Shown piece after piece: positions 1 to 32,572 of a stretch of DNA of 32,572 bases (positions are counted from its first letter, which is position 1; each line of letters begins with the position of its first letter). The stretch spans positions 1-32,572 of the forward strand of contig CADBMC010000106.1 in the NCBI GenBank assembly GCA_902795635.1. Reading direction: 5' to 3'. Made by a program: the position numbers and the translations under genes. The DNA comes from an uncultured Coriobacteriaceae bacterium. Its GTDB lineage: Bacteria; Actinomycetota; Coriobacteriia; Coriobacteriales; Atopobiaceae. The notes below the pieces were generated by a model that made no database searches, was not told where the DNA came from, and saw only the letters and a program-made list of their open reading frames with translations.

Positions 1-115
1 CGGAGATGTAGAGCTCGTTCGCGAGCCCCTGGTAGAGGATGGCGTTGGCGACGTGGGCCCCCACATGGCTGGCCCCGAGGATGCCGACCTTTGTCTGGTG
101 CATTGTTTCGTGCAT
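1..115 (-). CDS. L-lactate/malate dehydrogenase family protein, N-terminal fragment (cut by window edge)
   Basis: Only the first 38 codons lie in the window. They encode the NAD-binding beta-alpha-beta start of the L-LDH/MDH family: KVGILGASHVG, followed by the helix AHVANAILYQGLANELYIS. Family members oxidise or reduce 2-hydroxy/2-keto acids with NAD(H) in the cytoplasm. The start at 115 is chosen because GGAGG sits five bases upstream; an internal ATG at 103 is in frame but lacks such a site. The nucleotide loop reads G-A-S-H-V-G where the family normally has G-x-G-x-x-G, so the second glycine is a serine. The gene is divergent from the response regulator at 435. L-lactate, malate or hydroxyisocaproate dehydrogenase cannot be told apart from this piece. 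Confidence 0.75.
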   Translation of the reverse strand, partial: MHETMHQTKVGILGASHVGAHVANAILYQGLANELYIS

Positions 116-322
116 TGGTGCCTCCGAACGGAAACTTGCCATCTGCCCTGCATGCGCCGGATGCGTGGGCCCCTGGGCGACGGCGTCCACAGGACGGCCC
201 GCGAATCTGAGCGCCACATGAATCGTAGCGCTCCTGCGGCATGCATGGCGCCTTATGAGCGCCGCGTCGCGCGTCCGGCCAGGCAGCGGCCCCGAGCAGC
301 GCATAGACTTGCGTTAGGATGC

Positions 323-337
323 CCGCATATCATGCGG
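323..337 (+). repeat. Inverted repeat 1 of response-regulator leader
   Basis: Perfect 6-bp stem CCGCAT/ATGCGG with loop ATC, just downstream of a -10-like TAGGAT. It could be an operator half-site pair or the first leader hairpin. Confidence 0.5.
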
Positions 338-340
338 CTA

Positions 341-370
341 CGCCTGCCCTTGGCATGACGAGGGCAGGCG
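341..370 (+). repeat. Inverted repeat 2 of response-regulator leader
   Basis: Perfect 10-bp stem CGCCTGCCCT/AGGGCAGGCG with a 10-base loop at 351-360. No T-run follows, so it does not look like a classical terminator. Confidence 0.6.
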
Positions 371-378
371 ACGCGGGC

Positions 379-410
379 GGGCGCGTCCTACAGGACTGCA
401 GGACGCGCCC
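379..410 (+). repeat. Inverted repeat 3 of response-regulator leader
   Basis: Perfect 11-bp stem GGGCGCGTCCT/AGGACGCGCCC with a 10-base loop. The left arm can instead pair with AGGAC at 392-396 inside the loop (GTCCT-AC-AGGAC), so two exclusive folds exist. It ends 11 bases before the GGAAGGA ribosome site of the response regulator. Confidence 0.6.
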
Positions 411-434
411 CGCAAGACGTCGGAAGGACATGCG

Positions 435-1181
435 ATGAGGCTTCTTCTCGCAGAGGACGAGCGTGAGCTCAACCGCGCGCTCGTGGCGATACTCAGCCAT
501 GCCGGCTACGAGGTGGACTCCGCCGCAGATGGCGAGGAGGCGCTCTACGAGATCGCGAACAACGACTACGACGTGATCGTCCTCGACATCATGATGCCCA
601 AGGTGGATGGGCTTGAGGCGCTCAGGCGCCTGCGCGCCGACGGCTGCCAGACGCCCGTCCTCATGCTCACCGCGAAGTCGGAGGTGCGCGACCGCGTGGA
701 GGGCCTCGATGCCGGCGCCAACGACTACCTCACCAAGCCCTTCGCCGCGGCGGAGCTGCTGGCGCGCCTCCGCGTGCTCACCCGCGCGAATCCCGCGCAG
801 ACATCCAACGAGCTCACGTTCGCCGACCTCACGCTCGACGTGGACGGCCGTCGCATCGCCTGCGGCGACAAGTCGTGCGACCTCACCCGACGCGAGTACC
901 AGACCCTCGAGCTTCTCATGCGCCAGCCGGGCGACAAGGTCTCGGTGGAGCGGTTCATGCGCAAGGTATGGGGCGGGCTCACCGACGCCGAGCCCTCCGT
1001 GGTGTGGGTGAACATCTCGAACCTGCGCAAGCGCATAGCTTCGGTCGGTGCCCATGTGAGGATCTCCGCCGCGCGCAACGTGGGCTACTTCCTCGAGGAG
1101 GTGCCGGACGAGACCGGCGGCGCATCCGAGGCAGGCCTCGCCGGCTCGGGCGCCAAGGGCGAAGGCGGGAGCGTCAGATGA
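435..1181 (+). CDS. OmpR/PhoB-family response regulator
   Basis: A 248-residue cytoplasmic DNA-binding regulator. The receiver domain (about 1-115) shows the acidic pair E7/D8, phospho-acceptor D51 in VLDIMMP, T79 in MLTAK and K101 in LTKPF, so it should be phosphorylatable. The winged-helix domain (about 126-225) has the usual LTRREYQTLELLM start and an N-I-S-N-L-R-K-R recognition helix. A low-complexity Gly/Ala/Glu tail follows. The ATG at 435 has GGAAGGA six to seven bases upstream. Its stop overlaps the kinase start as ATGA, so the two are translated as a pair. The signal and target genes are unknown; the flanking dehydrogenase is a possible but unproven target. Confidence 0.93.
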   Translation: MRLLLAEDERELNRALVAILSHAGYEVDSAADGEEALYEIANNDYDVIVLDIMMPKVDGLEALRRLRADGCQTPVLMLTAKSEVRDRVEGLDAGANDYLTKPFAAAELLARLRVLTRANPAQTSNELTFADLTLDVDGRRIACGDKSCDLTRREYQTLELLMRQPGDKVSVERFMRKVWGGLTDAEPSVVWVNISNLRKRIASVGAHVRISAARNVGYFLEEVPDETGGASEAGLAGSGAKGEGGSVR

Positions 1182-2554
1182 CGGCAGAGGAGTCATCGGC
1201 CGGAGCCGGAGACGGAACACAAGCCGGCGTCGCCGGCGACGACAACGGAAATGGGGCTGCCGCCAAGCCCGGACTGCTCGAGAGGCTCGGGCTGGGCTTC
1301 CTCGTGCGGAAGGGGCTTGCGGACTCCCTGCGCCGCAAGTTCGTGGCCTACGCGATGGTGGCGGTCACGCTCGTGCTGCTGCTGATCGTGGCGACCATCA
1401 ACCTCTACTTCTACAGCCACATCTGCGCGCGTGCCGACGAGCAGCTCGAGGGCATCGTCGAGAGCGACGGCTCGTTCGCGGCCCTGGTGCAGAAGCAAGG
1501 CGAGGGCGAGGCCTCCATCCTCGGGCTGGGCGACGGGCTTACCGAGGAGACCCCCTATGAGCTGCGGTTCTTCTCCGTGAAGACGGACGAGGACGGGAAG
1601 GTCGTCTCCTGCGACGTCTCGCGCATCGTGAGCTACGACACCGAGAGCGCGGTGGAGGCCGCCGCGAGGGTCGCGGGCTCCGCCAGCACGAAGGGCTTCG
1701 AGGGCGACATGCGCTACCTCATCTCGCGCGAGTCCGACGGCACCGTCATCTACGCCTTCCTGGACTGCTCCCGCGACCTCGCGATGTTCCACGTGCTCAC
1801 GTGCGCGAGCTTGCTCGTGATGCTCGCTGCCCTGCTGCTCGTGTTCGTGCTCGTGGTCGTGTTCTCGAAGAGCGTCGTGCGGCCCATCTCGGAGGGCTAT
1901 GCCCGCCAGCGCCGCTTCATCACCGACGCCAGCCACGACCTCAAGACGCCTCTCGCCGTGATCAGCTCCTCGGCCGATGTCATAGAGATCGAGAGCGGCT
2001 CCTCGGAGTGGGTGGATTCCATCCGGCACCAGGTGGAGCGCATGACGAGGCTCACGAACAAGCTCATGATCCTCGCGCGCATGGACGAGGGGCAGGACGC
2101 GGTCGTCCTCGAGGACATGGATCTGGCAAAGCTCGTCTCCAACGTGGCGGACGACTTCGAGCCCATGTGCATGGCGCATGGGCGCTCGCTCGCGATCGAC
2201 GTCGACGACGAGGTGCCGGCACACGTGGACCCCGCCATGGTGGAGCAGATGCTCATGCTGCTTCTGGACAACGCCATCAAGTACTCCACCGAGGGCGCCG
2301 TCATCCGCGTGTCGTGCGTGCGCAGCCGCAAGGGCCATGCCACGGTCCGCATCGAGAACCCGTGCGACGACATGACGAAGGGCGAGCACCCCGAGCTCTT
2401 CGAGCGGTTCTACCGCTCCGACGAGGCGCGCTCCGAGGGGGACGGAAACGGGATAGGGCTCGCCGTGGTCAAGGCGGCCACGGAGTCCTTGGGCGGCACC
2501 GTCGCGGCGGTGAGCCCGGACGGCTCGTCCTTGAGGATAGAGATCAGGCTGTAG
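1178..2554 (+). CDS. Membrane sensor histidine kinase, HAMP-less type
   Basis: A 458-residue inner-membrane kinase, partner of the preceding regulator (4-base ATGA overlap). There is a disordered N-terminus (1-35), a first membrane helix (about 55-79), an extracytoplasmic sensor region of roughly 125 residues, a second helix (about 206-229), then the H-box FITDASHDLKTPL with H253. The N-box LLLDNAIKYS (N365) and a G-x-G-x-G-L ATP lid (GDGNGIGLAVV) complete the catalytic domain. Only some 17 residues separate helix 2 from the H-box region, too few for a full HAMP domain of about 50. The sensor region has no recognisable ligand motif. The end overlaps the convergent EamA gene by 11 bases. Confidence 0.93.
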   Translation: MTAEESSAGAGDGTQAGVAGDDNGNGAAAKPGLLERLGLGFLVRKGLADSLRRKFVAYAMVAVTLVLLLIVATINLYFYSHICARADEQLEGIVESDGSFAALVQKQGEGEASILGLGDGLTEETPYELRFFSVKTDEDGKVVSCDVSRIVSYDTESAVEAAARVAGSASTKGFEGDMRYLISRESDGTVIYAFLDCSRDLAMFHVLTCASLLVMLAALLLVFVLVVVFSKSVVRPISEGYARQRRFITDASHDLKTPLAVISSSADVIEIESGSSEWVDSIRHQVERMTRLTNKLMILARMDEGQDAVVLEDMDLAKLVSNVADDFEPMCMAHGRSLAIDVDDEVPAHVDPAMVEQMLMLLLDNAIKYSTEGAVIRVSCVRSRKGHATVRIENPCDDMTKGEHPELFERFYRSDEARSEGDGNGIGLAVVKAATESLGGTVAAVSPDGSSLRIEIRL

Positions 2555-3545
2555 GGTCGGCCGTGCCCTGCGCGCCCGACTTGGCCGGCGCCACGCGGTT
2601 CACGATGACGATGCCTGCGCTCACGAGCGCGAGCGCGGCGATGGCCGTGGAGGGCCTCAGCACGCTCGTCTCGTCCAGGAGCGCCGCCGAGAGGATGACG
2701 CCGAAGACCGGGTTCATGAAGCCGAACACCGCGACGCGCGAGACGGGGTTGGCCTTGAGCGCGAGCGACCAGAGGGTGTAGGCCACGGCCGAGATGAGCG
2801 CCATGTACACGAGAAGCGCCGCGCAGGCGGCAGGGGAGGTGCCGGGCGCAGGCTCCACGCGTCCTCCTAGAAGGAGGCCGGCCGCCAGGAGCTCGAGCCC
2901 TCCCACCAGGAACTGCCATCCGCTGAGCATGACCGCGTCGTGGGCCTGCGAGAGCCGCTTGATGATGTTGGAGGACATCGCCGCTGCGACGGTGGAGAGC
3001 AGGACCATCCCCTCGCCCATGAACGTGAACGTGGCCTGCCCCGTGCCCGCCCCATCGAGCGTGACGAGCGCTACGCCGGCGAAGCCCACGACGCAGCCGA
3101 GCACCTTCTGCGCGCTGATGCGCTCGCTTCGGAACACCAGGCAGCTGAGGATCACCGTGACGAAGGCGTTCGACCCCTCGATGATCGAGCTGGTGACGCC
3201 CGACGCATGGCCGAGCCCGACGCAGAAGAGGGCATATTGGAGAACCGTCTGGAAGAGCGAGAGCTCGAGGACGGCTCCCCAGTCGCCGTGCCCGGGGACG
3301 AGCGGCCTGCGCCTGGCCACGCTCACGCCCACGATCACCAGCACGCCTGCCAGCGCGAAGCGCGAGCCCGCGAAGGCCATGATCGAGCCCGTGTCCTGCC
3401 CGCCGATCCCGAACATGCGATAGGCGATCTTGGTGCACGGGAACGCCGAGCCCCACAAAAGGCAGCTCGCCGTGCAGGCGAGCAGGAGCCCCGGCACCGT
3501 GGAAAGGGGGCTTGCCTTCTCCGTGTCGCGTTCCGTGGGGCGCAT
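2544..3545 (-). CDS. EamA/DMT-family transporter
   Basis: About 333 residues with ten hydrophobic segments in two EamA repeats. The first repeat opens with LLWGSAFPCTKIAYRM and the second with MSSNIIKRLSQ, as in 10-TMS drug/metabolite transporters. Such proteins export amino acids or other small metabolites across the cytoplasmic membrane; the substrate is not predictable. The chosen start, MRPTERD at 3545, follows GAGAGG. The frame is open further upstream, but that extension is Arg-rich and has no hydrophobic or family-like character. The gene is convergent with the histidine kinase and their ends overlap by 11 bases. A TAGAAT -10-like hexamer lies at 3619-3624 on this strand. Confidence 0.88.
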   Translation of the reverse strand: MRPTERDTEKASPLSTVPGLLLACTASCLLWGSAFPCTKIAYRMFGIGGQDTGSIMAFAGSRFALAGVLVIVGVSVARRRPLVPGHGDWGAVLELSLFQTVLQYALFCVGLGHASGVTSSIIEGSNAFVTVILSCLVFRSERISAQKVLGCVVGFAGVALVTLDGAGTGQATFTFMGEGMVLLSTVAAAMSSNIIKRLSQAHDAVMLSGWQFLVGGLELLAAGLLLGGRVEPAPGTSPAACAALLVYMALISAVAYTLWSLALKANPVSRVAVFGFMNPVFGVILSAALLDETSVLRPSTAIAALALVSAGIVIVNRVAPAKSGAQGTADPTA

Positions 3546-3618
3546 CTTGCCTCTCCCTCTCGTCCGTCGTCTGCCGTCCCTGCCGTCGCGGCGTGCCTTC
3601 CGGCTTGGCCGCCACGGC

Positions 3619-3624
3619 ATTCTA
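3619..3624 (-). promoter_or_regulatory. Candidate -10 for EamA gene
   Basis: TAGAAT on the minus strand, 74 bases before the chosen EamA start. There is no convincing -35 at 16-18 bases, so this is tentative. Confidence 0.3.
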
Positions 3625-3680
3625 GCGCCATGTGCCCGCCCCCATGCGAGCTCGTGCGCGCGCGAGGGGGCGAGCTTGGC

Positions 3681-3686
3681 TAGACT
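3681..3686 (+). promoter_or_regulatory. Candidate -10 for membrane protein/antiporter pair
   Basis: TAGACT preceded by TTGGC. The same TTGGCTA context occurs before the nagB -10 candidate on the other strand at 32200-32210. No good -35 hexamer is seen. Confidence 0.28.
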
Positions 3687-3772
3687 TGTCAGGGTCGCCG
3701 GGGCCGGCAGCGCAGGGCGCGCCTGGCGCAAGGCGCCCAGAGTCCGGCCAGCCGCATTCGAGGGGAGCTCGC

Positions 3773-4402
3773 GTGAAGAGGAACGTTCTCATGGTCGTCG
3801 TGGCCATCTGCCCGTACGTGTTCGTCGTGGCGTTCATCGCCATCGGCGTCATGTCGGCAGCAGGGCCGCTTCCCATCTCGCAGAACATCGCGAACGTCGT
3901 GCTTGCCGTGCCCATCCTGGCCGAGCTCGGCTGCTCGAGCGCCGTGAGCCGCGACGCCCGCGCCGGCGTGGGCAACGCCGATGCCGTCTCGCTTGCCGTG
4001 GCCACGGCGGCGGTGCGCGTGGCGGGGGTGCCTGCCTACACCGTCTACCTGCTCTCCTTGGGCACGCTCTCCTCTGCCGTGGGCGGGATCACCACCGACA
4101 TGATCGGCGTCACGCTCCTGCTTCTGGCAGGGGCCATCCCCTCCTGGGACCTCTTGGCTGTCGGCGGCAAGTCGCTCGCCCATGACGAGGGCCTTCTCGA
4201 GGCGAAGTCCGACGACATGCTCTTCAACCTCGCGCCCTTCCCGGTGGCGGGCATGGTGGCCGCCTGCGTGTTCGCCAGCCGCATGCGCGAGCGTCGCGCG
4301 AGGCTCGCGAAGATGGGCAACCGCCGCAAGACGGACCGCAACGCCGCACGCAGGAGCGGGAAGAAGTCCAAGCGGCCCACCAAGAAGGGCGGGAGGCGCT
4401 AG
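3773..4402 (+). CDS. Uncharacterised integral membrane protein with basic C-terminal tail
   Basis: I do not recognise this 209-residue protein. It has four to five hydrophobic segments (about 5-30, 38-55, 75-105, 110-135 and 155-172) and then a highly basic tail from about 173 to the end, rich in Arg and Lys. That topology suggests a membrane core with a cytoplasmic, possibly nucleic-acid- or phospholipid-contacting tail. The GTG at 3773 is chosen because AGGGGAG lies five bases upstream and the hydrophobic core begins directly after it; an upstream in-frame ATG at 3632 would add an Arg-rich segment without a ribosome site. The stop lies four bases before the antiporter, so the two form one operon. 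Confidence 0.7.
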   Translation: MKRNVLMVVVAICPYVFVVAFIAIGVMSAAGPLPISQNIANVVLAVPILAELGCSSAVSRDARAGVGNADAVSLAVATAAVRVAGVPAYTVYLLSLGTLSSAVGGITTDMIGVTLLLLAGAIPSWDLLAVGGKSLAHDEGLLEAKSDDMLFNLAPFPVAGMVAACVFASRMRERRARLAKMGNRRKTDRNAARRSGKKSKRPTKKGGRR

Positions 4403-4406
4403 CGCC

Positions 4407-5843
4407 ATGGGCGCCATGGCGGCCGACCTCCTCAACCTCACGGGCGTCCTGCTCGTGGTGCTCGCGTCCTCGTTCGTGGCGAGCCTCGTGCCCGGCAGGG
4501 CAGTGCCCGAGGTCGTGTTCTTCGTGTTCCTCGGCGCCATCGTGGGGCCGAACTGCCTGGGCCTCGTGCACGAGACCTCGTCGCTGACGCTCATCTCACG
4601 CCTGGGACTGGGGTTCCTGTTCCTCACGGCCGGCTACGAGCTGGACCCGGCCGAGCTCATGGGCACGATGGGCAGGCATGCGACGGCATCGTGGGCGGCT
4701 TCGATGGCCATCGCGCTCGTGGTGGTCCCCTTGCTCGGGCTCGACCTGGCCGAGACGGGCTCGCTCGCCTTCGCCATCGCCCTCACCACGACGGCGTACG
4801 GCACCCTCGTCCCCATCATGCGCGACCGCGAGCTCTCCGGGACGCGGGTGGGGGAGGTCATCGAGTCCTACGGCGCCATCGGCGAGCTGTTGCCGGTCGT
4901 TGCCATGTCGGTGCTGCTCACCCCGGACCGCTCGAAGGCGGCATCCGTCGTCTACCTGCTCGTCTTCGTGGGGATCTGCCTGCTGGTGGCCTGGCAGGCC
5001 GACCGCGCCAAGCGCCTGGGCACCCGGCTCTACCGCTTCCTGAAGGCGAGCTCGGAGTCCGCCTCTCAGGTGACGGTGAGAACGACGGTCCTCCTGCTGG
5101 TGGCGCTGCTCCTTTTGGCCGAGCTCATGGAGCTCGACGCGGTGCTCGCAGCCTTCGCCGCCGGCTTCGTGCTGCGCTTCGTGACCCCCGACAACCACTC
5201 GCTGGCAGACCGCCTCCAGACGGTCTCCAACGGATTCTTCGTGCCGGTGTTCTTCGTGTGCTCGGGCCTGGGCATCAGCCTCACGGCCGTCGCCCAGGAC
5301 CCGGTCCTTCTGCTGCTCTACGTGGCGCTGCTGCTGCTCGTGCGCGGCGGCGTGGTCGTGGCATCGCTCGGGATCTTCCCGGAGACGCGCGACATGCCTG
5401 CGGCCGAGAAGGTGTCCGCCTCCCTCTACTGCACGATGGCGCTGCCCCTCATCGTCGCCCTCACGGAGGCGGCGACCGATGCCGGCGCGATGTCGGGCTC
5501 CATGGCGTCGGTGCTCGTGACGGCAGGGGCGATCACCGTGCTCGTGATTCCCGTTATCACGTCGCTTCTGCGCAACGTCGTGGCGGTGCATCCCGTCGAG
5601 GCCATCCAGGAGATCCACGACAGCCCGGACGAGGCGAGGCGCATCTGGGAGCAGCACGTGCGCGAGCGGCGCGACGCCGTAAGGCGCTTCCATGAGGAGG
5701 CCGCCCGCGAGCGCGAGCAGGGCCACTGGATGAGCAGCTCCGACTACCTGGCGCGCGAGTACGACCGGCGTCGCCGGGACGCCTCGCGCCGCCACGGCAG
5801 GCATGGCCACGCGTCCGACGACGAGCCGGAAGGCGATGGCTAG
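4407..5843 (+). CDS. CPA2-type cation:proton antiporter (Na+/H+ exchanger family)
   Basis: A 478-residue membrane protein with about 12 hydrophobic segments over residues 8-390 and a charged cytoplasmic tail of about 90 residues. Family signs are FLGAIVGPNCLGLV early, the polar stretch LTTTAYGTLVPIMRD (about 127-140), GAIGELLPVV (156-165) and LAAFAAGFVLRF. It should exchange Na+ or K+ for protons for pH and ion balance. Where many CPA2 members carry an Asp pair or Asp in the core helix, this one shows E160 in GAIGE, as in a recognised subgroup. The tail lacks an obvious RCK/TrkA-N domain and is rich in Arg, His and Glu. GGGAGG lies ten bases before the ATG at 4407; a second ATG at 4416 is possible. 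Confidence 0.87.
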   Translation: MGAMAADLLNLTGVLLVVLASSFVASLVPGRAVPEVVFFVFLGAIVGPNCLGLVHETSSLTLISRLGLGFLFLTAGYELDPAELMGTMGRHATASWAASMAIALVVVPLLGLDLAETGSLAFAIALTTTAYGTLVPIMRDRELSGTRVGEVIESYGAIGELLPVVAMSVLLTPDRSKAASVVYLLVFVGICLLVAWQADRAKRLGTRLYRFLKASSESASQVTVRTTVLLLVALLLLAELMELDAVLAAFAAGFVLRFVTPDNHSLADRLQTVSNGFFVPVFFVCSGLGISLTAVAQDPVLLLLYVALLLLVRGGVVVASLGIFPETRDMPAAEKVSASLYCTMALPLIVALTEAATDAGAMSGSMASVLVTAGAITVLVIPVITSLLRNVVAVHPVEAIQEIHDSPDEARRIWEQHVRERRDAVRRFHEEAAREREQGHWMSSSDYLAREYDRRRRDASRRHGRHGHASDDEPEGDG

Positions 5844-5854
5844 CAGCGCCTAGG

Positions 5855-5872
5855 CGCGCCCGACCAGGCGCG
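5855..5872. terminator. Hairpin between convergent antiporter and D-LDH genes
   Basis: Perfect 6-bp stem CGCGCC/GGCGCG with loop CGACCA, inside the 34 bases separating two convergent stop codons. A neighbouring palindrome GCGCC-TA-GGCGC lies at 5846-5857. This is a probable bidirectional terminator, but it has no T-run. Confidence 0.4.
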
Positions 5873-5877
5873 AACGG

Positions 5878-6864
5878 CTAGGCGCGCACCTCGAGCGGCG
5901 TGTCCTCGTCGTGCTCGATGGCGAGGAGCCCGTCCACGTTGCAGCGGCACATCTCGTGCACGTCGACGGCCGTGTAGAAGGCCATGTGCGGCGACACGAC
6001 CACGTTGGGGAACGACTCGAGGACGGCGCGGTCACGGTCGGCCACGATGTCGCGGCTGCGGTCGTAGTAGCACAGCTCGATCTCGCCCTCGAGGGTGTCG
6101 AGCCCGGCCCCGCCGAGGTGCCCGCTCTCGAGCGCGTCGATGAGGGCCTGCTGGTCCACGAGCGCGCCGCGCGCGCAGTTCACGAGGATCGCGCCCTCGC
6201 GCATGCGGGCGAGCTGGGGCGCGCCGATCATGTGGTGGTTGGCCTCGTTGGCCGGCGCATGGAGGGTGATGGCGTCGGAGCGCTCGAGCAGCTCGTCGAG
6301 GGAGACGTAGGTGGCGATGCCGTCGAGCTCGGGGGAGGGGTAGGGGTCGTAGGCGAGCAGCTCGCAGCCGAAGCCGGAGAGGTGCCTGGCCACCGTGCGG
6401 CCGATCCTTCCGGTGCCCACGATGCCCACGGTGGACCTGGAGATGTCGCCGCCGATCTTGCCCTCGAGCCCATAGTCCTGCACGGAGGCGAGCGAGAGCA
6501 CGAGCCTGGCCTTGCGCATGACCATGAGCATCAGCATGATGGCGTAGTCGGCCACGCCCTCGGGCGGGTAGGCGGCGTGCACGCAGCGGATGCCATAGTC
6601 GGCCGCCGCCCCGAGGTCGATGTGGTCGAAGCCGATGCTCCTGGTAGCGACGCCTCGCACCCCTGCCTCGGCCCACTGGCCGAGCAGCTCGCGGTCGAGC
6701 GGGGTGGTGATCACGGACACCGCGTCGTGGCCCTCGACGAGACCGACGTCGTCGAGCGAGGGCGGCTCCGAGGTCCAGTCGAACTCGAACCCGCGGTCCT
6801 CGGCGAGCCTCTCGAAGCAGGGGAGCTCGTCGAAGTCCCTCATCGAATACACGAAAAGCCTCAT
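5878..6864 (-). CDS. D-lactate dehydrogenase-type 2-hydroxyacid dehydrogenase
   Basis: A 328-residue cytoplasmic NAD-dependent enzyme, usual length for D-LDH, reducing pyruvate (or a branched 2-keto acid) to the D-hydroxy acid. It starts with FVYSMRDFDELP, has the RSIGFDHID strand, the NAD loop GIVGTGRIGR (147-156) and the D-isomer signature NCARGALVD. R232, E261 (or E259) and H293 are in the expected catalytic places, and SPHMAFYT carries the Tyr typical of D-LDH. The start at 6864 follows AAAGGGG; an in-frame ATG at 6882 would add six residues. It stands alone, convergent with the antiporter and divergent from htpG. With the L-type gene at 1-115 it points to mixed lactate fermentation. Confidence 0.9.
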   Translation of the reverse strand: MRLFVYSMRDFDELPCFERLAEDRGFEFDWTSEPPSLDDVGLVEGHDAVSVITTPLDRELLGQWAEAGVRGVATRSIGFDHIDLGAAADYGIRCVHAAYPPEGVADYAIMLMLMVMRKARLVLSLASVQDYGLEGKIGGDISRSTVGIVGTGRIGRTVARHLSGFGCELLAYDPYPSPELDGIATYVSLDELLERSDAITLHAPANEANHHMIGAPQLARMREGAILVNCARGALVDQQALIDALESGHLGGAGLDTLEGEIELCYYDRSRDIVADRDRAVLESFPNVVVSPHMAFYTAVDVHEMCRCNVDGLLAIEHDEDTPLEVRA

Positions 6865-7217
6865 AGGGGCCCCTTTCCGCATCTGCCTTCCGGCGTCCTG
6901 CGCTGGCGTCGCCTCAGGGCGGTCCGGCCTTCGGTCCGCGACGATTCTCGCGCATGAGGCGAGCCTGCTCGCCTTCGCGCGCGCTCTTGTAACACGTCGG
7001 TGCCCATGCTGGCCGTCGCCTCGGGCGTCGAGGGACACGGAGCCGACGGCATGGCCGCGAGACCTAAGTCAACCATGCTCATATTTTCTGCCGATTGAGA
7101 CTAGAGATGCTCGTGGCGGGTAGAACTATTCGCGTAAGAGATGGCAACGTTGGCGCCTTGCGGCCAGGGAAGGCCCAGCACCGTAGGCGGTCGCGCCCAG
7201 GCGCAGGAGGGAACGCG
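6865..7217. other. Divergent intergenic region between D-LDH and htpG genes
   Basis: No coding ORF is supported. A 7-bp stem AGGCGAG/CTCGCCT with loop CCTG sits at 6957-6974, probably in the D-LDH leader. An AT-richer patch at 7060-7130 holds TTGAGA (7095-7100) and TAGAAC (7121-7126), which could be part of the htpG promoter, but their spacing of 20 is poor. I looked for the HrcA element (GCACTC paired with GAGTGC) and for an HspR inverted repeat and found neither. The htpG ribosome site AGGAGG is at 7205-7210. Confidence 0.45.
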
Positions 7218-9188
7218 ATGAAGCAGTTCAAGACGGAGAGCAAGAAGCTCCTCGACCTCATGATCAACTCGATCTACACCAACAAGGAGATCTTCCTGCG
7301 AGAGCTCATCTCCAACGCCTCCGACGCCCTCGACAAGATCAGCTTCGAGAGCCTCACGCATCCCGAGATGGGCATCGACCCCGACTCGCTCGCGATTACG
7401 CTGTCCTTCGACCGCGACGCGCGCACCGTCACCGTCTCCGACAACGGCATCGGCATGAGCGCCGAGGAGCTCGACCGCAACCTCGGCACCATCGCCCATT
7501 CCGGCTCCGAGCAGTACAAGGAGGCCAACGCCGAGCACCAGGGCGACGAGCTCGACATCATCGGCCAGTTTGGCGTTGGGTTCTACTCCTCGTTCATGGT
7601 CGCCGACGACGTTCGCGTGGTGAGCCGCGCGTATGGGGCGGACGAGGCCAACGTGTGGGAGTCCGACGGCGTGAAGGGCTACACCGTGAGCCCCGCCGGC
7701 CCGGGCGAGCGCGACGGCGCCGACGACCACGGCACCGACGTCATCCTGCACCTGCGCCCCTCCACCGACGAGGACGAGACCGACCGCTTCCTCAGCGAGG
7801 CCGGCCTGCGCGACCTGGTGGAGCGCTACTCCAACTACGTGCGCCATCCCATCAAGATGATGGTCACGAAGAGCCGCCAGAAGCCCAAGCCCGCCGACGC
7901 CGGCGACGACTACAAGCCCGAGTACGAGACCTACCAGGAGCTCGACACCATCAACTCCATGACGCCCATCTGGAAGAAGCGCCGCTCCGAGGTCTCCGAC
8001 GAGGACTACGCCGAGTTCTACAAGTCCACCTTCCACGACTGGGCCGACCCCGAGCGCACGATCAGCTTCCACGCCGAGGGCGCGCTCAGCTACGACGCCC
8101 TGCTCTTCATCCCGAGCCAGGCCCCGTTCGACCTGTACAGCAAGGACTACGAGAAGGGCCTCGCGTTGTACTCCTCCAACGTCATGATCCAGGAGAAGTG
8201 CGCCGACCTCGTGCCCGACTACTACAACTTCGTGCGCGGCGTCGTGGACAGCCCCGACATCACGCTCAACATCTCGCGCGAGACCCTGCAGCACGACTCG
8301 CAGCTGCGCTCGATCGCCCGCCGCGTGGAGAGCAAGGTCACCAGCGAGCTCGAGGACATGCGCGACAACGACCGCGAGGCCTACGAGCGCTTCTTCGCCA
8401 ACTTCGGGCGCGGCATCAAGTTCGGCATCTACAGCTCCTATGGCACCAAGGCCGACGAGCTGGGCGACCTGCTGCTGTTCTGGAGCGCCAAGCAGGGAAA
8501 GAACGTGACCCTCAAGGAGTACGTGGACGCGATGCCGGAGGGTCAGGACAAGATCTTCTACGTGGGCGGCGTGGACCGCGACGTCCTCGCGCGTTCGCCC
8601 AAGGTGGCCTCGGCGCTCGACCACGGCTACGACGTGCTTCTGTGCACGCAGGACGTGGACGAGTTCATGTTCCAGTTCATGCGGAGCTACCACGTGGACG
8701 AGGTCGAGGCCGAGGGAGACGAGCCGGCGAAGCCCGCGCGCGACATCGAGCTCGCCAACGTGACGAGCGCCGACCTCGACCTTGCCACCGACGAGGAGAA
8801 GGAGGCCGCCAAGAAGGCGGCGGACGACAACAAGGAGCTGCTCTCCGCCGTGAAGGACGCGCTCGACGGCAAGGTCGACGACGTGCGCACCGCCGCCGGC
8901 ATGGGCGACGTACCCGCCACCGTGGCCACCGAGGGCCCCATCTCGCTCGAGATGGAGCGCGTGGCCCAGCAGGGCCCGGACGCGGACCAGATGCCGCACG
9001 CCCGTCGCGTGCTCCAGCTCAACGGAGAGCACCCCGTGTTCGCCAAGCTCGTCGCCGCCAAGGAGGCCGGCGACACGGACAGGCTCGCGCTCTACGCCTC
9101 GATCCTCTACGACCAGGCGCTCCTTGTGGAGGGCATGCCGCTCGCAGACCCGGTCGCCTTCGCGCGAAATGTGACGAAGCTCATGTAG
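7218..9188 (+). CDS. htpG: Molecular chaperone HtpG (bacterial Hsp90)
   Basis: A 656-residue cytoplasmic ATP-dependent chaperone that helps remodel and fold client proteins, usually with DnaK. The N-terminal GHKL ATPase has FLRELISNASDALDKI with E29 and N33, then DNGIGM, then the lid and GQFGVGFYSSFMVAD. The middle domain holds the catalytic-Arg region (NISRETLQHD), and the C-terminal dimerisation domain ends at NVTKLM. An acidic, Lys/Ala-rich linker near residues 495-560 is typical of the family. The ATG at 7218 has AGGAGG seven bases upstream and matches the family N-terminus MKQFKTESKKLL; the frame is open further back to 7095 but that part has no family similarity. A hairpin follows the stop. 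Confidence 0.97.
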   Translation: MKQFKTESKKLLDLMINSIYTNKEIFLRELISNASDALDKISFESLTHPEMGIDPDSLAITLSFDRDARTVTVSDNGIGMSAEELDRNLGTIAHSGSEQYKEANAEHQGDELDIIGQFGVGFYSSFMVADDVRVVSRAYGADEANVWESDGVKGYTVSPAGPGERDGADDHGTDVILHLRPSTDEDETDRFLSEAGLRDLVERYSNYVRHPIKMMVTKSRQKPKPADAGDDYKPEYETYQELDTINSMTPIWKKRRSEVSDEDYAEFYKSTFHDWADPERTISFHAEGALSYDALLFIPSQAPFDLYSKDYEKGLALYSSNVMIQEKCADLVPDYYNFVRGVVDSPDITLNISRETLQHDSQLRSIARRVESKVTSELEDMRDNDREAYERFFANFGRGIKFGIYSSYGTKADELGDLLLFWSAKQGKNVTLKEYVDAMPEGQDKIFYVGGVDRDVLARSPKVASALDHGYDVLLCTQDVDEFMFQFMRSYHVDEVEAEGDEPAKPARDIELANVTSADLDLATDEEKEAAKKAADDNKELLSAVKDALDGKVDDVRTAAGMGDVPATVATEGPISLEMERVAQQGPDADQMPHARRVLQLNGEHPVFAKLVAAKEAGDTDRLALYASILYDQALLVEGMPLADPVAFARNVTKLM

Positions 9189-9218
9189 CCCGAAGCGGCC
9201 CGGAGGGCCGTGCTCGGG
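9189..9218 (+). terminator. Hairpin after htpG
   Basis: Imperfect stem-loop starting one base after the htpG stop: outer stem CCCGA/TCGGG, a GC pair step, and inner stem GGCCC/GGGCC around loop GGA. No long T-run, so termination may be partial and allow read-through to 9247. Confidence 0.5.
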
Positions 9219-9246
9219 ATTCGGATGTTGGCCTAAGGAGGTCATC

Positions 9247-9900
9247 ATGGACTGGAAGGACCAGATGGAGAAGAACGTGAGGACGTTCGTCCCGCTCGGC
9301 TACGTGACGGCGGTGCTTCTCCTCATCGTGGGCGTGATCATGTTCGTCAACCCGCTGGGCTCGATGTCGGCGCTGCTGTGGTGCCTGGTGGCGGGGCTGT
9401 TCCTCGCGGGCTGCTTCCGCATCTCGCACTACGCGCAGGCGCCCCTGTGGCTGCGCCAGGGCTTCGGCCCCGTGATGGGCACGATCGACATCGTGTGCTC
9501 CATCATGCTCGGCATTGCCGCGGGCCAGAACCCCGACGCCACCGACGCCGTGTTCGCGGTCATGGTGAGCATGCTGCTCGGGTTCTACCTCATGATCGCC
9601 GGCATCAACTCGATCGCGGGCTCCTCTGCCGTGCGCAGGATCGGCGGCAGCAGCGGCTGGCTCGTTGCCGCGGGCGTCATAGACATCATCGCGTCCATCG
9701 GCCTGCTCGCGGTGCCCGCCGTGGGAGCGTACTTCCTCGTGTTCGCCATCGGGATCGGCTGCATCGCCGGCAGCATCAACCTCTTCGCCGCCACGACCGA
9801 CATCAAGAACCGCGCGAAGGCCTTCCGCGACTACTCCAACAAGGACGGCAGCCCGTTCGACCCGAACGATGATTCCTTCACGACTTGGTGGCTCGGCTGA
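9247..9900 (+). CDS. HdeD/DUF308-like membrane protein
   Basis: A 217-residue inner-membrane protein with six hydrophobic segments and the arrangement of the HdeD (DUF308) family: an N-terminal ILLIVGVIMFVNP-like segment, the mid segment MLLGFYLMIAGINSI, and paired repeats of two to three helices. HdeD in enterics is linked to acid resistance; in Gram-positives the role is unknown. The start is strongly supported by AAGGAGG five bases before the ATG. The hydrophilic C-terminus (about 178-217) is acidic and Asn/Asp-rich. It follows htpG with a 58-base gap containing a hairpin, which may hint at a shared stress-related unit. Confidence 0.8.
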   Translation: MDWKDQMEKNVRTFVPLGYVTAVLLLIVGVIMFVNPLGSMSALLWCLVAGLFLAGCFRISHYAQAPLWLRQGFGPVMGTIDIVCSIMLGIAAGQNPDATDAVFAVMVSMLLGFYLMIAGINSIAGSSAVRRIGGSSGWLVAAGVIDIIASIGLLAVPAVGAYFLVFAIGIGCIAGSINLFAATTDIKNRAKAFRDYSNKDGSPFDPNDDSFTTWWLG

Positions 9901-9946
9901 GCAAGATTCTTGCGGATTGGGTAAGAGAGGGCCGATAGAGACGGAT

Positions 9947-9977
9947 CCCCGGCGCGGGCGCGAAGCCTGCGCCGGGG
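9947..9977 (+). other. Strong hairpin before the G3E GTPase
   Basis: Perfect 9-bp stem CCCCGGCGC/GCGCCGGGG with a 13-base loop. It ends five bases before the AAGGGAAGG ribosome site of the gene at 9994. It may end transcription from the HdeD-like gene or be a leader element. A smaller perfect stem GCAAG/CTTGC directly follows the previous stop at 9901-9913. Confidence 0.5.
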
Positions 9978-9993
9978 CGGCGAAGGGAAGGCA

Positions 9994-11151
9994 ATGGCCC
10001 AGTTCATCAAAGCGCCTCGCAAGCAGGTGAAGATCGTTCTGCTCACGGGATACCTCGGCGCCGGGAAGACGACGCTGCTCAACCACATCCTGGCCAACGA
10101 CGAGGGCATCCGCGCCGCCGTCATCGTGAACGACATCGGCGAGGTCAACGTGGACGCGGGCCTCATCCAGAACGGCGGGCTCTCGCAGACCGACGACCTG
10201 ATTCCCCTCACGAACGGCTGCATCTGCTGCACGCTCTCCAACGACCTCGCCCAGCAGCTCGACCGACTCGCGAACTCCGGCGACTTCGACTACATCATCA
10301 TCGAGGCCTCCGGCATCTGCGAGCCCATCCCCATCGCCTACACGATCTCGGCCTTCTGCGACCAGTCGCGCTACCAAGGCGGCGCCCCGCTCGATTTGGA
10401 CAACATCGTGGCCGTGGTGGACTGCAAGCGCATGTACGACGAGTTCAAGGGAGGCCAGGCGCTGCTCGCGGACGACATCGACGAGGACGACGTGGAGAGC
10501 CTCATCATCCAGCAGCTCGAGTTCTGCACGACCGTCGTGCTCAACAAGTGCGACCTCGTGACCCCCGAGCAGGTGGACGAGCTCAAGGCCATCATCCGCA
10601 GCCTGCAGAAGGACGCCGTGATCGTGGAGGCCACGAAGGGCGACGTGGACCTGGGCGAGGTGCTCAACACCGGTCGCTTCGACTTCGACCGCGCCTACAA
10701 CTCCGCGGCCTGGCTGGACGCCATGGCGCACCCCGAGGAGCACGAGGACCCCGAGGTGCTCGAGTACGGCATCCAGACCTTCGTCTACACGCGCCGCAAG
10801 CCCTTCGACGTGAACGCCTTCTCCGACTTCGTCCAGCAGTGGCCCGACAACGTGATCCGCGTGAAGGGCATGCTCTGGGCGGCCCAGGACCCGGACATGT
10901 GCTACGTGTTCGAGCAGGCCGGACGCCAGGCGGGCCTCACGGAGAGCGGCCTGTTCATAGCCACCGCACCCGAGGACGAGCGGCGCCAGCTTCTGGCCGA
11001 CAACCCCGAGATCGCCGCGGACTGGGACCCGGAGCTGGGCGACCGCGAAACGAAGCTCTGCTTCATCGGCCGCGGCATGGACCGCGACGCCATCGAGGCC
11101 GGGCTGGACGCCTGCCTCACCGACTACGTGCCGACGCCCGCCGAGGCATAG
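9994..11151 (+). CDS. G3E-family (CobW/COG0523) GTPase, putative metal chaperone
   Basis: A 385-residue cytoplasmic GTPase. The P-loop GYLGAGKTTL (19-28), the switch region VIVNDIGEVNVDAGLI, the CICC metal site (76-79; C-x-C-C signature of COG0523) and the guanine motif NKCD are all present, with a C-terminal CobW_C domain. Members deliver Zn, Co or Ni to client enzymes or help in low-zinc survival. No long His-rich loop is seen, which argues against a Ni storage type. Neighbours give no clear metal partner: HdeD-like upstream and a convergent nucleosidase downstream. The exact metal and client are unknown. The ATG at 9994 has AAGGGAAGG two bases before it, so translation may depend on GAAGGG slightly further back. 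Confidence 0.88.
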   Translation: MAQFIKAPRKQVKIVLLTGYLGAGKTTLLNHILANDEGIRAAVIVNDIGEVNVDAGLIQNGGLSQTDDLIPLTNGCICCTLSNDLAQQLDRLANSGDFDYIIIEASGICEPIPIAYTISAFCDQSRYQGGAPLDLDNIVAVVDCKRMYDEFKGGQALLADDIDEDDVESLIIQQLEFCTTVVLNKCDLVTPEQVDELKAIIRSLQKDAVIVEATKGDVDLGEVLNTGRFDFDRAYNSAAWLDAMAHPEEHEDPEVLEYGIQTFVYTRRKPFDVNAFSDFVQQWPDNVIRVKGMLWAAQDPDMCYVFEQAGRQAGLTESGLFIATAPEDERRQLLADNPEIAADWDPELGDRETKLCFIGRGMDRDAIEAGLDACLTDYVPTPAEA

Positions 11152-11167
11152 CGGGCGTGCTTCGGGC

Positions 11168-11866
11168 CTAGGCGAGCAGCGCCGCCATGTGGGACACGAC
11201 GCCCGCGCAGTGGCGCGCCGCCTTGGCCTCGAAGAGGGGATAGAGCATCTTGGCCGAGCCATCTGCCTTGTCGGAGATGGCTCGCACCACCACGTAGGGC
11301 ACCTGGTTCACCCAGGCGGCCTGCGCTATGGCAGCGCCCTCCATCTCGCAGCAGCTCGCGCCGAACGTCTCGGAGATGCGGCGCTTCTCCGCCTCGCTGC
11401 TCACGAACGCCTCGCCGCTGGCCACGCGGCCCTCCACGGCGCGGACCTCCGGCGCCGCCTCGGAGGCCGCCCTGAGAGCGAGGCCCACGAGCTCGCGGTC
11501 GGCCGGGAAGGAGACGGTGCCGAGCTGCGGAACCTCGCCGGGCTCGTAGCCCCAGATGGTGGCGTTTACGTCGTGGTGCACGCAGTCGCGCGACACCACG
11601 AGGTCGCCGATGTCGAGCGCCGGGTCCAAGGAGCCGGCGACGCCGGTGTTCACGATGTGCGTGACGCCGAAGCGGTCGATGAGCAGCTGCACGCAGAGGG
11701 CGGCGTTCACCTTGGCGATGCCGCTCCTCACCACGACGACGGGGCAGCCCTTGAGGGTGCCCTCCCAGAGCTCGAGGCGGGCCGCCTCATGGCGCCTCGC
11801 GCCCTCGAGCCTCCTCCTGATGCTGTCCACCTCGACCTCCATGGCCCCTATGATGCCGAGCCTCAT
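11168..11866 (-). CDS. mtnN: 5'-methylthioadenosine/S-adenosylhomocysteine nucleosidase
   Basis: A 232-residue cytoplasmic hydrolase that removes adenine from methylthioadenosine, S-adenosylhomocysteine and 5'-deoxyadenosine, recycling SAM by-products and producing the AI-2 precursor. It begins MRLGIIGAMEVEV with the catalytic-base Glu at position 10, has IVNTGVAGSLDP, the substrate motif CCEMEGAAIAQ (E174/E176) and the catalytic D199 in AISDKAD. Length matches the family. The start overlaps the stop of the upstream reductase gene by four bases (ATGA), with GAAGGGGG upstream, so translation is coupled. It is convergent with the G3E GTPase gene with only 16 bases between stops. Confidence 0.95.
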   Translation of the reverse strand: MRLGIIGAMEVEVDSIRRRLEGARRHEAARLELWEGTLKGCPVVVVRSGIAKVNAALCVQLLIDRFGVTHIVNTGVAGSLDPALDIGDLVVSRDCVHHDVNATIWGYEPGEVPQLGTVSFPADRELVGLALRAASEAAPEVRAVEGRVASGEAFVSSEAEKRRISETFGASCCEMEGAAIAQAAWVNQVPYVVVRAISDKADGSAKMLYPLFEAKAARHCAGVVSHMAALLA

Positions 11867-12834
11867 GCGTCCCCCTTCCGGGCGTATCCCTTCTCGATCT
11901 CGCGTATGCGCTGGTAGAGCCACTCGTTGGTGGGGACGAGGATGCCGTGCGCTCGTGCGCGGCGGCACACCTCGCCCGCGAACTCGTCCAGCTCAGTGGG
12001 CCTTCCGGCGATGCGGTCCTGCGCCATCGACGGCATGCCGTCGGGCGCGAGCTGCCCCATGCTCTCGGCAAGCTCGGTGAGGCTCCCCTCGGGCACGTCG
12101 ACCCCCTCGGCGGCCGCGACGACGCGCGTCTCGCGCATCGCGGCGACGAGGCAGCGGAACTGCTCGCCCGTGCGGTCGGAGAGGACCTCGCCATAGGTGG
12201 AGCCGAAGGCGCAGCACGTCTGGTTGATGCCGTCGTTGAGCATGAGCTTGGTCCACATGCGGCACACGATGTCGTCGGAGTGCTCGTAGGGGATGCCTGC
12301 CGCGGCGAGGACCTGCTCCGCGCGCGCCGCCATGTCGGGGCTGGTGTGCGGCAGGGCGCCCACGATGAGCCTGCCGTGCTTGGTGAAGGTGAGCTCGGCC
12401 CCGAAGCGCATCGCGTCCATGCCCTGGGCCACGCAGCCCACGACGCGCCCCTCCCCGTAGCGCTTGGCGATGACGCCCTCACTGCGGATGCCGTTCAGAA
12501 GCGAGATGATGGGCGTGTCGGGCGTGAGAACGCTTTCCAGAATCGGGAGGGCGCCCTCGAGCGCGAGCGACTTCACGGCGACGATCGCGAGGTCGGCGGG
12601 CCGTGCGTCGGCGGGCCCCACCGTCTTGAAGGCGCGCTCCTGGCCGTTCACGCGGTACGTCTCGTGCGCATGGCGCGCCAGGCGCCCCTCGTCCATCACG
12701 AACTCGACCGAGTCCGGCCCGAGCCGCCTCACGCAGAACTCGGCCTGGAGCAGCCCGAGCGCGCCCTTGCCGATTATGGCCACATGCGGGCGCGTCGCGT
12801 CCGCGCCTGCCGTGCCCTTGCCGTCCGTCTCCAT
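11863..12834 (-). CDS. panE: Ketopantoate reductase family protein (ApbA/PanE)
   Basis: A 323-residue cytoplasmic NADPH-dependent reductase. The Rossmann loop GKGALG (22-27), SLLNGI with N114, the catalytic region MWTKLMLN with K196 and N200, and PTELDEFAGEV with E281 match the 2-dehydropantoate 2-reductase fold and active site. PanE makes pantoate for coenzyme A, but many anaerobes carry paralogues acting on other 2-keto acids, and no other pantothenate gene is nearby, so the substrate is not certain. The start has GAAGGG seven bases upstream. It is the first gene of a two-gene unit with mtnN (ATGA overlap). A TAGAAT -10 candidate lies about 35 bases before the start. Confidence 0.85.
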   Translation of the reverse strand: METDGKGTAGADATRPHVAIIGKGALGLLQAEFCVRRLGPDSVEFVMDEGRLARHAHETYRVNGQERAFKTVGPADARPADLAIVAVKSLALEGALPILESVLTPDTPIISLLNGIRSEGVIAKRYGEGRVVGCVAQGMDAMRFGAELTFTKHGRLIVGALPHTSPDMAARAEQVLAAAGIPYEHSDDIVCRMWTKLMLNDGINQTCCAFGSTYGEVLSDRTGEQFRCLVAAMRETRVVAAAEGVDVPEGSLTELAESMGQLAPDGMPSMAQDRIAGRPTELDEFAGEVCRRARAHGILVPTNEWLYQRIREIEKGYARKGDA

Positions 12835-12869
12835 GGGGCATCCCTTCGTCCGCCGCGGGAATCACGGCT

Positions 12870-12875
12870 ATTCTA
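12870..12875 (-). promoter_or_regulatory. Candidate -10 for panE-mtnN
   Basis: TAGAAT on the minus strand. The same bases read TATTCT on the plus strand (12869-12874), so one site could serve both divergent genes. No strong -35 on either side. Confidence 0.38.
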
Positions 12876-12924
12876 GGGGAGCTGGCACCCATCTCGACGA
12901 GGCGTTCATGGGGAGGAAACGGCC

Positions 12925-13872
12925 ATGGCCCGAGGCGGCATACGCAGGCTCATTCGGCGCGCGCGTGCGCGCATCGCGCTCGACAGGCGCACGTTCGTCC
13001 TGTACATGGTGCTGAGGGCGCTCGTGCTGCTCACCCTCATACGCTGCGTGGTGACGGCGCGCTGGGAGGGCGTGGCCATATGCGTGCTCTCGCTCGTCCT
13101 GTTCCTCGTGCCTGCGCTTCTGGAGGAGGGCGCGCGGCTGGACATCCCGCCGCTCTTCCAGGCGATCATCTACACGTTCATCTACGCGGCCGAGATCCTG
13201 GGCGAGATCGAGCACTACTACGAGCTCGTCCCCGGGTGGGACACGGTGCTGCACACGATCAACGGCTTCCTGTGCGCGGCGGTGGGCTTCTCCCTCGTCG
13301 ACCTGCTCAACCGCTCCAGCAAGAAGCTGAACCTGTCGCCGGTCTACGTGACGCTCGTCGCCTTCTGCTTCTCGATGACGATCGGCGTGCTCTGGGAGTT
13401 CCTGGAGTTCGGCATCGACTCGTTCTTCGGCATGGACATGCAGAAGGACACGCTCGTCACCTCCATATCGTCGGTGGCGCTCGACCCGACGAACCAGGGC
13501 GTGCGCGTGCACGTGGACGGCATCACCCGCACCCTCGTGGAGACCTCATCGGGTGCCACCACCGTGATAGACGGGGGCTACCTGGACATCGGCCTCATCG
13601 ACACGATGAAGGACCTGCTGGTGAACTTCGTGGGAGCCGTGGCGTTCTCCGCCATCGGCTACGGGCACCTCGTGCGGCACGACGGCTTCGGCTGGACCGA
13701 GGGGCTGCACGTCCGCCCCACGACCGATGACGCCTATGCGAAGGAGCAGGAGACCATTGAGCGCATGGCGCCCTCGCGGCGATCGCGATGCGCTCGGCAG
13801 GGCAAGGCGGCCGAGGAACCCGTCCTTCCCGACGATGCGGGGGCCCAGGGCACGAGCGATGCCGGCGCCTGA
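12925..13872 (+). CDS. YjdF/DUF2238-like integral membrane protein
   Basis: A 315-residue membrane protein. Hydrophobic segments lie at about 24-42, 45-65, 75-92, 105-125, 137-155 and 228-245. The signature is ILGEIEHYYELVPGWDTVLHTINGF-like (aromatic GEIxxYY, then WDTxLH at the start of a helix, then GF), which I recognise from YjdF-type DUF2238 proteins of unknown function. An extra loop of about 70 residues (about 160-225) separates the fifth segment from the last helix, preceded by GLIDTMKDLLVNFVGA. The C-terminal 60 residues are polar. The ATG at 12925 has GGAGG eight bases upstream. It is divergent from panE and convergent with the thioesterase gene. Confidence 0.75.
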   Translation: MARGGIRRLIRRARARIALDRRTFVLYMVLRALVLLTLIRCVVTARWEGVAICVLSLVLFLVPALLEEGARLDIPPLFQAIIYTFIYAAEILGEIEHYYELVPGWDTVLHTINGFLCAAVGFSLVDLLNRSSKKLNLSPVYVTLVAFCFSMTIGVLWEFLEFGIDSFFGMDMQKDTLVTSISSVALDPTNQGVRVHVDGITRTLVETSSGATTVIDGGYLDIGLIDTMKDLLVNFVGAVAFSAIGYGHLVRHDGFGWTEGLHVRPTTDDAYAKEQETIERMAPSRRSRCARQGKAAEEPVLPDDAGAQGTSDAGA

Positions 13873-13899
13873 GCCCCTCCGCATGCGCGAGGCATTCGC

Positions 13900-14295
13900 C
13901 TAGCGCTGCAGGCGACCGTCCGCCTTCGTCTGGAAGCGCCCCGCAGCCACGACGAATCGCTCGTGCGTTCCCTCGGCGACCTTGCCCGCATCGTCGGTCA
14001 CTACGAACGCGAACACCAGGCGCCTGCCGTCCGCCTCGACGAGCTCCGTCTCGCAGCTCGCGTGCCCGCCGACCGGCGTGGGCGCCACATGGTCGAGCTC
14101 GATCCTCGTGCCCACCGTCGTCTCGCCGGGGTCGAGCATGGGAGCGACGCTCGTCCATGCGGCCTTCTCGACGAGCGCGGCGACCGCCGGCGTCGCGAGC
14201 ACCTCCAGCTCGCCCGAGCCCATGGCGCGCGCCGTATGCGCGCCCTCCACGACGAGCGACTGCGACCCCTTCGTGCCTATGACCATCTCGCGCAC
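13900..14295 (-). CDS. Fluoroacetyl-CoA thioesterase-like (FlK) hotdog protein
   Basis: A 131-residue single hotdog-fold protein. ATPAVAALVEKAA holds T35 and E43, and LDHVAPTPVG holds H69. Their spacing (8 and 26 residues) is identical to the Thr42/Glu50/His76 triad of Streptomyces cattleya FlK, and HERFVV ends the domain as in the family. It likely hydrolyses an acyl-CoA in the cytoplasm. FlK itself is selective for fluoroacetyl-CoA, but most homologues outside fluoro-metabolite producers have unknown substrates. The GTG at 14295 is chosen because AAGGAGG sits five bases upstream; the ATG three codons later is 14 bases from it. The gene stands alone, convergent with the YjdF-like gene. Confidence 0.83.
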   Translation of the reverse strand: MREMVIGTKGSQSLVVEGAHTARAMGSGELEVLATPAVAALVEKAAWTSVAPMLDPGETTVGTRIELDHVAPTPVGGHASCETELVEADGRRLVFAFVVTDDAGKVAEGTHERFVVAAGRFQTKADGRLQR

Positions 14296-14316
14296 GGCAT
14301 CCTCCTTCTGCCATCT

Positions 14317-14333
14317 GCGGGGCGATGCCCCGC
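14317..14333. repeat. Inverted repeat between divergent FlK-like and small-protein genes
   Basis: Perfect 7-bp stem GCGGGGC/GCCCCGC with loop GAT, just upstream of the thioesterase ribosome site. A further perfect pair CCCCC-TT-GGGGG at 14411-14422 lies beside the small-protein ribosome site. Confidence 0.45.
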
Positions 14334-14435
14334 GCATCTCGCACAGGAAGCCTACCATTGTGTCGGGCGGGGTGGGACCCGCCACGGGGGCCGCATGCAG
14401 CCTCGCTCGGCCCCCTTGGGGGAATGGAGGAGACC

Positions 14436-14699
14436 ATGCGCAAGACGAGGAAGTTCGAGGGCAAACGGCACACCTACGACACCGAGACGGCGAACCTCCT
14501 GGGGCAGAGGAGCTTCAGCTACTACGGCGACCCTGCCGGCTATGAGGAGCAGCTCTTCCAGACGAAGGCAGGCCTCTACTTCATCTACGGCCAGGGCGGC
14601 ACGACCTCGCCCTATGCCGAAGGGGAGGACATCACGCCGCTCTCGGAGGCCAAGGCCCAGGCATGGCTGAAGGAGCAGCCGGAGGGCGAGAGGGCGTAG
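14436..14699 (+). CDS. Small conserved-looking protein of unknown function
   Basis: An 87-residue soluble protein. The start is well supported by GGAGG five bases before the ATG at 14436. The N-terminus is basic (MRKTRKFEGKRH). The centre has YEEQLFQTKAGLYFIYGQGG followed by S-P-Y and ITPLSEAKAQAWL. The F-x-x-x-x-G-x-Y-F-x-Y-G-x-G-G then I-x-P-L-[ST] layout resembles short uncharacterised proteins that I recall from Firmicutes and Actinobacteria. No catalytic motif, membrane segment or cysteine pair is seen. It is followed by a hairpin. I assign no function. Confidence 0.72.
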   Translation: MRKTRKFEGKRHTYDTETANLLGQRSFSYYGDPAGYEEQLFQTKAGLYFIYGQGGTTSPYAEGEDITPLSEAKAQAWLKEQPEGERA

Positions 14700-14721
14700 C
14701 GAAGACAAGGCCCGAACCACC

Positions 14722-14757
14722 AGGCCCGCCTCGTGGCATGCGCCATGGGGCGGGCCT
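14722..14757 (+). terminator. Hairpin terminator after small-protein gene
   Basis: Perfect 9-bp outer stem AGGCCCGCC/GGCGGGCCT with an inner TGGC/GCCA stem, starting about 20 bases after the stop at 14699. Followed by TCG, not by a T-run. Confidence 0.5.
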
Positions 14758-14802
14758 TCGCATGCCGTCGCATGCCCTCGGCAGGCCGCGGTCGCCGGAT
14801 AT

Positions 14803-14819
14803 TTGTTATGCATTGTCAT
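14803..14819 (+). promoter_or_regulatory. Tandem TTGTYAT direct repeat upstream of alcohol dehydrogenase promoter
   Basis: TTGTTAT at 14803-14809 and TTGTCAT at 14813-14819 repeat with a 10-base period, one helical turn, about 30-47 bases upstream of the TATAAT. This is a plausible activator site. It is not a palindrome and does not fit the Rex operator. Confidence 0.4.
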
Positions 14820-14849
14820 TTTCGCGTGGGGCGGCGCCGTTGCCCAAGC

Positions 14850-14855
14850 TATAAT
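14850..14855 (+). promoter_or_regulatory. -10 element of alcohol dehydrogenase promoter
   Basis: Perfect TATAAT in an otherwise GC-rich spacer, 72 bases before the gene start. The -35 position (14827-14833) reads GTGGGGC, far from TTGACA, suggesting an activator-dependent promoter. Confidence 0.55.
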
Positions 14856-14883
14856 CTAGGGAGCATCTGCATCGCATGTCGTG

Positions 14884-14908
14884 CCCGCATGCGCGCATCG
14901 CGTGCGGG
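14884..14908 (+). other. Leader hairpin of alcohol dehydrogenase gene
   Basis: Outer stem CCCGCA/TGCGGG with inner GCG/CGC around loop CGCAT, lying between the predicted transcription start and the GAAGGAGGA ribosome site. As it is downstream of the TATAAT it should be in the mRNA leader. Confidence 0.5.
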
Positions 14909-14927
14909 CGTCATCGAAGGAGGAGCC

Positions 14928-16085
14928 ATGGTCGACCAGTTCGTGTTCGATTTCCCCGTCAAGGTCCTCTTCGGGCCGGGCCAGCTGCAGCATCTGCATG
15001 AGCAGAAGCTTCCCGGCAAGAAGGCCCTCATCGCCATCTCCGGCGGCGGCTCCATGAAGCGCCATGGCCAGCTCGACGCCCTCGTGGCCGAGCTCGACGC
15101 GGCGGGCGTCGAGCACGTGCTGTTCGAGGGGCTGCGCCCGAATCCCACCAACGACGCGGTTGATGCCGGCGCCAAGCTCGCCCTCGACGAGGGCTGCGAC
15201 TTCGTCGTCGCGCTCGGCGGCGGCTCCACGATGGACTGCTCCAAGATCATCTGCAAGGTCGCCACGAACGGTGGCGTGTGCTGGGACTACGCCTTCACCC
15301 CGACCTCCGGCGGCAAGCAGTTCACCAAGCCGGGCCTGCCCCTCGTGTGCGTGACGACGAGCGCCGGCACGGGCTCCGAGGTCGACGTGTGGTCCGTCAT
15401 CACCAACACCGAGACGCAGGAGAAGTCGGCCATGATGGGCGACTTCCCGGTGCTCTCGGTGGTCGACTGCGACCTCATGATGAGCGTGCCGCCCACCTTC
15501 ACGGCCTACCAGGGCATGGACGCGTTCTTCCACGCGGCCGAGACCATCATCAACAAGAACGCGCACCACATGAGCGACGCCTTCGCCATGAAGACGGTCG
15601 AGCTCGTGGCCAAGTATCTGCCGCGCGCCGTCGCCGACGGTTCCGACAAGGAGGCCCGCAACGCCATGGCCGTGGCCAACACGCTCGCCGGCTACTACAT
15701 GATGTGCACCTCCGAGCACACGCTCGAGCACGCCATCGGCTCGCTGCACGACCTGCCGCACGGCGCCGGCCTCATCATGATCAGCCATGCCTACTACGAC
15801 TTCTTCGCCCAGCGCGAGGCCTGCGAGGAGCGCATGGTCGCCATGGCCAAGGCCATGGGCGCCGAGGACGCGAAGTGCGGCAAGGACTTCGTGGCCGCGC
15901 TCGACCGCCTCATCGCCGACGTGAAGTGCGACGGCCTCAAGATGAGCGACTTCGGCATCAAGCAGGAGGAGTTCCCCGCAATCGTGAAGAAGTACCACGA
16001 GGTGATCGGCGGCAACGTGAAGGCCAACCCGCTCGACCTCACCGACGAGGACCTCATGGGCATGCTCGAGGCGTCCTGGCGCTAG
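14928..16085 (+). CDS. Iron-containing alcohol dehydrogenase (butanol dehydrogenase-like)
   Basis: A 385-residue cytoplasmic NAD(P)H-dependent group III alcohol dehydrogenase, reducing aldehydes to alcohols in fermentation. The N-terminal domain has LFGPGQLQHL, GGGS (97-100) with MDCSK for cofactor binding, and TTSAGTGSEV. Metal ligands are D198 and H202 in GMDAFFHA, H268 in EHTLEHAIG and H278 in LPHGAGL, all present. Similarity is closest to the BdhA/YqhD-like group (FDFPVKVLFG start). The ATG at 14928 follows GAAGGAGGA. The gene has its own promoter with TATAAT and a leader hairpin, and a strong hairpin follows the stop. The exact aldehyde and cofactor cannot be read from sequence. Confidence 0.92.
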   Translation: MVDQFVFDFPVKVLFGPGQLQHLHEQKLPGKKALIAISGGGSMKRHGQLDALVAELDAAGVEHVLFEGLRPNPTNDAVDAGAKLALDEGCDFVVALGGGSTMDCSKIICKVATNGGVCWDYAFTPTSGGKQFTKPGLPLVCVTTSAGTGSEVDVWSVITNTETQEKSAMMGDFPVLSVVDCDLMMSVPPTFTAYQGMDAFFHAAETIINKNAHHMSDAFAMKTVELVAKYLPRAVADGSDKEARNAMAVANTLAGYYMMCTSEHTLEHAIGSLHDLPHGAGLIMISHAYYDFFAQREACEERMVAMAKAMGAEDAKCGKDFVAALDRLIADVKCDGLKMSDFGIKQEEFPAIVKKYHEVIGGNVKANPLDLTDEDLMGMLEASWR

Positions 16086-16117
16086 GATGCTGTCGTAGCG
16101 ACAACTGGTTGGTCCCG

Positions 16118-16144
16118 ATCCGGCCCGCGCGATGCGGGCCGGAT
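16118..16144 (+). terminator. Hairpin between alcohol dehydrogenase and Cof-type phosphatase
   Basis: Perfect 11-bp stem ATCCGGCCCGC/GCGGGCCGGAT with loop GCGAT, 33 bases after the dehydrogenase stop. Probable terminator, although no T-run follows. It ends about 13 bases before the next ribosome site. Confidence 0.55.
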
Positions 16145-16167
16145 TCGGTAAGCGGGAAAGGGGAGAG

Positions 16168-16989
16168 ATGGCAGGCAATCCCATACGGCTCGTCCTCTCG
16201 GATATCGACGGTACCATCCTGCCGAAGGGGCAGAGGGTCGTCTCCGATCGCATCATGGCGTCCATGCGCGCCTGCATCGAGGCGGGGGTGCACGTGGGCC
16301 CGGCCTCGGGACGCAACCTCAACGGGGTGCTGCCGGCCTTCGGCGGCTCGCGCGAGCTCTGCGCCACGGCCATGGTGACCAACGGCATGCAGGTCTACAT
16401 CGACGGCGAGCTCGTGCACGAGATGCACCTGGACCCCTCGCAGCTCGAGGAGGTCGTCCGCTTCTGCGAGCGCCACGAGGGCTGCGGGCTCATCTGCTTC
16501 GTGGGGCCGCGCGTGAAGGTGGTACGTGGCACGCTGGAGGGGCTGCTCGCGAGCTTCCCGAGCTATGGCGACATCGCCGACGTCACCGGCGAGCTGCCGA
16601 GCGAGCCCGTGGTGAAGGCGAACGTGTTCACCCCCACCGACCCGGCCGAGACGGCGGGGCTCTTCGAGGCGATCAAGCGCGAGGTGCCCGGCATGGACTA
16701 CTCCATGCCCATGGCAGGCTTCCTCAACATGACGCCGAAGGGATGGAACAAGGGCGCTGCGATCGACGTCATGTGCGAGAGGCTCGGCATCGGGCTCGAC
16801 GAGGTGTGCGTGTTCGGCGACGCCAACAACGACGTCGAGATGCTCTCGCACGTGCCCTGCTCGGTAGCCGTGGGCAACGCCTCCGAAGACGCCAAGGCGG
16901 CAGCGGCGCACGTGATCGGCAGGTGCGAGGACGACGCCGTGGCAGACGTCCTGGACGTCATCGCGACCGGAGCCGTGCCGTTCGCCTAG
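16168..16989 (+). CDS. HAD-superfamily Cof-type (IIB) sugar phosphatase
   Basis: A 273-residue cytoplasmic phosphatase. Motif I is SDIDGTIL with nucleophile D12 and acid D14. The C2-type cap lies at about 85-185. Motif III is the Lys in GWNKGAAI and motif IV is GDANNDVEML, as in Cof/YbiV-type enzymes that hydrolyse sugar phosphates or flavin/pyridoxal phosphates. The substrate is unknown. The ATG at 16168 has AAAGGGGAG close upstream; an in-frame ATG at 16132 lies inside the preceding hairpin and has no ribosome site. It is convergent with the second EamA gene, with a GC-rich repeat (17000-17020) between them. Confidence 0.88.
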   Translation: MAGNPIRLVLSDIDGTILPKGQRVVSDRIMASMRACIEAGVHVGPASGRNLNGVLPAFGGSRELCATAMVTNGMQVYIDGELVHEMHLDPSQLEEVVRFCERHEGCGLICFVGPRVKVVRGTLEGLLASFPSYGDIADVTGELPSEPVVKANVFTPTDPAETAGLFEAIKREVPGMDYSMPMAGFLNMTPKGWNKGAAIDVMCERLGIGLDEVCVFGDANNDVEMLSHVPCSVAVGNASEDAKAAAAHVIGRCEDDAVADVLDVIATGAVPFA

Positions 16990-16998
16990 AGGAAGGAC

Positions 16999-17022
16999 TG
17001 GCGCGCGTCCCGGCGCGCGTGG
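16999..17022. repeat. GC-rich repeat between convergent genes
   Basis: GGCGCGCGT occurs twice in tandem (around 17000-17008 and 17012-17020). CGCGCG within each copy is self-complementary, so a hairpin can form in the 39-base convergent spacer. Possible bidirectional terminator. Confidence 0.35.
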
Positions 17023-17028
17023 CCTCGA

Positions 17029-17898
17029 CTAGAGGAGCATCGCGAGGGTGCCGGCGACCGTGAGGGCAAGGCCCACGGCCTGCCGGCGCCCGATCCTCTC
17101 GTGCAGGAAGGCGGCCGAGAAGGCCACGGCCACGAGCACCGAGAGCTTGTCGATGGGCACGACCACGCTGGCGGGGCCGTCCTGCATCGCCGCCCAGTAG
17201 CACAGCCAGCTCGCGCCCGTGGCCAGGCCCGAGACGGCGATCCATCCGCGCTCGGAGCGAGGCGACGCGGCCATGAGCGGCCCCTTGCCGCGCAGCCCCA
17301 CGACCACCCATGCCATGACGAGCACGACCGTGGTGCGGATGGCGGTGCCCAGGTTGGAGGGCACGCCCTCGATGCCCGCCTTGCCCAGGATCGCGGTGAG
17401 GCTTGCGAACACGGCGGATGCGAGCGCGAAGGGCACCCAGTCCGTGCCCGCGGCCACGTCCGCCGCACCTGCATCGCCCTTGTCCTTGAGCGCCATGAGG
17501 ACGGTGCCTCCCGCGATGAGCACGATGCCCAGAGCTCCCCAGCCGTCGATGGGCTCGGAGAAGAGCACGAGCGCGAGCAGCATGGTGAGCACGACGGAGA
17601 GCTTGTCGACCACGACGACCCGGCTCACCGGCCCCAAGGCGAGCGCCTTGAAGTAGCACAGCCAGCTTGCGCCGGTGGCGAGGCCGGACAGCACGAGGAA
17701 CAGCCAGCTCGCCGGCGCGACGCGCCCGATGGCGGCGACGTCACCCGTTATGGCCGCCATGAGCCAGGCGAACGCCAGGACGACGCAGGTCCTGAGGGCG
17801 GTCGCCACGTCGGAATCGGTCTCGCGGATCCCGAGCTTGGCGGTGATGGACGTGAGCCCCGCAAAGAGCGCGGATCCGAATGCCTGGGCCAGCCACAT
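17029..17898 (-). CDS. EamA/DMT-family transporter (second copy in window)
   Basis: About 289 residues with ten hydrophobic segments in two clear EamA repeats. Each repeat carries the same block GLATGASWLCY followed by DKLSV, so the internal duplication is visible by eye. The family moves small metabolites across the cytoplasmic membrane; the substrate is unknown. MWLAQAFGSALFAGLTSI at 17898 looks like the natural start, preceded by GGGGGGA at eight bases. An upstream in-frame ATG at 17934 with GGGAG would add a basic 12-residue segment and cannot be excluded. It is not closely similar to the EamA protein at 2544-3545. The gene is divergent from the Gfo/Idh/MocA gene. Confidence 0.85.
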   Translation of the reverse strand: MWLAQAFGSALFAGLTSITAKLGIRETDSDVATALRTCVVLAFAWLMAAITGDVAAIGRVAPASWLFLVLSGLATGASWLCYFKALALGPVSRVVVVDKLSVVLTMLLALVLFSEPIDGWGALGIVLIAGGTVLMALKDKGDAGAADVAAGTDWVPFALASAVFASLTAILGKAGIEGVPSNLGTAIRTTVVLVMAWVVVGLRGKGPLMAASPRSERGWIAVSGLATGASWLCYWAAMQDGPASVVVPIDKLSVLVAVAFSAAFLHERIGRRQAVGLALTVAGTLAMLL

Positions 17899-18016
17899 GC
17901 CGATGTCCCCCCGACGTCGCCTTCCATGCCTCATGCGGCTCCCATGCTAGCCCTTGCGCATAAGGCATGCGCGCTCGTCCGGCGCCGGGGCGCCTCTTCG
18001 GCCGGCTGCCCCCGGA

Positions 18017-18022
18017 TATACT
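18017..18022 (+). promoter_or_regulatory. Candidate -10 for oxidoreductase gene
   Basis: TATACT, 90 bases before the chosen start of the Gfo/Idh/MocA gene. No good -35. Confidence 0.3.
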
Positions 18023-18111
18023 CATGGCAGATGTCCGCGCCCGCATGGCATCGGTCCCTCGCGAGGGTGCCGCTGGTGCGCCGAGGGCGTCCGCAGGCGG
18101 AGGGCGAGGCG

Positions 18112-19197
18112 ATGGGAGAGGGCATGCGAGAGCAAGGGCAGGACGTGCGGTTCGCGACGATCGGGAGCTCGGCCATAGCCGAGCGCTTCCTGGACGCGCT
18201 CGCGGCGATCGACGGCGCGAGCTACGTGGCGGCCTATTCGCGCGACATAGAGCGCGCCTGCGGCTTCGGCGCGCGGTTCGGGGCGCGGCTCGCCTTCGAC
18301 AGCCTCGACGACCTGGCTTCCTGCGACGAGGTGGACGCCGTCTACGTAGCGTCGCCCAACGCCCTGCATGCGCCGCAGGCGAGGCTTCTTGCCAGCGCCG
18401 GAAAGCATGTGCTCGTGGAGAAGAGCTTCGCCTCCAACGAGGCCGAGGCGGAAGGCGTCTTCGCCGCGGCGGAGGCGGCGGGCGTGGTGTGCCTCGAGGC
18501 CATGCGCAACCTCCATACGCCGGGCTTCCGCACGATCGAACGGCTGATGCCGGACGTGGGCGAGGTCTCGCAGGCGACGTTCCGCTTCGGCAAGATCACC
18601 TCGCGCATACGCCGGCTCGAGGCGCACGAGCGCGTGAGCCAGTTCGACCCGATGCTCTCGGAGGGCGCGCTCATGGACATGGGCGTCTACGTGGTGGAGC
18701 CCGCGGTGCGGCTCTTCGGCCGCCCGGACGCGGTCGCGGCGCGTGCCCTCACGCGGCAGGTGGGCTGGGAGGTCGACCGTGGCTGCGAGGCCATCGACCT
18801 CTCCGGTGCCATGCTTCTCGCATACGGCGGCGCCATCGTGGACCTCAACTACAGCAAGATCGCCGACGACCTGCTTCCCTCGCAGGTGGCGGGACGTGCG
18901 GGCAGCATCTCGTGGGCGGAGATGGGAGCCCCGGGAGACGTCGTCCTCCACAGGTGGAACGACCGCCCCATGATCTATGGCAGCGTGGCCGCAGGCTCGC
19001 GCGAGGTCATCGCCTCCGAGACCCCCAAGAACGACATGGCGTGCGAGCTGGGGCTCTTTGTCTCGGCCGTGCGCGGCGAGGAGGAGGCGCTCGCTCGCGT
19101 CGCCGAGATGCGCGAGGTGACGCTCGGCTCGCTTGCCGTCATGGACGAGGCGCGCCGCCAGATCGGCGTGAGGTTCCCGGCAGACGGCGCCTGCTAG
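18112..19197 (+). CDS. Gfo/Idh/MocA-family oxidoreductase
   Basis: A 361-residue NAD(P)-dependent cytoplasmic oxidoreductase acting on sugars, inositols or related polyols. The N-terminal Rossmann domain starts VRFATIGSSAIAERF, with a VDAVYVASPNALHAPQA strand and the HVLVEKSFASN loop. The catalytic Lys (K104) is kept, while the following Pro of the family EKP motif is Ser. The C-terminal alpha/beta domain includes GALMDMGVYVVEPAVRLFG, the usual Dxx(x)Y/H region. The start at 18112 has GGAGGG seven bases upstream; an ATG at 18124 is nearly as good. It is a single gene followed by the ABC importer after 157 bases. The substrate is unknown. Confidence 0.86.
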   Translation: MGEGMREQGQDVRFATIGSSAIAERFLDALAAIDGASYVAAYSRDIERACGFGARFGARLAFDSLDDLASCDEVDAVYVASPNALHAPQARLLASAGKHVLVEKSFASNEAEAEGVFAAAEAAGVVCLEAMRNLHTPGFRTIERLMPDVGEVSQATFRFGKITSRIRRLEAHERVSQFDPMLSEGALMDMGVYVVEPAVRLFGRPDAVAARALTRQVGWEVDRGCEAIDLSGAMLLAYGGAIVDLNYSKIADDLLPSQVAGRAGSISWAEMGAPGDVVLHRWNDRPMIYGSVAAGSREVIASETPKNDMACELGLFVSAVRGEEEALARVAEMREVTLGSLAVMDEARRQIGVRFPADGAC

Positions 19198-19286
19198 GCG
19201 CTTCGGCCGCCCCGGACGTGCGTCGCCCATGTTCCCCGTGCTTCGGCATGCGATCTTGCGGCCGTGCTGCCTGCGACGCTTTAGTG

Positions 19287-19295
19287 TGCTAGAGT
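19287..19295 (+). promoter_or_regulatory. Candidate extended -10 of ABC importer operon
   Basis: TG-C-TAGAGT, an extended -10 form, 60 bases before the lipoprotein start. No -35 at normal distance, which extended -10 promoters do not need. Confidence 0.35.
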
Positions 19296-19354
19296 GTCTT
19301 GCGTCCTGAGGCGAGCCGCCGGCGCGCCCACGAGTCGAAGGGGAACGATTCATC

Positions 19355-20236
19355 ATGAGGCTGACCACCACGAACGTCACGCGCCGCTCCGCCATCACGA
19401 TGCTCGGGGGCGCGGCCATGCTCGGGCTCGCCGCGTGCGGCTCCACGTCGGGAGGGTCCTCCTCCGCCGGCTCCGACGCCGCCACCACCGAGTCCGCCTC
19501 GTCCGACCAGCTCGAGCCCACCTCCGGCATGGACTTCGTGGTGGGCTTCGACCAGGAGTACCCGCCCTACGGCTACGTGGGCGACGACGGAGAGTACACG
19601 GGCTTCGACCTCGACCTCGCGCAGCGCGTCTGCGAGATCCAGGGCTGGAACTACCAGCCCAACCCCATCGACTGGGACGCCAAGGACGGCGAACTCAACG
19701 GCGGGTCCATCACCTGCATCTGGAACGGCTTCACCGTGGAGGGCCGCGAGAACGACTACACCTTCTCCGACCCCTACATGCTGAACGCGCAGGTAATCGT
19801 CGTGAAGGCGGACTCCGGCATCAAGAGCTTCGGCGACCTGGCCGGCAAGACCGTGATCACCCAGGCCGACTCCGCCGCCCTCGAGGTGCTCCAGGGCGAC
19901 CAGGCAGACCTCGCCGCCACCTTCGCGAGCCTCGACACGCGCGCCGACTACAACACGGCGTTCATGGAGCTCGAGAGCGGTGCCGTGGACGCCGTGGCCT
20001 GCGACCTCTCCATCGCCGCCTATCAGCTCGCGCAGAAGCCCGACACCTACGTGCAGCTCGACGACGAGCTCTCCAGCGAGCACTACGCGGTGGGCTTCAA
20101 GAAGGGCAACACCGACCTCGCCAAGGCGGTCACCGACACCCTCAAGCAGATGGATTCGGACGGCGAGGTGGAGAAGCTCTGCGAGAAGTACTCCGACCAG
20201 GGCATCTCCTACTCCAACTGGTGCCTGGGCAAGTAG
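19355..20236 (+). CDS. Amino-acid ABC transporter substrate-binding lipoprotein
   Basis: A 293-residue lipoprotein of the polar amino-acid (SBP_bac_3) family. The signal peptide has TRRSAI, a hydrophobic core and lipobox LAAC with C28 as the lipid-anchored residue. A Ser/Gly/Ala-rich linker (29-55) follows. The binding domain begins FVVGFDQEYPPYGYVG, has YTGFDLDLAQRVCE and the ligand segment TCIWNGFTVEGREN, where WNGFT replaces the more usual NGMT. It lies outside the membrane and hands an amino acid to the permease at 20285. The start ATG at 19355 has AAGGGG about 12 bases upstream, rather far. The ligand is not certain; glutamine, glutamate, cystine or arginine are possible. Confidence 0.93.
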   Translation: MRLTTTNVTRRSAITMLGGAAMLGLAACGSTSGGSSSAGSDAATTESASSDQLEPTSGMDFVVGFDQEYPPYGYVGDDGEYTGFDLDLAQRVCEIQGWNYQPNPIDWDAKDGELNGGSITCIWNGFTVEGRENDYTFSDPYMLNAQVIVVKADSGIKSFGDLAGKTVITQADSAALEVLQGDQADLAATFASLDTRADYNTAFMELESGAVDAVACDLSIAAYQLAQKPDTYVQLDDELSSEHYAVGFKKGNTDLAKAVTDTLKQMDSDGEVEKLCEKYSDQGISYSNWCLGK

Positions 20237-20284
20237 CCTGGCGCACATCGCCTAGCACGCACGATCGAGGGGAGGCCTCCTGCC

Positions 20285-20938
20285 GTGACGATTCAGACGA
20301 TGCTCTCGATGCTGTTCGGGGGCTTCCAGACGTCGCTTGCCATCTTCGCGCTCACGTTGGTGGGGGCGCTTCCCCTCGGCGTGCTTGTCGCGCTCGCGCG
20401 CCAGAGCAGGATCAAGCCGCTCGCCTGGCTCATGCGCATCTACATATCCATAATGCGCGGCACGCCGCTGATGCTGCAGATGTTCGCCATCTACTTCGCC
20501 CCGTACTACGTGTTCGGCATCCAGCTGAACCCGGGCTCCAAGTGGACGGCGGTCGTCGTGGCGTTCATCATCAACTACGCCGCCTACTTCGCCGAGATCT
20601 ACCGCTCGGGCATCCAGTCGATCCCGCGCGGGCAATACGAGGCGGCCGAGGTGCTCGGCTACACGGGCTCGCAGACCTTCGTGCGCATCGTGCTGCCGCA
20701 GGTGGTGAAGCGCATCCTGCCTGCCATGGGCAACGAGGTCATCACCCTCATCAAGGACACGTCGCTCGCGTTCTCCATCGGCGTGGCCGAGATGTTCTCC
20801 ACGGCGCGCGCCATCGTGGCCTCGCAGGTGACGATGCTGCCGTTCCTGTTCGCGGCGGGCATCTACTGGGTCTCGAACTTCGTGATCGAGTCGCTCCTGG
20901 CCGCCCTCGAGCACCGGCTCGACTACTACCACGAGTGA
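20285..20938 (+). CDS. Amino-acid ABC transporter permease (HisM/GlnP type)
   Basis: A 217-residue inner-membrane permease with five to six helices. [10 protein letters not shown] (about 59-68) and the EAA loop [22 protein letters not shown] (about 118-140) are typical for polar amino-acid uptake permeases, and the EAA loop docks the ATPase. It starts with GTG at 20285; the ribosome site GGGGAGG at nine bases is part of the palindrome GGAGGCCTCC (20271-20280). It is the middle gene of a three-gene importer: lipoprotein 48 bases upstream, ATPase 13 bases downstream. One permease gene implies a homodimeric membrane core. Confidence 0.94.
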
Positions 20939-20951
20939 GGAAGGGGAGCAC

Positions 20952-21782
20952 ATGAGAGCGAACGCTGCGCAGCAGGCCGGCCCGGCGGACGCGGCCGCGA
21001 AGGGGCAGGGCGCTGCGGACGGCCTGCCCGTCGTGAGCCTGTGCCATGTGCGCAAGTCCTTCGGCGAGGTGCCCGTGCTGCGCGACATCACCCTTGAGGT
21101 GCAGCGCGGCGAGGTGGTGGCCATCATCGGCGCCTCCGGCGGAGGCAAGTCCACGCTTCTGAGGTGCGCCACCCTGCTGGAGCGCATGGATGCGGGCAGC
21201 CTCTCCTACGCGGGCCTCGAGGTGGCACGCGACGAGGGCGGAAGGGCCGCCTATGCGGACAAGGCGACCGTCCGCGAGGCGCGTTCCCGCTTCGGCCTCG
21301 TGTTCCAGGGCTACAACCTCTTCCCGCACTGGGACGTGATGCGAAACATCTGCGACGCCCCCGAGACGGTGCAGGGCAGGCCGAAGGAGGAGGCAGAGGC
21401 CGAGGCGCGCGAGCTCGTGCGTCGCATGGGGCTCGAGGGCTGCGAGCGCAAGGTCCCCTGCGAGCTGTCCGGCGGCCAGCAGCAGCGCGTCTCCATCGCC
21501 CGCGCGCTGGCCATGCATCCCGACGTCCTCTACTTCGACGAGCCCACCTCCGCTCTCGATCCTCAGCTCACCTCCGAGGTGCTGAAGGTCATCCGCGGGC
21601 TTGCCGAGGAGCACATGACCATGGTCATCGTCACGCACGAGATGGCGTTCGCGCGCGACGTGGCCGACCGCGTGGTCTTCATGGACGAGGGCCGCATCGT
21701 GGAGGAGGGCACCCCCGAGCAGGTGCTCGTCCATCCCACGCAGGAACGCACGCGCGCCTTCCTCGCGCACGGGAAGGACTAG
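20952..21782 (+). CDS. Amino-acid ABC transporter ATP-binding protein (GlnQ type)
   Basis: A 276-residue cytoplasmic ATPase that powers the importer. It has Walker [10 protein letters not shown] (60-68), the Q-loop [15 protein letters not shown], signature LSGGQQQR (about 171-178), Walker [14 protein letters not shown] and the H-loop TH in [10 protein letters not shown]. An Ala/Gly-rich N-terminal extension of about 25 residues precedes the domain, longer than usual. The ATG at 20952 has AAGGGGAG three bases upstream. It ends the operon; a short CTGGCC/GGCCAG hairpin at 21797-21810 may terminate it. Confidence 0.95.
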
Positions 21783-21796
21783 CCCAAGCCGATCTC

Positions 21797-21810
21797 CTGG
21801 CCTGGGCCAG
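21797..21810 (+). terminator. Short hairpin after ABC importer operon
   Basis: CTGGCC-TG-GGCCAG, 15 bases after the ATPase stop. The loop is minimal and no T-run follows, so this is weak. Confidence 0.3.
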
Positions 21811-21848
21811 CCGAATCGCGCGATGGCGCATGCGAGTGCCGGCGCGTC

Positions 21849-22177
21849 TCACATCCCGAGCTTGTGGAGCAGCTGGAGGCGGTTGCCGGTGCCGGTCTTG
21901 GCGTAGATGCTCTCTATGTGCTTGCAGACGGTGTTCGTGCTGAGGCACAGGGCGTCCGCTATGTCCTTGTTCGAATATCCCGCCTCGATGAGGCGGACGC
22001 GTTGCGGTAGACGACCTCCTTCTCGGCGGTGAGCACGAAGAACGCCTCGTCCATCCTGTCGGGCACCGTGCGCAGGGGACTGGCGTCGATGGGCAGCTTG
22101 TCGGCCGGCAGGAAGGAGGGCAGCGAGCCGGCGTCCTCCTCATGGAGTAGGCACGGCAGCTCCTGCGCGCGAGGCAC
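21849..22177 (-). pseudogene. Broken LuxR-type regulator (PAS-like start joined out of frame to HTH end)
   Basis: The minus strand at 21849-21994 encodes a clear LuxR HTH end: LIEAGYSNKDIADALCLS, then NTVCKHIESIYAKTGTGN, then RLQLLHKLGM and a stop. The DNA just before it is open in another frame and encodes RMDEAFFVLTAEKEVVYRNA, which resembles either the first strands of a PAS domain or the LTxxE-xEV start of a LuxR HTH. If the latter, removing 11 bases (AACGCGTCCGC, about 21991-22003) would restore a normal-length HTH. The rest of a usual LuxR protein is missing, as the gene downstream of its expected 5' end is the phosphatase at 22218. It is therefore truncated as well as frameshifted. The only upstream start is a weak GTG at 22177. 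Confidence 0.65.
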
Positions 22178-22217
22178 GCCCGCATATCGCGTGGCGGGCG
22201 AGATGGCCCTCCGCGCG

Positions 22218-23048
22218 CTAGCCGAGCAGGCGCCACACCTCGCGGACGTCGTCGATGACCCAGGTGGGCACGAACTCGGTCGTTGCCAGGTCGTCGAGCG
22301 TGGCCTCGCCGGAGAGCACGCAGACCGTGTCCACGCCGGCGTTGCGCCCGGATGCTATGTCGGTGTAGAGGCGGTCGCCCACGACCACCGTCTCGGCCGC
22401 CGTGGCACCGAACTTCTCGCGGACAATGTCGATCATGTCGGGCTCGGGCTTGCCGATGAAGTGCGGGTACTTGCCCGTGGCGTTCCTGAGCGCTATGGCC
22501 ATCGAGCCGCAGTCCGGCTCGAAGCCGTACTCGGTGGGGCACACCAGGTCGGGGTTGCAGCCGAGATAGGCGACGTCGTGGTTGAGCATGCGGCAGGTGG
22601 AACGGAGCTTCTCGGTGGTGAGCTCGGTGTCGAAGCCTATGAGCACGACCGTGGCCGTGGGGTCCTCCTCGGCGGTGTCGTCGATGCCTAGCCGTGCGAG
22701 CTCGGAGACGAGCGAGCGGGTCCCCTGCACGTACACGCGCTCGCCGGGGTGGTGCTCCTTGAGGTAGCGTGCCGTGGCCTCCACGCTCGTGAAGAAGTCC
22801 TCGGGCGTTGCCTCTATGCCCATGCGGCCCACCTTGGCCACGTAGTCGCCGACGTTCTTGGACGAGTTGTTCGTGATGAAGACGGAGCGCCCGCCCCGCT
22901 CGCGGATGCGCGCCAGCAGGTCGAGCGTCCCGTCGAAGACGCGCTCGCCCTCGTAGATGGTGCCGTCCATGTCGAAGAGCCAGAGCCTCTTGCCGAGAAG
23001 CGCCGAGCAGTCGCGGCCGAAGTGGTCGAGCAGGTCGTGCGTGGGCAT
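22218..23048 (-). CDS. HAD-superfamily IIA (NagD-type) phosphatase
   Basis: A 276-residue cytoplasmic phosphatase. Motif I is FDMDGTIYEG with D26 and D28, motif II is ITNNSSKN, motif III is the Lys in IGKPEPDM, and motif IV is VVGDRLYTDI. This is the NagD/AraL/4-nitrophenylphosphatase group, which removes phosphate from nucleotides or sugar phosphates. The start at 23048 has AAGGAGG five bases upstream. It lies 30 bases behind a PfkB sugar kinase on the same strand, and a kinase followed by a phosphatase suggests a sugar-phosphate role or detoxification. The substrate is unknown. Confidence 0.92.
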   Translation of the reverse strand: MPTHDLLDHFGRDCSALLGKRLWLFDMDGTIYEGERVFDGTLDLLARIRERGGRSVFITNNSSKNVGDYVAKVGRMGIEATPEDFFTSVEATARYLKEHHPGERVYVQGTRSLVSELARLGIDDTAEEDPTATVVLIGFDTELTTEKLRSTCRMLNHDVAYLGCNPDLVCPTEYGFEPDCGSMAIALRNATGKYPHFIGKPEPDMIDIVREKFGATAAETVVVGDRLYTDIASGRNAGVDTVCVLSGEATLDDLATTEFVPTWVIDDVREVWRLLG

Positions 23049-23078
23049 CGATGCCTCCTTGTCCTTTCGCGTCCTCGC

Positions 23079-23975
23079 CTATGCCTGCGTAGCGCCGACG
23101 CGTGCCACGGTCTTGGTCGCCTGTGCCCGGCCCGCCTCGCAGCACGACCTCAGGTCGCCGCCGTCGAGCAGGGTCGAGATGAAGCCCGCCACGAAGTTGT
23201 CGCCGGCGCCCGTCGTGTCCACCACGTCCACGGGAAGGGCGGGGAGGGCGAACGAGCCCTGCTCGCCGTCGGCCCACACGCCGTCGGCCCCGCACTTCAC
23301 GACCACGTTGCGCACGCCCTTGCCGCGCAGCCAGCGCGCCGCCTCGCGGACGTCGTCGCAGCCGGTGTAGAGGATCGCCTCGCGGTCGTTGGGGAAGATG
23401 TAGTCCAGAAGCGGCAGCACGTCCCCTATCTCTTCGAAGGAGAGGCGGCGGAAGTTGGGCGACTTGGTGTCCGCGCACACGACCGAGCCCTGCTCGTGGG
23501 CCGCCGAGACGAGCCGGCGTATGGCCGCCGGATCGGAGAGCGGGGCCCTCCCGAGGCTCGCGAGGCTCACGACGCGCGCCCCGGCGATCGTGTCGGCGGA
23601 AGGCTCGTAGCCCTCGAGCATGGCGGCGTCCGAGCTGACGGCGGTGCGGTCGGCGTCGGTGCGCAAAAGGAGCGGCGCCACGGGCGTCGTGAGGGAGCCG
23701 GAGACGGTCGCCTGCGAGACGTCGATGCCGAGCGAGCGCGCCTTGGCCAGGATCGCCTCGCCGGCGAGGTCGTCCCCGAGCCCGCACACGAGCCTCGTCG
23801 CACGCCCGAGCCCGGCGAGCACGAAGGCCTCGTTGCAGGCGTCGCCGCCGGTGGAGAGGCGGACCTCCCTGGCCGTGCAGTAGCGGTCGTTACCCAGGTC
23901 GCCCTCGACGCCCTGCGATATGCAGTCCAGAACGGCCTGTCCCACGCAGGCGACCTCGCACGTCTTGCCAGCCAT
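23079..23975 (-). CDS. PfkB-family carbohydrate kinase
   Basis: A 298-residue ribokinase-like kinase. The first signature STGGDACNEAFVLAGLG (41-57) binds the sugar, and DTTGAGDNFVAGF (253-265) holds the anion hole and catalytic base D259. YIFPNDREA and the purine-site region VVKCGADGVW are also as in the family. It phosphorylates a sugar (fructose, ribose, ketodeoxygluconate or a nucleoside) with ATP in the cytoplasm; the substrate cannot be fixed from sequence. The start at 23975 follows GGGGAGAGG; the frame is open 46 codons further but without family similarity. It is the first gene of a unit with the NagD-type phosphatase and is divergent from the GH3 glucosidase. Confidence 0.9.
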   Translation of the reverse strand: MAGKTCEVACVGQAVLDCISQGVEGDLGNDRYCTAREVRLSTGGDACNEAFVLAGLGRATRLVCGLGDDLAGEAILAKARSLGIDVSQATVSGSLTTPVAPLLLRTDADRTAVSSDAAMLEGYEPSADTIAGARVVSLASLGRAPLSDPAAIRRLVSAAHEQGSVVCADTKSPNFRRLSFEEIGDVLPLLDYIFPNDREAILYTGCDDVREAARWLRGKGVRNVVVKCGADGVWADGEQGSFALPALPVDVVDTTGAGDNFVAGFISTLLDGGDLRSCCEAGRAQATKTVARVGATQA

Positions 23976-24024
23976 TGCCTCTCCCCTCGTTCGCGTCGCG
24001 GAGCGAACCGCAGCCTGTCTCGAA

Positions 24025-24041
24025 CCTTTCGGAAAAGTATA
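24025..24041 (-). promoter_or_regulatory. Candidate promoter/operator of PfkB kinase gene
   Basis: On the minus strand TATACT (24041-24036) is a good -10. It overlaps a dyad CCTTTC-G-GAAAAG (24025-24037) that would cover the transcription start. Such a dyad fits a repressor site, perhaps for a sugar-responsive regulator. No matching -35. Confidence 0.38.
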
Positions 24042-24162
24042 GGGCTCGTGATATCGGGCGGGCGACGCGCAAGGGCGGTTCCGGCGAGGCGCGTCAGAGG
24101 CTACCATGCTCACCTATGGCGCAAGCGGGAGGCGGCACGGCATCTCATGGGAGGGAGAGGCG

Positions 24163-26472
24163 ATGGCGAAGGCGCGCTCACAGGAGGTCGTTCGCGGCAG
24201 CAACCTCGAGAAGGCGCTTTCCCTGGGCATCGGGGCCGGCCCGTGGTCGAGCCGGCGCATTCCCGAGGCGGGCATCCCCTCCCTGCGCTTCTCCGACGGC
24301 CCCTGCGGCCTCAGGCTCGAGGGCGACAAGGCGCCCGGAGCCGTGGGCGCCAAGCCGCCCGTCGCCTATCCCACCCCCTCGCTTCTTGCCTCCACCTGGG
24401 ACCCTGCGCTTGCCCGCAGGATGGGGGAGGCCCTGGGCGAGGAGGCTCGCGCCTGGGGGGTCGACGTCGTGCTCGGCCCCGGCACGAACCTCGTGAGGAG
24501 CCCGCTCGGCGGGCGCACCTTCGAGTGCCTTTCCGAGGACCCGCTGCTCGCAGGCACCATGGCCTCGTCCTTCGTGGCGGGCGTCCAGCTCACCGGGACC
24601 TCCGCCTGCCTCAAGCACCTCGCGGCCAACTCGCAGGAGACGCGTCGCACCTCCTACGACGCCCGCATCGACGAGCGGACGCTCCACGAGCTCGATCTCA
24701 GGCCCTTCGAGATGGCCGTGCGCCGCGCGCATCCCGACTGCGTCATGGCCGCATACAACCGCCTGAACGGCACCTATTGCTCGGACTCCGTCGCGCTGCT
24801 CTACGACACGCTGCGGCGCGACTGGGGCTTCGAGGGGGTCGTCGTGAGCGACTGGGGCGGCACGCACGACCGCGCCGAGGCCTATCGGGCGGGCTGCGAC
24901 CTCTCGATGCCGGGGCCCTCCCCGCGTCTCTCCGCCCAGGCGCGCCAGGCCGTCGAGTCCGGCAGGCTCGACGTGGGCTACGTACGCGCCTCCGCGGCCC
25001 GCGTGGCCGCCCTCGCGTGCTCGCATATGGGCTCCCATGCCGCAGAGAAGACGCCCGCCCCGTGCCCCGACCCCCATGCGACGGCGCTCCAGGTCGCGCT
25101 GGAGGGCCAGGTGCTCCTCAAGAACGACGGGCTGCTCCCGCTCGATGCCGGGACGAAGGTGGCGCTCGTGGGCCCCTTCGCCGCCCATCCCCGCCTGCAG
25201 GGCCAGGGCTCCTCGCGCGTGGACGCCCCTGGCGCGCCCTCGCTCGCCGACCTCGCGCCGGGATGGCGCCATGCGCGCGGCTGCAACGCGAACGGCATCG
25301 CCGCCAAGGCCCAGCTCGAGCAAGCGGCCAAGGCCGCTGCCGAGGCGGACGCGTGCGTGGTGGTCGTGGGGACGCTCGAGGGCGAGGAGGCCGAGGGCGC
25401 GGACCGGAAGGGACTCGCCCTTGCCCCCGGCTTCGACGAGCTCGTGCGCACGGTGGCCGCCGCCAACCCGCGCACCTGCGTGGTCGTGCAGTCCGGGGCG
25501 CCGGTCGCCCTGCCCTGGGAGGACGAGGTGGCGGCCGTGCTCTGGGCGGGGCTTGGCGGCGAGGCCTCGAGCCAGGCCACGCTCGAGCTCCTCACGGGCG
25601 CGCAATCGCCCTCGGGCAGGCTCGCCGTGAGCTGGCCGGCGGCGGACGAGGACATCCCCTGCGCGGCGAGCTGGGCTCCGGAGGGCGACGAGGTGCGCTA
25701 CGAGGAGGGCCTCCTCGTGGGATACCGCTCCTTCTCGACGACCGGAACGCCCGTGCTGCATCCCTTCGGCCATGGGCTCACCTACACGAGCTTCTCCTAC
25801 GCCGACATCGAGGCCGACGAGGACGGCGTGAGCTTCCATCTGCTCAACGAGGGCGACCGGGCGGGCACGGAGGTCTCGCAGGCCTACCTGGTGCCGCCCG
25901 AGGACGGTCCCTTCCGGCCCCGCCTCGAGCTCGCGGGCTTCGCCAGGACCACGCTCGAGGCCCATGAGCTGCGCAAGGTGGTGATCCGCTTCGACGAGCA
26001 TGCCTTCGACGTGTGGCAGGGCGGATGGCGCCGCCAGGCCGGCGAGTACCGGGTCGTGGTGGGGAGGTCTGCCGAGGACGCGGCGCTCGTAGCCGTGGTC
26101 GCCGTGGGAGGGGAGCAGCTCGAGGCGGTGCCCGCCCAGACCGCCCGGCCCGAACAGCCCTCCCGGGCCGCCGGGCAGGGCCCGGAGGCTGCCTCGCAAG
26201 ACGACGGGGCACAGCCGCCCGCCTTCGACGAGACGTCCTCGCTCACGGACATGGCGCGCCGTTCGCGCCTCGCCCGCCTCGTCCGCTCGGTGGTGCTCAA
26301 AGGCGCGCTCAGGAACGTCGGCGGCGCGTCCGACCCCAGGGCGGTGCTCCCCATCGCCGCGAGCGTGGACGCCGCCGTGTTCGTGCTGGAGAACACGAGC
26401 GCGGGAAGGCTTCCGGGATGGCTGGCGCGCATGTGCGTGCGCTCCGCCAACCGGGGCGCACGGCGCCGCTAG
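24163..26472 (+). CDS. Glycoside hydrolase family 3 beta-glucosidase
   Basis: A 769-residue enzyme without signal peptide, so probably cytoplasmic, cleaving beta-glucosides that have been imported. The GH3 N-domain has IPSLRFSDGPCGLR, the KHLAANSQE loop and nucleophile D230 in VVVSDWGG. The GH3 C-domain follows (VLLKNDGLLPLD to SGRLAVSWP). A fibronectin-III-like domain begins at YRSFSTTGTPVLHPFGHGLTYTSF. After about residue 655 comes a Gln/Pro/Ala linker and a 75-residue helical tail. The start at 24163 follows GGGAGGGAGAGG; an in-frame ATG at 24106 with AGAGG is possible. Stops of this gene and the convergent exonuclease share the bases CTAG. The divergent PfkB kinase may act in the same pathway. 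Confidence 0.93.
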   Translation: MAKARSQEVVRGSNLEKALSLGIGAGPWSSRRIPEAGIPSLRFSDGPCGLRLEGDKAPGAVGAKPPVAYPTPSLLASTWDPALARRMGEALGEEARAWGVDVVLGPGTNLVRSPLGGRTFECLSEDPLLAGTMASSFVAGVQLTGTSACLKHLAANSQETRRTSYDARIDERTLHELDLRPFEMAVRRAHPDCVMAAYNRLNGTYCSDSVALLYDTLRRDWGFEGVVVSDWGGTHDRAEAYRAGCDLSMPGPSPRLSAQARQAVESGRLDVGYVRASAARVAALACSHMGSHAAEKTPAPCPDPHATALQVALEGQVLLKNDGLLPLDAGTKVALVGPFAAHPRLQGQGSSRVDAPGAPSLADLAPGWRHARGCNANGIAAKAQLEQAAKAAAEADACVVVVGTLEGEEAEGADRKGLALAPGFDELVRTVAAANPRTCVVVQSGAPVALPWEDEVAAVLWAGLGGEASSQATLELLTGAQSPSGRLAVSWPAADEDIPCAASWAPEGDEVRYEEGLLVGYRSFSTTGTPVLHPFGHGLTYTSFSYADIEADEDGVSFHLLNEGDRAGTEVSQAYLVPPEDGPFRPRLELAGFARTTLEAHELRKVVIRFDEHAFDVWQGGWRRQAGEYRVVVGRSAEDAALVAVVAVGGEQLEAVPAQTARPEQPSRAAGQGPEAASQDDGAQPPAFDETSSLTDMARRSRLARLVRSVVLKGALRNVGGASDPRAVLPIAASVDAAVFVLENTSAGRLPGWLARMCVRSANRGARRR

Positions 26473-27431
26473 AACATGTTGCGCAGCGAGAACTCCGCCT
26501 GGACGGTCTTGAGCATGAGGTCCACGTCCTCCAGGCCCAGGTGGCGCTCGGACTCGCCCTTGGCGAGCGTCCCGCGACGCCGCGCCCAGTTCTCGAGCGC
26601 GTTCGGGCGCTGGTCTCGCGGGACCGCGCGGCCGTCGACGTCGATGCGCCGGCAGATGTCGCGCGTGTCCACGACGCGGATCCTTCCCGCCTTGCGTGCC
26701 TCGGCATAGCCCGGCAGGTGCAGCCGCAGCCAGGAGTCCTCGAAGGCCGCGTTGTGCGCGAGGTAGGGGTAGGACGTGAGGACCTTCAGCAGGGCCTTGT
26801 GCACGCGCGTCGCCTGGCGGAAGGGCGTCTTGCCGTCGAGCATGTCGTAGGTGATGTGGTGGATGCGCTCCAGGGGCACGCCCCGCTCACGGTAGATGTC
26901 GGGGATGCCGAAGTAGGCCGCATGGGCGTTGGAGGGCTCGGCGTCCGGCGTGAGGCGCATGAACTCGAAGCCCAGGTTGATGATGTATCCGCGGTCGGGG
27001 TAGCGGCCGGTCGTCTCGAGGTCTATGCCCACGACGACGCCTGACACCTTCGCCTCCACGTAGGCTATCCCGAGGTCGCGCAGGTCGCTTCCGGCGGTGC
27101 GGCGCACCTGCGCGGGCTTGCGGTGCTGGAGGGCGGCGACGCCGCGCACGAGCACGTCGGGCGCGAGCGAGCGCTCGAGGCTCTGGTCGCCCACGCGCTC
27201 GAGCGCCTCGGGCCCGATGCGGTCGCAGAGCGTGCGGTTGCGGTCGGCCAAGGCGATTATCTGGGAGAAGGGGACGGGCTCCTCGCCCTTGGGCGCCTTC
27301 TCCCAGGCGTCGAGCAGGGTGGCGATGGCGTCCTCGTTCTGGGAGCGCTCCGCCATGCGCGAGGCATCGTCGTCGATGAGGCTCGGGAGCGTCATGGCCC
27401 CCGCAAGCTCGCGTGCGCGCGAGAGTTCCAT
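26469..27431 (-). CDS. DEDDh-family 3'-5' exonuclease with N-terminal extension
   Basis: A 320-residue cytoplasmic protein. The exonuclease domain spans about 132-312 with all acidic residues: GIDLETTG (D137, E139), AHNAAFEDSW (D232) and ERHLGLEDVD (H297, D302), i.e. the DnaQ-like DEDDh class with a two-metal site for degrading DNA or RNA. The first 130 residues are helical and charged and match no domain I know. The ATG at 27431 lies four bases after the SRPBCC stop and has only a weak ribosome site, so translation is probably coupled; ATGs at 27395 and 27356 are alternatives. The role (DNA repair, RNA turnover) is open. Confidence 0.82.
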   Translation of the reverse strand: MELSRARELAGAMTLPSLIDDDASRMAERSQNEDAIATLLDAWEKAPKGEEPVPFSQIIALADRNRTLCDRIGPEALERVGDQSLERSLAPDVLVRGVAALQHRKPAQVRRTAGSDLRDLGIAYVEAKVSGVVVGIDLETTGRYPDRGYIINLGFEFMRLTPDAEPSNAHAAYFGIPDIYRERGVPLERIHHITYDMLDGKTPFRQATRVHKALLKVLTSYPYLAHNAAFEDSWLRLHLPGYAEARKAGRIRVVDTRDICRRIDVDGRAVPRDQRPNALENWARRRGTLAKGESERHLGLEDVDLMLKTVQAEFSLRNMF

Positions 27432-27435
27432 GGGG

Positions 27436-28080
27436 CTATGCGTCCCGCCTGTCGGCAGCGTGGCTGCCCACGAGGTAGGCGACGCTCACGCCGGCGACGA
27501 TGAGGGCCGAGAGCACGCCGGCGGAGAAGAGCGCCGAGGCGGCCGGGCTGTGGTAGACGGGCTCCTCGGCCGCATGCGCGGGGGCCTTGCGAGGCTCGGG
27601 GTAGAGGCCCGTCTCCAGGATGCACTTGAGGTAGGCGTCGTCTCGCCTCATGAGGTCGAGCATCTCGCGGCTGAAGCGCCTTGGGCCGGCGAGCACGTCG
27701 TATGCGAGGAAGTTCACGAGCCTTCCTGCCCCGGCATCGCTCACGCCGAAGTCCTCGGCGTAGGTGATGCGGCAGGAGCCTTCGTCGAGCGCCGTTCCAA
27801 TGAAGTGCGTGGACGAGATGCCGCCGTCGTATTCCACCTGGATGTGGAAGCCGCGGGAGTTGTGCCCGCGGGTGACGATCGTGCCGAGCATCTCGTAGCG
27901 ATATCCGCCCAGCCGCGTCACGTAGCGGATGCGCGAGCCGAGCCCCATGTCGCCGTCGAGCATCTCGAACGCCTCATGGTCGGGGTTCCACAAGACGAAC
28001 TGGTTGGGCATGTCCTCGAAGAACTCCCATGCGCGCTCGACGGGAACCTCGATGTCGATGGTGTCCACAAGTCGCGACAT
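27436..28080 (-). CDS. SRPBCC (START/polyketide-cyclase-like) protein with C-terminal membrane anchor
   Basis: A 214-residue protein. Residues 1-155 form an SRPBCC fold: IDIEVPVERAWEFFEDMPN at the start is typical, then strand-rich segments ending with a long C-terminal helix (FSREMLDLMRRDDAYLKCIL). Such folds bind hydrophobic ligands in a deep pocket. After a Pro/Ala linker comes one membrane helix (about 181-204) and a short tail ending RRDA, so the domain is tail-anchored with the ligand domain likely in the cytoplasm. AGGTGAG lies five bases before the start at 28080. It sits between a CDF metal transporter and an exonuclease on the same strand. The ligand and function are unknown. Confidence 0.8.
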   Translation of the reverse strand: MSRLVDTIDIEVPVERAWEFFEDMPNQFVLWNPDHEAFEMLDGDMGLGSRIRYVTRLGGYRYEMLGTIVTRGHNSRGFHIQVEYDGGISSTHFIGTALDEGSCRITYAEDFGVSDAGAGRLVNFLAYDVLAGPRRFSREMLDLMRRDDAYLKCILETGLYPEPRKAPAHAAEEPVYHSPAASALFSAGVLSALIVAGVSVAYLVGSHAADRRDA

Positions 28081-28143
28081 AGCGTCTCACCTGCCTTCGC
28101 GACCATCCTACCAGAGGCCCGGCCGCCCGTTCGCCATGGTCGC

Positions 28144-29301
28144 CTAGTCGCTCACGTCGAGGTCGAGCGTGATCCATATGGAGTAGCCCGGGAAGGCCTC
28201 GCGCATGTCCTCGGTGAGGTGCTGGCGGATGCCCTCGCGGTCCGCGTCGAAGGTCACGACGCAGTCCATGCGCATGTAGCGGCGCCCCACGTCCACGTAG
28301 AACCCATGCATCTGGACCACCTCGGGATGCCCCTCGAGGATCTCGCGCGCCTTGCTCTCGGCCTCGGCCGCCGCGTCGTCGTGCGTGTTGTGGGAGTAGA
28401 TGCCCACCGCGGCGATGACCACCTTGCAGTTCGTCTCCTTGAGCACGCGGGACTCTATCGCGCGGGTGAGGACGTCGATCTGCGATGCCGTCATCGTGTC
28501 CACGACCTCCACGTGGAGGCTCCCCACGAGAAGCTCCGGCCCGTATGCGTGCAGGAACAGGTCGTACACGCCAAGCACGCCGTCCACCCCGCGCGCGATG
28601 GACTTCACCTGCGCGGAGAGCTCGGGGGTGATGCGCTGCCCGAGCATGTCGGACACGGCGCCCGAGATCATCTCGATGCCGGCCTTCACGATGAAGGCCG
28701 AGATGGCGATGCCCACCCACGCCTCGAGGCTCACGCCGGAGGCGATGTAGACGAGCGCCGCGGCGAGCACCGAGGCGGAGAGCACCGCGTCGAAGCGCGC
28801 GTCGGAGCCGGAGGCGACCAGCGTGTCGGAGCCCGCCTCCTTGCCCTTCCTGGTCACATAGGAGGAGAGCAGGAGCTTGGCCGCGACGGCGACGGCGATG
28901 ATCGCGAGCGAGAGCACGTCGTAGGATGCGGGCTCGGGCCAGATGACCTTGCGGACCGACTCCACGAGCGAGCTCACGCCGGCGTAGAGGATGATGAGCG
29001 CGATGACGGTGGTGGTGAGGTACTCGACCCTGCCGTGGCCGAAGGGATGGTTTCGGTCGGCGGGCTTGGCGGCAAGCCTCGTGCCCACGATCGTGATCAC
29101 GCTCGATAGGGCGTCGGAGAGGTTGTTCACGGCGTCGAGGATGACGGCGATCGAGTTGGAGGCGAGGCCCACGGCCGCCTTGAAGGCCGCGAGCGCCACG
29201 TTCGCCGCGATGCCCACGACGCTCGCGCGGACGATCGTCCTCTGCCTGTCCGACGTTTCCCCTGCCCGGCTTTCCACGTCGGGCGTCGTGGCCTGTGCCA
29301 T
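28144..29301 (-). CDS. Cation diffusion facilitator, Mn-type, with two C-terminal regulatory domains
   Basis: A 385-residue inner-membrane metal/proton antiporter with six helices (about 25-215). The transport site reads N59-x-x-x-D63 (NNLSD) in helix 2 and D167-x-x-x-D171 (DARFD) in helix 5. This is the Asn-Asp-Asp-Asp pattern I recall for Mn-exporting MntE-like members, not the His-Asp-His-Asp of Zn exporters. HPFGHGRVEY (85-94) is also family-typical. The cytoplasmic part of about 165 residues looks like two ferredoxin-like domains (about 228-305 and 315-385), while most CDFs have one. The start at 29301 is chosen for GGAGG at five bases; an ATG at 29313 is in frame but weaker. It is followed on the same strand by the SRPBCC and exonuclease genes. 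Confidence 0.9.
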   Translation of the reverse strand: MAQATTPDVESRAGETSDRQRTIVRASVVGIAANVALAAFKAAVGLASNSIAVILDAVNNLSDALSSVITIVGTRLAAKPADRNHPFGHGRVEYLTTTVIALIILYAGVSSLVESVRKVIWPEPASYDVLSLAIIAVAVAAKLLLSSYVTRKGKEAGSDTLVASGSDARFDAVLSASVLAAALVYIASGVSLEAWVGIAISAFIVKAGIEMISGAVSDMLGQRITPELSAQVKSIARGVDGVLGVYDLFLHAYGPELLVGSLHVEVVDTMTASQIDVLTRAIESRVLKETNCKVVIAAVGIYSHNTHDDAAAEAESKAREILEGHPEVVQMHGFYVDVGRRYMRMDCVVTFDADREGIRQHLTEDMREAFPGYSIWITLDLDVSD

Positions 29302-29367
29302 GAGAGCCTCCATTCGGGGCCTCTTGCCCCATGGGCATTCCCGAGGATCCCCCCGGCGGAGATTGCC

Positions 29368-30405
29368 CTAGTTGAACTTGACGAACCTGTTGGCGAGCCG
29401 GTAGCCGCCGAGGGTGATGGCACGCCCCGCGTCGCCCGGGAGGTTGCAGAACTGCCCCACGATCCCCAGCCGGCATCGGCGCCAGAGGCGCGGGTCGTAG
29501 TCGTGCAGCTCGTCCCAGAGCCTCGCGAGGTCGTCCATGGCGTCCGGGCGCTCGGAGAGACGGGAGAAGATGGAGCAGATGGCCATCATGAGGACGAAGA
29601 AGTTCACCATGTAGCTGCGCAGCTCCACGCTCGGGATATCGTGGTAGAGGTGGTAGCAGCGCATCATCACGCGGGTTATGCGGAGCTGCTGGTCCACGCG
29701 GCTCGCCATGACGCGCTCGTTGACCGACTGGTCCTCGCGCCCGATGAAGTAGTGGTACATGTCCACGGGCACGTAGTAGATGAGATGGCAGTGGGGAAGC
29801 GGCTGCCAGGCGTAGATGTTGTCCACGTAGAACGTGTGCGCGGGCAGCGGGACGTCGCATTCGCGCAGCATCTTCGTGCGGTAGGTGAGCGAGTGCATGA
29901 GCAAGTTGTTGCTCATGAAGAAGTGGCCTATCTCGCCCCAGGTGAACGGCCGGTCCTCCGGGAGGATGTGGGTGTAGCCAACCGAGTGGGTGTCGCCCTC
30001 GTTTGCGTGGTCGTACACGTAGCGCGTCACGAAGAGGTCGACGAGCTCCTCGCGGGCCACCATCCGGCGGATCGCGTCGAGGAACTCGGCCAGGGCGTCG
30101 CCGTCCAGCCAGTCGTCGGAGTCGACGACCTTGTAGTAGAGGCCGTCGGCGGCGGCGAGTCCCGCGAGCACGGCCATGCCATGCCCGCCGTTCTCCTGGT
30201 GCACGGCCTTCACGAGCGTGGGATGGCGCTCGGCCCACCAGTCGGCCTTCTCGGCCGTCTCGTCCTTGTCGGAGCCGTCATCCACGATGACGACCTGCAC
30301 GTCGTCGGCATAGCCCGACCCCTCGAGGATCGAGGTTATGCAGCGGTCCATGTAGCCTGCCGAGTTGTAGCAGGGGATGCCGAAGGTGATGATCTTGTCT
30401 GCCAC
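29368..30405 (-). CDS. Family 2 glycosyltransferase
   Basis: About 345 residues. The GT-A domain (1-210) has FGIPCYNSAGYM, VIVDDGSDKDET (nucleotide-sugar binding) and the metal motif VDSDDW, then NNLLMHSLTYRTKML. The remainder is helical, with aromatic-rich HCHLIYYVPVDMYHYFIG, and ends in basic residues. It probably adds a sugar to a cell-envelope polysaccharide or lipid on the cytoplasmic side. GTG at 30405 is the best start by similarity, but its ribosome site is poor; a GTG at 30474 would add 23 unrelated residues. A 9-codon ORF with ribosome site and a hairpin precede it. It is the third gene after nagB and nudC on the same strand. Confidence 0.85.
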   Translation of the reverse strand: MADKIITFGIPCYNSAGYMDRCITSILEGSGYADDVQVVIVDDGSDKDETAEKADWWAERHPTLVKAVHQENGGHGMAVLAGLAAADGLYYKVVDSDDWLDGDALAEFLDAIRRMVAREELVDLFVTRYVYDHANEGDTHSVGYTHILPEDRPFTWGEIGHFFMSNNLLMHSLTYRTKMLRECDVPLPAHTFYVDNIYAWQPLPHCHLIYYVPVDMYHYFIGREDQSVNERVMASRVDQQLRITRVMMRCYHLYHDIPSVELRSYMVNFFVLMMAICSIFSRLSERPDAMDDLARLWDELHDYDPRLWRRCRLGIVGQFCNLPGDAGRAITLGGYRLANRFVKFN

Positions 30406-30442
30406 GATCGCTCGTCTCGTCTCGCGCCGGTAGTGCGGCGGG

Positions 30443-30462
30443 CCGGAGGCATGCGCCCCCGG
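30443..30462 (-). other. Leader hairpin before glycosyltransferase gene
   Basis: Stem CCGGGGGC/GCCTCCGG on the minus strand (one G-T pair), loop GCAT, directly after the stop codon of a 9-codon ORF and 37 bases before the glycosyltransferase start. Resembles an attenuator layout. Confidence 0.4.
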
Positions 30463-30464
30463 GC

Positions 30465-30494
30465 CTATTCCCACAGGTAAGGGTCCTTCTGCAT
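30465..30494 (-). CDS. Possible 9-residue leader peptide (MQKDPYLWE)
   Basis: ATG at 30494 with AGAGG seven bases upstream, nine codons and TAG, lying in the spacer between nudC and the glycosyltransferase. Its stop is followed at once by a hairpin. It could be a translated leader controlling the downstream gene. It could also be chance: TATCAT overlapping its start might instead be a -10 of a glycosyltransferase promoter. Confidence 0.3.
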   Translation of the reverse strand: MQKDPYLWE

Positions 30495-30523
30495 GATAGC
30501 GCCTCTAATCCGCTGCCAGCCGC

Positions 30524-31360
30524 CTAGCGCGGCTCGTTGCCGGAACGAAACGTCATCATCATCTCGTTCGTGAGGCTTATGTCGTCGGGCTGGCCCATCA
30601 CCTCGTCGCGGCTGAACCAGCGGGCCTCGCGCAGCTCCTTCGGGTCGCGGTGGATCTCGGTGGGCCCCACCACGTCGCAGTAGAAGCCGGCCAGGATGTC
30701 GCTCGCGATCCCCCAGGGCTGGCTCTTGTAGTAGCGGATGTTGCCCACCTCGAGGCCCACCTCCTCGTGGACCTCGCGCGCGACCGTCTGCTCCAGCGTC
30801 TCGCCGATCTCGGTGAAGCCTGCGACCAGCGCGTAGGAGGAGAGGGGCCGGTCGGCGTACTTCGTCATGATGATGCGGTCCGCCCCGTCGGTGACGCCCA
30901 CGATGACGGCAGGTTGCACCTTGGGGTAGATCCTGCGGCCGCAGCCGGGGCACACGATGGCGCGCTCGTCTTCCGCGAGCTCGGTGGCATGCCCGCACCT
31001 CCCGCAGTACAGGTTGTGGCGATACCACCTGAGGAGCTGGTAGGCGGTGTAGGCGGCGAAGTAGAGCTCCTGTGGGCAGCGCAGCTCGCGCCTCAGGGCC
31101 CGCAGGGGCACATGCTCGCAGCCGGCCACCTCCAGCGCGTCGTCGCGCGATCCCCAGTACTGCTCGTCGTCTATGGCGAAGAGGCGCACCAGGTCGCATC
31201 CCTCGCCCGCCTCGCCGACGCGCGGGAGCTCCGGCCCGTCGGGGCCCATGCGCACGAGCAGGGAGTCGTGGACGAAGTGGCACAGCCAGTCGCCCTCCTG
31301 CGGGACGGCGTCGGCGACGAACTCGTTGAAGAGGTGGTGGGGCTCGATGTCCTGGATCAT
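30524..31360 (-). CDS. nudC: NADH pyrophosphatase / NAD-cap decapping Nudix hydrolase
   Basis: A 278-residue cytoplasmic enzyme splitting NADH (and NAD caps on RNA) into NMN(H) and AMP. It has an N-terminal NudC-type domain (1-110), a zinc ribbon with C119, C122, C137 and C140 (YCGRCG and CPGCGRRIYP), the Nudix box GFTEIGETLE-QTVAREVHEEVGL (181-203) and the NudC hallmark SQPWG (213-217) that follows it, in a Gram-positive-like SQPWGIASDIL form. All catalytic Glu of the REVHEE helix are present. The start at 31360 lies 14 bases after the nagB stop, with GGAG about 11 bases upstream; the open frame before it belongs to no domain. It is probably co-transcribed with nagB. Confidence 0.93.
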   Translation of the reverse strand: MIQDIEPHHLFNEFVADAVPQEGDWLCHFVHDSLLVRMGPDGPELPRVGEAGEGCDLVRLFAIDDEQYWGSRDDALEVAGCEHVPLRALRRELRCPQELYFAAYTAYQLLRWYRHNLYCGRCGHATELAEDERAIVCPGCGRRIYPKVQPAVIVGVTDGADRIIMTKYADRPLSSYALVAGFTEIGETLEQTVAREVHEEVGLEVGNIRYYKSQPWGIASDILAGFYCDVVGPTEIHRDPKELREARWFSRDEVMGQPDDISLTNEMMMTFRSGNEPR

Positions 31361-31374
31361 TGCTAGAGGGTCTC

Positions 31375-32115
31375 CTAATCTCGTGGCAGCTTGGAGAGCG
31401 CTGCCTCGTCTGCGATGATGGTGAGGCTCGGATGGAGCCTGAGCGCGGAGGCGGGCACGGCGGGCACGATGGGTCCCGCGAGCGCCGCGGCGATGCCCTG
31501 CGCCTTTGCCTCGCCGCTGGCGAGTAGCAGCAGGGAACGCGACCTCATGATCGAGCCGATCCCCATGGTGTACGCCTTGCGCGGCACCTCGTCCTCGCTC
31601 GCGAAGAAGCGGCTGTTGGCCCGAATGGTCTCGGGGGTGAGGGCGACGACGTGCGTCACGTCCTCGAAGGCATCCGACGGCTCGTTGAAGCCCACGTGCC
31701 CGTTCCCGCCGATCCCGAGCACCTGCAGGGTGGGATAGCCCGCCTCTGCGAGGGCGCGCTCGAAGGAGCGGCATTCGGCCTCGGGGTCGGTGGCCATGCC
31801 GTCGGGGATGCGCCAGCGGGAGGCGTCCATGCCGGCGGGGCCCACCAGGCGCTCGCGCATGAAGCGGGCGAACGACTGCTCGTGGTCGGCGGGAAGGCCG
31901 ACGTACTCGTCGAGGTTGAAGGCAGTGACGTGCGAGAGGTCGAGCGACCCTTGGTCGTGGGCGCGAACGAGGCGCTCGTAGAGCCCCTCGACGGTCGACC
32001 CCGTCGCCAGTCCCAGCACCGCGTTCGGCGTCGATGCGACGTGGTCCTCGACGACCCTTGCCGCGAGCGCGATCATCTCGTCGTAGTCCCTGGCGCGGAT
32101 GACCCTCATCCTCAT
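31375..32115 (-). CDS. nagB: Glucosamine-6-phosphate deaminase
   Basis: A 246-residue cytoplasmic enzyme converting glucosamine-6-phosphate to fructose-6-phosphate and ammonia, feeding amino sugars into glycolysis. The signatures GLATGSTVEGLY, TAFNLDEYVGL with D69, and GIGGNGHVGFNEP with H140 and E145 are present. N138 stands where the E. coli enzyme has Asp, as in B. subtilis-type short NagB proteins. It is shorter than the E. coli enzyme (266 residues) and lacks the allosteric C-terminal part. The start at 32115 has GGGAGGG three to four bases upstream; ATG at 32109 with spacing nine is an equally possible start. No nagA is seen nearby. Confidence 0.94.
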   Translation of the reverse strand: MRMRVIRARDYDEMIALAARVVEDHVASTPNAVLGLATGSTVEGLYERLVRAHDQGSLDLSHVTAFNLDEYVGLPADHEQSFARFMRERLVGPAGMDASRWRIPDGMATDPEAECRSFERALAEAGYPTLQVLGIGGNGHVGFNEPSDAFEDVTHVVALTPETIRANSRFFASEDEVPRKAYTMGIGSIMRSRSLLLLASGEAKAQGIAAALAGPIVPAVPASALRLHPSLTIIADEAALSKLPRD

Positions 32116-32199
32116 ATGCCCTCCCCGGGTCGCATGGCAGTGCGTCCGCTCTGGGCCTTCCGCGACGGGCGGGCGGCCCTCCCCACGAACGCTGCTACC

Positions 32200-32228
32200 A
32201 TCTTAGCCAAGGCCTTGTGGCAAGGCCT
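32200..32228 (-). promoter_or_regulatory. Candidate nagB -10 and adjacent inverted repeat
   Basis: TAAGAT on the minus strand (32205-32200), followed by GGTAGC near the likely start point. Next to it lies the perfect inverted repeat AGGCCTTG-TGG-CAAGGCCT (32210-32228), positioned over the -35 region, as expected of an operator. It could equally form a hairpin in the leader of the gene at 32309. Confidence 0.4.
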
Positions 32229-32308
32229 CCGGAGACGGGGCCTGTCGGACGTGCTTTGGCCGCTTTGCCTCGGGGCCCTCTGGACTTGCAGGGAAGGGAG
32301 TGGTCGTC

Positions 32309-32572
32309 ATGCCGGAGAGGCATGGGGATGCCGGGCGCGTGGCGCCCGTCCTGCCGTGGGCGCTGGGCGCCGCCGGCGTGGTGGCCGGCATGTTGGGGCT
32401 CATCGCGCCCCGCGTGGACGCCGAGGTGGACCGCTCCTGGGAGGACCTCGCGCGCTACCGGTATGCGCACCGCGGCCTGCATGATCTCGCCCTGGGCATC
32501 CCCGAGAACTCGCTCTCGGCCTTCCGGCGCGCCCGCGAGCTGGGCTTCGGCTCCGAGCTCGACGTGCACCTC
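32309..32572 (+). CDS. Glycerophosphodiester phosphodiesterase family protein, N-terminal part (cut by window edge)
   Basis: The first 88 codons are in the window and the frame is open at the edge. After a short polar start, one membrane helix (about 13-34) precedes YAHRGLHDLALGIPENSLSAF, the GDPD hallmark: HRG with the catalytic His, then G-x-P-E-N-[ST]. It continues to GFGSELDVHL, where E and D are metal ligands. GDPDs release alcohols from glycerophosphodiesters; membrane-anchored forms may act on lipoteichoic acid or phospholipids outside the cell. GGAAGGGAG lies about eight bases before the ATG at 32309. It is divergent from nagB. Confidence 0.88.
   Translation, partial: MPERHGDAGRVAPVLPWALGAAGVVAGMLGLIAPRVDAEVDRSWEDLARYRYAHRGLHDLALGIPENSLSAFRRARELGFGSELDVHL

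Follow-up and report, generated by a model that had tools for sequence, protein, structure and literature searches.

Stem-loops located at the 5′ end of a transcript and stabilising the mRNA, such as that of ompA, are known in Escherichia coli. In Salmonella, PhoP boxes consist of hexamers 5 nt apart, situated 11–12 nt before the -10 element, and the phoP promoter itself belongs to the architecture I class (PMC3335776).

The window analysed here, a stretch of 32,572 nt, is contig C106 of an uncultured Coriobacteriaceae bacterium, whose genome comprises 1.78 Mb on 225 contigs and has a completeness of 80.8%. Ahead of a two-component system, it contains a direct repeat with a promoter-like site and, downstream of these, two strong hairpins. 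We give about even chances to the reading that positions 302–333 form an autoregulated promoter, followed by a static, lineage-specific leader of two hairpins that is most likely passive.

The locus and its flanking genes

The features of the spacer and the two downstream genes are listed in Table 1. A minus-strand gene starts near position 115, divergent from the response regulator gene at 435; thus, both flanking genes point away from the spacer, as had been described. The product of the minus-strand gene resembles a lactate/malate dehydrogenase, judging from a motif, but a Pfam search with the first 38 residues found no domain. Among the NCBIfam families shown, neither the regulator nor the kinase had a match above the curated cut-off. 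An ORF of 27 codons was also observed at 355–438, with its TGA overlapping the ATG of the regulator gene; no ribosome-binding site was seen before the ATG of this possible leader peptide.

Table 1. Features of the spacer and of the two-component system genes in the window
Feature	Position	Strand	Basis
Direct-repeat operator CATAGACTTGC/GTTAGGAT, 11-bp period; putative site for the own regulator	302–320	+	Matrix scan
-35-like TAGACT, within the operator	304–309	+	Promoter scan
Stem 1; promoter DNA overlapping the -10, probably untranscribed	323–337	.	Sequence position
Likely -10, TATCAT	328–333	+	Promoter scan; 7 nt past the operator
Predicted transcription start, A, 7 nt past the -10	340	+	Deduced from the -10
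Hairpin 2, 5′-terminal in the predicted RNA	341–370	+	Folding, hairpin count
Hairpin 3; arms of 15 nt with one mismatch	379–410	+	Folding, hairpin count
Ribosome-binding site GGAAGGA(C)	422–428	+	Mostly unpaired in the predicted fold
Response regulator, receiver and winged-helix domains (OmpR/PhoB type)	435–1181	+	Pfam PF00072, PF00486
Sensor histidine kinase	1178–2554	+	Pfam PF00512, PF02518

Inverted repeats in the spacer

The three inverted repeats reported in the preliminary description were confirmed, with the stems and loops given there. Stem 1 (CCGCAT-ATC-ATGCGG) has 6-bp arms and the loop ATC; stems 2 and 3 have perfect arms of 10 and 11 bp, respectively, each enclosing a loop of 10 bases. 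The spacer has 3 perfect hairpins with arms of at least 6 bp, and stem 1 by itself is unremarkable because 1.38 such hairpins are expected by chance (shuffled spacers). Perfect hairpins with arms of at least 10 bp numbered 2, whereas shuffled spacers had 0.0125 on average; stems 2 and 3 lie far outside what chance would give.

Folding of the RNA 338–440 gave -59.4 kcal/mol (z -6.33), and none of 200 shuffles was equally stable. For energy ranking, a sample of 202,712 bases was used, made up of 20 other contigs of the genome plus the window. Segment 321–415 had the lowest GC-corrected energy among the 5,029 segments of 95 nt from this genome; on the same scale, 340–434 alone scored -3.8, versus -4.5 for the top two segments. 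The sample held 22 perfect hairpins with arms of at least 10 bp, 12 of them outside ORF calls that were crude, the start of the window's own response regulator having been misplaced; 5 of these 12 lay between convergent genes, as expected of terminators. Within this list of hairpins, two with arms of at least 10 bp adjoining each other were found only in the window.

The loop motif of stem 2, GGCATGA, was also seen in strong intergenic hairpins at L102:166–194 and L112:610–639, the former being flanked, like the hairpins of the window, by two genes that appear to be divergently oriented. Genome-wide, the GGCATGA-loop pattern occurred at 15 places, and by reading of the folds comparably strong hairpins were formed only in the window and at the L112 place (L128). 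With three examples only, the GGCATGA loop as a shared element was taken as coincidence. At the contig end in L102 (1–90), approximately 9 head-to-tail copies of the 10-mer AGCTCTTGGC were observed, apparently in a minus-strand reading frame.

A probable direct-repeat operator shared by orthologous loci

Among 395 genomes of the order, 14, the present one included, had the two-component system at E ≤ 1e-75. Upstream regions were compared for 14 loci with orthologous regulators. All orthologues are from other genera and show 53–67% protein identity; G001, the other genome of the genus, had no orthologue at the thresholds used. A contig scan gave 80 loci, mostly from Clostridia and the best at no more than 55% identity, which were excluded from the comparison.

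The upstream regions of the orthologues share a tandem direct repeat, approximately TTWAGGTTCGC-TTWAGGTT, with a period of 11 bp. The sites for the matrix were initially chosen by eye, and each locus was scored by leave-one-out over the 300 nt preceding the gene (for L099, 163 nt). In 10 of the 14 loci the operator stood out, with none of 100 shuffles scoring equally well; in L093, 3 of 100 shuffles did so. Within 300 nt upstream, no operator was found in L088, L091, and L098. Farther upstream, a strong site is present at -351 in L088 and a doubtful one at -406 in L091; in L098, whose protein has the best E-value of all the orthologues, the operator was absent there as well. The distance from operator to gene is variable, as in L088 (see above) and L090 (-278).

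In the window's own 300-nt upstream region, 302–320 was the best site, and 0 of 100 shuffles contained one as good. When the matrix was derived solely from sites in the orthologues, 302–320 ranked first among the 65,108 placements in the window, and with a matrix from the five sense-orientation sites alone it ranked second. A search of the window with the exact consensus, allowing up to 3 mismatches, gave no match; the operator of the window has diverged and is detected by the matrix only. A regulator of the OmpR/PhoB type (PF00072 and PF00486) is encoded directly downstream, and 302–320 is probably an autoregulatory operator of this family. A second operator-like site was observed in the genome at G000:C92:3423–3454, with no obvious gene behind it.

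A TANNNT hexamer (background frequency, 0.0098) was present exactly 7 nt past the repeat in 6 of the 8 sense-orientation sites (window, L084, L086, L087, L088, and L090), a rule that was spotted on four loci before testing, with L086, L088, and L090 added later. Of the other two sense-orientation sites, L089 has a gap of 8 nt and L085 has no such hexamer. As a pattern, the architecture of operator, gap, and -10 had one match in the whole genome, at this locus. The best site was in the opposite orientation in L092, L093, L094, L095, and L099, 60–130 nt before the regulator gene; such sites may belong to a divergent promoter or be used for repression.

The promoter scan of 100–460 gave a sole promoter-like site, TAGACT-18-TATCAT at 304–333. 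The TAGGAT at 315–320, formerly regarded as the -10, is contained in the operator as part of its second half-site; it is probably a half-site of the conserved direct repeat and not the -10. The hexamer TATCAT, lying centrally within stem 1, is the likely -10. With the -10 most likely at this position, stem 1 would not be in the RNA, and its earlier assignment to the leader was revised. The promoter map is thereby corrected, and a testable operator is obtained, consisting of the above repeat, then 7 nt, then TANNNT.

Conservation and copy number of stems 2 and 3

Stems 2 and 3 were absent from all 13 orthologue leaders folded (95 nt preceding the start codon; L099 left out), all of which are from other genera, and the z values of these leaders ranged from -2.83 to +0.98 versus -6.42 for the window. 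Spacers of orthologues without the stems are the outcome that the preliminary description had itself named as refuting its reading. As the two stems are not conserved, any benefit from them is possibly nil. A DNA search across the family gave only matches of 29–30 bases, in G090 and G095, with coding-like surroundings.

Palindromes of another kind were observed in related genomes. Upstream of the regulator gene in locus L090 (G077:C14), the interval from -216 to -118 holds a 34-bp perfect palindrome with the core GACAGGGGGACAGGTCATTTGTCA. With up to 2 mismatches allowed, this palindrome occurs in 12 of the 140 family genomes, frequently as closely spaced inverted pairs; the site counts are 103 for G064, 81 for G076, 79 for G077, and 31 for G078. 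The predicted leaders of L088 and L090 are longer because the operator-promoter is located some 280–350 nt upstream. Since the L090 leader holds a palindrome, the window is not alone in having one in such a leader.

These data bear on a possible, though less favoured, explanation, that stems 2 and 3 are a neutral palindromic insertion, REP-like or another relic, tolerated between promoter and ribosome site. The stems are lineage-specific, and the palindrome of L090, unrelated and REP-like, lies in a similar leader; therefore, the interval from promoter to ribosome site accepts palindromes. However, the stems are single copy in the genome (81% complete), no second copy having been found, and they had no match in plasmids or phages. 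Their near-perfect arms suggest recent origin or upkeep, and the arrival of two different palindromes would be required.

It is unlikely that the stems serve as dyad operators through which a symmetric regulator would control this gene or the divergent one. In keeping with such dyads, the palindromes are perfect, the spacer is divergent, and stem 1 overlaps the -10; but stems 2 and 3 are mutually unrelated in sequence, occur once each, and exceed the usual length of operators, and what is conserved is, instead, a direct repeat. We regard it as quite improbable that the lineage-specific hairpins set the regulator dose post-transcriptionally, for example via a bound protein or small RNA; if so, a newly gained RNA structure would tune the feedback loop of one species, and its relatives would use the promoter alone.

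Predicted fold of the leader

In the predicted fold, the inner pairs of hairpins 2 and 3 had probabilities near 1, and the core of the ribosome site was open with or without the hairpins. A competing fold of stem 3, with AGGAC in its loop, had been suggested as a switch; its energy is -17.8 versus -27.4, about 10 kcal/mol worse. The leader fold is static according to these predictions. No terminator-like site was found in 100–460 on either strand, and no U-run follows stem 3. An intrinsic terminator at the stems was rejected, the stem being GC-rich without a U-run, and the earlier statement that the stems are not the terminator of a neighbour is right. The window had no Rfam match at gathering scores to a known structured RNA. 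The five sub-threshold matches (E 0.099–0.42) were to models of microRNAs, CRISPR repeats, and Pseudomonas RNAs, all unrelated, and such matches at E ≤ 1 are chance-like.

A switchable leader controlling the operon, whether attenuator, riboswitch, or thermosensor, is very unlikely. A strong structure does lie just before the ribosome site; however, this site is open by default and in the model without hairpins, the alternative fold is too costly by the above difference, and riboswitch or attenuator was rejected as a candidate because Rfam matches at gathering scores, a terminator, and the stems in the orthologue leaders folded were all missing. A separate small RNA, starting near 327–340 and ending after stem 3, is the least credible explanation. 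A promoter and a compact structure of about 75 nt speak for it, but there is no U-run past stem 3 and no conservation, and the same type of promoter precedes the regulator gene in orthologues. As regards the three readings offered earlier (cis-regulatory RNA, small RNA, or operator dyads), the stems are real and lie in the promoter and leader, and a switch or small RNA is unsupported.

Proposed arrangement of promoter and leader

In the arrangement that we prefer, an autoregulated promoter with a passive two-hairpin leader, the OmpR/PhoB-family regulator would bind the direct repeat, which overlaps or replaces the -35, and the bound regulator would activate by recruiting polymerase to the TATCAT. 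The RNA would start near A340, with stem 1 staying promoter DNA and stems 2 and 3 making up the first approximately 75 nt of the mRNA, stem 2 beginning 1–2 nt from the 5′ end. If the RNA starts near 340, the geometry would be that of a 5′-protective stem-loop, in which only a few nt separate the stem from the 5′ end. The 5′-terminal hairpin may then hinder 5′-end-dependent decay, and the pair of hairpins may insulate the open ribosome site downstream, with no ligand or temperature switch involved. The hairpins are most likely a lineage-specific addition at the predicted 5′ end of the mRNA, protective or neutral. Conspicuous hairpins in a leader can be confined to one species even where the neighbouring promoter is conserved, and caution is needed before such hairpins are called riboswitch candidates.

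Comparison with known systems

Similar to the window, the REP-like palindromes of the GACAGGGGGACAGGTCATTTGTCA type, from the same bacterial family, include one in a leader interval, that of L090. The window stems are unrelated to them in sequence, and this palindrome, with its 79 sites in G077, has 0 in the window's genome. REP-like elements are recognised by their many copies; the stems are single copy in the 81% of the genome that is represented.

The similarity to the ompA stem-loop is in the stable stem-loop 1–2 nt from the predicted 5′ end, with the ribosome site free downstream. Unlike ompA, the window has two hairpins, and its 5′ end is deduced from the -10.

With respect to the PhoP box (PMC3335776), the repeat of the window is approximately TTWAGGTT instead of (T/G)GTTTA, it lies 7 nt from the -10 (in the register chosen here) instead of 11–12 nt, and it is a candidate binding site. 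Like architecture I, it is a direct repeat with a period of about 11 bp, in direct orientation, that would replace the -35 near the -10.
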